Positions 1-64,000 of a stretch of 64,000 nt of DNA are shown piece by piece. Position 1 is the stretch's first letter. Each line of letters starts with the position of its first letter. The notes beneath the pieces were generated by a model. That model did no database searches. It saw only the letters and a list, made by a program, of their open reading frames with translations, and was not told the origin of the DNA. The translations under genes were made by a program, and so were the position numbers. The stretch is from Colwellia sp. PAMC 20917 (GTDB lineage: Bacteria > Pseudomonadota > Gammaproteobacteria > Enterobacterales > Alteromonadaceae), in assembly GCF_001767295.1 (NCBI RefSeq), contig NZ_CP014944.1:124001-188000 (forward strand). Reading direction: 5' to 3'.

Positions 1-304
1 CAATACCTGCATCTAGTCCTATTTTTTCGTTAAGTTGAAAATATTGACCAACATAGGCATCCCACTCAATGTTAGTGTCTTCATAGCGACCAAAGTCAAC
101 GTTTGACGCCCAAGTTCCAGCATAAAAGCCGCTATCATCTGCATAATCCAAACTCGCTTGTAATGCTGGATCGTTGCCTGTTTGGCTAACACCGTTAAAG
201 GTATAATCAGAGGCTATGTTAACCGTTGCAGACACATCAGCTAGTGCGGTAGAAGATAATGTTATTAGACAACTTGCGGCTATAGCTATAATACTTTTAT
301 TCAT
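1..304 (-). CDS. TorF-family putative porin, N-terminal part (runs off the window)
   Basis: The reading frame starts at an ATG at 304 and continues past base 1, so only about the first 101 residues are visible. The first 22 or so residues (MNKSIIAIAASCLITLSSTA, then LA) form a signal peptide ending in an Ala-x-Ala site. The mature part starts ADVSATVNIASDYTFNGVSQ, which matches the start of the proteobacterial TorF/gcw_chp outer-membrane family (one beta-barrel of about 220-260 aa). It lies 45 bp downstream of the BCCT carrier on the same strand. It is therefore probably the last part of the bet operon and may let choline or betaine cross the outer membrane. The family assignment is by resemblance; the substrate is a guess. 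Confidence 0.7.
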   Translation of the reverse strand, partial: MNKSIIAIAASCLITLSSTALADVSATVNIASDYTFNGVSQTGNDPALQASLDYADDSGFYAGTWASNVDFGRYEDTNIEWDAYVGQYFQLNEKIGLDAGI

Positions 305-349
305 TTAGTTTCTCTTTTTATTTAGTATTCAAATACAAAATGGTCGGTG

Positions 350-1567
350 CTATTCGACTAATTCGATTTTAGTAAAATCAATTTTATTTTCTTTCGGTGA
401 ACGCTCAATTTCGCTAACGGCTTTAAACTTGTTAAACAGGATATAACCAAAGCAAGTAAAAAAGAGTCCAATAACGACTGCGCCAACCCATTGGATTTGC
501 AAGAAATCTAATTTAAATAACAGGGTAAGTAAACTAAGAGCAATTAAATTGCCGAAGAAATATTTCACTCTGCCCAGCCTTGCAACACTCAAGTTCAAAT
601 TATCTGTATAGAGACGGATCAATGAATCAAGTGAGTTAATAACGAAGGTTATGCCAACAAATGCCATCGCGATATTATAGAAACCAGCGGTCTCTAGCCC
701 ATTTGCACTGTAGTAATACAGTACTGAGAACCATATGGCGATTGGAATAGAAGGAAAAACCAACATCGCTGCCAATACTTGATAAGTACGAAGACCTCCA
801 ACAAAACGAGAAGTAAACTGGCCAATCATAATGCTCCAAGCAAACCACCAATAAAGGTAAAATTCATGGTAATCATTAAGAGGCAAAGCAAATTCGTGGA
901 TATTACCAAAATAACCGCCAATCATCGCGATAGTGTTGACAAACTCCCCAATACTTGAGGTTTCTGAAAGAAAAGCCCCACCCCACATTAGACCAATCAA
1001 TGCCAAAAATAACCATGTAGTTGCCAAACTTAATATTTTTACGTAACGAATATTAGTACTTGAATAAACCGCTGCAGCTATGACTAAAAATACAATCAAA
1101 TAGAAGCTACTAACAATAGATTCACCATCGCCAAGTTCTGGCATATACCAAGGTAAATTGGTTAATAATAAATAGGCGGTAAAAGCACAGGTACCAATAA
1201 TAACTACGTTATTTACCAGTTTAACCAGTGGGATTTCAAAAAAACGAACACGAGGTTCAATCACACAAAAATAGAAACAAGTTAGAAAGTAAAATCCCCA
1301 GATAAGAAATGCCCAGTAGCCAAACTCTATGGCCAACGGGTTAGTAAATCCATATTCGGGGTTGGTTGCTAAATCAGCATATCCGGCAAATTCGGTTAAC
1401 GGAAACATGATCAAGCCAACATCTAGCCCAGAGGTAAACAAAATAGCAATAAAGGTAAATGTTTTAACCGGTGTTACACCGACACAGCGAATATTGCCCC
1501 ACCGATATAATACAAAGGCGATGGCGGTAAAGGTAAATAACAGCCCAGCTGTTAACCATGTAGTCAT
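350..1567 (-). CDS. BCCT-family choline/betaine-type transporter, compact form
   Basis: This 405-aa, strongly hydrophobic protein has about ten to eleven membrane segments. The stretch YWWFAWSIMIGQFTSRFVGG followed by a WFSVLYYY segment matches the tryptophan-rich signature of betaine/carnitine/choline transporters (usually YWWxWWxxWSPFVGxFIARIS...). Typical members are 490-680 aa, so this is a shortened, divergent member, apparently without the long cytoplasmic tails used in osmosensing. It lies downstream of betA in the betI-betB-betA direction, so uptake of choline or betaine across the inner membrane is the natural role. It could instead be a sodium-coupled carrier for another quaternary amine. 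Confidence 0.7.
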   Translation of the reverse strand: MTTWLTAGLLFTFTAIAFVLYRWGNIRCVGVTPVKTFTFIAILFTSGLDVGLIMFPLTEFAGYADLATNPEYGFTNPLAIEFGYWAFLIWGFYFLTCFYFCVIEPRVRFFEIPLVKLVNNVVIIGTCAFTAYLLLTNLPWYMPELGDGESIVSSFYLIVFLVIAAAVYSSTNIRYVKILSLATTWLFLALIGLMWGGAFLSETSSIGEFVNTIAMIGGYFGNIHEFALPLNDYHEFYLYWWFAWSIMIGQFTSRFVGGLRTYQVLAAMLVFPSIPIAIWFSVLYYYSANGLETAGFYNIAMAFVGITFVINSLDSLIRLYTDNLNLSVARLGRVKYFFGNLIALSLLTLLFKLDFLQIQWVGAVVIGLFFTCFGYILFNKFKAVSEIERSPKENKIDFTKIELVE

Positions 1568-1770
1568 AGTTCTCTCCTGAGCAAGGTATTAATTAATATA
1601 AACAAGTAGTACTCCTCTTTGAGGTTTATAAAAGTACACGGCAAATTTAAGCTGAAGATTTCAATTGTCGCCATCATGAAAATATCTTGATGGCGAAAAT
1701 TAAGATCTAACCGTGTACTGACGATTAACGTTAGTTAATTTTTAGATTTGGCTTTAGTGCGCAGTTGCTA

Positions 1771-3411
1771 TTAATTTTGCACTAAGCTAACAGGGGCGTT
1801 TGATGGCGATAAAACTTCTCGGCCACGAATAATATCGGCGGAACGTTCGGCGACCATTATGGTTGGTGCATTTAAATTACCGTTAGGAATAGTTGGAAAT
1901 ATTGACGAATCAACAACCCTTAACCCTTCAATACCATGTACTCGGGTTTGGGGATCTACAACCGACAATGCATCTGTGCCCATTTTGCATGAACATGACG
2001 GATGATAAGCACTTTCAACAAATTGACGAACAAAAGTGTCAATTTCGTCATCACTTTGGATACCAATGCCTGGCTGTATTTCTTCACCTCGATATTTATC
2101 TAATGCGCTTTGATTGATAATGTCTCTGGTTAGGCGAACACAGGCACGAAAACCTTCGCGGTCTTCTTCGTGCTCAAGGTAATTAAAGCGTATTTGCGGG
2201 TGTGCTTTAGGATCATTCGACAAAGCCTTAATAAAACCTCTACTTTTTGGTTTATTATGACCAACATGCACTTGAAAACCATGACCTGCAAAGGCCTCTT
2301 TGCCGTCATAACGCATCGCTGCAGGTAAAAAGTGATATTGTATATCTGGCCATTCTACGCTTGGTTTAGAGCGAATAAATCCACAAGATTCAAAGTGATT
2401 AGTTGAACCTAATCCTTTCTTTGTTAGGATCCAACGAACACCAATCTGCAATTTACTCCACCAATCTAATTTGCCATTTAAGGTGATCGGCTGCTTACAT
2501 TTAAATTGGAAGTAAAACTCAAGATGATCTTGCAAGTTTTCACCAACGCCAGGTAAGTCATGTATCAATTCAATACCGGCATCTTCAAGGACAGCTTTAG
2601 GACCAATACCTGATAGTTGCAGTATATGTGGCGAGCCAACAGGACCTGCTGATAAAACAACATCTTTATTAGCTACAACGTCAACTATTTTTCCGTTGCG
2701 TTCATAACGTACGCCAACTGCTTTTTTGCCATTAAGTAATACTTTATGTACTAAAGCATGAGTTATCACGGTTAAATTTGCACGTGCCATTGCTGGTCGT
2801 AAATAGGCATTAGCAGTTGAACTGCGCACTCCCTTTTTTACCGTCATGTGCATTGGCCCAAAGCCTTCTTGCTGAGTACCATTATAGTCACTGGTTGCAC
2901 TATATCCGGCCTCAACACCTGCATCAACAAAGGCCTTATATAATGGGTTTTTCATTTGGTTGCCATTATTAACGCCCAGTGGTCCAGTTTTTCCACGATA
3001 TTCATCACCGGCAAATGCCCATGTTTCTGCTTTTTTGAAATACGGTAAACAATGAGCGTAATCCCAGTTTTGGGCGCCGTTGTCTTGCCATTCATCAAAA
3101 TCACGTGCGTGTCCACGAACATATACCATGCCATTGATTGAAGACGAGCCGCCTAATACTTTACCACGAGGGCAATGCATACGTCGGCCATCAAGATTAG
3201 GCTCTGGCTCTGTTTCAAACTGCCATGCATATTTCTTGGTATTCATCGGAATAGATAAAGCAGTAGGCATTTGAATAAAAATGCTTTTGTCACTGCCACC
3301 AGTCTCAAGTAACAAGACTTTACTCTTGCTGTCTTCACTTAAACGGTTCGCTAATACACAACCAGCAGAGCCGGCACCGACTATAATGTAATCATAATTA
3401 TCACTGTTCAT
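1771..3411 (-). CDS. betA: Choline dehydrogenase, GMC oxidoreductase
   Basis: This 546-aa flavoprotein oxidises choline to betaine aldehyde at the inner membrane. Residues 7-20 ([14 protein letters not shown]) are the FAD-binding Rossmann motif. The GMC signature [20 protein letters not shown] is near residues 87-106. The catalytic-site region near the C-terminus reads [13 protein letters not shown], with the expected His, followed by [19 protein letters not shown]. Length and motifs are typical of BetA (about 550 aa). It follows betB by 88 bp in the bet operon, so it supplies the aldehyde used by BetB. Other GMC alcohol dehydrogenases look similar; the operon context decides in favour of BetA. 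Confidence 0.92.
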
Positions 3412-3499
3412 TTAACACTCAACTTTATTACTTTGGTTGCCAACATTTAATTTTGGCAACTATTCAAGGCTTAAGGACGCTAACTAAGCTTTAACTTTA

Positions 3500-4963
3500 T
3501 TAAAACGGGCTGTCTAATGGCTGTAACCCAACATACACCGCTTTTATTTGCGTGTAATAATCGAGTGTTAGCAGACCATTTTCACGGCCAACGCCAGATT
3601 GCTTATAACCGCCAACAGGCATTTGGGCCGGAGAAGCACCAAAACTATTTATCCAACAAATTCCTGCTTCCATCTGATGGGTCACTCGGTGAGCCCGAGT
3701 AATATCTTGTGTAAACACACCTGCGGCTAAACCAAAGTCAGTCGCATTTGCGCGTTTTATTACCTCATCTTCGTCATCGAATGTTAATACAGACATCACT
3801 GGCCCAAAAATCTCTTCGCGGCAAATAGTCATTTGATCAGTACAGTCGGTAAAAATAGTAGGAGCGACAAAATAACCACCCGGTGCATTGTCTGGTTGAA
3901 GGGTTTTCCCGCCATGTAATAAGGTTGCCCCTTCACTAACGCCAAGCTTGATGTATTTCATCACTAGATTTAAATGCTTTAAAGAAATCAGTGCACCAAA
4001 ATTAGTCTCTTCTACCATAGGGTCACCTGCAATTATATTTTGGCTAGTGCGCTGAAGTAACTTTTCAATAAAAACGGGATAAATAGATTTTTGAACGAAT
4101 ACGCGTGTACCATTGGTACAAACTTCGCCTTGAGTATAAAAATTACCTAACATTGCTGCAGAAACCGCATTATCGACATCAGCATCATCAAAAATAATTA
4201 ATGGCGACTTACCACCAAGTTCCATGGTGACATCTTTAAGCGTAGTAGCGGCTGCTGCCATCACTTTTTTACCGGTACCGACTTCTCCGGTAAAAGACAC
4301 TTTGGCAATTTCTGTATGATGAGACAACCATGCACCTACCTCACCTGCCCCTTGAACGACATTAAATACGCCATTAGGAATACCTGCCTCTGTAAATATC
4401 TCTGCAAGTTTTAAAGCGCCTAAAGGTGTTTCTTCTGATGGTTTAAAAATCATTGAATTACCACAGGCAAGCGCTGGTGCTGCTTTCCAACAAGCTATCT
4501 GTAGTGGGTAATTCCAAGCACCGATACCTGCGCAAATACCTAATGGCTCGCGTCGTGTGTAATAAAAATCGCCATCTACCGACTGTTGATTACCTTCAAC
4601 ACCTGGTGCTAACCCAGCAAAGAATTCAATCGAATCTGCACCTGATGCTACATCAACGACTGAGGCTTCTTGCCATGGTTTACCTGTATCAAGTACTTCT
4701 ACTTTAGCCAATTCATCGTTACGTTCACGTAATAAGGCAACCGCTTTAAGTAAAATACGACTTCGCTCAATTGCACTCATTGCAGACCAAGTAGCAAATC
4801 CACGTTGCGAGCTTGCAATTGCCTGCTGTTTAATTTTTTCGTCAGCAACTTCCACTTTGTAGATAACTTTCCCTGTTGCTGGGTTAATGACTTCAAATGT
4901 TTCGCCACTATCATTTGCCATGTAGGCACCATCGATAAAGTTTTTATAACATACTAATGACAA
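3500..4963 (-). CDS. betB: Betaine aldehyde dehydrogenase
   Basis: This 487-aa NAD(P)-dependent aldehyde dehydrogenase converts betaine aldehyde to glycine betaine, a compatible solute and a nitrogen source. The catalytic Glu lies in [14 protein letters not shown] (about residue 250) and the catalytic Cys in [13 protein letters not shown] (about residue 285). [12 protein letters not shown] is part of the NAD site. The length equals that of E. coli BetB. The start overlaps the end of betI by 10 bp, which indicates translational coupling in a betI-betB-betA operon. Nothing looks broken. Confidence 0.95.
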
Positions 4964-5559
4964 GATACTTCTCCATACTGCTTAAGCAGATCGACTATAA
5001 ATTTTTTACAAAATTGCTCGGCTTGCCTGAACTCTTCTTCAGGGCTTGGGCTTAATGCACTACGTAACCAAAAACCATCTATCATAGCTGCTGCCTGCTT
5101 AGTGGCGATGAGTGCTAAGTCGTCATTTAATAATTGACGAAAAGAAAAAAGTAGATTGCTGTGCAAGCGCTTGCTGTTGATATTTTGTAGCCTTGCCAAT
5201 CCTGGTTCATGCATTGATTGCGCCCAGAAACTAAGCCAAGTTTTTGTTGCGGGTTTAGAACGTTGCAATTGAGTGAAATTAGCCTCAATAATCATCATAA
5301 GTCGATCGGCTGGCTCAAGATGTTGACCTCTAACACGTTCGAGTAGCGCTAACTTCAATTGTTCAAGTAAGTGTTTAACGGTTGCTTCTACTAATTGCTG
5401 CTTGCCACCAAAGTAATGACTAATAATACCTGACGATAAGCCAGCGATCCGACTGATCGTTATTATTGTGGTGTTTTGTAAACCAAATTGTGCGACGGAA
5501 TCTAAGGTAGCATCAATTAACTGTTGTTTACGTAAGGGCTTCATTCCAATTTTAGGCAC
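4954..5559 (-). CDS. betI: TetR-family repressor of the choline operon (BetI)
   Basis: BetI is the choline-responsive TetR-type repressor of bet genes. The N-terminal helix-turn-helix is [20 protein letters not shown], near residues 29-48. A longer frame opens at a TTG at 5595, but that codon lies inside a perfect palindrome (5580-5599). I therefore choose the GTG at 5559: it gives (M)[18 protein letters not shown], which aligns with the MPKxGM start of known BetI proteins and gives 201 aa, the usual length. A weak GAGAAG ribosome site lies just upstream. The gene overlaps betB by 10 bp. Autoregulation through the palindrome is inferred. Confidence 0.9.
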
Positions 5560-5579
5560 TGACTTCTCGAATATTATTT

Positions 5580-5599
5580 TTAATTGAACGTTCAATTAA
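5580..5599. promoter_or_regulatory. Likely BetI operator palindrome
   Basis: The 20 bases TTAATTGAACGTTCAATTAA are a perfect palindrome ending about 20 bp before the GTG start of betI. The core TTGAACGTTCAA resembles BetI-binding sites known upstream of bet genes in enterobacteria and vibrios. The position suggests that it overlaps the operon promoter or early leader, as expected for repression relieved by choline. Confidence 0.7.
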
Positions 5600-6069
5600 T
5601 TATAATTCTAACGGTTCTGAATGAAATTATCAAGTTACTGTTATCATTCTAAAATGAAGATAAGTCTATAAAATCATTTTAAATCAATATAGTAAGCTAT
5701 ATATATGGGTATAAATATACTTTAAAACTTATAATAATGGTTAGTATACGAACTATATTTTAGGTTATAAATTGATGAGCGAGTGTAAATAAACCGCTAT
5801 TATTTAGTCAGCGCTAATAAATAAGGTGAGATTAATTGGCTGTTTTTAATGAAATTTTAAAAGTTTAACGTCAGAGTACTTGAATTTTCGCTGGGTCTTA
5901 CATCAACCCACTGTTAACGAATATCATCAGTGATCGTACTTTAGGTGACTTACTCGTTTAAGCAAAGGAGAATGCCGCAATATGACGCGAATGTAGAACG
6001 CTTAATTCAAGCATTTGTTATTAACATCATGCATTGCGGCTGTAGAAATTATTGATCTAGTTTGGTGTG
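5600..6069. other. Intergenic region between betI and mnmH
   Basis: About 470 AT-rich bases separate the starts of the bet operon from the 3' end of mnmH. The part next to betI should contain the bet promoter. The only coding candidate I see is a 27-codon frame on the plus strand at 5972-6055, listed separately. Arms GCCGCAAT (5974-5981) and ATTGCGGC (6033-6040) are complementary but about 50 bases apart, and both fall within that small frame. Confidence 0.5.
5972..6055 (+). CDS. Possible 27-aa small protein
   Basis: A short frame on the plus strand is preceded by AAAGGAG, a strong ribosome-binding site, 2-3 bases before the ATG at 5972. It would encode MPQYDANVERLIQAFVINIM followed by HCGCRNY, ending at a TGA at 6053. 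The C-terminal HCGC cluster could bind a metal. Complementary arms near both ends could fold the message. I do not recognise it; it may be chance, and conservation in relatives would decide. Confidence 0.25.
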   Translation: MPQYDANVERLIQAFVINIMHCGCRNY

Positions 6070-7176
6070 TTACTTACCCTCTAGAAAGGCTAAACATTGG
6101 GCATTGTTACCTCGAAAGATCACCCTTTCGGCCTTGAGACCTAACTGATATTGATACATAGGATCATAGTATTCTTCAAGTAATGGCTTTAACCAATCTA
6201 AATGATAGTGCGTTAGACCCTTTTGCTGTTCAGTGAATGCCTTAGTTTGAAGTATCTGTAGTTGTGCATATCGTTCTGTACCTAAACGTTTACGTACTTT
6301 GAATAAGCCGTGTGCTAAATATTCACTAAAGGCAATAAAACCTTGCTCTACACCATAAGCTGTTTGATATTGCGCCGTCATCTTTATAATATATTCTTGG
6401 AATATATGTTCAAGACGGTAGTCCAAACTTTCTTCAATGACCACAATTGGCGCTAATGTCATTGCTTGTCGCAAACTTTCAGGTAAATGTACGCTACCAA
6501 TTAATCGCCCTTCATCCTCTAAGATCAACGGTTTATCTAAACTATAATTACCGGTAATGTATAATTCAGCCAATTTATTTTCAAAGTCTATCTGGCTGGG
6601 TTGTGCGGTAACAAAACCACCAAAACTTGAACCGCGATGACCCGCAACCCCCTCTAAATCAAGACTATTGCTACAATGAGCAAGAAAAGGCGTTTTACCG
6701 CTGCCGGTATTACCAGCTAAAATAGTTAATGGATGTAGAGCAAGTTGCTCTAGCTCGCTGAGTAAAAATTGACGAAGTGCTTTGTAACCCCCGATAAGCA
6801 AAGGGTAATTAACACCTGATTCTTTTAACCAACGCTGCACCGTTTGAGAGCGCAAACCACCACGAAAACAATATAAATAACCTTGCGGGTTTTGCTGAAC
6901 AAAGCTTTGCCATTGTGCCAAGCGATTATCTTTACTTTGTCCACAAACGAGTTCATTACCAAGGTTAATGGCGGCCGCTTGCCCTTTTTTTTTGTAGCAG
7001 AGCCCTACTTCCGCTCGTTCATCATTATTCATTAGCGGAAAGTTAACAGACTGGTTAAAAGCGCCTTTTTCAAATTCAATCGGTGCGCGAACATCCATCA
7101 AAGGAATTTTATTGCGAATAATAGTGCGAAAGTCGCTGCTGTCTAGTCGCTCTGCGGCAGCGGTGTGTATAGTCAT
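6070..7176 (-). CDS. mnmH: tRNA 2-selenouridine synthase
   Basis: This 368-aa protein replaces sulfur with selenium at the wobble 2-thiouridine of tRNAs for Lys, Glu and Gln, using selenophosphate and a geranylated intermediate. The N-terminal rhodanese domain spans roughly residues 10-130, with the catalytic Cys in [16 protein letters not shown] near residue 103. A P-loop GNTGSGKT lies near residues 155-162. The length matches E. coli MnmH/SelU (364 aa). Its ATG shares one base with the stop of selD, so the two are co-translated. No selA, selB or tRNA-Sec is visible here, which fits use of selenium for tRNA modification; the rest of the genome is not in view. Confidence 0.93.
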
Positions 7177-8207
7177 TACAACAAACTCACTGTAGGCGAA
7201 GTTGCCGCCACTAGTTCACCAATAGGTTGTAGATTCAAGCCATTTTCTTGGCATAAAGCTTCAAAGGCTAACTTACCTGATGGCTGAACAGCAACCAATA
7301 AACCACCGCTAGTTTGTGGATCACATAAAAGTGTTTTTTGTTTAGGAGTTAACGGGCCAACATGTTCCCCATAACTGGTAAAATTACGTTCACAGCCACC
7401 CGGTATACAGCCTTGGTCAATGTAGTCATTAACATAGTCAATGCAGGGTATTTGCTTAAAATCGATAATAGCAGCAACATTGCTACCCTGACACATTTCT
7501 AAAAGATGTCCTAGAAGTGCGAAACCGGTGACATCTGTCATTGCCGTGACAGTTTCTAGAGCTGCAAATTTTTGACCGATAATGTTTAAAGCTTTCATTT
7601 CTTGTGGCGCTAGATGTGCATGTTCAGCTAATAATTTACCTTGCTTTTCAGCGGTAGTCATAATGCCAATACCTAACGGCTTAGTGAGATACAATAAATC
7701 GCCAACACCTGCGGTGTTATTACGTTTTATCTGCTCATTATTGATTAAACCGGTTACAGCTAAACCAAAAATGGGCTCAGGTGCATCAATAGAATGTCCA
7801 CCCGCTAAGGGGATCCCAGCTTCAGCACAAATAGCTCTAGCGCCATCAAGTACTTGTTGGGCAATTTCAGGCGCTAAAATATTGACTGGCCAACCTAAAA
7901 TAGCAATTGCCATTATCGGCTTACCACCCATAGCATAAATATCACTGATGGCATTACACGCTGCGATTTTACCAAAATCAGTGGGATCATCAACAATCGG
8001 CATAAAGAAATCGGTAGTTGAAATAACGCCTTGGCCATTGCCTATATCAAAAACGGCTGCATCATCTTTAGTGCTATTACCCACCAATAGTTCTTTGTGT
8101 TCAGGCAATACCAGTGAAGATTTAAGCATTACATCGAGTACTGATGGAGAGATTTTGCAGCCACAACCGGCGCCGTGTGAGTATTGGGTCAAGCGAATTG
8201 GTGTCAT
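7176..8207 (-). CDS. selD: Selenide, water dikinase (selenophosphate synthetase)
   Basis: SelD makes selenophosphate from selenide and ATP. The 343-aa protein begins [20 protein letters not shown], matching the E. coli SelD N-terminus including the catalytic Cys and the essential Lys (here Cys15, Cys17, Lys18). Further family motifs include [21 protein letters not shown] and the glycine-rich [10 protein letters not shown] near the C-terminus. It uses Cys rather than selenocysteine at the catalytic position. It is directly followed by mnmH, with a one-base stop/start overlap, forming a selD-mnmH operon. Confidence 0.95.
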
Positions 8208-8350
8208 AAGGATTCAATAAAGTAAAAGCAATAGGCTAATTTACAGTAATATTGGCACCGTTACACCTGTGTATTACGATATAGCTGTTGATGTGAGGAT
8301 AAATATTGAAATTACGGTTAATATTTGACTGGTTGGAGAATGTTATAATA

Positions 8351-8378
8351 ACAAAATAGGCATTATTGCCTATTTTGT
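8351..8378. terminator. Bidirectional rho-independent terminator
   Basis: ACAAAATAGGCA and TGCCTATTTTGT form a perfect 12-bp stem with a TTAT loop, flanked by A and T runs on both sides. It lies downstream of cfa and upstream of selD, so it most likely ends the NTF2-SDR-FAD-DUF1365-cfa transcript. Confidence 0.75.
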
Positions 8379-8467
8379 TTAATAGGTTTCTTATTAGCTA
8401 AGCTGCCCTCACTTTACTTAATCCATTCAATTAAGATTAAGAAATAAGGCAGGCTTGCAACGCTATA

Positions 8468-9694
8468 TTATTTACGCGCAACTATATGCACAGCACTCGT
8501 TGAACGCTCTAAAAATGCCCCTTCACAATAAGCAAAGTAATATAACCATAGACGTTTAAATGTCTCATCATAACCAAACTGAGTAAGATCAGACCAAGAA
8601 ACTAAAAACTTTTCACGCCAATGTGCTAGTGTTTGCGCATAATCTAGACCAATATCATCAAGCTGTTCAACAACAAGACTACTATGTTTGGTAATATTAT
8701 CTGAGAGTACATTTACCGAAGGTAAAAAACCACCTGGAAAAATATAACGCTGAATAAAGTCTACGTTGCTTCTATAGTAATCAAAACGTTGGTCGGCGAT
8801 AGTGATTGACTGTATAAGTAATTTACCACCATTTTTCAATAAATCATTACATTGTTTAAAGAAGCTAGGTAAAAATTCATAGCCTACGGCTTCAATCATC
8901 TCAATTGAAACGACTTTATCAAATGACCCTGTTAAATCGCGATAATCTTGTTTGAGTAAAGTGATCTTATCTTGCAACCCTAACTTCTCAATACGCGACT
9001 GGGCATAATTAAATTGCGCGTCAGAAATAGTTGTTGTCGTTACTTTACAGCCATAATTTTGTGCTGCATATATAGCTAAACCGCCCCAACCTGTTCCTAT
9101 TTCTAGTAAATGATCGCTCTCACACAAAGATAAACGCTGACAAATCGTTTCAAGTTTATGGAGTTGAGCTTCGTCTAATGTGGCATTTTTGGTCGGATAA
9201 ATTGCAGACGAATACATCATTTCTGGATCAAGAAAACGCGTATATAATTCGTTACCAAGGTCATAGTGAGCAAGAATATTTTTCTTTGACCCTGATTGAG
9301 TATTTCTATTCTGCCAATGCGTTATGCTGTTCTTAAACTTGTTTAACCATGACTTTTTTGACTCAAGGCTATCAGTTTCTTGTTGTGCTTTAGCAAAAAT
9401 TCTAATTACATTAGTAAGATTAGGACTGCTCCATTTTCCTTCGATATAGGCTTCGGATACACCGATACTGCCACCTTTAACAAAATCACGGTAAACACTT
9501 ATATCATGTATATTGATCTTTCCTTTGAGCGGCGAGCTTCCTGGTGCTTCAGGGAAAATGTTATGCTCTGTTCCTTCCACCACTTCTAATTGGCCATATG
9601 ATAACTTCGAAAAGACAGAATGAACCATGTCACGACAACGCTTATCTATCCAATTCGCTGTCTGCAAAGTTCTAACACCTTCAATTTGTTCCAT
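8468..9694 (-). CDS. cfa: Cyclopropane-fatty-acyl-phospholipid synthase family methyltransferase
   Basis: This 408-aa SAM-dependent enzyme methylates unsaturated acyl chains of membrane phospholipids. The SAM-binding motif LEIGTGWGGLAIYAAQNYG lies near residue 198. The family motifs SIEMIEAVG and FIQRYIFPGGFLPS follow, and an N-terminal Cfa domain of about 110 residues precedes the methyltransferase. AAGGAG lies 6 bases before the ATG. It closes a five-gene operon with DUF1365 and FAD oxidoreductase genes that recurs in singlet-oxygen regulons, so it protects membranes under photooxidative stress. The product could be a cyclopropane or a methyl-branched/furan precursor; the sequence does not decide. 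Confidence 0.88.
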   Translation of the reverse strand: MEQIEGVRTLQTANWIDKRCRDMVHSVFSKLSYGQLEVVEGTEHNIFPEAPGSSPLKGKINIHDISVYRDFVKGGSIGVSEAYIEGKWSSPNLTNVIRIFAKAQQETDSLESKKSWLNKFKNSITHWQNRNTQSGSKKNILAHYDLGNELYTRFLDPEMMYSSAIYPTKNATLDEAQLHKLETICQRLSLCESDHLLEIGTGWGGLAIYAAQNYGCKVTTTTISDAQFNYAQSRIEKLGLQDKITLLKQDYRDLTGSFDKVVSIEMIEAVGYEFLPSFFKQCNDLLKNGGKLLIQSITIADQRFDYYRSNVDFIQRYIFPGGFLPSVNVLSDNITKHSSLVVEQLDDIGLDYAQTLAHWREKFLVSWSDLTQFGYDETFKRLWLYYFAYCEGAFLERSTSAVHIVARK

Positions 9695-9729
9695 TTGGTA
9701 CTCCTTAATCTTATTTTACAATCTATATA

Positions 9730-10506
9730 TTAATTTGATTTTTGATAGCCAATAAAGGGTATCCGTTTAACGAACAACCTTACTGCTTGCCAGTAGATGC
9801 CCCAAACAACTTTTACTGTCATTACAGGAAGTTGACACCAGATTGCCAACAAACTTTTCTTAGTAAATGGCTTCTTTTTCATAACAAGACTGGCATCGAA
9901 TAATTTACTTACTTCGCCTGTCTCTTCATTAATTGTTTTGTTTTCAATTTTAACCAGTAGCTTATCGTGTTCAGATGACGGCGGCTTTACATGCCAAAAA
10001 TATGTCATTGCCATATCCATAAAGGGTGAAACCTGAAACTCTTTTTTACTGGTGTTAGCCGTTTTTTTATTGAGTAAATTAACTAGATAAAAATGTCTTT
10101 CATTCCAAGGGGTATTGCTAACCTCTGCTAACATTTGAGTACATTCATTTTTTTCGTTATAACAAAAATAAAAATTAGCTGGGCTAAAATATATACCAAA
10201 ACATCTAACTTGTACCAACATGACAATTTTAGCTATCTCATTGTGTCCATCTAATAGAACAACTTTTTGTTTTATACGATCCTTAAGAGAGGATAGTTCA
10301 CCCTTGACATAATCTTTTTCAACAAAGCGTAAAGGATGAAACCACGAAAAACCAAAAATCCCCATACTGTTACTATTATTTTCTACATCATCAACGTCTA
10401 TCGCGAGCATATACAAAGAGTAATCAAAACTATGCGCCTTAGGACTAAAGCGACGGTGAATTATATTACCTTGATAAATATTGCTTTTGTTGAATAATTC
10501 AGACAT
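9730..10506 (-). CDS. DUF1365 family protein
   Basis: A 258-aa protein of the DUF1365 family, with conserved pieces GNIIHRRFSPKAHSFDYSLY at the N-terminus, FGISWFHPLRF-like GFSWFHPLRF, and YFSPANFYFCYN in the middle. DUF1365 genes almost always accompany an FAD-dependent amine-oxidase-like gene and a cyclopropane fatty acid synthase, as here. Its function is not established to my knowledge; a role in acyl-chain modification is inferred from the gene order. The start lies 2 bp after the stop of the FAD gene, and cfa follows after 35 bp. Confidence 0.85.
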   Translation of the reverse strand: MSELFNKSNIYQGNIIHRRFSPKAHSFDYSLYMLAIDVDDVENNSNSMGIFGFSWFHPLRFVEKDYVKGELSSLKDRIKQKVVLLDGHNEIAKIVMLVQVRCFGIYFSPANFYFCYNEKNECTQMLAEVSNTPWNERHFYLVNLLNKKTANTSKKEFQVSPFMDMAMTYFWHVKPPSSEHDKLLVKIENKTINEETGEVSKLFDASLVMKKKPFTKKSLLAIWCQLPVMTVKVVWGIYWQAVRLFVKRIPFIGYQKSN

Positions 10507-10508
10507 TT

Positions 10509-11780
10509 TTAGCCTTTAACAGTAGCTGCTATATAACATTCAAACTTATTAGCCACTTCCACAGCACTTCTAACACCATCTTCATGAAAGCCATTATGCC
10601 AGTAAGCTCCGGCAAAGTGCGTATGATCGACACCACAAATGAGTGATCTGCTTTTTTGAGCGGTGATTGAATCAGCAGAAAAAATAGGATGGTGATAGGT
10701 AAATTCTCTTAATATTTTTTTCGGATCAATATCTTCTTTCTGGTTTAATGTCACACAAAAGGTATGCTGACTTTCTATGCCTTGCAAAATATTCATATTG
10801 TAAGTAACACTTGCTGCCTTAGAGCGATCTTGACTGAGCTGGTAATTCCAACTTGCCCACGCTTTCTCGCGATCAGGTAAAAGTGTTTTGTCGGTATGTA
10901 AAATCACAGAATTGGCACTGTAAGGCATAGCAGATAGGATGCTATTTTCATTATCAGTTGCATCATTTAACAAGGCAAGGGCTTCATCTGAATGACAGGC
11001 AATAACAACTTCATCAAAGGTCTCACTAGCGCGCTCGTTAAAGTGCAAGTGAACTTTGTCGTTGCTACGCGTAATCCCTGAAATATCAGCATTAAGTATT
11101 ATATTATCTTTAAATGGCGCACATAATGGCGTTAAGTAACTTCTAGAGCCTTTTGGTATAACGTACCATTGAGGCCTGTCAGCGATATTAAGTAAACCAT
11201 GGTTATGGAAAAATTGTACAAAAAACTTAAATTCAACATCTTCCATTTGCGCTAATGAACTTGACCAAATAGCAGCAGCCATGGGTAAAATGTAATGCTC
11301 AGCAAAAAATGCGCTGAAATTATTATCAGTTAAAAATTTACCTAATGTTAACCCTTCCTGATAATCATTGTGCTGATAAATACTTTTACAAAGTTTATTG
11401 AAGCGTAATATTTCTTTAACCAGAAACCAGAACTTTGGATTAAATATATTTCTTCTTTGCGCAAATAAAGTATCTAAGTTATGGCCATTGTATTCCAGTC
11501 CTGTTTGACAGTTGTGAACAGAAAAACTCATCTCAGTAGCTTGTTTACCAATACCAATCTCTGACAATAAAGCCAAGTAATTAGGGTAAGTTTTATTGTT
11601 AAAAACAATAAAACCTGTATCTATGGCAAAAGTTTCATTCGCAATTTCAACGTCTACTGTGGCGGTATGACCACCGATTTTGTCATTTTTTTCAAAGACA
11701 GTTACCTGGTGCTTTTTTGAGAGTAAATAAGCCGCGGTTAAACCAGAGATACCAGAGCCAATAATAGCAATGTGCTTCAT
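10509..11780 (-). CDS. NAD/FAD-dependent amine-oxidase-like oxidoreductase
   Basis: This flavoprotein is 423 aa from the ATG at 11780. I prefer that start over an upstream one because AAGGAA precedes it and the dinucleotide motif MKHIAIIGSGISGLTAAYLL then sits at the extreme N-terminus. A second conserved stretch, FEKNDKIGGHTATVD, follows. The C-terminal FAGAYWHNGFHEDGVRSAVE is the FAD-contact motif of the family. Homologues lie beside cfa/DUF1365 and are induced by singlet oxygen in Rhodobacter. A role as desaturase or oxidase of modified acyl chains is a reasonable inference, but the substrate is unknown. Confidence 0.85.
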   Translation of the reverse strand: MKHIAIIGSGISGLTAAYLLSKKHQVTVFEKNDKIGGHTATVDVEIANETFAIDTGFIVFNNKTYPNYLALLSEIGIGKQATEMSFSVHNCQTGLEYNGHNLDTLFAQRRNIFNPKFWFLVKEILRFNKLCKSIYQHNDYQEGLTLGKFLTDNNFSAFFAEHYILPMAAAIWSSSLAQMEDVEFKFFVQFFHNHGLLNIADRPQWYVIPKGSRSYLTPLCAPFKDNIILNADISGITRSNDKVHLHFNERASETFDEVVIACHSDEALALLNDATDNENSILSAMPYSANSVILHTDKTLLPDREKAWASWNYQLSQDRSKAASVTYNMNILQGIESQHTFCVTLNQKEDIDPKKILREFTYHHPIFSADSITAQKSRSLICGVDHTHFAGAYWHNGFHEDGVRSAVEVANKFECYIAATVKG

Positions 11781-11785
11781 GCTTT

Positions 11786-12502
11786 TTATTTCCTTAAAAT
11801 AATTGATTGCCAAAGAGATGCAGGTAAAAAAGAGAATAACTTTAAGGTCAACGTAAGCCTTTTTGGAAAGTGCAAATAATTAGCTCGGCGGTTAACACCT
11901 TTAAAAATTCGTGCAGCGGCTTCTTCACTAGATAATAGAAACGGCATATCGAAGGTGTTTTTTTCTGTTAGAGGCGTCTTGATAAATCCAGGATGTACCA
12001 ATGTTACACCAATATTTTCAGCCACCAGATCAAGTCGTAAACTATTCGCTAAATAATCCATACCTGCTTTTGAGGCACCATATGCTTCACTTCTTGGGAA
12101 AGGAACGATTGTTGCGCTTGAACTAACAAATACCACCTGCCCACCTTTATTGGTGAGCGGTAAGAAAAATTCTAAAAGAGCACCTAGTGAGGATAAATTT
12201 GTTGCAATAATATCACTAAATAGTTTGCCGTCGAAATGCTTAGCATCGTCGATGTAACGGCAGTCGCCTGCATTTAATATCATGATATCGATTTCTTTGA
12301 TATCAACAGCAGCAGACTCTATCTGGGCAGGTTTGGTCATATCGAATACCAATGTTTTAAAAGCCTTACTGCACAGCTTATCTAATTTACTTTTATCACG
12401 TCCACAAGCAATAACATTGTCACCCTGCGCTAAATATTTTTCATATAAAGCGTGGCCAATACCTGAAGTGGCGCCTGTGATTAAAACAGTACGAATTGCC
12501 AT
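11786..12502 (-). CDS. Short-chain dehydrogenase/reductase
   Basis: A 238-aa SDR with the nucleotide motif TGATSGIGHALYEKY (residues 8-22), the structural NAG motif in ILNAGD, and the catalytic YGASKAGMDYL (Tyr-x-x-x-Lys) near residue 140. A preceding VSSSATI provides the catalytic Ser. It shares one base with the stop of the NTF2-like gene and ends 5 bp before the FAD oxidoreductase start, so it is inside the same operon. Its substrate is not evident; by context it takes part in the lipid-modification or stress pathway. Confidence 0.87.
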   Translation of the reverse strand: MAIRTVLITGATSGIGHALYEKYLAQGDNVIACGRDKSKLDKLCSKAFKTLVFDMTKPAQIESAAVDIKEIDIMILNAGDCRYIDDAKHFDGKLFSDIIATNLSSLGALLEFFLPLTNKGGQVVFVSSSATIVPFPRSEAYGASKAGMDYLANSLRLDLVAENIGVTLVHPGFIKTPLTEKNTFDMPFLLSSEEAAARIFKGVNRRANYLHFPKRLTLTLKLFSFLPASLWQSIILRK

Positions 12503-12963
12503 TACTTTGCCGCCTTTTGCTTAATTAATTTTATTAGCTTACCTAAAACAGGTAATTGTTCATAAAGCATTGCGCCAAGGTCTAAGTAATCTCGGTGGTA
12601 AATGACTTTATCTTCATAACCTTTAATATGGGAGTGGCCTATTACATTGATAAGTTTACCTTTATTCAACTTGGGGTGTTGATATGACATCGTCCAATAA
12701 ATAGCAGCTTGATCTTTTTCAGCAATAATATTAGTAATAACAAAATCACAAGTCGATAGATTTTGATATAAATTTTGAAAATATTCAAATAAGTTATCAA
12801 AGCCTTTAAGCTCATGAATGGGGTCAATAAAAATAACATCACGATGATAAATCTTTGACAGAAGATCTAGGTTGTCGGTAGAAAGAGTTTGATAAACGTT
12901 AACAAAGTTATTTAACCAAAACGGCGAAGTGGTTGATGTATCCTGTGGGGCATTATTTTGCAT
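12502..12963 (-). CDS. NTF2/SnoaL-like small protein
   Basis: A 153-aa protein with the cone-shaped NTF2-like pattern: an N-terminal helix pair, then YHRDVIFIDPIHELKGFDNL and a basic C-terminus ending in KLIKQKAAK. SnoaL-like proteins of this type are isomerases, hydratases or simply binding domains. It is the first gene of the operon leading to cfa and lies 67 bp downstream of phr. The SDR start overlaps its stop by one base. No enzyme activity can be assigned. Confidence 0.7.
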   Translation of the reverse strand: MQNNAPQDTSTTSPFWLNNFVNVYQTLSTDNLDLLSKIYHRDVIFIDPIHELKGFDNLFEYFQNLYQNLSTCDFVITNIIAEKDQAAIYWTMSYQHPKLNKGKLINVIGHSHIKGYEDKVIYHRDYLDLGAMLYEQLPVLGKLIKLIKQKAAK

Positions 12964-12982
12964 TGCTGTTACCGTAATGGCA

Positions 12983-13013
12983 TTAGCTAATCATAGAAAG
13001 TTTGATTAGCTAA
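12983..13013 (-). terminator. Hairpin between phr and the NTF2-like gene
   Basis: TTAGCTAATCA and TGATTAGCTAA form a perfect 11-bp stem with a 9-base loop just after the phr stop. There is no long U run on the minus-strand transcript, so it may be a partial terminator or a processing/attenuation hairpin rather than a full stop. Confidence 0.5.
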
Positions 13014-13030
13014 AATTATAAGTAAGCCAG

Positions 13031-14410
13031 TTATACCTTATAGAAAGCGAGAGCTTTTAACCTAGCTTCTTTATGGTCAACAACTGGTGGCCAGTAAATA
13101 TTTTTTTTGTTTTTTTCTATAAACAAATGCGGAAAGTGAATATTTTTATCTGGAACACTTCCCAACTCTGGTAAATACTTACGGATGAAAATGCCTTTTG
13201 GATCAAAACGTTCACTTTGTCTTATCGGGTTGAAAATTCTAAAGTATGGCTGTGCATCACAACCGGTACTTGCTGCCCATTGCCAGCCACCATTATTAGA
13301 GGCTAAATCACCATCGATTAGCTGACTCATAAAATACTTTTCACCAAGACGCCAGTCGATTAATAGATGCTTAGTCAAGAAACTTGCGACAACCATACGA
13401 AGTCGATTATGCATCCAACCCGTTTGATTGAGTTGTCTCATGGCGGCATCTACTAGTGGATATCCTGTTTTACCCTGACACCAAGCATCAAACAAACCTT
13501 TATCATAATGCCAATGAACGCCTTGGTACTTCTCATTAAAGCACTGGTGTTTAGAAAGCCTTTGTTCATGAAACATTAAATTTCTATAAAATTCACGCCA
13601 TATGATTTCATTTAACCATGAAAATTCTTGACTATCTGAAGCGATTAATATGTCTGGGTAGGCGTTAATTAAAGTTCTTAATATATACCTGGGACTAATG
13701 ACACCAGCGGCTAAATAAGGTGACAATCCCGAGGTGCCCTTAATGGAAGGGATATCTCTTTGATCGTGATAATCAGATATTTTTTCATTAAAGAAAGTAG
13801 GAAGTACATGTTTTTCAATGTCACCAACAAGTGGCCAACCAGAAGATATACTTGCATCAGAAAGAGTATCTGCTGACGATACTTTAGCGGTACTAGTTGC
13901 TATTTTACCTAAATAATCAAAGCTATGTTGCTTAACATAAGTCAACCAGGCACGTTTAAAAGGAGTAAAAACCTTATACATCTGGTTAGATAAATTAAGA
14001 ACTTTTCCCTTAGGCACAATAACATCAGCTTCAAATAAACTGAGCTTTATACCCAGTGCAACAATAGCTTTATCACGTTTTTGTTCATTAAATTCGACTT
14101 CACTGTTGGCAACAATCTCATTGATATTTTCTTTTTCACAACGAGCTTGTAAGTATGAAACCTGATCTTCAAAGGTAGCGGCGTCAACTAATTCTAACTC
14201 AATACCAGCTGACAAAAGCTCTTCGCGAAGTGCTATGGCATGGCGTTTTATAAAATCAATCTTTATAGCAGACCAATCATGCTGCTGCCATTGTTGTTCA
14301 GAGATGAAAAAAACGGCTTTAAGGGGAGCATTATCTTGATTGTTTTTTAAAAAATACTGTAATGCGGGATTATCATGACTTCTAAGATCATTGCGAAACC
14401 AAAGTAACAA
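13031..14410 (-). CDS. phr: Deoxyribodipyrimidine photolyase
   Basis: A 459-aa class I CPD photolyase that repairs UV-induced cyclobutane dimers using blue light. The N-terminal antenna domain begins MLLWFRNDLRSHDNPALQYF. The FAD-binding catalytic domain contains TGYPLVDAAMRQLNQTGWMH, then RWL-type DWRLGEKYFMSQLIDGDLA and NNGGWQWAASTGCDAQPYFR, all typical of E. coli-type Phr (472 aa). It sits between the DUF523-DUF1722 gene and the lipid operon, downstream of the sigma/anti-sigma pair, which fits a light-stress regulon. I found no sigma-type promoter motif directly upstream. Confidence 0.94.
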   Translation of the reverse strand: MLLWFRNDLRSHDNPALQYFLKNNQDNAPLKAVFFISEQQWQQHDWSAIKIDFIKRHAIALREELLSAGIELELVDAATFEDQVSYLQARCEKENINEIVANSEVEFNEQKRDKAIVALGIKLSLFEADVIVPKGKVLNLSNQMYKVFTPFKRAWLTYVKQHSFDYLGKIATSTAKVSSADTLSDASISSGWPLVGDIEKHVLPTFFNEKISDYHDQRDIPSIKGTSGLSPYLAAGVISPRYILRTLINAYPDILIASDSQEFSWLNEIIWREFYRNLMFHEQRLSKHQCFNEKYQGVHWHYDKGLFDAWCQGKTGYPLVDAAMRQLNQTGWMHNRLRMVVASFLTKHLLIDWRLGEKYFMSQLIDGDLASNNGGWQWAASTGCDAQPYFRIFNPIRQSERFDPKGIFIRKYLPELGSVPDKNIHFPHLFIEKNKKNIYWPPVVDHKEARLKALAFYKV

Positions 14411-14493
14411 ATTTTATTCCTTTATCATTGACTGAAAGTAATTTTGCCCGTTTAACAAATTTTATAATCATTGCTAATGGTTAAACAGCCAAC

Positions 14494-14572
14494 GACTGAT
14501 GCTTTATTTTATAATGAATACAAGACTTTATAAAATAAACATCTGCCGTTTGACTGATGCTCTATTTTGTAA
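14494..14572 (-). repeat. Two 21-bp direct repeats upstream of phr
   Basis: Bases 14494-14514 and 14552-14572 match at 19 of 21 positions (GACTGATGCTTTATTTTATAA and GACTGATGCTCTATTTTGTAA, split here by two differences). They lie in the 188-bp gap upstream of phr, whose promoter should be here. They may be binding sites for an unidentified regulator. Confidence 0.45.
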
Positions 14573-14598
14573 AGCAAATGACTTAAATTTGATAAGCA

Positions 14599-15558
14599 TT
14601 AATATGAATATCTTAACCTTAGTGCGTCAGGATAAGGTGCTAAATAAGATTGATTTGTTAAATAATCTTTAGGGTATTGTAATAGGTAATGCTTGATTAA
14701 CGTTAAAGGAACAACTAATGGCACAAGTCCTTCACGATAAGCATCTATCTGATCACACAGCTCTTGTCGTTCATTAGCTTTTAGATGCTGTGAAAAATAT
14801 CCTTGAATATGGGCAAGAGTATTTGCGTGTTTTTTACGAGTCGCTTTTATTTTTAGTGCAGTCATTAGCCCTAAAATATATTCGTCAGCCATATCAGCAA
14901 GCGGCATATCTGCTCTCGCTAACAATCGACCTAGATCTTTGTAAGCAATTAAATCATGACTCATTACTGTGTACTTATATTTACTGTGAAATGTTGTTAA
15001 TTTGTGTTTAGTTAGCCCTGTAGCAATGAGATTTTGCCAATGCTTGTAAGCAAATACACGAGCGACAAAGTTTTCACGGAGCACCATATCGTTTAAGCGA
15101 CCATTTTCTTCACAAGGCAGTAGTGGGTTAGCTTCCATAATAACTTTAGCAAACGCACCTATGCCGTTAGAAGGTAACGCGTGACCCTCTGGATTATAAA
15201 CTTTAACCCTTTCCATACCACAACTTGGGCTTTTAGCACAAAAGATATAGCCACTTAAATCTTTAGTCGCTTTGGCGACTTTTTCACCGTAAAGCTGAAG
15301 TGCTTGTGTAACATCACCACTGCCATCAGGACGAGATACATGAATGACATCGTCCTTTTTTATTAAACGAATTGTCGGCCTTGGAATAGGTAAACCTATT
15401 GCGACTTCAGGACAAAAAGATTTATACGTTACGTGATTACTAAATTCTTTTATACAAAAAGTAGAAGGTTTGTTACTTGCATCAAAGCGAACTTTCTCGC
15501 CAAGCAAACAAGCACTAATGCCAATAAGTAAATCTTCTTTGTCGACTGAATGAATCAT
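14599..15558 (-). CDS. DUF523 and DUF1722 fusion protein (YbgA-like)
   Basis: A 319-aa two-domain protein. The N-terminal half (about residues 8-150) is DUF523, with the signatures GISACLLGEKVRFD, FCPEVAIGLPIPRP and CAKSPSCGMERVKVYN, which carry conserved cysteines. The C-terminal half is DUF1722 (YbgA-like), starting around HWQNLIATGLTKHKLTTFH. The fusion often lies beside photolyase genes, as in the ybgA-phr pair of E. coli. Cysteine-rich DUF523 may relate to thiol or nucleotide chemistry, but no role is established. It follows the anti-sigma gene by 34 bp and probably shares its transcript. Confidence 0.88.
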   Translation of the reverse strand: MIHSVDKEDLLIGISACLLGEKVRFDASNKPSTFCIKEFSNHVTYKSFCPEVAIGLPIPRPTIRLIKKDDVIHVSRPDGSGDVTQALQLYGEKVAKATKDLSGYIFCAKSPSCGMERVKVYNPEGHALPSNGIGAFAKVIMEANPLLPCEENGRLNDMVLRENFVARVFAYKHWQNLIATGLTKHKLTTFHSKYKYTVMSHDLIAYKDLGRLLARADMPLADMADEYILGLMTALKIKATRKKHANTLAHIQGYFSQHLKANERQELCDQIDAYREGLVPLVVPLTLIKHYLLQYPKDYLTNQSYLAPYPDALRLRYSY

Positions 15559-15592
15559 ATTTTTCCCTAAAAATTTTAGAACATCTGCTTAA

Positions 15593-16279
15593 TTAATAGA
15601 TAAAGGAACCTATTGGATTCAGTAATTTATTAATGCCCTGTGTAAAGTGCATAGCGTCATTAGCTACAGTATAACAAAGACAACCATTGCTTGAAATTGG
15701 ATTATGAAGATGCTCACCATCAAGCATAATAAAGTCACCTTTTACATATTCACCCTTTTCATCATGAAAAGAACCTTCTAATAATAACGTTAACTCAAAA
15801 CCTTTGTGGGTATGTTGAGGAACAGAGCCGGTTGGCTCCATGTGCAACAAATTAGTATGAATTTCATTTTCATCAAGCTGTACACGTTTTCTTGCTAGTT
15901 TACCTATATGTGCTGTTTTTCCCAACATCATATTATTCAATACGCTAGGTAATTGATAAGACTTATCTTTAAAACTGATTGTTTTTGTTTCAACGGGTTG
16001 CATAACATCAACCGCATCAGAATCTGTGATGCCATTAATCATGTCATCAAAATTTATCGCTAAAATACCTTCAGAAACTAAATCGCCACCACTGTGAGTA
16101 GTATTTGTAGTTGACTCATCAAAATTCAATTCTGCTACCTGGTCAGTTAACAGTGATATTTTCTGTTGACAAGTTGAACACATACTAGCGTGAATGGAGA
16201 TACCTGCGGACAAAGAAGCCGGTAAATCACCATTAACAAACGACTGTATTAACTCAAATTTTGGGTGATGTTTAATCAT
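15593..16279 (-). CDS. chrR: ChrR-like cupin anti-sigma factor
   Basis: A 228-aa zinc-binding anti-sigma factor of the ChrR type that holds the adjacent ECF sigma factor inactive until photooxidative stress. The N-terminal zinc finger shows His4/His5, His30, Cys34 and Cys37 (IHASMCSTCQQK), the spacing of Rhodobacter ChrR. The C-terminal cupin has HTHKGFELTLLLEGSFHDE and the downstream GEHLHNP histidine. It overlaps the sigma gene by 8 bp, as is usual for such pairs. In R. sphaeroides the cupin domain is needed for the response to singlet oxygen; the same role here is inferred. Confidence 0.88.
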   Translation of the reverse strand: MIKHHPKFELIQSFVNGDLPASLSAGISIHASMCSTCQQKISLLTDQVAELNFDESTTNTTHSGGDLVSEGILAINFDDMINGITDSDAVDVMQPVETKTISFKDKSYQLPSVLNNMMLGKTAHIGKLARKRVQLDENEIHTNLLHMEPTGSVPQHTHKGFELTLLLEGSFHDEKGEYVKGDFIMLDGEHLHNPISSNGCLCYTVANDAMHFTQGINKLLNPIGSFIY

Positions 16280-16889
16280 GATTTTCTCCTAACTGCACTT
16301 TGAGTTTTGCTAAAGCTAAACGCAAACGAGATTTTATAGTACCTAGAGGTAGATTTAGATGGTTCGCTAGTTGTTCTTGAGACATTTCCATAAAATAGAA
16401 ACCTTTAACAACTTGCTGTTGCGCTTCTGGTAATTTCTCAATTACTGATAAAAGCTCTTTATTTTCAAGATGATCATCAAATGATTCATCTTCACTTACT
16501 TGGCTTTCTGCTAATGGCCAAATGTCATCACTGAGGTTGTCTTCTTTATTGCCCTTAATCTTACGTAACATATCAAAAGTTACATTTCGCATGACTGTAT
16601 AAACCCAAGTCGTAGCAGCTCCTTTGTCTTTATCAAATAGATGGGCTTTGCGCCAAATATTACTCATGGTCTCTTGAACCACTTCGCTTGCTTGTGCTTC
16701 ATTAGGGAATTTACCCCGGGCAATTCGTTGAATTTTAGGTGCAAAAAAATGAAACAAATCGGTGAATGCTTTTTTATCTCTTGTGCTTGCAACGTCGTTA
16801 AGCCACTGACAAAGCTGAGGATGATTAATTTTTTCTGTCATGTTACTAGATTTAACATTTGTCACTGTGCTTAGCAAGTTAGTTTGCAT
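16272..16889 (-). CDS. rpoE: ECF sigma factor, RpoE/ECF11 type
   Basis: An ECF sigma factor of 205 aa from the ATG at 16889 (a GTG at 16901 is in frame; an ATG at 16841 would give MTEKIN). Region 2 includes EVVQETMSNIWRKAHLFD and WVYTVMRNVTFDMLRK. Region 4 is LPLGTIKSRLRLALAKLK, preceded by EMSQEQLANHL. It overlaps the ChrR-like anti-sigma gene. Its neighbours (phr, cfa, DUF1365, FAD oxidoreductase, TIGR01777 protein) are classic singlet-oxygen regulon members. A promoter with the shared motif lies directly upstream, so autoregulation is likely. The rpoE symbol is used in the Rhodobacter sense, not the E. coli envelope-stress sense. Confidence 0.88.
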   Translation of the reverse strand: MQTNLLSTVTNVKSSNMTEKINHPQLCQWLNDVASTRDKKAFTDLFHFFAPKIQRIARGKFPNEAQASEVVQETMSNIWRKAHLFDKDKGAATTWVYTVMRNVTFDMLRKIKGNKEDNLSDDIWPLAESQVSEDESFDDHLENKELLSVIEKLPEAQQQVVKGFYFMEMSQEQLANHLNLPLGTIKSRLRLALAKLKVQLGENHD

Positions 16890-16921
16890 CACTTCTATCA
16901 CCGTTTTATTATATTTAAATG

Positions 16922-16950
16922 CTTATACGGATAAAAATGAATAAAGATCA
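16922..16950 (-). promoter_or_regulatory. Candidate ECF promoter of the sigma/anti-sigma operon
   Basis: On the minus strand TGATCT (16950-16945) is followed after 17 bases by TATAAG (16927-16922), preceded by CG. The same arrangement (TGATC, 15-17 bases, CGTATA-like) recurs at six other places in the window and resembles the TGATCC/-10 pattern of RpoE-ChrR promoters. Position: about 35 bp upstream of the preferred start. Confidence 0.65.
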
Positions 16951-16973
16951 CTAATAACTAAATATATTTATAT

Positions 16974-17543
16974 TTATTTATCTATAACAGATTGAACCAA
17001 TTCTTTTGCCGCTTGAAAATCATGGTCAATAATAAATGTAGCTTTAATGTCTAAATCTATTGGTAGCAGCTCTAGCCATCTTGCAATAACCCAAGTTGGA
17101 CGAGTGATTTCTTTTTGCTGATATAAATCATCTAAGTCCGGATTGTTCGTGAACACGTTTGCTAAAGACTCTGACAACTCAGAGAGTGAAGTATCGACTG
17201 AAGATTGTGACCAATGATGAATTTGCTTTACATCACCAAAATACAATTTATCGCTATCTAAGGTTAACGTATTAATTTCTACTAATGATTTACATTTGAC
17301 ATCAATTTCTAATATTCCGTCATTTCCTTGATCAAAATTAATAATTTCGACCCAACTTCCCCACAGTGAATTGGTAATATCATTATTGCTATTCTTTGAC
17401 CATATAACGAAGCCACCATTTTTAGAAGCAATACCCACCATTTTTAAATAGCGGGCTTCAAATATTCTTAATTTGGTGATTCCCTCAGGTAGAAGGAATA
17501 TAGGCAAAGGAAAAACAGGTAAATTGATTGTAGTTATTTTCAT
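16974..17543 (-). CDS. LON substrate-binding domain protein
   Basis: A 189-aa stand-alone Lon N-terminal (substrate-binding) domain. The start INLPVFPLPIFLLPEGITKL followed by RIFEARYLKMV is diagnostic of the family; there is no ATPase or protease domain. Such proteins (about 190-220 aa) are widespread and of unclear function, perhaps in protein quality control. The gene is the next one upstream of the sigma factor on the same strand. It is preceded by a candidate ECF promoter (17572-17600) and by the tandem sRNA array, so it is probably part of the stress regulon. Confidence 0.85.
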   Translation of the reverse strand: MKITTINLPVFPLPIFLLPEGITKLRIFEARYLKMVGIASKNGGFVIWSKNSNNDITNSLWGSWVEIINFDQGNDGILEIDVKCKSLVEINTLTLDSDKLYFGDVKQIHHWSQSSVDTSLSELSESLANVFTNNPDLDDLYQQKEITRPTWVIARWLELLPIDLDIKATFIIDHDFQAAKELVQSVIDK

Positions 17544-17571
17544 ATATTTATTACTTCTATTATCTTATTAA

Positions 17572-17600
17572 TATATACGTTTATGGACACAAAATGATCA
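17572..17600 (-). promoter_or_regulatory. Candidate ECF promoter of the LON-domain gene
   Basis: On the minus strand TGATCA (17600-17595), 17 bases, then TATATA (17577-17572) preceded by CG. The layout is the same as at the sigma operon. It ends 29 bp upstream of the LON-domain ATG. Confidence 0.65.
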
Positions 17601-17745
17601 CAATTACATTAAAATCACATAAGCAGAGGTGTAAAAACATCTATCTATGTGGTCTATGCATCTAAAGTAAACTACATTCAGTTAAGCCACTATGCTTTGA
17701 TCTGAGCCGATAGAGATTACTTGTTCATTATTACCGTCATGGTTT

Positions 17746-17775
17746 GTCATACGTTAAAAAACAAGCAATCGATCA
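17746..17775 (-). promoter_or_regulatory. ECF-type promoter of the third (decayed) repeat unit
   Basis: On the minus strand TGATCG (17775-17770), 18 bases, TATGAC (17751-17746), with CG before the -10. No GC-rich terminator follows before the LON-domain gene, so transcripts from here could read into that gene as a long leader. Confidence 0.55.
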
Positions 17776-17795
17776 CATAAAGATAAGTAACAGGC

Positions 17796-17919
17796 AAAAA
17801 AAAGCCCCATAGGCTGGGGCGTAAAAATATGCATATAAATAGGTTATGCATCAAAGGGTAAAACTATTTCTTAGTCAGAGTCACTATGTCATGTCGATAA
17901 AGATTAACTGTTATCGTCA
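17796..17919 (-). ncRNA. Candidate sigma-dependent small RNA, copy 2
   Basis: A predicted transcript of about 124 nt starting near 17919, seven bases after the -10 of the promoter at 17926-17955. It ends in a rho-independent terminator: GCCCCA/TGGGGC stem (17804-17820) followed by eight U (17803-17796). Two internal hairpins are predicted: CGATAA/TTATCG near the 5' end and TGCATA/TATGCA just before the terminator. Both stems are retained in copy 1, where the bases between differ. There is no ribosome site or convincing reading frame. The transcript is a prediction; no target is known. Confidence 0.6.
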
Positions 17920-17925
17920 TATTTA

Positions 17926-17955
17926 GTTATACGTTATTGGCCAGATAATCGATCA
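17926..17955 (-). promoter_or_regulatory. ECF-type promoter of candidate sRNA copy 2
   Basis: On the minus strand TGATCG (17955-17950), 18 bases, TATAAC (17931-17926), CG preceding the -10. It is nearly identical to the promoter of copy 1. Confidence 0.6.
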
Positions 17956-17975
17956 CTTAAAAGTAAATAATAAGC

Positions 17976-18094
17976 AAAAAAAAGCCCCATAGGCTGGGGC
18001 GTAAAAATATGCATATAAATAAGTTATGCATTAAAGGGTAAAACTATGTCTTAGTCAGAGTCACTATGTCGATAAAGATTAACTGTTATCGTCA
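17976..18094 (-). ncRNA. Candidate sigma-dependent small RNA, copy 1
   Basis: A predicted transcript of about 119 nt from near 18094 to the eight-U tail at 17983-17976. The terminator stem GCCCCA/TGGGGC lies at 17984-18000. The 5' hairpin CGATAA/TTATCG and the middle hairpin TGCATA/TATGCA match copy 2. A five-base gap near the 5' third is the main difference from copy 2. Predicted from sequence only. Confidence 0.6.
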
Positions 18095-18100
18095 TGTTCG

Positions 18101-18130
18101 GTTATACGTTAATGGCCAGATAATCGATCA
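18101..18130 (-). promoter_or_regulatory. ECF-type promoter of candidate sRNA copy 1
   Basis: On the minus strand TGATCG (18130-18125), 18 bases, TATAAC (18106-18101), preceded by CG. This is the same motif as at the sigma, LON, TIGR01777 and DUF2878 genes. Confidence 0.6.
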
Positions 18131-18150
18131 CTTAAAAGTAAATAATAAGC

Positions 18151-18174
18151 AAAAAAAGCCCCATAGGCTGGGGC
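18151..18174 (-). terminator. Rho-independent terminator after the fasciclin remnant
   Basis: Stem GCCCCA/TGGGGC (18158-18174) with loop TAGGC, followed by seven U on the minus strand. It is identical to the two terminators inside the sRNA array and ends whatever is transcribed through the truncated fasciclin gene. Confidence 0.8.
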
Positions 18175-18210
18175 ATAAAATCAACTCATTAGAAAATGTA
18201 ATACGACCTA

Positions 18211-18441
18211 TTAATCAAGAATTACGGTATCGATACCAACAGATATTTTGGTGTTAGATAATATTGCATCTATTCCTGTAGCCTGAAGTGCTGCGACTAA
18301 TGTAGTAAAACTGCCAATACTAATAGCAGCATCAACAATGGTTATTTTTTCTTTTTGTGTCTCTGTTGTTTTATCATCATTACAAGCTTGTAGAAAAAAC
18401 ATATTTATAATGGCTACTGTTAATACTTTAAAATATTTCAC
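18211..18441 (-). pseudogene. Fasciclin-domain lipoprotein, internally deleted
   Basis: A 76-aa frame with a lipoprotein signal (MKYFKVLTVAIINMFFLQAC) followed by TIVDAAISIGSFTTLVAALQ, the start of a fasciclin (FAS1) domain. Normally about 100 more residues follow; here the sequence goes almost directly to GIDTVILD, which resembles the last residues of a FAS1 domain (…HVIDTVILP). The frame is kept but the fold cannot be, so I read it as an internal deletion. Fasciclin-type proteins belong to the RpoE-ChrR regulon in Rhodobacter, which fits the location. It could still be a short expressed peptide. Confidence 0.6.
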
Positions 18442-18543
18442 TTTGCTTCCCTTATAAGCTTATTGAGTTAATTTCATTTCAAATTACGCATAAAAAAAGA
18501 CAAAGTTCACAATATTTTGATAAAATATTAAAACAATTTTGAA

Positions 18544-18573
18544 TGATCTTATAAGATTAATACTACGTATTAA
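18544..18573 (+). promoter_or_regulatory. Candidate ECF promoter of the TIGR01777 gene
   Basis: On the plus strand TGATCT (18544-18549), 18 bases, TATTAA (18568-18573) preceded by CG. This is the only plus-strand example of the shared motif and it sits 30 bp before the ATG at 18603. Confidence 0.55.
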
Positions 18574-18602
18574 TTTAGTTATTCTAATCATTGGATGTAC
18601 CT

Positions 18603-19499
18603 ATGAATTATCTTATTACCGGTGGAACTGGCCTCATTGGCCAAGCATTGATTAAATCTATAAATACCGAAACAAACAAGATTACGGTGTTAACTCGAAA
18701 TATAAAATCAGCAAGTTCAGTCATAAATAAAAAAGTCCAGTTTATTGATAAACTCTTACTTACCAACATAGAAAGTACTGATATTGTTATTAATTTAGCC
18801 GGCGAGCCTATTGCTGATAAGCGTTGGTCACAAGAGCAAAAAGATAGAATTTGTCAAAGCAGATGGGATATTACTGAAGAAATAGCACAGTTAATTTCTA
18901 TTGCAGAAAAACCACCAAGTTTGCTTATTTCTGGCAGTGCAATTGGTATATATGGTCGACAAAACAGTCAAGCCATTGATGAAACCTTTAAAGATTTTCA
19001 TCAAGAATTTACTCATGAAGTCTGTGCAAAGTGGGAAGAAAAAGCCTTACTTGCTTGTTCAGCAAAGACTAGGGTTGCTCTATTACGTACCGGGATAGTA
19101 TTAGATAAGAGTTCTGGAGCCTTAGCTAAAATGTTATTACCGTTCAAATTAGGTGTTGGCGGGAAGATAAGTAAGGGCGATCAAATTATGTCTTGGGTGC
19201 ACATTGACGATATGGTCTCTGCAATATTACATATAATTGATAATGACAACTTGTCAGGACCAATAAACATGACATCTCCTAATGCGGTAACCAATGAAGT
19301 ATTTTCAAAAGCTTTATCAAAATCACTTCATCGTCCTAGCCTTTTCACTACGCCAGCCCCACTACTTAAACTTATTTTTGGTGAAATGGCAGAGTTGTTG
19401 CTGTATGGACAAAATGTGGTACCACAAAAACTATTAAATAGCGGTTTCGTTTTTAAACATAATAAAATTGAAGCCGCTTTAACTGACCTACTACAATAA
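18603..19499 (+). CDS. TIGR01777 family NAD-dependent epimerase/SDR
   Basis: A 298-aa protein from the ATG at 18603 (a TTG four codons earlier is in frame). It starts MNYLITGGTGLIGQALIKSI, an extended-SDR nucleotide site. The family marks INLAGEPIADKRWSQEQKDR, SGSAIGIYG and the C-terminal VVPQKLLNSGFVFKH (DUF1731) are present, as in E. coli YfcH and plant cell-division SulA homologues. The usual length is about 300 aa. Function is unknown; members are recurrent in sigma/ChrR-phr neighbourhoods. It is divergent from the fasciclin remnant and has its own candidate ECF promoter. Confidence 0.88.
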   Translation: MNYLITGGTGLIGQALIKSINTETNKITVLTRNIKSASSVINKKVQFIDKLLLTNIESTDIVINLAGEPIADKRWSQEQKDRICQSRWDITEEIAQLISIAEKPPSLLISGSAIGIYGRQNSQAIDETFKDFHQEFTHEVCAKWEEKALLACSAKTRVALLRTGIVLDKSSGALAKMLLPFKLGVGGKISKGDQIMSWVHIDDMVSAILHIIDNDNLSGPINMTSPNAVTNEVFSKALSKSLHRPSLFTTPAPLLKLIFGEMAELLLYGQNVVPQKLLNSGFVFKHNKIEAALTDLLQ

Positions 19500-19500
19500 C

Positions 19501-20058
19501 TTAATTAGACTGACAGCTTTGGTTTGTTGTTTCCTTATCAAAAAACAATGTTATTTCAGCAACCTGAACACCAAATTTAGACATAGCAGTTTTGTTAAAG
19601 ACCTTATTTTCATCTAACTGATACATCCAATCATCCATAGCAACTTCCATTATGTCACCATCAAGGTTTAACGATAATGTATATTGAAACTGAAAAGCAA
19701 AACCTTGATGCTTGCCAATAGCCTCACCGACAACATCTTCTGCACCGCCAACATAACTTCCATCAGATAGTTTAGTCAATTGCCAATTACGATAGCTTAT
19801 TTCACCGTCATCAAAGTAAAATTTTTCTGCAAGTATCCCCTGATTTTCTTGCCAACTTCCTTCAATTTCGACACAAAAACGTCTTTTAACTTCATTGGTA
19901 TAATCTTGAACTATTCCCCAAGCAATAACCTTACCATCAAAGTAAGATTTTATATCAAATGGCTTAGCTACTGGTTTGTATTCCTCTAACTCTACCGAAC
20001 AGCTAGAAATAAATAAGCTTGTGGTAATAAAAGCTAGAGTTCTTATATATTTATTCAT
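19501..20058 (-). CDS. DUF3833 family lipoprotein
   Basis: A 185-aa lipoprotein: signal peptide with lipobox FISSCS near residue 20, then the DUF3833 pattern FDIKSYFDGKVIAWGIVQDY and FYFDDGEISYRNWQL. It is probably anchored in the outer membrane. It overlaps the upstream chalcone-isomerase-like gene by 8 bp and is last in the DUF2878-chalcone-DUF3833 operon. These three genes commonly travel with the cfa/DUF1365 cluster, so a role in envelope lipid handling is inferred. No biochemical function is known to me. Confidence 0.82.
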   Translation of the reverse strand: MNKYIRTLAFITTSLFISSCSVELEEYKPVAKPFDIKSYFDGKVIAWGIVQDYTNEVKRRFCVEIEGSWQENQGILAEKFYFDDGEISYRNWQLTKLSDGSYVGGAEDVVGEAIGKHQGFAFQFQYTLSLNLDGDIMEVAMDDWMYQLDENKVFNKTAMSKFGVQVAEITLFFDKETTNQSCQSN

Positions 20059-20611
20059 CTTTGTTAATTCCTAATAATTCAAGCCTAAGCTTAGGTTCAC
20101 TGGTATTTTTTGATAACCATATATCGAGAAAAAGTTGACTAAATTCTTGCTGTTCAATTTCACCAATAAGATCGTTATTAAAATAAAAAGTACTCTTATT
20201 ATTACTGACATATAAAGACAAACTATCGCCCTCTTTAATATCAGGCCATATTTTTTCAAGCATAGGTACATAGCGTTCAAAGTTTTTTCTTGGCACACCT
20301 AAATGCTGCCATTGTTCGACTGTTCGTTCAATTAAGTCTTTACTTGAAATGTCAGTCAAATAGTTAATCTGGTATAACAATTTTTCATCCGTTAACTCAA
20401 TAGGATATTTTCCAGAAGTTGTCAGTAATTTACTTTTGTACAAGTCCCAAAAAAGCACAGAAAAAGTTGTTTGACCAACAGGTATATAAACCTGCTCTGT
20501 AAGAATATTATTTAATGTGTCTGGCTTGATATCATCAGTTGCTAACACTTGAACGGTAATAAATTGTTGTAACATGGTGATAACGATCAATCGAGCATAA
20601 AATTTAAGCAT
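20051..20611 (-). CDS. Chalcone-isomerase-like periplasmic protein
   Basis: A 186-aa secreted protein with an N-terminal signal peptide (residues 1-24, ending VLATDD). The chalcone_3 domain shows VPVGQTTFSVLFWDLYKSKL-like IPVGQTTFSVLFWDLYKSKL and a C-terminal FLDIWLSKNTSEPKLRLELL. Bacterial members of this fold bind fatty acids or related ligands rather than flavonoids. It overlaps both neighbours by 8 bp, which shows tight co-translation with DUF2878 and DUF3833 genes. Its ligand is unknown; a link to modified fatty acids fits the neighbourhood. Confidence 0.8.
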   Translation of the reverse strand: MLKFYARLIVITMLQQFITVQVLATDDIKPDTLNNILTEQVYIPVGQTTFSVLFWDLYKSKLLTTSGKYPIELTDEKLLYQINYLTDISSKDLIERTVEQWQHLGVPRKNFERYVPMLEKIWPDIKEGDSLSLYVSNNKSTFYFNNDLIGEIEQQEFSQLFLDIWLSKNTSEPKLRLELLGINKDE

Positions 20612-21098
20612 GATTTACCTCTTGGGTAATAATTTTTGATTTCAAATAAAAAAACAAAATAAACAATGTCCCCCATACCAACGCTAAAAGGGTATAAGTT
20701 GTAAGCATAGAATAACCAAAATCAACCGCTGATAATTTATAACCAGCAATATAACTTAATGGTGATATTAATCCTCCTATCACTAATTGCAGGACCTTAG
20801 AAGAAGCCAAAAATTGTAAGCTATGACAAATGGTGGCGGCAAAACTAGCCCACAACATCATCAGCCAAAAAGGAATATGAGCTTTTTCAATAAAAATGAA
20901 AATATTGAGCTGCTGTAATAATGAGTCAACACCAATACCAATGACGCTGACCAACAAGATTAACAACAATTCTTTATAATTCTTAGATTGAAAAAACAAG
21001 TGGGCAAGTAGAAGCATAAAGGCGAATGGAATAAAATTATTTCCCCAATAAACCAAGCCAAACCATGAAACATTAAAACCAATTAAATTAATCAACAT
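20604..21098 (-). CDS. DUF2878 membrane protein
   Basis: A 164-aa inner-membrane protein with about five to six hydrophobic segments (for example FIPFAFMLLLAHLFF and MLTTYTLLALVWGTLFILFF). The sequence and length fit DUF2878, a family usually followed by a chalcone-isomerase-like gene. It is first in its operon; a candidate ECF promoter lies 27 bp upstream. Function unknown. Confidence 0.8.
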   Translation of the reverse strand: MLINLIGFNVSWFGLVYWGNNFIPFAFMLLLAHLFFQSKNYKELLLILLVSVIGIGVDSLLQQLNIFIFIEKAHIPFWLMMLWASFAATICHSLQFLASSKVLQLVIGGLISPLSYIAGYKLSAVDFGYSMLTTYTLLALVWGTLFILFFYLKSKIITQEVNHA

Positions 21099-21124
21099 AT
21101 ATTTATCAAATCAACCTTTTTTTC

Positions 21125-21154
21125 TATATACGTATCAATAAGAGAATAAGATCT
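21125..21154 (-). promoter_or_regulatory. Candidate ECF promoter of the DUF2878 operon
   Basis: On the minus strand AGATCT (21154-21149), 18 bases, TATATA (21130-21125) preceded by CG. It has one change from TGATCT in the -35, with spacing and -10 as in the other sites. Confidence 0.5.
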
Positions 21155-21166
21155 ATCCACCTAGGT

Positions 21167-21420
21167 TTAGCACAACTTATATGGAATATTTGTTCTTATA
21201 TAAGCTAGCGGTACCACCATTGCTAAAATTAAACGGAAATACATTTTTGCTTTGATAGTATAAGTTTTATATCGCATAAGTAACATTGTGAAACCTATGA
21301 TGATTACACTAGAGGTTATTAGCGTTGCAATGTTCTGTGCTAACAGTTTAGAGAGCTGTACCTACAAAAGCCAATAGGGTAAAAATGCCCGTTAGCAAAA
21401 TAAAAGTATCGCTATATACT
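21167..21420 (-). pseudogene. Frameshifted small membrane protein remnant
   Basis: Right after the cupin stop, one frame reads YSDTFILLTGIFTLLAFVGT and then stops. The next frame continues with SKLLAQNIATLITSSVIIIG, LLMRYKTYTIKAKMYFRLIL and AMVVPLAYIRTNIPYKLC before a stop at 21167. Joining the two frames gives about 80 residues with two or three membrane segments. I see no start codon for the first part, so this is a 5'-truncated, frameshifted remnant. The family is not recognised. Confidence 0.4.
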
Positions 21421-21786
21421 TTATACCCAAAGATCATTCTGAGCGGTAAGCTCTCCTGGTGAATCTCCGGTATTAACGACACCAGAAGGTTCTATAAGCA
21501 TTATTTTACATTCATCTTTTGCATGAGGTTTATGTTCAACGCCTTTTGGCACAACATACATTTCACCCGCAAGAAGGTCCACTTTGCCATCCCTAAACTC
21601 AATACTCATAGCACCTTCTATAACAAGGAAAACTTCGTCGGTGTCTGGATGCGAGTGCCAAGTAAATTCATTTTGAATTTTAGCCAATTTAAATTGATAG
21701 TCATTCATTTGGGCAACCACTCTTGGTGACCATTGATCAGAAAAATGAGTGAACTTATTCAATAAATTTATCGGTGTTTTTAACAT
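21421..21786 (-). CDS. Small cupin-domain protein
   Basis: A 121-aa single-domain cupin. The metal-binding pattern is [20 protein letters not shown] (His, His, Glu) with the second motif [16 protein letters not shown]. Such proteins (about 110-125 aa) bind a divalent metal; roles range from isomerases to binding proteins. It stands alone between the membrane remnant and a repeat array. No substrate can be named. Confidence 0.85.
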
Positions 21787-21857
21787 GAGATTCCTTAAAG
21801 GGAGAGTGATTTTTAATGTCCACTGAGCGATAGCGTAAAGCGCCCTTAATTGTCTAA

Positions 21858-22570
21858 AACGCTACACTGTAATTGTTCCCGTTAAGTATTGCACCGCTTT
21901 ACCCGAGATATAAACTTTATCTCCTTCTATGCGGCACATCAGTTTTCCTCCTCGCTTAGAAGCTTGGTAAGCGATGAGGTCGGGGTTGTTTAACTTTTTA
22001 GACCCTGGTATGAGAGTGTTAGTCTAAGTTTAGGTTTCCAACTTAACAATAACGCTACACTGTAATTGTTCCCGTTAAGTATTTCACCGCTTTACCAGAG
22101 ATATAAACTTTATCCCCTTCTATGCGACACATCAGTTTTCCTCCTCGCTTAGAAGCTTGGTAAGCGATGAGGTCGGTTTTGTTTAACTTTTTAGACCCTG
22201 ATATGGGAGTGTTAATCTAAGTTTTCCACTAAAAATAACGCTACACTGCAATTGTTCCCGTTAAGTATTTCACCGCTTTACCAGAGATATAAACTTTATC
22301 TCCTTCTATGCGGCACATCAGTTTTCCTCCTCGCTTAGAAGCTTGGTAAGCGATGAGGTCGGGTTTGTTTAACTTTTTAGACCCTGGTATGAGAGTGTTA
22401 GTCTAAGTTTAGGTTTCCAACTTAACAATAACGCTACACTGTAATTGTTCCCGTTAAGTATTTCACCGCTTTACCAGAGATATAAACTTTATCTCCTTCT
22501 ATGCGGCACATCAGTTTTCCTCCTCGCTTAGAAGCTTGGTAAGCGGTGAGGTCGGTTTTGTTTAACTTTT
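21858..22570 (-). repeat. Four-copy tandem repeat of the PhzF gene 3' end
   Basis: Units begin at about 21858, 22051, 22237 and 22430 (periods 193, 186 and 193 bp). The last unit is the true 3' end of the PhzF gene. The other three, lying downstream of its stop, repeat the codons for roughly the last 40 residues (…YQASKRGGKLMCRIEGDK…) plus 3' flank, with only a few base changes. Copy 1 is the most diverged. The array fills the 650-bp gap between the cupin and PhzF genes. I see no independent gene in it. Confidence 0.9.
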
Positions 22571-23225
22571 TAGACCAATAAGGCGTTAATCCAGTATGAA
22601 TTGAGCCCGTTACTGGGTCTTCATCACCACCATTTGCAGGCCAGAAGTAACGAGAGACAAAATCAAACTCTGTTGATGTTGATGTCACCACTACATCATA
22701 AGGAGCAAGCTGCTTTAATTCGTCACTATTGGCGATAACAGCGAGCACATCACTTTCATTTTTGTAAATAACAAAATACGCTTGGTCATTTAATAAAACG
22801 TCGATGGGATTAATCGACAAACCATTTAATAACGCCGCAGGAATTTCATTTACGACTGTAGGCTCTTTATTAGGGAAACACATTTGTATAAGGCCATCGG
22901 GGGTTTTTGTAACTGACAGATCACCCACGGCCTTTGCGAAAAAGTTAATTTCTTTAATTGTGTTATCTTTAGCAAAAATAACAAATGAAGCCGCTAGCGT
23001 GGCATGCCCACAGAAATCAATTTCGGTTATCGGTGAAAACCACCGTATTTCATACGCTTGATTATTAATTCGTTTAACAAAGGCAGTTTCTGAAAGGTTA
23101 TTTTCGATAGCAATAGACTGCATAAGCTCTGTAGTCAGCCAGTCTGAGGTTATAATGACAGCCGCGGGGTTGCCTTTAAACGTCTCATCAGTGAATGCAT
23201 CTATAACATTTATCTGTAGTTCCAT
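22434..23225 (-). CDS. PhzF-family isomerase
   Basis: A 263-aa member of the PhzF/diaminopimelate-epimerase-like fold. The family start MELQINVIDAFTDETFKGNP is followed by AAVII, the catalytic Glu region NLSETAFV (about residue 45) and DFCGHATLAAS. The C-terminal GDEDPVTGSIHTGL is the second conserved block. Lengths of 260-300 aa are usual. Stand-alone PhzF proteins without phenazine genes, as here, have unknown substrates. Its 3' end has been tandemly copied downstream, but the gene itself is intact. Confidence 0.9.
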   Translation of the reverse strand: MELQINVIDAFTDETFKGNPAAVIITSDWLTTELMQSIAIENNLSETAFVKRINNQAYEIRWFSPITEIDFCGHATLAASFVIFAKDNTIKEINFFAKAVGDLSVTKTPDGLIQMCFPNKEPTVVNEIPAALLNGLSINPIDVLLNDQAYFVIYKNESDVLAVIANSDELKQLAPYDVVVTSTSTEFDFVSRYFWPANGGDEDPVTGSIHTGLTPYWSKKLNKTDLTAYQASKRGGKLMCRIEGDKVYISGKAVKYLTGTITV

Positions 23226-23407
23226 TAAAAATAATACTCCAGTGTGATCAATTTATCAGTGTTTTTTATCAATAATTGAGGCTTATTGAATAAAGCGATG
23301 GTTGCTGTTCTCGTTGGGTTCTCTCTGTTTACAACGTGCGCAGTATAGTACTGCGCACTTAATTTTATATGCTAAAAATTTTAGCGTTATGCGTTTTAGT
23401 TACACAT

Positions 23408-24784
23408 CTAAAAACTAACCGTATTGATATCAACTGCTTTTACCTTACCGTATTTTTTTGCTTTTTCACCAATGATGTCAGCCTTACCTATAATGACTAA
23501 CTGTAAGTTTTCTCTTGGAAAAACAGTTTTAACAATCTCATTTGCTTTGATGACATTTAGCGCATCAACATTTTTTTGAAAATCGTTAATAAAAGTATTA
23601 TCAAGCTGTTGAACCCACATAGTAGCCAGTAAACCAGCCAGTTGACGGCTTGTTTCATATTTTGGAGGGAATTGCCCTTTAACATAAGCTTTAGCAGATT
23701 CTAAGGTATCTTTATCAATACCCTGCTCCCATAACCTGTCATAGGTTTTTAGCGCTAAATCGATGGCTTCAAAGGTTGTTTCATTTTTAGTGAAAGTAGA
23801 TATAACAAACGTACCCTCGGTTGAGTAGCTATTAAATTGACTTCTCGCGCCATACGTTAAACCCGAATTAACACGTAATGCGTCATTTAACCACGAGGTA
23901 AATCTACCACCCAATATAGTATTGATCACTTTTATGGCAACCATATCAGGATGATTAGACGCTATGCCTTTACCACCTATGATAAAAGTACTTTCGTTAG
24001 CATCACTTTTATTAACAACCAATACGTTTGATTCTGCAGGTGCTTTAAAGCTCTTTAAATTAGGAGCACTTATATTTTTAGATGCCCAGTCTGAAAATAA
24101 GTCATTAATCTTTTTTTCCATACTTTTGCTATTAAAGTCGCCAACAACAATAAGTGCACTATTATTTGCTGAGTAGAACGCCTGGTAAAAAGTTTCTATT
24201 TGTTTAATAGAAAGCTTTTCGATGGTTGAAATATTGCCATCAACAGGGTTTCCTAATAAATGTTGTTGAAAATATAGCTGGTTAAATGCTCCGCCGATAA
24301 TTTGCCCAGGTTGTTCCCTACTTTGTTTTAGATTTTCGAGGTGACGTTTTTTCTCTTTAACAAATTCTTCATTGTCAAAGCTTGGCGCTAATAAAATATC
24401 TCTAAATACTGGCAACAATCCATCAATATCTTTACTGGCAATAGATAAGCTTAACGTAGAGGACTCCATACCAACGCTGTTGCTAAAGTTAGCCCCGTGA
24501 AAATCAAATAAATCTTCAATTTCTTTTTTTGATAATTTATCGCTGCCAAAACCAAGCGCTGTCCCCGTAAAGTTCGCTAAGCCATAATTGTCACCGTCAT
24601 TAACTGCGCCAGCTTTAGTCACCACTTTAATATCGACTAAAGGGACTTCATGTTGTTCCATCAAATAAACGGTTAAGCCGTTTTTCAATGTCAGCTTTTG
24701 ATAATCGGGTAAAGTAAATTCAGCGAATACTGGATGACTTAATATCATGATAAAGCTGCAAATAAATAAAAGGGAATGTTTCAT
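23408..24784 (-). CDS. M16-family peptidase-like protein, probably non-catalytic subunit
   Basis: A 458-aa secreted protein with a signal peptide (residues 1-21, ending VFA). It has the M16 (pitrilysin/processing peptidase) fold: LKNGLTVYLMEQHEVPLVDI and FYSANNSALIVVGDFN. The zinc motif HxxEH expected near residue 75 is missing (FTGTALGFGSDKL there), so it should be the partner that completes the clamshell. It follows the catalytic M16 gene with no gap. Such pairs work in the periplasm on small peptides. Confidence 0.85.
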   Translation of the reverse strand: MKHSLLFICSFIMILSHPVFAEFTLPDYQKLTLKNGLTVYLMEQHEVPLVDIKVVTKAGAVNDGDNYGLANFTGTALGFGSDKLSKKEIEDLFDFHGANFSNSVGMESSTLSLSIASKDIDGLLPVFRDILLAPSFDNEEFVKEKKRHLENLKQSREQPGQIIGGAFNQLYFQQHLLGNPVDGNISTIEKLSIKQIETFYQAFYSANNSALIVVGDFNSKSMEKKINDLFSDWASKNISAPNLKSFKAPAESNVLVVNKSDANESTFIIGGKGIASNHPDMVAIKVINTILGGRFTSWLNDALRVNSGLTYGARSQFNSYSTEGTFVISTFTKNETTFEAIDLALKTYDRLWEQGIDKDTLESAKAYVKGQFPPKYETSRQLAGLLATMWVQQLDNTFINDFQKNVDALNVIKANEIVKTVFPRENLQLVIIGKADIIGEKAKKYGKVKAVDINTVSF

Positions 24785-26119
24785 CTATAAATCTCCTTCG
24801 CTGCTGTCTTGTTCAGCGGCTAAAATGCCAACCGTGCGGTTAGACTTTATTAAATAGGTACTCGCGACACGCTTAATGTCTTCAACTGACACTTTGTTCA
24901 TGTCTGAAATTGCCGTAAACATTTTCGAATAATCATCAAAAAATAACGCATATGTCCCTAACGTATTTGCTTTACCATTGATTGTGGAAAGCGTGCGATA
25001 AAAATCTACCTGAGCAATGTTTTTGGTTTTAGTGAGCTCATGCTCAGTAACACTATTAACAATAATATTATTAATTTCTGCCACCATCGCTTGCTCAAGC
25101 ACACTCGCTTTTACCGTACTGATCGCGGTAGCGAAAACATAGAATAGATTGGGATCAAATGAATCCGGCATATAAGTAAAAACGCTTGTTGCTATTTGTT
25201 TATCGTCGACCAGACTTCTAGACAAACGAGAACTTTGGCCATCGCCCAAAATAGAGGCAAGCATTTTCAATGGATAATAATCTGCATGGCGAGTTTCTGG
25301 TACGTGAAAAGCAAATAATACATTGGCAGAGGTTGAAGACTCCTTTTGCACGTAAGTTCGGCGTTCACCGAGTTGCTTAGGCTCAACGGTATGTACTTTT
25401 CTTGGGCTTGATTGTGCACTGATCGGTGCAAAATGTTTATTTGCGAGTTTTTTTACTTGCGCTAAGGTGACATCACCACTGATAACCACAACAGCATTGT
25501 TCGGTGCATAATATGTTTTGTGGTAGGCTTTGAGATCTTCAATCGACCAATTATCTATGTCTGACTGATGACCGATAACCCCCCAACTGTAGGGATGTGC
25601 TCGAAAAGCGACGCCTTTTACTTCTTCATGCAGTTTACTGAAACTTGAATTTTCTAACCGAGTTGACCTTTCAGAGGTCACTACGCCACGTTCACTCTCT
25701 ACCATAGCTTCATCAATAGCGAGGTTTTCAATACGATCGGCTTCTAAACTGAAAATTGTTTCTATTGCACTAACCGGGAACCAATTAGTATAAGCGGTAA
25801 TGTTTTCGGAAGTGTAAGCGTTATTAGCTCCACCAGCAGCTTCCATTAAACGGTCAAACTGTTTAGGGCCGTATTTTTTTGCACCATTAAACATCATGTG
25901 CTCAAAAAAATGTGAAAGCCCTGTTATGCCAGGATATTCGTTTCTAGAGCCTACTTTCCAGAATAAATACATGTTGGCATTAGGGATAGAATGATCTTCT
26001 AATACGATGATGGTCATACCGTTGTCTAAGGTAAAAGACTTAACATCTTCAAGCGTAGTTAAGGCACTTGCAGACAAGCTTACCAAAGCACAACAAAGTG
26101 CTAGGATTAATTTTTTCAT
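24785..26119 (-). CDS. Zinc peptidase of the M16 family, catalytic subunit
   Basis: I choose the ATG at 26119, which gives 444 aa and places a clean signal peptide (MKKLILALCCALVSLSASA) at the N-terminus; an in-frame extension of 45 residues upstream has no such logic. The zinc-binding HxxEH motif is seen in GLSHFFEHMMFNG, with the downstream Glu in ESERGVV. It is a periplasmic metallopeptidase of the insulinase/pitrilysin group, encoded directly upstream of its probable non-catalytic partner. Substrate unknown. Confidence 0.88.
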   Translation of the reverse strand: MKKLILALCCALVSLSASALTTLEDVKSFTLDNGMTIIVLEDHSIPNANMYLFWKVGSRNEYPGITGLSHFFEHMMFNGAKKYGPKQFDRLMEAAGGANNAYTSENITAYTNWFPVSAIETIFSLEADRIENLAIDEAMVESERGVVTSERSTRLENSSFSKLHEEVKGVAFRAHPYSWGVIGHQSDIDNWSIEDLKAYHKTYYAPNNAVVVISGDVTLAQVKKLANKHFAPISAQSSPRKVHTVEPKQLGERRTYVQKESSTSANVLFAFHVPETRHADYYPLKMLASILGDGQSSRLSRSLVDDKQIATSVFTYMPDSFDPNLFYVFATAISTVKASVLEQAMVAEINNIIVNSVTEHELTKTKNIAQVDFYRTLSTINGKANTLGTYALFFDDYSKMFTAISDMNKVSVEDIKRVASTYLIKSNRTVGILAAEQDSSEGDL

Positions 26120-26330
26120 GTTATTTTCACTATAAACTTTAATTGTCATTGATTGTATTGAGAAAAAATAAATGTGCAAGCAACAAAGACGCGTCAAACG
26201 AAATTTGTTAATAAAATGTTGATTTTTACATTGATGATGACAGATTGATGTCATTTACTGGTATAATTAATCATCCAAAAGATAACTGATATAGTGATTA
26301 ATTTTAATGAAATATTCCCTTGAGAAAGTA

Positions 26331-26362
26331 AAAAACCGCTAATCTTTCAATGAGCGGTTTTT
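26331..26362. terminator. Bidirectional rho-independent terminator
   Basis: AAAAACCGCT and AGCGGTTTTT pair across a 12-base loop, with A and T runs outside. It lies between the DUF1186/SEC-C gene and the M16 pair. The same stem, with loop variations, recurs at 42821-42852 and 42942-42973, so it is a common terminator cassette of this genome. Confidence 0.8.
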
Positions 26363-26442
26363 CTATTTTGACGAGATAAATATAGGCACGGGTTTACTTG
26401 CGCTGTATCATTTTTCTTTAAAGTAAATGCCAGCGCTGTGTT

Positions 26443-27402
26443 TTACTGTAAGCAACACTTTTTATATTTTTTGCCACTACCACAAGGACATGGATCGTTA
26501 CGTCCAGCCATAGCTAATGAACTCACCGGTACGCTGTTCTCTAAAATTGTTTTTTCGTCATAAAGGATATTAGCTAATAAACCACCTTCAGCCATTAACG
26601 ACTCAAATATATCATGGCCTTCACTTGGAAGTGTATCGATTAGCTCATCTTCAGAGTCATCATCAATCCATGCCTTTAACGTATCAACGACACTAAACTC
26701 TGCCTGAATAATACCAGACTCTATCAGCTTAGGTGCATCTCCCCTGTGCCAGGCCTTTACCTCAGATTTTTTAAAGCGGTCTTCGTCAAATAAGTCTTTA
26801 TCACATAATTCTACAAACTGATGTTTGAAATTATCAAGTTGATATTCAATACAAGAATCGGCTAATGCACTCATTAAAAAACTACTGATTGGATTAGGTA
26901 AAGCCAAAAAGGCTGCTAGCCAGCGAGTTACATGTTCACTTAATTCCGTCTTATCAATGACACCCACTTCGTATTGAGCAAACACCGCTTCAATAGCAGA
27001 AGCTTTGCAGTACATCGCTTGATGACCATCAACAATGTAATCAGACAATACTTGTGTATTACCATCTGCCACATTATAAAATAAGGTTGGCGTTAATTCA
27101 GTAAGAGCATCTCCAAACACCCCTTCAAGGGGAGTTAAAAAGGAATCACTGCGCGAGAATAACTGCAGACATTTTGACAACGCGGGAACATATTTTAATT
27201 CTGCTAGTAATAAGGTGCCGAAAAATAAAATCGCCTGTTGCTCATCGGTAAGCGAAGTATCATCGGTAATAAATTGATCGATGAGTCGCTCTAAATCAGG
27301 ATAAAACACTGACCAATTCATTTTAACTGCTTCTAGCGCTTCAACAGGTAGTTCGTTGCCATGTGCAGTAGCGATTACCAATAAAGCTTGTTCTAAATTC
27401 AT
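26443..27402 (-). CDS. DUF1186 protein with SEC-C zinc motif
   Basis: A 319-aa soluble protein. The C-terminus GRNDPCPCGSGKKYKKCCLQ is a complete SEC-C motif (C-x-C…C-C), a zinc-binding tail also found in SecA and YecA. The rest, about 290 residues of helical repeats beginning MNLEQALLVIATAHGNELPV, resembles DUF1186. Its function is not known; SEC-C tails often mediate ribosome or protein contacts. It stands alone, with 150 bp of AT-rich sequence upstream. Confidence 0.8.
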   Translation of the reverse strand: MNLEQALLVIATAHGNELPVEALEAVKMNWSVFYPDLERLIDQFITDDTSLTDEQQAILFFGTLLLAELKYVPALSKCLQLFSRSDSFLTPLEGVFGDALTELTPTLFYNVADGNTQVLSDYIVDGHQAMYCKASAIEAVFAQYEVGVIDKTELSEHVTRWLAAFLALPNPISSFLMSALADSCIEYQLDNFKHQFVELCDKDLFDEDRFKKSEVKAWHRGDAPKLIESGIIQAEFSVVDTLKAWIDDDSEDELIDTLPSEGHDIFESLMAEGGLLANILYDEKTILENSVPVSSLAMAGRNDPCPCGSGKKYKKCCLQ

Positions 27403-27553
27403 GTAAGTTCCGCGTTAAATAATCAATAATGGGTGGCAAATGCCAAATGTTACATAATAAACACTTCCTATTGCCGTTACCAATGAAAGCACTAGATCTA
27501 ATCAAATTTTCATTTGATATTTCAAATAGATCTAGTTTTGTTGCAACGAGCTA

Positions 27554-30500
27554 TTATTTTTCGTCTAGTTGCTTACTGAGTTCACTTCGCCAATAGCCCT
27601 GTTGACCAAGCGCTTTCCAAGCCCATTTTATCCAACTTAAAAAAGCAAAACTAAGCCAAATAACCCAAACCAACATAATACCTTTATAAAAAATGGTTGA
27701 GATACTCACCACCGATACTTGGGGTAACAAACCACTCGATTTATCTGAAAACCATTGCAGGTGGTTACCGTATGAATAATTACCTTCAATACCCATACTA
27801 GGCGAACTCAACAGGCTGGCCGGAACCACAAGTAAAAGCGACACGATGGCGACAATCGATAACAGATACAATAAAACCTGCGATGCATTATATGAAAGTC
27901 GATTAATATTTTTTGGTCGATAAGTACTAGCAGTGATAGCAGCAAACCACAGCGCCATTAGCATTAACACTCCCCAATTACTTAAACTTAAGCCAAAGCC
28001 TAAGATTATCCAGCTCACGGTATTTAAGGGTGAAAAATTCACTCTTGAGACGAGTAAAGCTAATAAAATAAAAGCTAACAACTCCCCCCAATAAAGTACC
28101 GCTGGCCCCAGTAGAGGACCTTTAGCAGAAAGTATCCAGCGCTGACTACTCAAATTAATAATACTGGTAATGTTACTTATTGGCGCATTTAAGTTTATTT
28201 TTGGCGCAGAAAACAACATTTCTTCTTCAACACTGGCACGCATCAGTATCTGGACATTATGTTTACCAGGCAGTACTGGAATTGCCAGTTTATCGGCTTC
28301 TAATTGAAGATTAATCAGTTTGTTATCCGTTCTAATTTCTTTTAACTGATAACTTCGCGGCAATTCAATAATATGCTCGCCACCACGTGTACTTCGATAA
28401 TCAAAAGATAAACTTAGCGTTGATGTACGTGTGCCTTGCTCAATGGTGTAATTCACTGAATCAATGGCTAACACTTCACCTTTTACTGGAACAGGTCGGG
28501 TAATGGTGAGATCGAGGCTTTCTCCGGGATATGGATAGAAAGAGTATCGATAATAATCATTATTGTCTTGGTCTTCTAGAATTATTGGTAATCCAGAAAG
28601 ATTTGCATGCCACGCAGGACTAACAATCACTCGCCATAGCTCAATTAACGGCTGTTCAGGCTTAGCGTGCAAACGAAGGTCTTGTTGTTGAGCAACGATA
28701 GAAGTCCAGGTAAAAAAGTTAACTCCTGCGGGTAAAGTAACTGCCACTTGATTATCTTCAACAATAACCTCTGCGCTGGTAATATTTTCACCGGCTATTA
28801 AAGGAACCTTAATATTTATTGAACCGCTATTCGGCGCTATTCGTTCAACCTTAGTGCGTATCGTCCATAATTGGTCAACAGTCAGTTCTCTAGTCACTTT
28901 AACAAAGGGCTGTGTACTATAACGAGTTGAAATTTGCTGATTTTCGTTTTCCTTTTTATCGGTATTGGTTGCTAAGAAGGCCAAGGTATTGCCCGTTAAC
29001 CGGTCAGCTTGGCGACCAACAATTTCCCAAGTGACTGAAGAGGATATATTAACGTGCTTAGGCTTATCTTTAAATTCAAGTTGGAATTCATCAACGGGAG
29101 CCACCTGCCCCCACAAGGTGATGGTAGATAATCCTTGGGCAATAGGAATATATATCCAACCTTTATAGTTAACTAAGCTTTCAATTTTATTTTCATCTGA
29201 AGTCTCACCTAGTAATAATTTTTCTGGTCGCCAAAATTCAGACTTAGGTAAAGCTAACGCAGTTGCAGTATTAGCATGAACAGATAACACCAAGGTTAAT
29301 TCTTTCTCATCAATGCTAACGTGTAATCTATTGATAGCAACACAATCAGGCACGCACGATGGCGCTTCTGTCAGCCTCACCTTAAGTTCATCTAAGAGCT
29401 TTTGATTGGGGAAATCGGCGGCTTCAACATTAGGTATATAACTCGGCATTAAGAACAATAAAGCCAACATACTCGCGACTGCTGGAGGTTTAATTTTAGT
29501 GTATGCCTCGCTAATGACTTCTTTTAATATTAAAAACAGCCAAATCAAGGTCAACAATATACCCAGTATCTTAATGAACCTATAGATGGTTTTTGATAAA
29601 ACAATCACCTCGAACGTTTGATCTTTAGCAACAGGACTATTCCAATTAATTTGATAGCTATTCCACTGCCAACTTGGAATACCAGAGCCAGCTTGCATTA
29701 ACGCATCAGATTGATAACGCTCCATCATTAATTCAGCCATTTTCACTTGACTACCTGACACTATGATTCTTTCAACAGGTGCACTCATTAGATCTGCTGA
29801 GGAGATAACATCACTGCGCTTTCTGCTCATCTGTGCTTCTTTGTTTTTTACAACTACTCGTTCTCTATAACTGTCTGCACTTGATTCTCGTGACTCCAGC
29901 TGAGGGTGTATCACGGTTCGTAATTGGGTTGCAGAAAATAATAATATCGCGCCAATAGCAACCGTTATACTGATCCCCCAATAAGCCTTAACTAAGACTT
30001 TCATGCGTTCAAAGGGTTGATGCTTTTTAATAACGATCGCCAAAAGTAAATTAAGAATGGCGATCACAGGCGCGTTTATTTCTTGATATATAAAAAGCAG
30101 CATTACCGCAGTGGCAATACCTGCGGTGACATTAATCAATCGACTCGCCATTAAAGAAGATAATAAAACAATAAAACTTGCCCAAATTGACCAACTTGAC
30201 CACCAACTGTTTGACACGGTATCGGCTCCAAACACGGCAAACAATTTATTGCCTGGAGGCAGATTTAGCTTCAATGATACCCGCTCAAAATCGTTGTTCC
30301 AACCGCTAACAGGTAGTTGTTTGGCTGAGTTGATAATACCTCTTGCTTCAATTTTCACCTGTGGATAACGGTTTTCGATGCCCCTTTCATTGGGTTCTTT
30401 GGTGGTAATTAATACTGAGCCATCTTGGTCTTCTGCAGACTCTAATAAATAAGGAGATTTCATACTTAAACGCCAATCATTGATCATTGCGCCATTAATA

Positions 30501-31609
30501 TCATCATTAAAGGTGTAAGTTGAATGATCAAATGAAAGCCATAAGGTGCGTTTCAAGTTAAGTTGATTTTCTAAATGTAAGGGCTTTCCTCTATGTTGAA
30601 TATCATAACGCAGTGAATCGTCGTTATTAACTAAATAACTCGGTAGCTCATACCAAGCATTGGGCATATTTGCTTGACTACTATCAACCATTTTTGCACC
30701 TTCAACTTTACCCAGTCGCAAGTTTTCATGCCCTTCAAAAACCCAAATTTCTTCTTTTGGCCAATGATGAGATTGTTCAGGTTTTTGCCACGTTAATAAA
30801 GTAGCGGGTGCATAAGCTAGCACCTTTATTTCCCAACTGCCTGGTTTCACTTTAGCGTGCAAGATACCGTCACCATCTAAAAATGAGGAAACAGGTGATT
30901 CAATGCCAATCAGTTCAAACCCTTCAGGCAGTACCTTGCCGAGTTTTACTTCTCTCATTTGACCTGACACATTGATACTCATGAAGGTTTCAAGCTTTAT
31001 ATAAGCGCCGTCTGCAATTCGTCTTGCAACCGTTATATCAAGAGAGTCTTGTTGCTCTTGGCTCGTTTCAAACTTTTGTAACCATAGCTCATTATTTTCT
31101 ATTTTAGGAAAGGCGATGACTTGGTTATTAATTGTCATTTTAACGAAGGCGTATTGTTCAGGGATAGCGATACTTTGCGGTATTTTTGACCATTCAAATT
31201 GACCTGCTATAACATAAGTACCTTTGCCTAATTCAATAGCGGGTTTGCCTTTATAACTAAATACAGGAAAGTCTTTGTTATTAACCTTTACCGCAAGTGG
31301 CCAGTTATTAACATTTCCGGGTAAAGGGATAATACTTTTCGTTAATACCTGCCATGATTGTTTAAACGTTGCTGAACTGTCTGTTACATCTATTACCAGC
31401 GTACTTGGCCAAGCACAAATATGATTCTGCTTTTCAGCAAAGTTAGTATTATTGATGAAAGGACAAGATAGATTTTCGTGCCCTTTCAATACCCAAGACA
31501 CCCAAGGTGTTAAAGGCTCAGGGATAGTGTCTTTGGCAAAAAGTGAGCACGACATTAATAATAGTAGTAGGCAAGAAAAAACACTGTAGGTCAATTTTGT
31601 ATTTTTCAC
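27554..31609 (-). CDS. Large envelope protein of unknown function (1351 aa)
   Basis: A signal peptide (residues 1-25; LLLLLMSCSLFA) is followed by about 440 exported residues and then a cluster of membrane segments near residues 470-545. Next comes a short extracytoplasmic part and another segment near 680. A long beta-rich region (about 730-1150) and four to five membrane segments at 1165-1330 complete the protein. The C-terminus is cytoplasmic and charged. Short stretches such as LPVSGWNNDFERVSLKLNLP suggest carbohydrate- or sandwich-type domains, but I recognise no family. The gene stands alone; no neighbour explains it. No frameshift is seen. Confidence 0.75.
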   Translation of the reverse strand: MKNTKLTYSVFSCLLLLLMSCSLFAKDTIPEPLTPWVSWVLKGHENLSCPFINNTNFAEKQNHICAWPSTLVIDVTDSSATFKQSWQVLTKSIIPLPGNVNNWPLAVKVNNKDFPVFSYKGKPAIELGKGTYVIAGQFEWSKIPQSIAIPEQYAFVKMTINNQVIAFPKIENNELWLQKFETSQEQQDSLDITVARRIADGAYIKLETFMSINVSGQMREVKLGKVLPEGFELIGIESPVSSFLDGDGILHAKVKPGSWEIKVLAYAPATLLTWQKPEQSHHWPKEEIWVFEGHENLRLGKVEGAKMVDSSQANMPNAWYELPSYLVNNDDSLRYDIQHRGKPLHLENQLNLKRTLWLSFDHSTYTFNDDINGAMINDWRLSMKSPYLLESAEDQDGSVLITTKEPNERGIENRYPQVKIEARGIINSAKQLPVSGWNNDFERVSLKLNLPPGNKLFAVFGADTVSNSWWSSWSIWASFIVLLSSLMASRLINVTAGIATAVMLLFIYQEINAPVIAILNLLLAIVIKKHQPFERMKVLVKAYWGISITVAIGAILLFSATQLRTVIHPQLESRESSADSYRERVVVKNKEAQMSRKRSDVISSADLMSAPVERIIVSGSQVKMAELMMERYQSDALMQAGSGIPSWQWNSYQINWNSPVAKDQTFEVIVLSKTIYRFIKILGILLTLIWLFLILKEVISEAYTKIKPPAVASMLALLFLMPSYIPNVEAADFPNQKLLDELKVRLTEAPSCVPDCVAINRLHVSIDEKELTLVLSVHANTATALALPKSEFWRPEKLLLGETSDENKIESLVNYKGWIYIPIAQGLSTITLWGQVAPVDEFQLEFKDKPKHVNISSSVTWEIVGRQADRLTGNTLAFLATNTDKKENENQQISTRYSTQPFVKVTRELTVDQLWTIRTKVERIAPNSGSINIKVPLIAGENITSAEVIVEDNQVAVTLPAGVNFFTWTSIVAQQQDLRLHAKPEQPLIELWRVIVSPAWHANLSGLPIILEDQDNNDYYRYSFYPYPGESLDLTITRPVPVKGEVLAIDSVNYTIEQGTRTSTLSLSFDYRSTRGGEHIIELPRSYQLKEIRTDNKLINLQLEADKLAIPVLPGKHNVQILMRASVEEEMLFSAPKINLNAPISNITSIINLSSQRWILSAKGPLLGPAVLYWGELLAFILLALLVSRVNFSPLNTVSWIILGFGLSLSNWGVLMLMALWFAAITASTYRPKNINRLSYNASQVLLYLLSIVAIVSLLLVVPASLLSSPSMGIEGNYSYGNHLQWFSDKSSGLLPQVSVVSISTIFYKGIMLVWVIWLSFAFLSWIKWAWKALGQQGYWRSELSKQLDEK

Positions 31610-31639
31610 TTATATCTCCTTGTGACGTTTTTCTTTTAT

Positions 31640-32150
31640 TTTGCCCTTAAGCTAATGAACAAAGCAACTCTCTTTTTATTTTTAAAAGGTAATGCACTTC
31701 TTGATATAACGTCACAATGTGGCCATCAAAGACCAGCAGTGCACGTAGCTAAAAGTGGCCTTTGTGGTCATCTAAACTTGACCAATCCACCTGTATGGTC
31801 GGGCGGGTGAATATGCGCCCATACAGGTAACATATTGCGGCATAAATGTAACCTGATTCAATCTGCTACTGCTATTAGAACGGAGCCTGTCGGCACGTTT
31901 AATGTTATTTTTTTCATAGGCTTTAGAATCTATTCCTCCTCCATGCCAGTAATGCATGCAGCGCCATCGTGCATCAGGCTATGCACATAGCGTCTTAAAA
32001 CGCATTTTTTGCATATTGAAGGTGACAAGTGTCAGCCTATTGTTCAAGATGGCTTTTACATTCATGGTGTTTACCGGCCAGGGATATTCGGTGATTTATC
32101 TAATCACCAAATGCCATGAATTCCTCCTGATTTTCCAACTATCCTTATGA
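31640..32150. repeat. Unassigned non-coding element, likely a mobile-element remnant
   Basis: The 640-bp gap between the 1351-aa protein and the sensor kinase has no supported gene, but its GC is higher than usual for an intergenic region here. A 10-bp inverted repeat ACCTGTATGG/CCATACAGGT sits at 31789-31798 and 31819-31828. A minus-strand frame at 31772-31957 (…RLNQVTFMPQYVTCMGAYSP…) looks like a shadow-type peptide I have seen in many marine gammaproteobacteria, so the DNA itself is probably a dispersed repeat. The family is unknown to me. Confidence 0.35.
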
Positions 32151-32250
32151 TTGATATATTATTATCTTGGATGTTCCAGTCACTTATCCCATTAATTATA
32201 TTGTTAAATATCTGGGAAAGCATCCTGAGTCATCTGACATATTAGTTTGA

Positions 32251-35200
32251 TCATAAAACAGGACAGCTAGATTTTCCAGACTCGATATCGTTATGCTGGC
32301 TAAGTGGTAAAACTAAAGTGAAACAAGTGCCAACATTTTCAGTGCTTTCGACCGACAAACTTCCTCCATGTTGTTGAATAATTTCATAACTGATCGATAA
32401 GCCAAGCCCGGTGCCTTCGCCTGCTTCTTTAGTAGTGAAAAATGGTTCAAAAATTTTAGTTATATGGCCTGTTGCAATACCTTTCCCATTATCATAAATT
32501 TTGAGTACACAATTATTATCAACAATAGCGCTACAGATGCGGATATTACCAAAATAATCATCACATTTGTTTGGTGAATTAGCTTTTATGGCTTGACCAG
32601 CATTAATTAATAAATTCATTATCACCTGATTAATTTTGGAGGGGAAACAAAATACTTCAGGATTATTTGTAAATACTAATTCAAAATGGGTAACATCCTT
32701 ATATTCGGTTTTAACCAATTCAACTGTGCTCTCTATGCATTGATTAATTGGGATGACTTCCATTTCGTCTTTATCTGAGCGAGAAAATTCACTTAATCCA
32801 CTGACGATTTTTTTGATCCGCTGCGCACCTTCACCAATAATATCGAGATGTTCATGTAAAGAGATGAATTTGTGTTCAAACGCGGAAAGAACTTCCTCAT
32901 CGGCATCGTCACCGGCTAAATCATATATAAATTGCTTAAAGCGTGTTAAGTCAACATCCATATTTTGACAGCTACCATAAACAAAATTGGTTGGGTTGTT
33001 AATTTCGTGGGAGATGCCTGCGCTGAGTGTACCTAGAGAGGACATCCTTTCTTGAATTGCAATTGTTTTTTGCGCATTTTTAAGCTCAGCGGTTCGTTCA
33101 TTAACTGCTAGTTCTAGGTCAATGCTACGTTGTGTTAATATTTTTGTTTGTTGTTGAGTACGATAACGTATAAAGCTAAAAATTAGTAAACTAAAAATTA
33201 AGATAAAAATGGTTTTAGCCCATAAAGTCAAATACCAAGGTGGTAGGACAATAATTTTAATTTTTGCACCACCTTCATTCCAAAAGCCATGATTATTACT
33301 ACCTTTGACTTTAAATATATATTCGCCCGCGGGAATATTACTGTAATTAGCATGCCGGCGTTTTGCATTGGTCGTTATCCATTCGTTATCAAAGCCCTCA
33401 AGCATATATTTATATTTATTTTTTAATGGCGCGGTATAATCCAGAGAGGCAAAATCAAAAGCAAAGTTACCTTGTTGATGGTTTAGCGTAATACTGTTAG
33501 TAAAATTAATATTTTTAGTCAGTAAATTGTAATGTTTATTATCTTGTTTAAATAGCTGTATTTCGTCTTCATGCTCAATGTTAACTACTTTGTTATTTAC
33601 GTAAAATCGAGTTAAGACTACTTCGGGAATACGGGTATTTAACTTAATATCTTTTGGTGAAAAATATACAACACCTTCTGGGCCACAATAATATATATCA
33701 CCATTTTTAGCTTGATCTGCACAGTTTATCCATTGTTTTACACTTGATATACCATCTATAGAGCTGAAATTATAGAAACGTTCACGGTCAATATAAAATA
33801 CTGAAATTCCAAATTCGGTATGTAACCACAAGCGGTTATTGTCATTTAAGTCTGCGTGAGAAGCGCTAATATTATTGTTATTCAATCCTTGTCGATGATC
33901 ATAAATATCACCAATAAAGATCAACTCACCACTTTTAATAGTAACTAAACTTCCCTTAAGCAGACCTGTTGTCAAGGTTGATAGCCAAATAGCACCATCC
34001 TGAGTTTCTGTGATAGAAGTAATTGATGTGAAATATTTATTTTCACCATTTTTTAATCGTATTTTTATATTTTCAAAACTTAATTTTTGATCTTTATTTT
34101 GCTTGTTTCCTGTCTCGGTTAAATAAAATAAACGACCATCTCCGCTACCTATTAATAAATGATCCTTTGTTTCTCCAATGGCGTTTATATATACTGAAAG
34201 TATTGTTTGAGCATTATTATCCAGTATAGGAACACGAACAAAAGTGTCTTTAAGATCATCGTATAAATTAATTCCCGCCTGATTACCTACCCATATACGT
34301 TGATCTGAATCTTCAATAATAACGCGATTACGCCAGTTGCTACTTAAACTATTTGGCTTTTCTTTATCATATTTATAATGAGTTTTGTAATGCTTATTAG
34401 CAGACACTTTATAGACGCCATTATTATATAATCCTAGCCAAATGCGCCCTTGTGAATCTTCTTTAAAGCCTACTACACCACCTTCATCTAAATAAAATAT
34501 ACTGTTTTTGTCCGGTTTGGCATTTTTATCTAAAAGTTGATAATTAATAAAGCAATGTGGTGCACAGCTCTTTGAATTGACTAATATTGATTCGTTACTT
34601 TTGTTTTTACTCTTTTTATCTTTAAATTCCTTAGACAAACCGGTACCAATACCACTGAGCCATAAATTTTGTTGATTATCAAAATCTGCCGTAACCACTG
34701 CTTTACTTTGCAACATGTTTTTATTTTTAGTATTAATAGGGATGGTTTTGAACCATGTACTATTGGTGTTAACTGTTTGAATAGTAAATGGAATAGATAG
34801 ATACAAAATACCTTGTTGATTAATAAAAATGTTATAAATAAGATTTGTAGCTAAGCTTGTCAGATCTTCTGCGTTGTGTTGATACAAATAAAAAACTTGC
34901 TGCGTTGCACTGAATAAGCCTAATCCAGATTTAGTCGCAAACCAAATATCACCGTTATTATCTTGCTTAATGTCTTCAACATTACGAAGAGAATGATTAA
35001 TAAACCTTGGCGTAATACTGTTATCATTTGCTAAATTCAATAATCCTTTTGACATATCAGTAATATTTAAACTAAACACCCCTTGATCACTAGTACCTAT
35101 CCATAATGTTTGATCACTATCAGCCAATAAACTAACGACACTCATCGATTTTGAGTTATTTAAAGGTAATTTTAACTCTTTGAAAAGTGAGCTTATTTTA

Positions 35201-35952
35201 TTAAAAGCCACAGTAGAACTGTTCAGCTGTGAAATATTGACAAAATGTAACCCTAGATCACTACCAACCCAAAGATTTTGTTGTTTATCAATGACAAGAC
35301 GGTTAACGACACTGTTAGTAAATGGTGCATTGGTAAATGATAGTATTTCAAAGTCATCTGTTGTTGCTTCTATACCTTCTTTTTTAGGAGTAATTTGAGT
35401 GAGTCCAACATCACTACCAACCCAAATATTATGAAATTTATCTTCGACAATAGTTTCTATAGCATTCCCCGAAAATTCATAAGCAACTTTATTATGATTA
35501 GCAGTAGGCAAGGAAAAGTGAATAAATTTTTCTGTGACGGGATCAAAACGTGATAGTCCAGCATGCTTATAGCCTAACCAAATATTGCCCTGACTATCTA
35601 AAAATAAGGTATTGATTGCATTACTTAATATTGAATTTTGTTGTTTATTCTGTACATAATGTTGCATCTCAATACCATCAAACTTATAAAACCCGCTATC
35701 TGATGCTATCCATAACATGCCCTGTTTATCTTCAATAAAATCCATTGCCACAATGTTTTCATCGATGAGTAGGTCTTGAAATTTCAATTGAGGCTTTAGA
35801 TTGCCTCCATAAGCCATTGAATTACTAATAAATAAAAAGTAAAGCAAGACAAAAACCATAGCTAATATGTTGAGGAAATAAGCCAATATTCTGCGTTGAA
35901 TATTAGATGGTTTATAAATAGAAAAAATATTGAAATATGGAGGTAATAGCAT
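32251..35952 (-). CDS. Sensor histidine kinase with two beta-propellers
   Basis: A 1233-aa membrane sensor. After an N-terminal membrane segment come two periplasmic seven-blade propellers made of Reg_prop repeats (for example GMLWIASDSGFYKFDG and GNIWLGYKHAGLSRFDP), roughly residues 50-780. A Y_Y_Y domain (YKYMLEGFDNEWI…), one membrane segment (near 910-930) and a coiled linker follow. The kinase has the H-box LGTLSAGISHEINNPTNFVY (His near residue 981), an N-box (NLLINAGQAI) and G-boxes (DNGKGIA, GEGTGLGLS). There is no receiver domain. It follows a REC-GGDEF gene by 29 bp, its probable partner. The ligand is unknown; many such propeller sensors detect sugars. Confidence 0.92.
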   Translation of the reverse strand: MLLPPYFNIFSIYKPSNIQRRILAYFLNILAMVFVLLYFLFISNSMAYGGNLKPQLKFQDLLIDENIVAMDFIEDKQGMLWIASDSGFYKFDGIEMQHYVQNKQQNSILSNAINTLFLDSQGNIWLGYKHAGLSRFDPVTEKFIHFSLPTANHNKVAYEFSGNAIETIVEDKFHNIWVGSDVGLTQITPKKEGIEATTDDFEILSFTNAPFTNSVVNRLVIDKQQNLWVGSDLGLHFVNISQLNSSTVAFNKISSLFKELKLPLNNSKSMSVVSLLADSDQTLWIGTSDQGVFSLNITDMSKGLLNLANDNSITPRFINHSLRNVEDIKQDNNGDIWFATKSGLGLFSATQQVFYLYQHNAEDLTSLATNLIYNIFINQQGILYLSIPFTIQTVNTNSTWFKTIPINTKNKNMLQSKAVVTADFDNQQNLWLSGIGTGLSKEFKDKKSKNKSNESILVNSKSCAPHCFINYQLLDKNAKPDKNSIFYLDEGGVVGFKEDSQGRIWLGLYNNGVYKVSANKHYKTHYKYDKEKPNSLSSNWRNRVIIEDSDQRIWVGNQAGINLYDDLKDTFVRVPILDNNAQTILSVYINAIGETKDHLLIGSGDGRLFYLTETGNKQNKDQKLSFENIKIRLKNGENKYFTSITSITETQDGAIWLSTLTTGLLKGSLVTIKSGELIFIGDIYDHRQGLNNNNISASHADLNDNNRLWLHTEFGISVFYIDRERFYNFSSIDGISSVKQWINCADQAKNGDIYYCGPEGVVYFSPKDIKLNTRIPEVVLTRFYVNNKVVNIEHEDEIQLFKQDNKHYNLLTKNINFTNSITLNHQQGNFAFDFASLDYTAPLKNKYKYMLEGFDNEWITTNAKRRHANYSNIPAGEYIFKVKGSNNHGFWNEGGAKIKIIVLPPWYLTLWAKTIFILIFSLLIFSFIRYRTQQQTKILTQRSIDLELAVNERTAELKNAQKTIAIQERMSSLGTLSAGISHEINNPTNFVYGSCQNMDVDLTRFKQFIYDLAGDDADEEVLSAFEHKFISLHEHLDIIGEGAQRIKKIVSGLSEFSRSDKDEMEVIPINQCIESTVELVKTEYKDVTHFELVFTNNPEVFCFPSKINQVIMNLLINAGQAIKANSPNKCDDYFGNIRICSAIVDNNCVLKIYDNGKGIATGHITKIFEPFFTTKEAGEGTGLGLSISYEIIQQHGGSLSVESTENVGTCFTLVLPLSQHNDIESGKSSCPVL

Positions 35953-35981
35953 AACTAAACAAGGCTCACGGCTGATTTACA

Positions 35982-37202
35982 TTACTTGATGGTTAAAGTG
36001 ATATTACTGACTAAATTAATCGTGTTATTTTGAGTTAATATTTCATCTAGATCTAGCAGTTTTGTGATTTCATTCTCATTGATATTATTGTTTAGATGAC
36101 TCAGTCCAACCCATGCATCTCTGCCATTATTTTTAGCTAGATAAAGTGCTTTATCTGTAAGTTTCACTACCTGTTGCCAACTTAACGCATTTGGTTGTTC
36201 GGTAATATAAGGATATTGAACATAACCTATTGAACAAGTTACAGAAAAGTTTGTGTATGAGTTAACAACAAATACATATTGCTTAATGGTTTTACGTAAT
36301 CGCTCTGCTAGTATTTGTGCATCCGTTTGATTTATGTCTCTTACAACAATTAAAAATTCTTCTCCCCCCAAGCGTATAAATATGTCGGAACTACGGAATA
36401 AAGTTTCTAGTAAGGGTTTAATGCTTTTAAGAACTTCATCTCCAAATTCGTGACCATATGTATCATTTACTGATTTAAAATTATCTAAGTCGAGCATAAA
36501 AAAAGTGAGTTGTTCATTATGAGGCAAAGGTTTTGTGGTGTCTTTTTGCCAATTTTGAAATGCTTTTAAAGACAGAGCGACTTTAGCATCAATATGTTTA
36601 TCTAAATAGCGACGATTTTTCAATTGAGTTAACGGATCGGTTAAGCTAATGTCTTCTAGCTTTTTATAAGCTTGTTCAAGTTCGATATTTTTATCAGCAA
36701 GCTCTTTCGTTCTTTCTGCTACGATGTACTCAAGGGATAATAAATGCGTATCATGCTTTTGTTGTAACTCAAAGTTTTCAAGTGCGCGTTCTATAGTCCA
36801 TAGAAAATCGGCGCGTTCAAAGGGTTTAATAATAAATTTATAAATATTGGCTTTATTGATAGACCCGATGAAAGATTCGACATCGGTATAACCACTAACA
36901 ATAATTCGCACAGATTTAGGAATTATTTTAGCTAACTGACTTAGCAATTCAACTCCACTCATATGTGGCATGCGCTGATCGCTGATCACCATACTGATGC
37001 TTTCGGGATTAGGATGTTTCTGAACAAGCTCAATCGCTTCAACCCCATTGCTAGCCTCTAAAACGATAAATTCATATTGAAGAATAGAAGTAATAACTTT
37101 GCGGTTTGCAACTTCGTCATCAACAACTAAAATGGCATGTTTTTTTATTGCTTGCTCTTGCGCTTGAATATTACGAAGCTTGTGAGTGCTAAATAATTGC
37201 AA
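35982..37202 (-). CDS. Response regulator with diguanylate cyclase (REC-GGDEF)
   Basis: A 406-aa protein. The receiver domain (about residues 22-140) has the phospho-acceptor Asp in MVISDQRMPHMSGVELL and the acidic pocket in LVVDDE. A coiled linker (about 150-190) leads to a GGDEF domain with the active-site variant GGEEF (IRLGGEEFLIVV), which is catalytically competent in known enzymes. It should make c-di-GMP when phosphorylated, probably by the propeller histidine kinase encoded 29 bp downstream. It is the first gene of the pair; about 460 bp without intact genes lie upstream. Confidence 0.92.
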   Translation of the reverse strand: MQLFSTHKLRNIQAQEQAIKKHAILVVDDEVANRKVITSILQYEFIVLEASNGVEAIELVQKHPNPESISMVISDQRMPHMSGVELLSQLAKIIPKSVRIIVSGYTDVESFIGSINKANIYKFIIKPFERADFLWTIERALENFELQQKHDTHLLSLEYIVAERTKELADKNIELEQAYKKLEDISLTDPLTQLKNRRYLDKHIDAKVALSLKAFQNWQKDTTKPLPHNEQLTFFMLDLDNFKSVNDTYGHEFGDEVLKSIKPLLETLFRSSDIFIRLGGEEFLIVVRDINQTDAQILAERLRKTIKQYVFVVNSYTNFSVTCSIGYVQYPYITEQPNALSWQQVVKLTDKALYLAKNNGRDAWVGLSHLNNNINENEITKLLDLDEILTQNNTINLVSNITLTIK

Positions 37203-37422
37203 AAAACTCTTCTTATTTATCTGACTTCATACGACAAAGAGTAAAGGGGGTGCGGCTCTTTAAACTGAGAAGCTATGAATATATTTGATAACTTAACATA
37301 GCAAATTTTAAACTCGTTCCCAATAAATATTTGTAACCTTATTGATTTTAAATAGATAAAAAACATAGGCCCCCAAAATAACAAAGAACGCAATCAAAGC
37401 CTAATCAACAAGCATAAAATGA

Positions 37423-37620
37423 TGGATATATCCTAACCATTTGGTTTTAAAAAGCTTTCATCAAATTACCGCTCTACCCCAACCAAAATTGGCACAAATC
37501 AACCTAATGTCATTAATTGAAAATGTGATGACCTTATTTAAAAGTCAAGCAAGTAAAGACAACATTACTTTGAGCTTAGAAGTTCAATCAAGCTGTTTAT
37601 TAATGGCAGATACTGCGTAA
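37423..37620 (+). pseudogene. Histidine-kinase fragment
   Basis: A plus-strand frame without a start, preceded by a stop at 37420-37422, reads …SFHQITALPQPKLAQINLMS and then LIENVMTLFKSQASKDNITL before a stop at 37618-37620. This resembles the part between the dimerisation helix and the ATPase domain of NtrY/NtrB-like kinases (…LPxPxLxxxxLxxLIxxVxxLF…). Only about 65 residues remain. It lies in the gap upstream of the REC-GGDEF gene and just before a transposase gene, so it is probably debris of an insertion or deletion. Confidence 0.55.
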
Positions 37621-37713
37621 ATTAAATACTAATTAAGCCACCCACAATAACTTGTTTGTTTTTTGAACAATAAACTACACTTAATGTACCCTCTTATAAG
37701 TGTGGTGATTGTT

Positions 37714-38694
37714 ATGCCCAAGCCTCGTTCACAACAAATCAGTTTATCTGATACGCCGTATTATCATATTTGCAGTCAAACCGTTCGAAAAGCCTTTTTA
37801 TGTGGTATTGATAAAGAAACCGGTGTCAGTTATGAGCACAGGCGTAATTGGATTGAACAACGTATTTTTACATTATCTCAGGTCTTTGCTATTGATATTT
37901 GTGCTCACGCTGTCATGAATAATCACTTACATTTAGTCCTTCATGTTGATAGTGAACAAGTTAACAACTGGACGACGTTCGAGGTACTGTCTCGTTGGCA
38001 TACGTTGTTTAAAGGCACCCTGTTAACCCGTCAATATCAGCGACAGCAATCATTAACGACATTCGAAATAGAAATGGTTGAAGAAACAGCACAGGTCTAT
38101 AAACAGCGCTTAATCGATATCAGTTGGTTTATGCGGGCATTAAACGAGCCTATTGCTCGACAGGCCAATAAAGAAGATAAATGCACAGGGCACTTTTGGG
38201 AAGGACGCTTTAAATCACAAGCCCTGCTCGATGAAGGGGCATTACTTGCTTGTATGGCTTATGTAGATTTAAATCCAGTGCGTGCAGGCATTGCCTCAAC
38301 ACCTGAGCAATCGAGCTTTACCAGTATTCAACTGCGTATCAAAGCAGCCATCATGGGAGAGCAACCGACAACCTTATTACCTTTTACTGGCCATGAACAG
38401 CAAGCTAAAACCTCCGGTATCCGCTTTAACTTGAAGGACTATTTAACCCTTGTAGATGAAACAGGTCGCGTAATAAGAGCAGACAAACGAGGCGCTATCG
38501 AAACTAGAGCCGCAAATATACTGTCAAGACTTCACATCAGCGATGAAAGTTGGCTCAAACTCACCACAAACTTTGAAGGTATATTCACTGGTGCGGTCGG
38601 CACCGCAGAGCATTTGTGTGAATTTACTGAGCACGTGGGGTTAAAGCGAGCACACGGTAAAGCAAATGCTCAAGCTTGTTTGAATAGCGCGTAA
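37714..38694 (+). CDS. REP-associated-type Y1 transposase (IS200-like)
   Basis: A 326-aa protein from the ATG at 37714 (MPKPRSQQISLSDTPYYHIC); a frame open further upstream adds 17 unlikely residues. The His-hydrophobic-His metal site is in VMNNHLHLVLHVD and the region YVDLNPVRAGIA carries the likely catalytic Tyr, as in HUH (Y1) single-strand transposases of the COG1943/RAYT type. RAYTs are single-copy domesticated enzymes that act on REP palindromes. No clear REP pair flanks it here, though two 33-bp direct repeats lie downstream. GC is somewhat above that of neighbours. Confidence 0.85.
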   Translation: MPKPRSQQISLSDTPYYHICSQTVRKAFLCGIDKETGVSYEHRRNWIEQRIFTLSQVFAIDICAHAVMNNHLHLVLHVDSEQVNNWTTFEVLSRWHTLFKGTLLTRQYQRQQSLTTFEIEMVEETAQVYKQRLIDISWFMRALNEPIARQANKEDKCTGHFWEGRFKSQALLDEGALLACMAYVDLNPVRAGIASTPEQSSFTSIQLRIKAAIMGEQPTTLLPFTGHEQQAKTSGIRFNLKDYLTLVDETGRVIRADKRGAIETRAANILSRLHISDESWLKLTTNFEGIFTGAVGTAEHLCEFTEHVGLKRAHGKANAQACLNSA

Positions 38695-39175
38695 ACATAG
38701 CTACATTCAAAAAAAGCAAGAAAAATACAGCTACCTTGGGGGAGAAGTAAAGCTTGCCTGAAATTCACTCATTTAGTCAACATCTATAAAAATCGATATA
38801 CAAAGGCTTACAAGATGGAGTACATGCATTGTTGTTGACCAATGGATAGCGTGTTTCAGAGTATTATTATTGTGTAGAATTATCATGGGTGGCATAGTAA
38901 TTTGATGTAGAATTAGCATGGGTGGCATAGTAATTTGTATCCAAGTCGGCGAACTGTCGTCTATTACTTAAAACTTCTCAGAATATGCTAAGGACAGCAG
39001 AGCTTTCTTGCTCTCAGTGTTTTTGGAGTGCTTATAATCCCTCATCAACTTTTAGGTTATGAACAAAGTTTTTGGATGGATTTGTGTCTCAGTTATCCGT
39101 TTTTGGCCTGAGAATATGATTCTTCAAATGCTAAAAAGTAAGAAAGCAGAAAGCCATCATAGAGAGGTAATAATG
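38695..39175. other. Gap with a 33-bp direct repeat
   Basis: About 480 bases between the Y1 transposase and the broken PRC-barrel gene. The only structure I see is a tandem duplication of 33 bp at 38873-38905 and 38906-38938 (core CATGGGTGGCATAGTAATTT in both). No supported gene. Confidence 0.5.
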
Positions 39176-39960
39176 TTATTCATCATTACGACTATAATGA
39201 GTTTGCAGATTTTGCTCATGTTCAAGACTAAAAGGCACTGAGGGATCGAACGTTGGTGCATCTTTCACTTGCTGCTGCGTCATATCAGCATAAATTTTTG
39301 TGGTAGGCCAACTCACCTCTTTAATCCATTTAGGCGCAATCAAAACCAAATGACCCAACCACCAATTACTGGTGTTAATAATTAAATAACGAATAGCCCA
39401 AGTGTCAATATCTATTAACATACCTTGCAAGTGACCCAATTCACCGTCTATTGCATCAAGGTGATAACCCACCACTGCATGACTACTGCGTAGATGATGA
39501 TCATTATCCCGTGATAGTGCAGCCTTGATGTCTGCGGATATCTCTGGGTTATCTAAGTTATCTGGCTTTGGCGCGACACTATAATAACCAAGTGCCATCA
39601 TGTTAGGACTCGGTTCACTTCCCCAAATACCTGTGTTACCCCAGTAATGTTCGTAACCATAATATGCCATATGATCGACCTCATGCTGCCTAGAGACCGG
39701 TTTTTCGCTATCTATTTCAGGACTTTTTTTTACCTGTTCTCTTGTGATTGTGACAGTAAGCTTCTTATGCTCCTGATTAAACTCTTTGATTGATATGGGG
39801 GAAAGCAATATTTTTTTGCTTGATAACCAAGACCCCGTTTCGACCACCAAATATCGGATCACCCAATGCTTATCATCAAAATAAAGATCTTTGGTCAATC
39901 CAATATCTCCATCAGAGGCCTGAATGGTGATATTTTTAAATCATTAATTGTATGTAACAT
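39176..39960 (-). pseudogene. PRC-barrel domain protein, frameshifted near its start
   Basis: The long frame (39898 down to 39176) lacks an ATG and starts inside a PRC-barrel domain (TKDLYFDDKHWVIRYLVVET). Upstream, an ATG at 39960 with a GGAG site reads MLHTINDLK and then leaves frame in the run around 39932-39940. Shifting by one base restores NITIQASDGDIGLTKDLYFD, the normal PRC start. A second PRC domain (LGHLQGMLIDIDTWAIRYLI) follows. I conclude that a single-base deletion broke a two-PRC protein of about 260 aa, unless it is a sequencing error. Confidence 0.65.
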
Positions 39961-40058
39961 TATGTATTTACTCCAGATTAAAGATTAAAAACAATAAATA
40001 ATTGCTTTGTTAATAGAGTTATGATTTGTCAGTTTGCATCAAATATCCTATTCAATCT

Positions 40059-40077
40059 GTTCGGTGTTGCACCGAAC
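40059..40077. promoter_or_regulatory. Palindromic hairpin upstream of the copA remnant
   Basis: GTTCGGTG and CACCGAAC form a perfect 8-bp stem with a three-base loop, about 100 bp before the copA start codon. It could be an operator or a hairpin of the decayed copper operon. No U run follows on either side. Confidence 0.3.
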
Positions 40078-40180
40078 GAGGGTGAATACTAGCTTAATCT
40101 AGCTCTATCTATAAATTTTATGATGAACGACTATTTTCACCTTCAAACAAAGCCTTTTATTTATTATTTTTAAGGAGTTA

Positions 40181-40631
40181 ATGATGACCTCTTCAACTAA
40201 AAACACACACTCGATAATTAATCGATGTCAATTTGTCCGCGGTTTAGCATTAACCTCAGTAGCAGATGCCGTTGCAACAAAAATTCCATCAGCCTTTGCC
40301 AGCAATGATTATATCTCGCAAGGCTCGGCTAAGTTTAATCCAAAACATCCCATGTTAACGGGAACTGAGTTTGATTTAACCATTTCCGAAACGACTGTTA
40401 ATATTACTGGCAATCCCGCTTTCTTCCGATGATGCATCTATGGGAATTGGATCTGGATTATCATCTGCTGAACTAGGGTTGCGTTTACGCTATGAATTTT
40501 CTAAAAGATTTGCGCCCTATATCGGGCTTAAGTTTAATCAAGGCTTTGGTAAAACGGCCGACTACCTAATCGCCGAAGGCGGTAAGAAATCTTACACCAG
40601 CCTGATGGCAGGTTTAAGATTCTGTTTTTAA
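40181..40631 (+). pseudogene. Copper resistance copA-copB deletion scar
   Basis: The first frame (40181-40432, good AAGGAG site) encodes an N-terminus of CopA-type multicopper oxidase: a twin-arginine-like signal (RCQFVRGLALTSV) and the diagnostic LTGTEFDLTISETTVNITGN. It stops after 83 residues. Overlapping in another frame, bases from about 40416 to 40631 encode the CopB C-terminus: SSDDASMGIGSGLSSAELGL followed by RLRYEFSKRFAPYIG and a final MAGLRFCF, a beta-barrel end. So a deletion of roughly 2 kb has joined copA and copB. Neither half can work alone. Confidence 0.8.
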
Positions 40632-40636
40632 TTCAA

Positions 40637-40682
40637 GGTATTATTCCAATAATACCGTCAGGCTTATTTATAAATAAGCCTG
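40637..40682 (+). terminator. Two adjacent perfect palindromes after the copB remnant
   Basis: GGTATTATT/AATAATACC (40637-40656) and the 24-bp palindrome at 40659-40682 (half-site CAGGCTTATTTA) follow the copB stop. They are likely the original operon terminator, though the U run is short. The rest of the 380-bp gap to prpD shows nothing else I can support. Confidence 0.5.
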
Positions 40683-41010
40683 AGACTATGCAAATAGGCA
40701 GAACACTACGAGAGTATTACTTGCGACTCCCCAGCGCTCTAAAGAGGATTCAATTGAAGATACGCGATTTTTTACTACAAAGACTAAGCATGACCTCCGG
40801 CTCAATAACTGCGGCTCATACTCCTTTTACACTCGCGCAAACAGTAGGCCAAATGGTTTTTTAAAACCAACTTTTTACCTTAATGACTTTAGAGTATAGG
40901 TAAAGAAAAACGTCATTTTTTATAAAGTGACGATACATAGTAAATCCGTCAGGATAAAAATATCGAAGTTATCATCTCATCTTAAAAAATCAAACGAATA
41001 AGGATAAGAA

Positions 41011-42504
41011 ATGAATAGTAATACAGATATTAACAACCGTCCCGATTACGATCATGTCATCCAAGATATCGCAGATTATGTCATGAATTTTGAAGTCACC
41101 AGTGAAAAAGCGCTCGATACCGCGCGTAACTGTTTAATGGACACCCTCGGTTGCGGATTGCTAGCGCTGCGCTTTCCTGAATGTACAAAACACCTTGGTC
41201 CTATAGTACAAGGCACCCTTGTGCCTAAAGGCTCGCGAGTGCCGGGAACATCGTTGTCGCTCGACCCGATTAAAGCCGCTTGGGACATAGGTTGTATTAT
41301 CCGCTGGCTCGATTACAACGACACTTGGTTGGCTGCTGAATGGGGACATCCATCGGATAATTTAGGCGGCATTTTGGCAGTGGCTGATCATTTATCTCAG
41401 GTCAGGCTATCGAAGGGCGAACAGCCTTTTACCATGCGAGAAGTGCTTGAAGCCATTATCATGGCGCATGAAGTTCAAGGCGTAATAGCGCTAGAAAATT
41501 CTTTTAATCGCGTTGGTTTGTGCCATGTATTATTAGTTCGAGTGGCCTCAACGGCGGTCATCACAAAAATGATGGGCGGCAATAGAGAACAAATCATGGC
41601 GGCGATCTCGCAAGCTTGGGTCGATGGCTCTGCGCTGCGCACCTATCGTCACGCACCCAATGCGGGTTCTCGTAAATCTTGGGCCGCGGGCGACGCGACC
41701 TCAAGAGCTGTGCGTTTGGCCGACATGTCGATGCGCGGTGAAATGGGCATTCCAAGCGTATTAACCGCTCCGCAGTGGGGCTTTTACGACGTCTCTTTTT
41801 CGAAGACGAATAAAGACCAAGCACTTAAACCAGAGGCTGAACGTCAGTTTTCGTTTTCTCAAGAGTATGGTTCTTACGTGATGGAAAACATTTTGTTTAA
41901 GATTTCTTTCCCCGCAGAGTTCCATGCGCAAACTGCCGCGGAAGCTTCGGTTATCCTGCATCCTGAGGTGAAAAGTCGCTTAGCGGATATTAAGAAAATC
42001 GTCATTCGCACCCACGAATCGGCCATTCGCATTATTTCTAAAACAGGTGCACTTGCTAATGCTGCAGATCGTGACCACTGTTTGCAGTATATGGTTGCGG
42101 TGCCGCTGGCGTTTGGAGGGCTAACCGCCGAACATTACGAAGACGACTTTCATGCCGCGCATCCCATTATTGATGAACTGCGAGACAAAATGGAGGTTGT
42201 CGAAGATAAACGCTTTACCGCAGAGTATTTAGAAGCAGATAAACGCGCTATCGCTAACGCCATTCAAATTTTTTTCAACGATGGCAGCAGCACAGAAGAA
42301 GTGCTAGTGGAATACCCTGTGGGACATCGTCGCCGTCGCCAAGAAGGGATCCCGCTATTGGAGCAAAAGTTCAAAGCGAACTTAGCGACGCGGTTTCCGA
42401 GCCATCAATGCAAAACTATTTTCACACTGTTTAAAGATCAAGCCACGCTTGAGTCCAAAGCAGTAAACCGTTTTATGGACTTGTTTGTTATTGCTTCAGT
42501 TTAA
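41011..42504 (+). CDS. prpD: MmgE/PrpD family 2-methylcitrate dehydratase
   Basis: A 497-aa protein of the PrpD type, which dehydrates 2-methylcitrate in propionate breakdown. Typical pieces are [20 protein letters not shown] near the N-terminus, [20 protein letters not shown] (about 108-127) and [20 protein letters not shown]. The length is close to the E. coli enzyme (483 aa). AAGGAT precedes the ATG. It is alone: prpB, prpC and acnD are not adjacent, and a copAB scar lies upstream. Codon use is richer in GC than the surrounding genes by eye, which suggests recent acquisition. Confidence 0.9.
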
Positions 42505-42616
42505 GCCCTAGCTGATCAGAACCGCGGCATTGCAAAAGATACATTCATATTGCTAACCGCAAACGATAACTTTAAAACAAGAAATTAACGAAACGTAACT
42601 AACAGGGTCTAACATA

Positions 42617-42778
42617 ATGGATCAAAATAAACACAGTATAGCGAATTTCGCAGCCTTGAAAACTGCCATAGTAAATAGTGAAGAGGAGTTGCTAAAAGAA
42701 TTATTATCAAAAATACCAATGCAAGAACTTGAAATGCGATTACTTGCGCCACAAAGTCTGTTTGAAAAAATTGTTTAG
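42617..42778 (+). CDS. Possible 53-aa small protein
   Basis: An ATG frame of 53 codons downstream of prpD encodes MDQNKHSIANFAALKTAIVN, a helical, acidic middle (SEEELLKELLSKIPMQELEM) and a short tail ending EKIV. Codon usage is normal for the region and the composition is protein-like. The ribosome site is weak (AGGG at 14 bases). I do not recognise it. Confidence 0.4.
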   Translation: MDQNKHSIANFAALKTAIVNSEEELLKELLSKIPMQELEMRLLAPQSLFEKIV

Positions 42779-43010
42779 CGCTATAAACCCTTTCTTATAA
42801 TTTCTAACTTTCAAAAAGAAAAAAACCGCTAATCTTTCGATTAGCGGTTTTTCATTGTTTGGTGGTGAGAGTGGATTTGAACTCTACTCGAAGGTTTAGT
42901 GCTATAAACCCTTATTTAAAATTTATAACTATCAAAAAGCAAAAAACCGCTAATCTTTCGATTAGCGGTTTTTCTTTGTTTGGCGGTGAGATAGAGATTT
43001 GAACTCTAGT
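42779..43010 (-). repeat. Tandem duplication: decayed tRNA-Ser 3' ends, each with a terminator
   Basis: Two units about 121 bp apart. Each contains, on the minus strand, a tRNA 3' end ending in CCA (42860-42887 and 42981-43009), seven bases, then the 14-bp-stem terminator (42821-42852 and 42942-42973). The second copy keeps a perfect T arm (TAGAG-TTCAAAT-CTCTA) and acceptor half TCTCACC-G-CCA, which suits a serine tRNA. The first has lost T-stem pairing. No D arm or anticodon arm remains. Such fragments are typical scars of integration at tRNA genes. Confidence 0.6.
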
Positions 43011-43496
43011 ATTCACTTCAAAAACAAAAGTAAGCCATTGATTAACAAAATTTAATTATCTAAAAAATCAAAATCAGATTTGTTAATTGGTTATATCAAT
43101 TGACTATAGCTAAAAAGTAAAAATATGCCAAGTAAATATTTATGTGAATAACTAGAATTAGATAATGTTCACTTTATTTCTCTCGACATACCTTCTTACC
43201 CTTTCTATATATTCGAACGAATCACTAAATTAAATACCTCGAGTAACCTTAGTGGTGATGCCTGATAAATCATGACTATTACAGAACATAATAACTTATA
43301 TCTATTGGTGGATAATTACATCAATTTTGCCACCCAATTACATAAGAACTGCTAGTCATTATCATCCCACACTGCCATCGAATAACATTTACAATGACCA
43401 CTGAATAACATTAGGTTTGCAACTAAGAGGTTAAGATAATTTGTGCACTAAACGCAAGCTTCAAGTGACTAAATTAATACTTCGGCTACTAGCCAA
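43011..43496. other. AT-rich gap without recognisable genes
   Basis: Between the tRNA-like repeats and the MITE-like element I see no supported frame, hairpin or RNA gene. Confidence 0.4.
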
Positions 43497-43649
43497 GGCT
43501 GTGTGAAAACTCTCAGCTTACAATTTTATACAACACTATGTAAATTCAAAGGTAGTTTGACACCAAACTTACTACAGATTTAAATCTACAGAGCCCTTTT
43601 TCGTTGATATTTCCAACTTACGCAAGTTCAAAATTGTTTTCACACAGCC
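43497..43649. mobile_element. MITE-like element, 153 bp
   Basis: Perfect 14-bp terminal inverted repeats GGCTGTGTGAAAAC (43497-43510) and GTTTTCACACAGCC (43636-43649) flank about 125 AT-rich bases with no coding capacity. The ends look like those of a DDE-type insertion sequence. No clean target duplication is visible, so the element may be old. Confidence 0.6.
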
Positions 43650-43736
43650 TGAGCCAATAGCTGACCTTAGGTTTATACCTGTATTTGAAACTTGTGCACC
43701 TAAAATAAAGCCTGTTAAAACAAGTAGGATTACACT

Positions 43737-43930
43737 TTATAATTTTTTTAATTTGAATTGAGAACGAATATAAATTAGTGGATATGCAAGAACAAGACAG
43801 CAAACAAAAATAATATGTATTAAAAGTAAGCCACCTACAATTGATGTACCAGAACTTTTTTGCATATCAATAAACATCAAGATAACTACTGAAACTAAAC
43901 TTGCATAAAAGCTAGCTAATAAATGATGCT
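43737..43930 (-). pseudogene. Truncated membrane protein beside the IS110-type element
   Basis: A minus-strand frame without a start reads KHHLLASFYASLVSVVILMF, then IDMQKSSGTSIVGGLLLIHI, IFVCCLVLAYPLIYIRSQFK and LKKL before a stop at 43737. It has two membrane segments. Its 5' side ends at a stop codon close to the left end of the insertion sequence, so the insertion or a deletion next to it probably removed the rest. Family unknown. Confidence 0.45.
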
Positions 43931-44055
43931 TCTATTAAACCTCTGTAGCAATATAGACACAATGACCCCCCACAAGGTGCTAGCCTCTAAATGTGGGTTA
44001 GTTTTACAAACCAGAGCCATAATATATGTGTCAACATTATCAAACAGAGGCTAGC

Positions 44056-45210
44056 ATGATAAAACATAACATACTTTTCATTGGCTTAGATACCCATAAA
44101 ACATTTACTGAAGTCGCTTATATTGAAGACCAACGTGGCGCTAAATCAACTCATCTAGGTAAAATACTCAGTAATAAAGCCGCCTTTAAAAAACTTGCAC
44201 GACAATTACAATCAAAATATCCAGATGCCACACTTCATTTTGTTTACGAAGCAGGTCCTTGTGGCTATTGGATTTACCGCTTTCTCACCAGCCTTAATCA
44301 TTGTTGCTATGTCATCGCACCTTCTCTTATCCCTAAAAAACCAGGAGATAAAATCAAAACCGATAAACGTGATGCGCTCAAACTTGCAAAGCTGCTCAAG
44401 TCTGAAGACTTAACATCTATCTATGTCCCTGAGCCCGAAGATGAAGCCGTACGGGACTTATCTCGGGCACGAGAAACAGGCATGAAAGACTTAAAGGATG
44501 CTAAATATCAACTTAAAGCATTGTTATTACGTAACAACATTAACAGCAAAATAAAAGATAACTGGTCATTACAACATTTGCGTTGGCTCGCTGAATTAGT
44601 ATTACCTCATCCTTGTCAGCAAATTGTTTTGCAAGAAGCGGTTTTAACCATTAATGAACGACTAAAACGCTTAAAAAGGCTGGATAATGAATTAACACAT
44701 CAAGTGAAAAACTGGCGGTTTTATCCTGTAGTTAAAGCGATACAGGCGCTCCGTGGTGTGAGGTTATTAGTCGCCACAGGAGTGATTGCCGAACTAGGTG
44801 ACTTATCACGGTTCGACCATCCTAGAAAATTAATGAGTTACCTTGGTCTTGTACCAAGCGAACATTCAAGTGGCGATAAACGCCATTTAGGTGCTATTAC
44901 CAAATGCGGTAACAGCCGTGCAAGACGACTACTGGTCGAAGGTGCACATTCGTATAAACACAACGCCAATATTTCAAAAGAAATGCAATTAAGACAAGAA
45001 GGCTTAAGCAAAGAAATTATTGATATGGCTTGGCAAGCTCAACTGAGGTTGTGCCGCCGCTATCAACGACTCATGCATAAAGGCAAACATCGTAATGTGG
45101 TCGTTACGGCCATCGCCAGAGAAATGATCGCTTATATTTGGGCTATTTCTCGCGAGGTAGTGCTACCAAAAATTGATGTGAAGCTAAGAATATCGAGAGT
45201 ACCTGCATGA
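44056..45210 (+). CDS. IS110-family DEDD transposase
   Basis: A 384-aa recombinase from the ATG at 44056 (GAGG five bases before; an ATG at 44026 is in frame but lacks a ribosome site). The N-terminal RuvC-like DEDD domain begins NILFIGLDTHKTFTEVAYIE and includes KTDKRDALKLAKLL. The C-terminal Transposase_20 domain contains LRGVRLLVATGVIAELGD and GDKRHLGAITKCGNSRARRL, which holds the catalytic serine. Full length and apparently intact, so the element may be active. Confidence 0.93.
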   Translation: MIKHNILFIGLDTHKTFTEVAYIEDQRGAKSTHLGKILSNKAAFKKLARQLQSKYPDATLHFVYEAGPCGYWIYRFLTSLNHCCYVIAPSLIPKKPGDKIKTDKRDALKLAKLLKSEDLTSIYVPEPEDEAVRDLSRARETGMKDLKDAKYQLKALLLRNNINSKIKDNWSLQHLRWLAELVLPHPCQQIVLQEAVLTINERLKRLKRLDNELTHQVKNWRFYPVVKAIQALRGVRLLVATGVIAELGDLSRFDHPRKLMSYLGLVPSEHSSGDKRHLGAITKCGNSRARRLLVEGAHSYKHNANISKEMQLRQEGLSKEIIDMAWQAQLRLCRRYQRLMHKGKHRNVVVTAIAREMIAYIWAISREVVLPKIDVKLRISRVPA

Positions 45211-45503
45211 ATAAAAGTTTTGAGTTAGCGCATGGGATCAAGCATCGGGTGTGGCACAATCACCGACGGCGTTAGGACGGCAATAGCCTAACGGCTATTG
45301 AACCGCGAACATAGACTGAAGACAGGTGCCACGACGAAATGAGTAAGGTAGGCGCTGCTAGCAAACAAGTTAGTAATCCACGAATATCAGCATGATAACC
45401 GACGAAATTACTTGCTTCATTCTATGCGTTAACTCACTTAATACTAAAAGTGAATACAATGGTTCTGAAATTAATGAACAAGGATCAGTGTATTTAACTT
45501 GAC
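45211..45503 (+). ncRNA. Candidate bridge/seek RNA region of the IS110-type element
   Basis: IS110-family recombinases are guided by a structured RNA from the non-coding end of the element; in the IS1111 group it lies 3' of the transposase gene. Here about 290 bases follow the stop, with several complementary stretches such as GCCTAACGG near 45287 and AACCGC/GCGGT-like pairs. There is no protein gene. The RNA itself is inferred from position only. Confidence 0.4.
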
Positions 45504-45517
45504 GTGGGGAGTCATAC

Positions 45518-45600
45518 CAACGCCACGTTAAGCGGCAAAAATTTGTTGGCTAAAATTGTGAACGGAGTGAAACAGCCAACTGTTTAGCGTACGTTTGAGT
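45518..45600 (-). repeat. attC-like integron recombination site, interrupted at its end by the IS
   Basis: On the minus strand the segment is an imperfect palindrome. Outer arms near AACGTACGCTAAACAG and GCTTAACGTGGCGTT pair with extrahelical bases, and an inner stem GTTGGCT/AGCCAAC surrounds the tip. The right arm with its terminal GCGTT resembles the L'/R' half of Vibrio-type attC sites. It begins 7 bp downstream of the stop of the gene at 45607-46374, as in a gene cassette. The strict R'' consensus is not met, so I call it attC-like. Confidence 0.5.
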
Positions 45601-45606
45601 AACTTA

Positions 45607-46374
45607 TTATGTGTGTTTATCGAACAAATTTACAACAGCACCACTTTCCAGTACAACTAATATCCGATCAAAATTATCTTTTTCAGTTATGTTAGCGATA
45701 GCATTTTGATACATTAATATCTGTTCATTATCATCTGAATTAAACTTATTTGCATAAAAATCATAGAGTGCAAGCCAGATCGTTGGCTTAACAGCACTAC
45801 ATTTTTTACTTTTCACACAAATACTGTTTCTTACAATACTTTGAAATCCAACATCTAATGGTTCTATCATGCTATTTAAAAAATCTTTAATATCATTACT
45901 TTGTCTCACAGGAACAGTTGAAAAAGACATAGGGAAATGTTGACCACCTTTTGAAGTATTTAGTTTTTTAAATGTTATTTTTACACTACCTTCAAGAAAT
46001 ATGTATTCATCATTTGAAAACCCTTGAGCTAGAATTTTTTTATCAAAAAAAAGGATAAACTTCTTCCGAATTTTTCCAACTTTTGTACCTGAGTGGCGAA
46101 CGCTAATATAATAACTAACATTTTTAGGTACTTCACTCTGCTTTTGAGCAATTATTTGCTTAATAAATGTTCCATAGCTATGTGCAAAATTGGTTCTTCT
46201 GTTTAAAGAGTTTTCATCAATTTTTGTAATTTCTATCGGATAACTATTCTGGTCAATCTGTAAGATTATATCTGGTGGATCTTGTGATGGCTCACTATAA
46301 GTTACAGTTTTGTACCCTTTATTTAAATAATGGGTTACTAGTGCATCTGAGACAACGATTTCATCTTTTTTCAT
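45607..46374 (-). CDS. Cassette-type protein of unknown function, possibly PD-(D/E)XK-like
   Basis: A 255-aa protein from the ATG at 46374 (a GTG two codons earlier is possible). The N-terminal part contains DPPDIILQIDQNSYPIEITK, which resembles the D…E-x-K core of a restriction-like nuclease fold. The rest, including VVLESGAVVNLF, is unfamiliar. It lies between two attC-like palindromes on the minus strand and is much like orphan proteins carried by chromosomal integrons. Intact; function unknown, defence or nuclease activity is only a suggestion. Confidence 0.55.
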   Translation of the reverse strand: MKKDEIVVSDALVTHYLNKGYKTVTYSEPSQDPPDIILQIDQNSYPIEITKIDENSLNRRTNFAHSYGTFIKQIIAQKQSEVPKNVSYYISVRHSGTKVGKIRKKFILFFDKKILAQGFSNDEYIFLEGSVKITFKKLNTSKGGQHFPMSFSTVPVRQSNDIKDFLNSMIEPLDVGFQSIVRNSICVKSKKCSAVKPTIWLALYDFYANKFNSDDNEQILMYQNAIANITEKDNFDRILVVLESGAVVNLFDKHT

Positions 46375-46405
46375 TTGCACAGATTCCAGCGAACCAAAAT
46401 TAATA

Positions 46406-46479
46406 CCAGCGGCTCATTAAGCATAAATTAATGGTCGGCTATAATCGCGAAGCGATGGCCAACTGTTAATTTTCCGTTG
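46406..46479 (-). repeat. Second attC-like palindrome, degraded
   Basis: On the minus strand the sequence runs TTAACAGTTGGCC, tip CGCTTCGCG, TATAGCCGACCATTAA and GCTTAATGAGCCGCTGG. It aligns along its whole length with the attC-like site at 45518-45600 (AACAGTTGGC…TAGCC-AC…GCTTAA-G-GGC-TGG). The terminal core triplet has decayed from GTT to CTG, so recombination here is unlikely. It sits just downstream of the gene ending at 46487. Confidence 0.5.
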
Positions 46480-46486
46480 AAATGAC

Positions 46487-47275
46487 TTAGATGAATGTAT
46501 AAATACCAGCGGCAATACCAACGACGCCGGCAATTAATGTGAATATCCAATTATTTGAGATAAACTCACCAAGTGCTTTTAAAGAGCCGCCATTTAACTC
46601 CCACCAAGTAGATTTAGTTATTAAGCTGCCATCAAGCGTACGCCCTAAAAAGTTACAGAAAACATCTACTTTACGTAATGTAGATTGATGAAGCTTTACA
46701 AAATCTTTATTTTCAAAAGCTGCGGCTTCACCTGGACCGTCAAGTAAGTCTTTAGCTGTTATGAAGTTCATTTCCATTAATTTAACAATACGAGGATGGG
46801 GGGCATAACCATTGGTATAAAGAGCTACTAAGACCCTTGAAAGATCAACTTTTTTTGAATCATCCAAAATATATGGTTCACCACCGAGAATCTTAAACCT
46901 ATGTTCAAGAGCTGGAAATCCGTAATTAATGTCACGCATATTCCAATGAATCCAGTAATGCGAAGAATGGTGCTTCATGTAGTCATAAAATTCTTGAAGC
47001 ATTTCTTTCTCAAGCATATCGTAATTCTGCTGTATTTCAGCAAATTCAACATGCTTTAACTCAGCAATTTTATGTATAGAAAATGATGTTGTTTGTCCGC
47101 TCTCATAATTCCTAACAGCAATCTACGTAACTCTTGGTGTTTGCCCTTCGGGTCGATCATAAAAACTTTCACATGAGTAGTGAATAACTAGAACATGCTC
47201 TTCTTTTGAAGATAACTCATTAATTTTTTTACGCGCTTTATTTCGTCTTTCTAGTTTTTTTATTTCAGATGCCAC
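46487..47275 (-). pseudogene. Cassette-type membrane-tailed protein with an in-frame amber stop
   Basis: From a GTG at 47275 (GGGTAGG upstream) the frame reads VASEIKKLERRNKARKKINE, continues to …GQTPRVT and meets TAG at 47125-47123 (codon 51). The same frame then continues without a break for 211 codons: IAVRNYESGQTTSFSIHKIA …, ending in a C-terminal membrane segment NWIFTLIAGVVGIAAGIYTF. Without the stop it would be 262 aa. HVLVIHYSCESFYDRPEG near residues 27-44 has the look of an RNase H-like start, but this is uncertain. Re-initiation at the ATG at 47017 could give a 176-aa product. Confidence 0.6.
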
Positions 47276-47867
47276 TTACCTACCCTTGTATTCATCTAAC
47301 AGTTTATCATGGAGACTTCTCAGTAATGTCCGTCCCATAAATTTTATTTAATTAGCATTAATATCACATAATTTCAAAGAATTAGAAACCATAAATTAAT
47401 AATTTGGTTAAACCTTGGATATTACTGAGGAGTCTCAGTAATATCCAGATCTAAAAACAATGTTAATTCTTATATTTTCATGAAATTAACGTACTTAATT
47501 CACTGGTTGAGGTGAGTTACTAATACTTCTCAGTAACATGACTGAAATAATGCATTAGAAAATATATGGCTAAATGTTTTAGGCTACCGTTAGTAATGCG
47601 CACGGAGGAGTCTTTACTCTTAAATTTATTAGCGTATCAAAGTGATCATTTTTTTGACCTAGGCCTTATGTTGGTTTAAAGAGTTTATGGTGGCAAACTA
47701 AAATGTAATTGGCTGGCAAGGCTAAATGCAATTTGGTGGTACTGGTAGTATATATTTTCCAATTAGCATTTATTCAAAAATAACTGCTAACAAATCATGG
47801 CTAACTTTATTATTTTAAGCTATAAATATTTCAACTTTATTAGTGTATTACAAGTAATGTGATGATA
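47276..47867. repeat. Gap with inverted and direct repeats of a CAGTAATATCC motif
   Basis: A 12-bp perfect inverted repeat GGATATTACTGA/TCAGTAATATCC lies at 47417-47446. Single related copies are at about 47311-47333 (GACTTCTCAGTAATGTCC) and 47526-47540 (ACTTCTCAGTAACAT). No gene is supported in these 590 bases. The repeats may be recombination or transposon-end remnants. Confidence 0.4.
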
Positions 47868-48477
47868 TTAACTACGACTTTTCCCCTCTCTATTTAAAAG
47901 AAGTTCAGGAAAAGCAGAGCTTGCAATACCAATTAATAAATACTCTAGAAATGTTAGTCTTGTTTCGCCAAATTCCTGTATGCTTTTTTTTCCAGGCTTT
48001 GCACCAAAAATATACTGGTTTATTAAGTTGGGGGGAAAGCTAGGGTATTCTTGGAATAAAGTACCAGCCCAGTCTAAATATTTTAATTTAGACTCTTTTA
48101 GTGGGTGTCCCGGAACAACAACAGCACTTAAATCACCAATATGGTATTGGTAATTATCTCCCCAACGTGCAAAATTACTTTTGTTGGTATTAATGTATTT
48201 GATATTTGCTGAGATGTTATTTTTTCTTCCTTGAGATTCTGTTTTTCCTATATAAAGTGGCTTTACATTCCCTTCTTCTATATAAAACATCAAGTAAATT
48301 AACCCGTCATATATGGACTTACCATTTAGTTTATCTGCAATTAGTAACTCTACTTGTTTGATTACTAATTTGATGTGTAGCGACTTCTAGTGAAGGGGTT
48401 GTTTTAAATAATGGAACACCATGTTTTACTACATTATTTTGTGAACAAAAATCATCCCATATCTTTTGATGCTTCAT
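47868..48477 (-). pseudogene. GIY-YIG-like endonuclease, frameshifted
   Basis: From the ATG at 48477 one frame reads MKHQKIWDDFCSQNNVVKHG, VPLFKTTPSLEVATHQISN and then stops. A second frame takes over with IKQVELLIADKLNGKSIYDG, then LIYLMFYIEEGNVKPLYIGK. LIY…LYIGKTE is the GIY-YIG core. The shift lies near 48355-48370. The combined protein would be about 202 aa. It sits at the left edge of the defence genes. Either a degenerate nuclease gene or, less likely, a frameshift-expressed one. Confidence 0.6.
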
Positions 48478-48570
48478 TATCGCTTTTCGATTAATATATA
48501 TTAAAGGTTAACGTAACCAAGCTAGTTCAAAATGGCTAGTAAATTGTTTTAAAAATATAAAAGGATTTTC

Positions 48571-51500
48571 ATGAATCAAACGGGTATCTATGAGCAACTA
48601 ATAACGCAGTTAGTTGAACAAAACTTAGATCGTGAATCGTTTTATGTTGGTGAAAGATCATTGGAAGCTGCCGAAGCGGCAACATGGTTATCCCGTTTCT
48701 TAACCCGTATCATCGAAATTGCTATGGACTCTGTGCCAGGCGGTGACAATCGAATTAGCGATCAAATAAGCCTAGCAAATACCATAGTGCAATGGCTCAG
48801 TAGACATATTAAAGATGAAGAATTAATTAGTGATAACCTCTTAGATAGCCAAGGTAAAATTCTTACTGCGTTATTTGATAAATCAAACCCTATTGCTGCT
48901 GATTTGCCCAAACATGTTGAAGCTATAATGCCAATAACAGGGCTAACGCAAAGTGAATTGTTTTGTGGCAGTAATGTTGGTATTTCACTAGAAACTGAAA
49001 TTAAAAGAGAGATCCAATCATCAGATAAAATCTATTGGCTAGTCTCATTCATAAAGTGGGCTGGCATTCGAATATTTAAAAATGAATTAGAGTCTTTTAC
49101 CCGGAGTGGTAAGCAATTAAAAATAATAACTACATCATACATGGGCGCTACTGATGCTAAAGCAGTTGAATTTTTAGCATCACTACCTAATACCGAAGTT
49201 AAACTTAGCTACAATACTAACCGTGAAAGACTTCACGCTAAATCCTATTTATTTATGCGTAATACAGGTTTTCATACGGGTTATATTGGTTCATCGAACT
49301 TATCACATTCAGCACTAACTAGTGGCTTAGAGTGGAACCTAAAGATCACCTCTCAAGAAATACCCCATATTATTGAAAAATCCCTAAGCACGTTTGAAAC
49401 CTATTGGGAATCACCTGATTTTGAACACTTTGACGGCGAAGTAGAAAGCAGGGAAAAACTAAGCAATGCACTACAAGAAGCAAAAGGCAGTTTTAACACA
49501 TCAACGCCTAGCTTCTATTTTGATATCAAACCTCATTCCCATCAACAAACCATACTAGAAAAATTACAAGTTGAGCGAGACCTACATAACCGGTATCGTA
49601 ATTTGGTCGTTGCGGCAACGGGAACAGGCAAAACCATAATTTCAGCTTTTGACTTTTCTCGTTTCTATAATAAAAACCCCGAAGCAAAGTTTTTGTTTAT
49701 AGCCCATAGGGAAGAAATACTTAAACAGGCACTGGGTGCCTATCGTGGTGTATTAAAAAATAGTTCTTTTGGGGAATTGTGGGTAGGTAATAACAAACCA
49801 AGTAAGTATCAGCACCTATTCGCCTCTATTCAAAGCTTAAATAATCAAATTGATACATTAACCCTAAGTGAAGATTACTTTGATTATATTGTCATTGACG
49901 AAGTTCACCATATTTCTGCGAGTAGCTATCGCGCCGTATTAAAGCACTTTAGCCCTAAAATACTATTGGGATTAACTGCAACCCCTGAGCGACATGATGG
50001 TACAGATATACTAAGTGATTTCTGCAACGTTATTGCTGCGGAGATACGGTTACCAGAAGCGATAAACCAACGACACCTTTCCCCATTTCAATACTTTGCA
50101 ATCGATGACGATACCGATTTAACTAAAATATCATGGTCTAAAGGCCGATATGATATTGCCGAGTTAACGCATCTATATACTTATAACGATCAACGTGTTC
50201 TTCGAATATTACAAAGCCTTGATGAGATTGTTACTGATATATCTCAAATGCGAGCATTGGCGTTCTGTGTAAGTAAAGACCACGCAAAGTTTATGGCTCA
50301 GAAATTCACGCTACACAATATTGCTTGTGATGTATTAACTAGCGATAACAGTAAAGACCGTGAAATTCAGCAGCAACGACTTAAATCAAAGCAAATTAAT
50401 GTATTGTTTGTTGTCGATATATTTAATGAAGGTGTCGATATTCCAGAGTTAGACACCTTGCTGTTTTTACGACCCACTGAAAGCTTAACTATATTTCTTC
50501 AGCAACTTGGTCGAGGGCTAAGATTAACAAACGATAAAGAGTGCTGCACAGTATTAGACTTCGTAGGTAACTCACGCCCAGAGTATGACTTTTCACATAA
50601 ATTTAGAGCATTAGTAGGTAAAACAAACCAGGCAATCGCGAAAGAAGTTAAGCAAGGGTTCCCTCACCTACCTTTAGGTTGTCGAATAGAGTTACAAGAA
50701 AAAACTCAAGCAATGATATTAAAGAATATTAGCCAAGCAACACTTAACAAAAATAAGTTAATTAGCTTAGTTATAAACTTTCCTCATGCTACTCACTTAC
50801 CATTAACGTTGACTAACTTTTTACACATCTACCCAAATATCACACTAGAAGATATTTATAAGGTCAAATTTGGCCAGTTTGGAGGATGGTCAGTATTACT
50901 TGCTGCAAGTAAGGAGAAAGAAATCAAACCTGTTAATAAGGAGCTTTATGCTGCTTATTACCGTGCAATCAATAATAGGTTAATGAACTGTTCTTCAATT
51001 TCTTATCTACGTTTTATTAATACGCTTTGTGAGAACAATTTCTCAATTTACCCAGATAGTGTTGGAGTCGAGAAGAGAAAATCACAGCAGATTTTTGCTT
51101 TAATGTGCCATTATGATTTTTGGGACAAAACAGGTAATAATGCTGGATTTAGTGATTTAACCCAAAGCATAGCGTCTCTTAGGGATACAAAATTAGAAAG
51201 CGAGTTAAACGAAGTTATTTCTAACCTTATTGAACGACTAGAGGTTAGTGAGTTTACTATGCCAACCGTTAATAATTCTGTTGTGGATGAATCCCCACTA
51301 AAAATGCATGTTAGATACCCCAAAGAGCATATTTTAGTTGCCTTTGGTGATAGTACTTTTACAAAGAAATCATCGAGTCGTGAAGGTGTATTGAATATAC
51401 CTGACGCTAACACAGAGTTGTTATTTGTAACTTTGAATAAATGTGAAAAGCAGTTTTCAGCAACCACTATGTATCATGACTATGCGATTAGCCCTACGCT

Positions 51501-51768
51501 GTTCCACTGGCAAACTCAAAATAGCGCTCGACCAAATTCTGGCCGAGGTTTGGGTTACATCAAACAAAAAGAAAATAAGAAAACATTCCTTTTATTTGTG
51601 CGTGAACAAGCCAAAGATGAAAACGGCAGAACGATGGGGTTTGTGAACTTTGGGCCCGTAGATTTTGTGAAATATGAAGGCAGCCAGCCAATGAATATAA
51701 CTTGGAAGTTAAAACACCCCATGCCAGCATATTTGTGGCATGAGACGGCTAAGTTGGCCGTTGGTTAA
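48571..51768 (+). CDS. PLD-like/superfamily 2 helicase/DUF3427 protein
   Basis: A 1065-aa protein on the plus strand. Residues about 110-285 form a phospholipase-D-like nuclease half with HAKSYLFMRNTGFHTGYIGS (HxK, at residue 222) and SNLSHSAL. The helicase has Walker A VAATGTGKTII (about 347-357), DEVHH at about 443, GLTATPERHDG and motif VI QQLGRGLRLTND near 644. The C-terminal 300 residues fit DUF3427. Related proteins occur in defence islands and are thought to process or restrict foreign DNA. It is transcribed opposite to the next genes. The lone PLD motif implies dimerisation for cleavage. Confidence 0.85.
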   Translation: MNQTGIYEQLITQLVEQNLDRESFYVGERSLEAAEAATWLSRFLTRIIEIAMDSVPGGDNRISDQISLANTIVQWLSRHIKDEELISDNLLDSQGKILTALFDKSNPIAADLPKHVEAIMPITGLTQSELFCGSNVGISLETEIKREIQSSDKIYWLVSFIKWAGIRIFKNELESFTRSGKQLKIITTSYMGATDAKAVEFLASLPNTEVKLSYNTNRERLHAKSYLFMRNTGFHTGYIGSSNLSHSALTSGLEWNLKITSQEIPHIIEKSLSTFETYWESPDFEHFDGEVESREKLSNALQEAKGSFNTSTPSFYFDIKPHSHQQTILEKLQVERDLHNRYRNLVVAATGTGKTIISAFDFSRFYNKNPEAKFLFIAHREEILKQALGAYRGVLKNSSFGELWVGNNKPSKYQHLFASIQSLNNQIDTLTLSEDYFDYIVIDEVHHISASSYRAVLKHFSPKILLGLTATPERHDGTDILSDFCNVIAAEIRLPEAINQRHLSPFQYFAIDDDTDLTKISWSKGRYDIAELTHLYTYNDQRVLRILQSLDEIVTDISQMRALAFCVSKDHAKFMAQKFTLHNIACDVLTSDNSKDREIQQQRLKSKQINVLFVVDIFNEGVDIPELDTLLFLRPTESLTIFLQQLGRGLRLTNDKECCTVLDFVGNSRPEYDFSHKFRALVGKTNQAIAKEVKQGFPHLPLGCRIELQEKTQAMILKNISQATLNKNKLISLVINFPHATHLPLTLTNFLHIYPNITLEDIYKVKFGQFGGWSVLLAASKEKEIKPVNKELYAAYYRAINNRLMNCSSISYLRFINTLCENNFSIYPDSVGVEKRKSQQIFALMCHYDFWDKTGNNAGFSDLTQSIASLRDTKLESELNEVISNLIERLEVSEFTMPTVNNSVVDESPLKMHVRYPKEHILVAFGDSTFTKKSSSREGVLNIPDANTELLFVTLNKCEKQFSATTMYHDYAISPTLFHWQTQNSARPNSGRGLGYIKQKENKKTFLLFVREQAKDENGRTMGFVNFGPVDFVKYEGSQPMNITWKLKHPMPAYLWHETAKLAVG

Positions 51769-51828
51769 GTAAGACTAAAGCAGCCATAAATTATATTTTC
51801 AATTGATAGCTGCCCCATACTTTATGCT

Positions 51829-54800
51829 TTACTTCTTCCGTTTAGCATTTACTTTTAATTGCTTACCCCCTAGAAGAGATTCGGTGTAGCTGAATGAGGA
51901 TATTAGTTCAGCTTTTTCTAATTCATTTACTAGATTGAAATTATATGGTGTATTAGGGATGCTCGTATTTGACCTAGTAGTTACAATGTTATGGTAATCG
52001 CTACCAAGCAAGCTCAAAAGTCTGTTTTGATGATCTGGTTCTAAATTTTTAATTTGGTTGGTATAAACAGTAATCCTCTCTTCTGTGGAACTACTAGTCC
52101 TCAATAGATGTTCCAGCAGATCAGCACTTATTTTCACTTTAGAAAATTGGGGTTCATTAAAATTAGAAATAACTGCGTCTGATATTACATCAGGTGAATT
52201 TTTCAATTCTTCTAGATGTTCAATAATAATAATATTTTTTTGCTTAGCAGTGAGTTTTGATGAGATTAAGAGAATACGTAATTCATCAAAATCAAAGTTA
52301 ATTTCAGCCTCTTCAAAACTAAAATTTTCAAAGTCTATTTCGGTTAAAAATGTATCAAAGTCTTGCTCTAATAATAAACACGAAAGCTTATAATCAATCT
52401 CTTTTAGCTCTTTATAATTAGATTTAGTAACGCTAATATTTCCGTTAAGGACTAGGCTATTTAATTTATCGTTTGCTATATTTTCTAGGCTAATTTCATT
52501 AAACAAATTATCAACAAATATCTGAAGCTTTTCAAACGATAGGAGGTTAATATCGTCACTTATCAGCAAATCAATGAATGTACTCTTATCTTCATCACTT
52601 AAACTCACCACAGTTTTAAGTAATTCAGAATAAACTGGAGATAAATTTAAAAAGCTAGCAAGTTGGCTCTTTACGAATATTTTTGAGCGCATAAACTTAA
52701 TTACATTTTCCCAAGATGTATTTATTTTATTACTTTGGAATAGTATGCCCCACAGGCCAGTTCCTTCGGATATTTCAGATAAATTATCAATTTTAAACTT
52801 CTTATTAGCAATGATTTTTTGTTTAACTTTATTATCTATCTGAACATTATTAAGAATATTTCGATATTGAACTTTGTTACCTATTCCTATTTCGCCAGAC
52901 TCGATTAAGTGAGAAACAGTGACAATGTTATTTTCAATAAGGTTAATAAAATCCATATTATCTAATTCATAGACATCAGAAAGGCTAAAGGTATTAGAAA
53001 AGGTTTTATTACTTAGGGAGTTAAGTGCTACCAATAAATTTGCTTGGTTAATGTCAAATAACTCTTCTTTGATGAGAAACTTTAAAAAATCAACATTATT
53101 AGCGCAGTCATTTATTTGTTGAAACTCAACTTGTAAGTATTTGAATAGATCTTGTATTTGAGTTATTGTATTTTTTTCCGCAGGAATAGCATTGGCAATA
53201 TTTTCATTTCCATCAATATAGTCTTTAATAGCTTCAATATTATCTTCGATAAGCTCATTGTTAACGACACTTAATAGTAGCCCAACTAAAAGCTCATTTC
53301 TTTTTTCTGTTGTTATATTTTTATACGATATAATACTTAACCAAACCGTAGCCCAGTTCTCAATTATTAAAACCCCAAACTCTTTAGTATTAACAAGTTC
53401 TTGATTAGCCTCGTAGATAACCTCTATATTATTATCCTGCGGCTTTAAGACATACTCAATGACGTTAATAACTATGCTTTCGAGTCCCTTAGCTAATAAA
53501 TGGTCAAGCATATTGTAATTAAAAAACGAAGAACTGCGGAACTCATCCTCGGAGAAATACTTAAGAATTTCAGTACAATTTATTAGAGCTTTATTTGGGT
53601 CAGTTTTTTCATTACTCTTAACCGCCATAACAAAATCCATATCACTTTTAGCAATATTTCCCTCGTAAAAAACAGATATATAAAGATGGTATTGTTCATC
53701 TATATACCCCCTTTCAATCAGGTGAATAAGTAATTTTTCATCATTAATGGCTTTGAATACCCTTAATCGGTCATACTGATTAATTAGCTCTGTAATAGAT
53801 AAGTGTGGGATTGAAGATAACTGTTGTCTAAATTTTTTAATTTCTGAACTAGTTTTAGCCCTGTAACTTTTACTTTTATTTTCTATATTATTCTTACGGG
53901 TTTCATATGAAGGCTTAATACTATTAACTAAGTCTTTAAAGTTTATATTACTGCCATACCTATTGCCGTATATTGCTTGTAAGTTATTCTTTTCTAATAA
54001 TCCTTTAAATATATCGGGATCAATCAATATATCAATGGGTTGATTATCGATAGAATTTATACCTGATACTTGGGAATTATTAAGTGCTAATAGTAAATAT
54101 GCAGAATTTAACTCTTTAATGCTCTGTAAGTGCTCCTGTTCTGAATCAATTATCTTTTGTTCAAGTAAATGAACTTTATCTTGAACTGAACTTTTAAAAT
54201 CGCTTTTCAAACTTTTTAAGTTATTAAAAAACGATGCTAATTTGCCATTGCCAGAATGAAGTTCAGCAAAATCATCACAATAAATATTTTTATAAATAAT
54301 AAAACTGAATAGCTTTTGCAGTTCAATTTGAAGGAGATTTTTTTGAAGAATAGGTTTATATATTCCGTATTCAGCTACGATATTTTTCAACATTCGCATA
54401 TCATCAACAAAAACAGCAATATCTCTTAGATAAACATCTTTAAATTCATTTTCAAAGCCAGAATCTTTTAAGAGGCGCTTTAATAAAGGAAATGAGTTTG
54501 ATTTATTTGTAATGGGAATAATAGGAATTATTGCATCAAAAAACTTTGTTCTACTTGCTCCTTTAAAAACATCGTCTTTCAATGCATATATGAACCGAAC
54601 GCTTTGCTTAACATCTGCACTATCATTGATTAATTTATTCAGCTCTTTAAGCTGAACAAAAATATCTGACCGTTCGAACCTGTCTAAATCTTCAAAAAAA
54701 ACGACATCTGATTTTGTTTTGGAAAAATAATATATAATTTCTTCTAAATAAATATTAAATACAGAGTCATTTGAACGCTGTTCAAAAGCAACCTCTCCTT

Positions 54801-55491
54801 TTAATGGATTAAATTTACTCAAATCAAACTTAGGGAATATTTTGAAGGCATCTTTTATGGATAAAATAAGGATAGAAGTAACATAAATGATCAATACCAA
54901 TGAAAAGCTGGTAATTATACCATTTTTTATAAACTCAGAAAAAATATGTTTTAATGAGTATTCAGGTATATAAGACATTATTGCGATGGCAATACCCAGT
55001 ATTACAAAACTAATTGATGAGCTAATAGTATTAAAATAATTAGGGTGGGATTTAATTATTTTTCTAAACCTTGAATTTGGAGCACTCTCGCTGTCGGTTT
55101 TATATAAAATCTGTTGAACAATACTTTTTTCAACTTTATTTATACATGTTGTATCTCCTTCACCACCATTTTTAGGCTTATCATCGGTAAATGCACCAAG
55201 TGATATACAAGTATATTTATGATACGGATTAAGCCTCATATAAGTATTAATAAATGAGCTTTTCCCCCCAGAATAAGGCGCTGTTATTGCTATTTCTTTT
55301 ACCACTTCACGATTAATTAATAATTCATTTAATCGATCAATATATTCTTCACAATTTTCAGCATTATCCGTTGGGCAGAGATCTGGAAGTTTAGATGAGT
55401 TAAAAACTGGTTTTTCACTATTAAGCTGAATTAATTTCCAACATAGATCTACAAGCGATTTTTTCAAAAAATTTGCTACTGTATTAAGCAT
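51829..55491 (-). CDS. YobI-like P-loop ATPase with membrane segments
   Basis: A 1220-aa protein. The Walker A motif ITAPYSGGKSS (residues 69-79) and Walker B VVFFEDLDRFERSD (about 259-272) fit the YobI branch of KAP-like P-loop NTPases. Two membrane segments lie inserted between them (near residues 160-180 and 195-215), the usual KAP arrangement. The C-terminal two thirds are helical and Asn/Ile-rich, without a recognised domain; they probably form repeat-type sensing solenoids. KAP/YobI ATPases are enriched in phage-defence loci. Convergent with the helicase gene; 141 bp downstream of the MTase-HNH stop. Confidence 0.8.
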   Translation of the reverse strand: MLNTVANFLKKSLVDLCWKLIQLNSEKPVFNSSKLPDLCPTDNAENCEEYIDRLNELLINREVVKEIAITAPYSGGKSSFINTYMRLNPYHKYTCISLGAFTDDKPKNGGEGDTTCINKVEKSIVQQILYKTDSESAPNSRFRKIIKSHPNYFNTISSSISFVILGIAIAIMSYIPEYSLKHIFSEFIKNGIITSFSLVLIIYVTSILILSIKDAFKIFPKFDLSKFNPLKGEVAFEQRSNDSVFNIYLEEIIYYFSKTKSDVVFFEDLDRFERSDIFVQLKELNKLINDSADVKQSVRFIYALKDDVFKGASRTKFFDAIIPIIPITNKSNSFPLLKRLLKDSGFENEFKDVYLRDIAVFVDDMRMLKNIVAEYGIYKPILQKNLLQIELQKLFSFIIYKNIYCDDFAELHSGNGKLASFFNNLKSLKSDFKSSVQDKVHLLEQKIIDSEQEHLQSIKELNSAYLLLALNNSQVSGINSIDNQPIDILIDPDIFKGLLEKNNLQAIYGNRYGSNINFKDLVNSIKPSYETRKNNIENKSKSYRAKTSSEIKKFRQQLSSIPHLSITELINQYDRLRVFKAINDEKLLIHLIERGYIDEQYHLYISVFYEGNIAKSDMDFVMAVKSNEKTDPNKALINCTEILKYFSEDEFRSSSFFNYNMLDHLLAKGLESIVINVIEYVLKPQDNNIEVIYEANQELVNTKEFGVLIIENWATVWLSIISYKNITTEKRNELLVGLLLSVVNNELIEDNIEAIKDYIDGNENIANAIPAEKNTITQIQDLFKYLQVEFQQINDCANNVDFLKFLIKEELFDINQANLLVALNSLSNKTFSNTFSLSDVYELDNMDFINLIENNIVTVSHLIESGEIGIGNKVQYRNILNNVQIDNKVKQKIIANKKFKIDNLSEISEGTGLWGILFQSNKINTSWENVIKFMRSKIFVKSQLASFLNLSPVYSELLKTVVSLSDEDKSTFIDLLISDDINLLSFEKLQIFVDNLFNEISLENIANDKLNSLVLNGNISVTKSNYKELKEIDYKLSCLLLEQDFDTFLTEIDFENFSFEEAEINFDFDELRILLISSKLTAKQKNIIIIEHLEELKNSPDVISDAVISNFNEPQFSKVKISADLLEHLLRTSSSTEERITVYTNQIKNLEPDHQNRLLSLLGSDYHNIVTTRSNTSIPNTPYNFNLVNELEKAELISSFSYTESLLGGKQLKVNAKRKK

Positions 55492-55632
55492 TTGTACCCT
55501 TCTAATAATTAGATATTTTTAATCGTTCTAACAAAAACCTATGGGACGGCCATTATTTATATTTAATGGCTTCAGACTACTTTCCTATGAGATAACTAAG
55601 ACATCCAAGTTGTTTATCCATAATTTAAAACA

Positions 55633-57522
55633 TCACCACTCTCTCAACTGCTGCATTTCCTTCAACCGTCCACGTTGCATCACCAGAGCTTCAAACAAAT
55701 CATCAATCGATGTGTTATCTGAATTTAACCCCGGCAGTGCAATATTCGCCTCAGCAAAAAATCGCTTTTGTTGTACAGGGATAATTTCTATTTCTGTAGA
55801 ATTCGCAAAATATGGGGTACTTATTGTGTAGCCCATTGGCTGTTCGTTTATTTCAATTTTTTTGGAATTTGAGGTTTTACTTTGTTTGTTCGTTGCCGCT
55901 GAGTCATTCAACCAAGCCTCTTGCCACCAATGTTGAATGCGTTCCTTCGATTCAATCAGCTTATGCTTAGTCGGTAATCTATCGCTTTTTTGATTGTTAA
56001 TCTTGCAATCTGTCGGCAGTAAATTCCAAAGATCATTATTCGGCCAACGAGCAAAAGGTATGCTGTGATCTATTTCGTAATTTTGCTTTAGAGATTTGGC
56101 TGACCATACACATTGCATTAGCTCACTGTTAGGCTGTTGCTTTTTAAGTTGCTCAAAGCGGTTACGAACTTCGGTTGTCGTACGTTTAAGCTCTAACCAG
56201 TGTAATGCTTGGTATAGGCTAAATTGTTTTTCCGGAGCAGCGTGTTCAGCATTACCCGAATAACTTGCCATTGTTTTTACCCACTCAGAAACTAATACAG
56301 GTTCTATCCAGCAAGCATATCGATTGAAAGCCATCCAAGTTGATTCTGGTAATGAAAACTCCCCCCATTGTTCGAGGGTTTGTAAATCAAGAAAAATACT
56401 ATCCTTAGCTCTAACTGTTTTCTTATTAACTTCAAAAACAGTTTTTTTACTATCCGCATAAGTGATTTTCTGTGCAGGCATATCTGAAATATTGTTTACG
56501 GCATGTGATATTGTTCGATACAAAGCCTTTGCGTCATCACCAGTAAATAAATTACCAATGCGATAATCTGAAGCTGTACGGTGTGTTAACTTATGCCAAC
56601 CATTTGGTTTCATGAAACCCATGTTTGGGTCATCACCCGGTCTCTGAAATATATTATGTTTATCAATTAAATCTTTGTATTGATGACACCAATAAAGCGC
56701 AACTAGTCCTACAGGTAAAATAACACGATCACCGAATGGTGAAGACTCTCGTCGTAATACAGCACCAGGGTGACCGTCAGCAATACGCAGTAAAACTCTT
56801 AGTAAGGCAAGTTTGTGAGTAGCTGATTTACCATCATTAATTGCTACGTGGCGAATAAATGGGAATGCACCCGTTCCATCATCCGGCATCTGTAATACAA
56901 CCGTTTGCCAAGACACATGGTTACGACCAAGTTTGTCTTCTTCTTGTGCCGTTTCTAATTTAGTGAATAGCCCTACATCTGTTGCTAATTGCTTTAATTC
57001 ACCTGCACAAACATGATGCATTTTTCGTTTCTTACATTCTTGCTCTGTTTGTCCGTGGCGTAGAGAAATAACTAACTTGCCACCAGGTTTGAGTAGATTA
57101 GCCAATTTACGAATTGAACGTGTGCGGTCACTTGGTGGAATATGCATCCACACCGCGCTGAGTAAAATTAGATCGAAGCTGATTTCTTGTTGAGTAACGT
57201 TACTTAATGCTGGTAATGAATCCTCCAGCCATTTTATATTTAAACCTTGAGTAGTTTTTTGCCCAATGATGGATAATTCTTTGGCTGGTTCGGCAGCAAG
57301 AATTTGAATATTGTTTTTTTCGTTATGGGTATTAGCGGCTAATTCGGCAAGGTGTTTAGCGTCTCTACCTGAGCCAGCACCTAAATCCAGAATACGAGCA
57401 TTTGGGTTTTCTATAATAGAGGGAAGGAATTGAGACCAGCTTTGGTGTACCTCATCAAATGATTTTGAAAGGTATTGCTGTGCTAATTCTGTAGCATTGT
57501 CGTTATAAAACTGAGGGGCCAA
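55633..57522 (-). CDS. Class I methyltransferase fused to an HNH domain
   Basis: A 629-aa two-domain protein. Residues about 40-200 form a SAM-dependent methyltransferase with motif I ARILDLGAGSGRDAKHLAEL. The middle has an unassigned domain (HKLALLRVLLRIADGHPGAV). An HNH-type nuclease lies near residues 478-520: NYEIDHSIPFARWPNNDLWN followed by LLPTDCKINNQKSDRLP. The pairing of methylation and nuclease parts suggests a restriction-like function, but the methyltransferase lacks a clear DNA target domain and might act on another substrate. It lies between YobI and the SMC system, 122 bp after the latter. Confidence 0.8.
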   Translation of the reverse strand: MAPQFYNDNATELAQQYLSKSFDEVHQSWSQFLPSIIENPNARILDLGAGSGRDAKHLAELAANTHNEKNNIQILAAEPAKELSIIGQKTTQGLNIKWLEDSLPALSNVTQQEISFDLILLSAVWMHIPPSDRTRSIRKLANLLKPGGKLVISLRHGQTEQECKKRKMHHVCAGELKQLATDVGLFTKLETAQEEDKLGRNHVSWQTVVLQMPDDGTGAFPFIRHVAINDGKSATHKLALLRVLLRIADGHPGAVLRRESSPFGDRVILPVGLVALYWCHQYKDLIDKHNIFQRPGDDPNMGFMKPNGWHKLTHRTASDYRIGNLFTGDDAKALYRTISHAVNNISDMPAQKITYADSKKTVFEVNKKTVRAKDSIFLDLQTLEQWGEFSLPESTWMAFNRYACWIEPVLVSEWVKTMASYSGNAEHAAPEKQFSLYQALHWLELKRTTTEVRNRFEQLKKQQPNSELMQCVWSAKSLKQNYEIDHSIPFARWPNNDLWNLLPTDCKINNQKSDRLPTKHKLIESKERIQHWWQEAWLNDSAATNKQSKTSNSKKIEINEQPMGYTISTPYFANSTEIEIIPVQQKRFFAEANIALPGLNSDNTSIDDLFEALVMQRGRLKEMQQLREW

Positions 57523-57644
57523 TTACATCATCCTAAATATACTTATTTTCACTAATCACTCTTCCCTGTCGATTAGGTAACATTGCCAAATCAAATAGCT
57601 TTTGTCAAAGTAAAAACGACTTAAACTTATTTAATATCAACAAA

Positions 57645-58244
57645 TTAAATTACGGGTTTATTGTTTATGAATTCTGTATACGCTGATTGTAATCTGTTTA
57701 AAAAGGTCATTGCAGCAGAACTAAATACATAGCGGTCTTTTGCCATTTTAAATATCAAGTTCCGACTAGATAAGTAATCTAATGCTTTATCCCAATTGTC
57801 CAACCTCAGTGCTTTTAATGAACTTATCAATAAGTCATCTTGCTTCAAGGCGTCTATATCTGATTCTTTAATACCAAACATTGGGTCAGATAACTGAGCC
57901 AAATCACCAACTTTGGCGTAATAACGGCTAATAAAGAGTAAAACGGCCTGAATTTTCATAGCATTTTCATCCGATTCGTCGTTGTTACTTTCACGAATTT
58001 CTTGAGTGGAGTAGAAATCACCATCCTCATCAAACTTCAACTCGTAACCCATGTGTTTAAAGAATAAAGTAAAGTGCTTAATTTTATTAAAAACTAAAGT
58101 AAATAGGTCGTCATCAACAAAGCAGCCATGAACATCGTCGTATCGTTGTTTGTTTAATACTTTTCCTTGAGAAAATAATCGGTATATTTCGGCACTTTTT
58201 AAATAAGATACTTCTTCAAAACTGTTTATTATTGTATTTTCCAT
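57645..58244 (-). CDS. jetB: JetB-like (MukE-type) subunit of a Wadjet-like system
   Basis: A 199-aa protein with the two-winged-helix MukE-like character: AVLLFISRYYAKVGDLAQLS in the middle and LDYLSSRNLIFKMAKDRYVF at the C-terminal wing. Size (about 200 aa) and place after a MukF-like gene match JetB (DUF4194 type). Its ATG overlaps the stop of jetA by one base, so the two are translated together. In Wadjet it joins JetA to form the kleisin complex on the SMC heads. The assignment rests on gene order and size as much as on sequence. Confidence 0.7.
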   Translation of the reverse strand: MENTIINSFEEVSYLKSAEIYRLFSQGKVLNKQRYDDVHGCFVDDDLFTLVFNKIKHFTLFFKHMGYELKFDEDGDFYSTQEIRESNNDESDENAMKIQAVLLFISRYYAKVGDLAQLSDPMFGIKESDIDALKQDDLLISSLKALRLDNWDKALDYLSSRNLIFKMAKDRYVFSSAAMTFLNRLQSAYTEFINNKPVI

Positions 58245-59638
58245 TAGAAAACCTCCTGTAAAATAACCACCCGGTAAGCGTAATATTCATTGTTGTGTTG
58301 TATATATGATTTTTTATTAGTCTTTATGAGTTGTTTACCATCTAAAATTGTTTTTCTGAAATGAACAACAGCATTTATCAAGTCTACAAAATGGTACTTA
58401 GGTAATAAATCTTTAAGTCGGTAATGTAATGTCGCAATTAAGTCTTTAGATTCACGTAATGATAAATTTTCAATTAGTTGATAAATTTTTCTTGCTCGCT
58501 CTAATCTATCTTTTGATGTAAATGAAATTAATGCTTCGCCATCAGCGCCAATAACATCATCAGTTACCATCAGTTGATCTTCTATTCTGTATGTTAAGTC
58601 CGTAAAAATGTTGTGAAAGTAAGACTCATTATTTTCGATCTTTAAACCCTTTGGGCGAGGAATTCGCTTAACGTTGTTCAGAAAGGGAGTTTCTTTAGCA
58701 AATGAGCTATCTATTTTTGTTCGATTAACCCTTCCATCCAGAGTTTCTTCATACTTCTGCTTGAATCGTTCAAAATGCCATTCCATGGCATTAAATTGGG
58801 TGAGGCTTTTTTGTGTTTTTCTAATAAACCCATTTATTTGATTAGAGACATCTTTAAGTGGGTTTATGATATTGCTAAAGCTCAAGCTATAACGAAAAAT
58901 CTGATCTGAGAGTTCATGCTTACTATGTGAATCAAAAAGTACTTTGATAGAATTAATAGTAGCCAAAAGGTTGTCACCATCAACAAGCCTCACATCAGGA
59001 TTAACGAACCTTTGGGTAGGTAATATGTGCCGTTCATATAAACGAGTAACGTCATCAAGAAGTTTTTGTCGGTACTCTACAAAATCAATGCCTTCTTTAC
59101 TTACATCAATCGATAGCTGCTCAAGATCACTATTAATATTTTGCATTCTAACCAAGTTACGTTTTAATAAGTCGAGTAAGCTACCTAACTTTTGAAGTAA
59201 CTCTTCTACAAGTTCAGTGTAGTCAGGGTCTAATGCATTAAAGCTACAATTAGTTGCTTGTAATTTAGATTGGATATGCCAAAAAGATGCAAGTTCAGAC
59301 TTTAGTTTAGAATCGGTTAATTCTTGATATAACGATGTTTCGCATAACCTGAATATAGATAACACAGATTCTTGAAACATTAAGCGATTAACATTTTCAA
59401 ACTGATCTTGGTCAGCAACGATATGCGAATTGGCTAGGTTTTCAGTAGCAAAGGCAAGTTTGAATCTCTGTTGCTCTTTTTTATCTAGATTCTTAATGTC
59501 TTCTAGGACTGTTAATGCCACCACCGCTTCACTGATAAAACGCTCGTTATGGCGATCCATTTCTTTAATAACGTTAAACATAATATTTGGCCTTTCTAAC
59601 ATTATTTTTAACGTGTTAATAGCACTAAACTGTTTCAT
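58244..59638 (-). CDS. jetA: JetA-like (MukF-type kleisin) subunit of a Wadjet-like system
   Basis: A 464-aa helical protein. The N-terminus (MKQFSAINTLKIMLERPNIM …) and the helical middle (NALDPDYTELVEELLQKLGS) resemble MukF-type kleisins such as JetA (DUF5716-like). It starts within the last 14 bp of the SMC gene and shares one base with jetB. In Wadjet systems JetA bridges the JetC heads and recruits JetB. Clear catalytic motifs are not expected or seen. Confidence 0.7.
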   Translation of the reverse strand: MKQFSAINTLKIMLERPNIMFNVIKEMDRHNERFISEAVVALTVLEDIKNLDKKEQQRFKLAFATENLANSHIVADQDQFENVNRLMFQESVLSIFRLCETSLYQELTDSKLKSELASFWHIQSKLQATNCSFNALDPDYTELVEELLQKLGSLLDLLKRNLVRMQNINSDLEQLSIDVSKEGIDFVEYRQKLLDDVTRLYERHILPTQRFVNPDVRLVDGDNLLATINSIKVLFDSHSKHELSDQIFRYSLSFSNIINPLKDVSNQINGFIRKTQKSLTQFNAMEWHFERFKQKYEETLDGRVNRTKIDSSFAKETPFLNNVKRIPRPKGLKIENNESYFHNIFTDLTYRIEDQLMVTDDVIGADGEALISFTSKDRLERARKIYQLIENLSLRESKDLIATLHYRLKDLLPKYHFVDLINAVVHFRKTILDGKQLIKTNKKSYIQHNNEYYAYRVVILQEVF

Positions 59639-62576
59639 CAGTACCTTCCAGTAGCTCTATTTGATCTTCGCTCTTATAAGTATCAAACTCACTTTCATTG
59701 AAAAAGGCTTGTGGTCCTCCCCAAACGACTCTTGAACGTTCTTTCGTATAAGGTTTCGCTGTTTTAAGCGCATCAACATCATAGTGATGTCCGATCATGT
59801 GAACAAGCTCAGCTCCTGAACTGTGTGTGCCAGCGGTAAATAGAAAGAAGCCGCTTTCTCTAATATCGTCAAGTAACCATTCATATTGATCAACATTAAT
59901 ATTAGCCGCCTCATCCATTATTACAGGTAGTTGAACCATACAACTGTCAGCACGCAGTTTAGCCAGTAGCATTCGTACAAGCTTTAGATTAATTAGAGCG
60001 GTTGTAGAAGTTGATTGTTGCTTTGTTTGCCAGCCATCATGACCCTCTTTTTTAACTCTATAGCTTACTTCTTTAATGATATCTGACATTACTAATTTAT
60101 TACGTTCTCCATTTTTGAAAAAAGCATCGCTGAATGCTTGTAACCTAATATAGAACTGCTCAGATAATGTTTGCTCGGTAAATTGGTTATAACTTTTATG
60201 TATTTCTTTTATCAGGTTACTAAAACGACTATCAATATGAATAGAAACTTCTATTTCATTTAGATCATTTATTGAAATCCCTTTAAATGATCTATTTAAC
60301 TGGCTTTCAAACCGATTAATATGCTCAAAGTTTTTACCCAAAATATCGACATAGTTACTTACGCTTTCATTATGCATCTTTGTTTTATTTCGTAAGAGTA
60401 GCCTTTGGTCTACTAGCTCATCATAGATTCTTTTTACTTCCATAAAAGTACTATGAATAACGCTTGGTAATGGACTAGGGCTAAAAAGGTCTTGATCAAC
60501 TTCGACAAATTTATCCGTTGCAAATCTTTTCAAGGTATCAATTATTTTTATTCTTAATTGTTCTACTTCTAATAAATTGTTCTGTAGCTTACGTAAGTGT
60601 TCTGCTGTTATTTCTATTGCTTTTCCGATGTACTGTTTTTGCTTTTCTAGCTGCCTTTTAATTTTAGGATAAGCATGTGTTGTTCCCTGAGCCAGGTTAT
60701 TTATGGTTTGTAGTTCCGTTTGTTCTTTTTCTATGGAAGCTTGTTTTAATTTTTCTGCTTCAATTAACTCAGTTAGTTCAGCCTGCCTATCGGATAGTTT
60801 ACTAATTAGAGGTTGGATGTTATTAACTACACCTTGCTCGTCAATTTTTTGTTTCGAGTATATTTTTATATCGTGTTTGTTTTCTTGATAGTTAAATATT
60901 AATAACTTAACTCTATTGGCATCAGTCAATTGCCTAGTAAGATCTTTCAATTTATTTTCAATCACTAACGGGTTTTCAGTTGCTTGATTTTCTAAAGATT
61001 TTCTCTCAGATGACTTAGCTGTAACTTCAGATTGAATATTTTCTATTTCTTTTTGCAAGTTGCGTGTTGAGAATGCATTCGACTTTGGTATTACTGAGCC
61101 GAAAAAGGAATAACTATATCCCTTGTCCTCAAATAAACTTTGAAAGTTGATAATTGCATTAAATTCGTGCTCAGATAGCTGTCTTCCTGGATTAGCTAAC
61201 GTTAATTTCTGGCTAAGTGAGTTTAATAAAGCTAACGAATCTGATGGAAGTTGCTGTTTAATGGCAAATTCTGAGTTTGAAATTTCTAACTCTAATTGTT
61301 GTAGGTTTTGCTGATGGCTATTTATTTGATTTTGCAATTTGATAATGCGATTACGCCTAGCGTCAGCATCATTAAGCGCTTTTATTTTTTCACTTGTATC
61401 TTTTATATCATCATCTAATATTTCTATTATCTCAGTGATATCAGTATCACCATATAGGTTTATTTCAGCCTTTGCTTTGGTAATATCCTTATTAACAGTA
61501 TCAATGTCTTTTGTAAGTTTTTTAATATTTCGATTAGCTGAAAATATAATTTGACCTTGTTCAGCAATTTCGCCATTCAGTGGTTTTAATTCCTTTTGAA
61601 AATTACTAATTACCGTAGCGCTCTGCCTGGCCTTCTGATTGGCATTATTCAATGTATCATTTAGATATAGATAAAAATTTACGAAATCACTTTCAGATGA
61701 CGATAGCTTACTGTAGCTGGAAAAGTCATATGTTAGCTGATTGTACTCACTGGTTTTGTTTTCGATATCAGTCAGCTTTTGTTCTTCAAGCTTTAGTTGG
61801 TCATGGGTAGACATGAAGGATTGAATATCAAAGCTTAAAGCATCAGTTGTTTCTTTCTTTTCAGACTCAATAAGGTTTGCAACAGCTTTAGCCACGGCTT
61901 TACTGGATGTTTTCATATCAAAGAGCATTAATATTAACGCACGTAGTGACTCTACATTTTCCTCTGAAGCATCATTTAGTGGAAACAAGCTATAACGCAT
62001 CGCAACTTCAGATAAAATATCTCTTGCATACATTAGGTCTTTAAGTTTTTGCGGGTCTTTAACAGTAATACAATACTTGTCTTTGCTCTTTATGTTTGCA
62101 AAAACTTCTTGGGTAGATAATTTATCTACTCTAGAGCCAATTTGGTGTAAGTCTCCTTCTTCGACTTGCCAAAATAAGGACCTAATTTCGTTATAAGATA
62201 AGGTAGTGAATATTCTTTCGAATGCAAGATTATTACCTCTACTTAATATTTGGCAATGGGTATGCTTTTTACCACCAATAATTTTTTCTACTTCAATAAT
62301 TAAGTGAGAGTATTTAGTAGGGAAATAGTGACCAAATGATTGGTCTTTATCATACTCATCTCCATTAGAGCTTCTAAAATTAAACTTATCTTTTGCTTTA
62401 TTAAAATTCACCTCAGGTAATAAAAATAGACGAATACAGTTAAGTAAACTGGATTTACCCACATTGCCTTCACCAAGCAATATAGTATGCTTGTCTAGCT
62501 CTATTTCGGAATAACAAAATCCCGCTGAGTCTACTAAAACTAGTTTTTTGAGGACAAAATTAAACTGGTATGCCAT
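59625..62576 (-). CDS. jetC: JetC-like SMC ATPase of a Wadjet-like system
   Basis: A 983-aa SMC-type ATPase. Walker A GEGNVGKSSLLN lies at residues 35-46. The ABC-signature region STSTTALINLKLVRMLL is near 858 and the Walker B LPVIMDEAAN near 880. Between about 245 and 790 the protein is a long coiled coil with a short hinge-like break (about 470-520). At 983 aa it is shorter than most JetC/MukB proteins. With JetA/JetB it should extrude DNA loops and, with the Toprim nuclease, cut circular plasmids. It starts 12 bp after the jetD-like stop. Type within Wadjet is not assigned. Confidence 0.8.
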   Translation of the reverse strand: MAYQFNFVLKKLVLVDSAGFCYSEIELDKHTILLGEGNVGKSSLLNCIRLFLLPEVNFNKAKDKFNFRSSNGDEYDKDQSFGHYFPTKYSHLIIEVEKIIGGKKHTHCQILSRGNNLAFERIFTTLSYNEIRSLFWQVEEGDLHQIGSRVDKLSTQEVFANIKSKDKYCITVKDPQKLKDLMYARDILSEVAMRYSLFPLNDASEENVESLRALILMLFDMKTSSKAVAKAVANLIESEKKETTDALSFDIQSFMSTHDQLKLEEQKLTDIENKTSEYNQLTYDFSSYSKLSSSESDFVNFYLYLNDTLNNANQKARQSATVISNFQKELKPLNGEIAEQGQIIFSANRNIKKLTKDIDTVNKDITKAKAEINLYGDTDITEIIEILDDDIKDTSEKIKALNDADARRNRIIKLQNQINSHQQNLQQLELEISNSEFAIKQQLPSDSLALLNSLSQKLTLANPGRQLSEHEFNAIINFQSLFEDKGYSYSFFGSVIPKSNAFSTRNLQKEIENIQSEVTAKSSERKSLENQATENPLVIENKLKDLTRQLTDANRVKLLIFNYQENKHDIKIYSKQKIDEQGVVNNIQPLISKLSDRQAELTELIEAEKLKQASIEKEQTELQTINNLAQGTTHAYPKIKRQLEKQKQYIGKAIEITAEHLRKLQNNLLEVEQLRIKIIDTLKRFATDKFVEVDQDLFSPSPLPSVIHSTFMEVKRIYDELVDQRLLLRNKTKMHNESVSNYVDILGKNFEHINRFESQLNRSFKGISINDLNEIEVSIHIDSRFSNLIKEIHKSYNQFTEQTLSEQFYIRLQAFSDAFFKNGERNKLVMSDIIKEVSYRVKKEGHDGWQTKQQSTSTTALINLKLVRMLLAKLRADSCMVQLPVIMDEAANINVDQYEWLLDDIRESGFFLFTAGTHSSGAELVHMIGHHYDVDALKTAKPYTKERSRVVWGGPQAFFNESEFDTYKSEDQIELLEGTDETV

Positions 62577-62588
62577 ATAGTAATTTCC

Positions 62589-63386
62589 TTATTCAAAAGC
62601 CAAAATGACTTCTTGTTCCATAAATGCGGTTTCTGATAACAAAAGTGAATGTAGTGTCATTAACCCTAACTCTTCTGCACTTGTTAATGCTTTTAAATAC
62701 TGACTTTCTTTTTCTGGTTTTTTAATGAAATATTTTCTCAAATTTCCAGAGGTTGGTTCTAAAAACTTAGCTTTTTCACCCAGCATATTTTTCAATGCTT
62801 TAAAGATCTTTAAGCCACCAAGATCATAATCAAAAAAACACAAAGTTGATTCATATTGACTTAGGAACTCTTTATTTAACTTATTGGTCACTTGATTACC
62901 GGAACCATAAAGTAAATCAGTGTTTTTCAATGAAAGCTTTAGCCCGAAAATGAGGTTTATCTTTTCAAGCATTATTTCTCTTGCGAAAAACAGTTCAGAG
63001 TTCTCAACAATAATCACATGCTGTTTTTGCTTAAACTTACAGTTAATACCATCTATATTAATGACAATTGTGTCTGGATGAATTGAATTCGAATTTTCAT
63101 GGTATGCCAACAAATAACTAGTAGATGTATTTACTTTATGTGAATCACCTAATTCTGTTGCCTCAACACGGTTATTGGGTTCTATTGTTAGTTGCTTTAG
63201 CTGTTCATTAACACGCTTACAAGATATTTCAACTAACGATAAACCGCCTTTTTGGGGCTTTATAGTTACATTGTGTTGCACATCTTCTTGTAAGCTTTCA
63301 GGTAAAAAAGTAAGAAATGTTGCAAAATTTATTGCATCACTATTTGCTATCTTAACTAAGTATTTTGCAATTCTTTTATCGTACAT
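62589..63386 (-). CDS. jetD: JetD-like Toprim nuclease of a Wadjet-like system
   Basis: A 265-aa protein whose C-terminal half is a Toprim domain: VIIVENSELFF (Glu near residue 129), LLYGSGNQV, and CFFDYDLGGLKIFKAL with the DxD pair near residue 182. JetD proteins have the same order (VENxE… YGxG …FWGDxD). JetD is usually 350-400 aa, so this is a short form with a smaller N-terminal domain. Toprim JetD cleaves DNA held by the SMC complex. It is the first gene of the four on this strand, following the WYL regulator by 24 bp. Confidence 0.75.
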   Translation of the reverse strand: MYDKRIAKYLVKIANSDAINFATFLTFLPESLQEDVQHNVTIKPQKGGLSLVEISCKRVNEQLKQLTIEPNNRVEATELGDSHKVNTSTSYLLAYHENSNSIHPDTIVINIDGINCKFKQKQHVIIVENSELFFAREIMLEKINLIFGLKLSLKNTDLLYGSGNQVTNKLNKEFLSQYESTLCFFDYDLGGLKIFKALKNMLGEKAKFLEPTSGNLRKYFIKKPEKESQYLKALTSAEELGLMTLHSLLLSETAFMEQEVILAFE

Positions 63387-63410
63387 CAGCTATACCGTTA
63401 TAAATTTTCA

Positions 63411-64000
63411 TTAATCATCGAGGCTATTATAACCAGGAGCAATTGCTAAGTTTTCGGCACCATATAATGTTTGTCTGTTCCTTAACCACAACTGAAATTC
63501 CCCACCTGATAAAGTAGCATCATTTGTGCAATCAACATTCCATCGTCTTAGCAGATACCCGGCTAATGCGGCTCTAACATTTAATTCAAGTACCCCGTTA
63601 TCCATCCCATAATCCATCGCTATTGCTGTTGGATGTTTTACATTGTTTGGGTGGGCCACTAAATGCAACGGCATCATTCGCATCCATTGATGATCTTCAA
63701 GTTTATCTTCATGCAATTCTATATTTTGTGGCTTTATTGTTACCTTGCTTATCCTTGTGAGAACAAAGTCTCTAAAGGATTTAGATTTACGATCGTACGC
63801 ACGAACATGCCACCGTAATCCATTATCAATAATAGAATGGGGAACCAATTCTCGTGACGCTGATCCACTGCTTAATGAGGTATAAATAACACTGACTGAT
63901 TTTTTATTGAGTATCGCTTGGATTAATTTGGCTACTATAAAAATATCAGGAACATTTAATTGACTTGGCGCTTCAACCGGAAAGTTAATATCACCAATAG
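63411..64000 (-). CDS. WYL-domain transcriptional regulator (BrxR/CapW-like), N-terminus outside the window
   Basis: The frame ends at 63411 and continues open past 64000. About 196 residues are visible: IGDINFPVEAPSQLNVPDIF …, then a WYL domain (SVSVIYTSLSSGSASRELVP, HSIIDNGLRWHVRAYDRKSK) and a C-terminal WCX-type extension (LNVRAALAGYLLRRWNVDC). The winged helix expected at the N-terminus lies off the window. HTH-WYL-WCX proteins such as BrxR and CapW repress neighbouring defence operons. Here it precedes the jetDCAB genes in the same direction, so it is probably their regulator. Confidence 0.75.
   Translation of the reverse strand, partial: IGDINFPVEAPSQLNVPDIFIVAKLIQAILNKKSVSVIYTSLSSGSASRELVPHSIIDNGLRWHVRAYDRKSKSFRDFVLTRISKVTIKPQNIELHEDKLEDHQWMRMMPLHLVAHPNNVKHPTAIAMDYGMDNGVLELNVRAALAGYLLRRWNVDCTNDATLSGGEFQLWLRNRQTLYGAENLAIAPGYNSLDD

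Follow-up and report, generated by a model that had tools for sequence, protein, structure and literature searches.

Putative tandem small RNA genes with SigE-type promoters at the LON-sigma locus of Colwellia sp. PAMC 20917 and its relatives

Two described systems appear closest to the locus analyzed here, NsiR1 in the architecture of the array and Pos19 in the logic of the promoter. NsiR1, encoded upstream of hetF in Nostoc, is described as having 12 tandem copies with individual regulator-dependent promoters and divergent outer copies (PMC9045159). For Pos19 of Rhodobacter sphaeroides, an RpoE-ChrR promoter with the sequence TGATCC(N15)GCGTA, an intrinsic terminator, and dependence on Hfq are reported (PMC5036791). 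Rhodobacter also has four homologous sRNAs of photo-oxidative stress, CcsR1 to CcsR4 (PMC7074977, PMC5036791); RSs0680a, a CcsR, is reported to be RpoH2 dependent (PMC3688512). PrrH is described as the product of transcription that continues past prrF1 (PMC4211561). The SigE promoter motif of Vibrio cholerae is given as TGATC-N16-18-CGTAW, in a paper on the singlet-oxygen response whose main text does not contain the terms “sRNA” or “small RNA” (PMC5241685). No paper on sRNAs of the LON-sigma locus was found in our literature search, which covered few subscription journals.

The window, i.e., the whole 64,000-nucleotide stretch of DNA that was analyzed, comes from a 4.68-Mb genome assembled in one contig. 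On its minus strand, positions 17640 to 18180 hold two near-identical promoter-transcript-terminator units and a third, decayed one. The order on this strand is a fasciclin gene remnant, a terminator, unit 1, unit 2, the decayed unit 3, and the LON-domain gene, followed by the genes for an ECF sigma factor, a ChrR-type anti-sigma factor, a DUF1722 protein, and a photolyase and, beyond these, a SnoaL-like protein, an SDR, an amine oxidase, and a DUF1365 protein. The gene downstream of the units (16974 to 17543, minus strand) encodes a 189-aa LON substrate-binding-domain protein (Pfam ID PF02190). The sigma factor (16272 to 16901, minus strand; NF009178, 340 bits with a cutoff of 301) and the ChrR-family anti-sigma factor (15593 to 16279, minus strand; PF12973 and TIGR02451, 161.5 bits with a cutoff of 124.5) are encoded by adjacent genes (15593 to 16901), and both score above their NCBIfam cutoffs; with the narrower and stricter ChrR model NF051881, the anti-sigma factor reaches 64.4 bits, below the cutoff of 300. 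ECF11, the group name used here, is our own label, taken from the promoter motif and the ChrR partner and not from an ECF-group model. At the array border, gene loss has reduced a fasciclin-domain lipoprotein gene to an N-terminal remnant of 76 aa (18211 to 18441, minus strand); the gene is full length (614 aa, four domains) in locus L049.

The anatomy of the units, their promoter type (from motif and context), their conservation, the three unit-bearing clades, and the footprint of duplication can all be read from the sequences. All features of the array lie on the minus strand. Unit 1 (17976 to 18094) has a predicted sRNA of 119 nt with three hairpins, including the terminator, and a U8 tail; that of unit 2 (17796 to 17919) has 124 nt, with a 5-nt insertion after the first hairpin. 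Both starts are deduced from the promoters, and the lengths assume that transcription begins seven bases past the -10 element. The unit terminators have the sequence GCCCCAgcctaTGGGGC followed by eight T's and end at 17976 and 17796, and the terminator upstream of the first promoter (18151 to 18174) has the same hairpin sequence. The two units described in the initial annotation, with their TGATCG-N18-TATAAC promoters and eight-T terminators, are present where it had placed them, and both internal hairpins are found in each intact copy, as it had claimed. Its third promoter and decayed unit were recovered as well (17607 to 17775): the promoter has one mismatch (TATGAC, 17775), the eroded body is 67% identical over the 97-nt reference copy and scores 46.4 bits with model R1, and the terminator is absent. 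Over 1.7 kb, seven terminator-like entries were found, six of them from the three GCCCC hairpins, which were each counted twice, versus 0.6 +/- 0.9 in shuffles. Trans-acting sRNAs of the Hfq type end in an intrinsic terminator followed by at least 7 U residues, and both intact units have U8. Their fold z-scores, obtained with nearly full units, are moderate (-2.7 and -1.5).

A search of the whole 4.68-Mb genome with the array as a query returned only the array itself at an E value of 0.001 or less, and an origin as a mobile repeat was rejected, given this single site. Rfam searches with the window, L103, L105, L080, and L043 gave no match at the gathering thresholds; the weak matches to TarA (25.2 bits versus 80) and NsiR1 (RF02399 covariance model, 16.9 bits versus 39) were judged to be chance.

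The promoters of unit 1 (18101 to 18130) and unit 2 (17926 to 17955) share the sequence TGATCG-N18-TATAAC, which can be written as TGATC-N17-CGTATAA and matches the V. cholerae SigE motif. A separate sigma promoter with one mismatch (TGATC-N16-CGTATAT, 17573 to 17600, minus strand) stands before the LON gene and has a homologous site in C. hornerae, and the sigma operon is preceded by an exact site (TGATC-N16-CGTATAA, 16950 to 16923, minus strand). The initial annotation had noted that the units share this motif with the sigma operon. Among 56 relatives, TGATC-N16-18-CGTA lies shortly 5' of the sigma gene in 55 (the exception is L070), whereas a stretch of equal length located 1 kb farther upstream contains it in only 1 of 56. 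In the window and 56 relatives (634,977 bases, both strands), exact core promoters number 125 and strict promoter-terminator units number 10; in 10 first-order Markov controls, the former averaged 2.0 (range, 0 to 5) and the latter were absent. The strict finder requires a perfect stem and an exact core and hence overlooks some units, including both of those in C. hornerae, whose -10 elements are degenerate (CGTAAGA and CGTACAA). Genome-wide, the longer core (CGTATAA, spacing of 17 to 20) has 5 occurrences, including 2 within the array, versus 2 in the control, so the exact motif alone is close to background. A promoter-like site with one mismatch precedes the divergent epimerase gene (18544 to 18572, plus strand), and one with two mismatches is seen at 21154 (minus strand), before the genes for DUF2878, chalcone isomerase-like, and DUF3833 proteins; given these sites, there may be a local regulon beyond the sigma operon.

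Extra units upstream of the LON gene are found at 12 of the 60 distinct LON-sigma loci, in three separate clades, and their number per related genome varies from none or one up to seven or more; the other 48 loci have no unit by promoter scans, which units with a lost promoter would escape. A search with the sigma protein retrieved 56 named loci; that of C. hornerae (L043; sigma factor 98% identical) is the nearest of these and has two units in a place that matches the window array, and MB3u-41 (L044) has the end of one unit at a contig end. Three of the 6 genomes in the window's genus have the LON gene, and all 3 have units, one cut by the contig end. The second genus (including BRX10-3, C1TZA3, MB3u-45, and MB02u-6) is represented by 17 genomes; 16 of these have the LON gene, 9 with units and 7 in which the terminator of the upstream gene is followed by the LON promoter with no unit. 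Single units are found in six genomes (G270, G258, G282, G228, G194, and G175), and arrays of two units in G304, four intact units plus disrupted ones in G244, and seven or more in G315 (MB02u-6). In the last genome, the array is divided between two contig ends, one with five full units plus a partial unit and the other with three units. These ends may overlap, since the last full unit on one contig is identical to the first on the other except at 2 of 115 positions and the partial unit is similar to the unit that follows; the count is at least seven units, and higher if the ends are separate. Draft assemblies break inside the array in MB02u-6 (contig ends of L100 and L089) and in MB3u-41 (L044, positions 1 to 100). 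The C1TZA3 units contain two inserts of ~150 to 165 nt with TATACCAAT/ACTGGTAT ends (L077, 3225 to 3390 and 3785 to 3937; limits set by eye), which look like a MITE that took the array as a target.

Family-wide model searches with strict filters gave matches in 4 (R1) and 10 (R2) of 295 genomes, of which 1 and 3, respectively, were judged not to be units. The R1 match in G256 was judged to be chance or a non-unit, G183 and G201 (terminator only) and G125 (LON promoter only) were set aside as non-units in the R2 search, and R2 overlooked the units of G258 and G175. With blastn, 58 of 78 genomes gave matches at an E value of 1 or less, and only the locus itself and G003 gave matches below 0.001.

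In a FastTree tree of the LON and sigma proteins from the 60 distinct loci, the window groups with C. hornerae (L164) and MB3u-41 (L165) in clade A (support, 1.0), with units in 3 of 3 members. Clade B (support, 0.997) consists of eight members of the second genus, all with units: five single-unit genomes and three arrays, the latter forming one subclade. The third unit-bearing place is occupied by L155 alone, with a single unit (the tree labels L149, L156, L154, L150, and L155 stand for L077, L080, L089, L086, and L085, respectively). The simplest reading would be that units were gained three separate times. The L147 locus (G327; the same locus as L084) groups with L046 and not with its stated genus; it probably is a misbinned contig in a 66%-complete genome.

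The relatives also suggest how the units may have arisen. In many of them (partly by eye), the terminator of the upstream gene, which is of fasciclin type or encodes a DUF3833 protein, stands directly before the LON promoter. In L103 and L105 (the same genomes as L152 and L159), the -35 element of the LON promoter shares bases with the U tract of the terminator before it (TTTTTTTTGATCG), which makes terminator and promoter one compact block. In L085, the terminator, promoter, and leader are duplicated 128 bases apart, with 63 of 69 positions identical, and the 3' region of the L046 fasciclin gene, with a TGCAT-type hairpin, a CCCT stretch, and a terminator, resembles by eye the 3' half of a window unit. 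Because of this duplication and this resemblance, a unit looks like the 3' end of the upstream gene placed behind a copied LON promoter. Units would thus be born by tandem duplication of the block made up of the upstream-gene terminator, LON promoter, and leader, so that what had been a junction between genes would become an independent transcription unit. Within array genomes, the promoter spacers are 0.92 to 1.00 identical, versus 0.71 to 0.87 between genomes, a sign of recent amplification or conversion. Whether the stress sigma locus in Colwelliaceae repeatedly spawns its own sRNAs, with the junction upstream of the LON gene duplicated in three clades and copy numbers from one to seven or more, we regard as evenly balanced.

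Between the window and C. hornerae, the transcript body is conserved at 87/94, 84/94, 83/99, and 86/99 positions (84 to 93%, gaps counted as differences), versus 340 of 491 fourfold-degenerate sites in six genes (69%; Fisher P values of 3e-7 to 2e-3, the four pairs being paralogues and not independent), 7 to 9 of 16 positions in the promoter spacer (44 to 56%), and 17 of 22 in the terminator. For the clade B single units, ten pairs show 59 to 81% identity in the transcript, 22 to 50% in the upstream 80 bases, and 50 to 74% at fourfold sites. The clade B array bodies (0.79, 0.80, and 0.92 between genomes) exceed the respective fourfold sites (95/139, 96/138, and 126/143) only a little, and clade A, together with the comparison of single units and their own flanks, would provide most of the argument for constraint. 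The transcripts of clades A and B have no convincing common sequence (model R1 gives at most 20.2 bits on clade B array units), so it is their place, promoter, and origin, and not their sequence, that would make them one family. In clade A, hairpin 2 has 6 of 7 pairs unchanged and one two-sided change, and the terminator has one two-sided change; these two changes over five sequences were reached by 144 of 500 shuffles, so the covariation is weak. Possible small frames show no third-position excess (4, 2, and 1 and 4, 5, and 3 variable columns), and the units thus appear non-coding, as expected of an Hfq-type sRNA, although the test is weak and the frames are short.

We consider it probable that the units are ECF11/ChrR-controlled stress sRNA genes whose products probably act by base pairing, and the same evidence bears on several other readings. 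The units could be neutral by-products of duplication at the terminator-promoter junction, transcribed yet functionless; this would agree with the three separate unit-bearing clades, the decayed copy in the window, the plain duplication in L085, the MITE-like inserts within the L077 units, and clade B array bodies barely above fourfold sites, but the clade A body is conserved beyond fourfold sites and all eight clade B members retain at least one unit, which makes this reading unlikely. A very unlikely one, that the array acts as a sink in which extra strong promoters beside the sigma gene sequester its holoenzyme and the short terminated RNAs have no use, draws on the promoter having been multiplied along with the unit, on the array with seven or more copies, and on the isolation of each promoter by terminators. 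Such a sink predicts the opposite of what is seen in C. hornerae, where the RNA body was kept while the -10 elements drifted, and a few chromosomal sites would weigh little against the sigma pool.

The remaining readings assign the units a role in translation or in cis. That they serve the LON gene as a series of upstream promoters or a long attenuated leader is suggested by their position on its strand immediately upstream and by the lack of a terminator in window unit 3, from which the initial annotation had proposed a long LON leader. That proposal is weakened by the LON promoter at 17600 and by the termination of both C. hornerae units before the LON gene; more generally, the LON gene carries its own promoter in the window and the unit-bearing relatives, terminators close the intact units, and no unterminated unit was seen in C. 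hornerae, so we hold a cis role to be highly improbable. Each unit might instead encode a very short stress peptide, from a leaderless ATG in the window and a TTG frame in clade B, much as Pos19 is described as a coding RpoE-dependent sRNA (PMC5036791), and MTI[TS]VNLYRH is common to 3 of the 4 clade A units. However, 2 of these 4 have frameshifting indels, 2 of 9 clade B units lack the start codon, no ribosome-binding site was seen by eye, and the variable columns listed above show no excess at third positions; without a coding pattern in the small frames, we judged the peptide extremely improbable.

For stress sRNA genes, the reading preferred here, we infer transcription, stress induction, involvement of Hfq, base pairing, and targets as follows. 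The units would belong to the ECF11 (SigE-ChrR, singlet-oxygen/light stress) regulon, and the released sigma factor, as SigE holoenzyme, would transcribe every unit from its own promoter into an RNA of ~120 nt that ends at the strong intrinsic terminator with its U8 tail. This RNA would most likely pair in trans through the conserved open stretch CAUAGUUUUACCCUUUAAU, probably with Hfq, and lower the translation of mRNAs under photo-oxidative stress; additional copies would raise the dose and leave room for copies to diverge. In clade A, the open stretch with the highest conservation would fit ribosome-binding sites, as its complement contains AAAGGG. Among 15 local translation starts compared with 200 shuffles, the best, that of the photolyase (10/200), was not significant after 15 tests. 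When the genome was scanned with a pattern complementary to the conserved stretch, 14 sites were found; 2 belong to the array itself, and the 12 non-self sites show no clear enrichment over the 8 of the reversed control. One site, AAAACTATG, spans the start codon of a glutathione S-transferase (GST) gene and fits part of the stretch; the match is kept in C. hornerae and absent in MB3u-41 (two of three species), so the GST start region is only a lead as a candidate target.

The birth of a bacterial sRNA gene rarely leaves a legible trail, and this one locus displays a plain junction, a single duplicate of recent origin, a single unit that has been conserved, arrays both short and long, and decay. 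If the proposed reading is true, the origin and dosage of an sRNA could be watched in living species, and an RNA arm would be added to the singlet-oxygen response of the ChrR type in marine bacteria that are not phototrophic. Since closely related genomes differ in copy number, the idea of a dosage effect is open to direct testing.

That multi-copy sRNA-type genes lie in the regulator's own locus, the central claim of the initial annotation, is supported at the sequence level by the SigE-type promoter, the ChrR score above its cutoff, and the retention of units in relatives. It had named the CcsR sRNAs as a precedent, which are a poorer one than Pos19: by description, RSs0680a depends on RpoH2, in contrast to the SigE-motif promoters of the units and the RpoE dependence of Pos19. 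PrrF1/PrrF2/PrrH and OmrA/OmrB are likewise tandem sibling sRNAs, but have two copies and other regulators (iron, curli, and motility), with no ChrR-type sigma factor. Pos19, as described, resembles the units in its RpoE-ChrR-type promoter and intrinsic terminator; it differs in being one 219-nt coding gene between cxp and fadB that reportedly was not found in other species (PMC5036791). NsiR1 shares with the units the architecture of a short sRNA in tandem copies with their own promoters beside a regulatory gene, whereas it is ~60 nt long, has HetR/DIF1 promoters, and belongs to cyanobacteria; NsiR1.1 is described as antisense to the hetF 5' UTR, whereas the units at this locus lie on the same strand as the LON gene.
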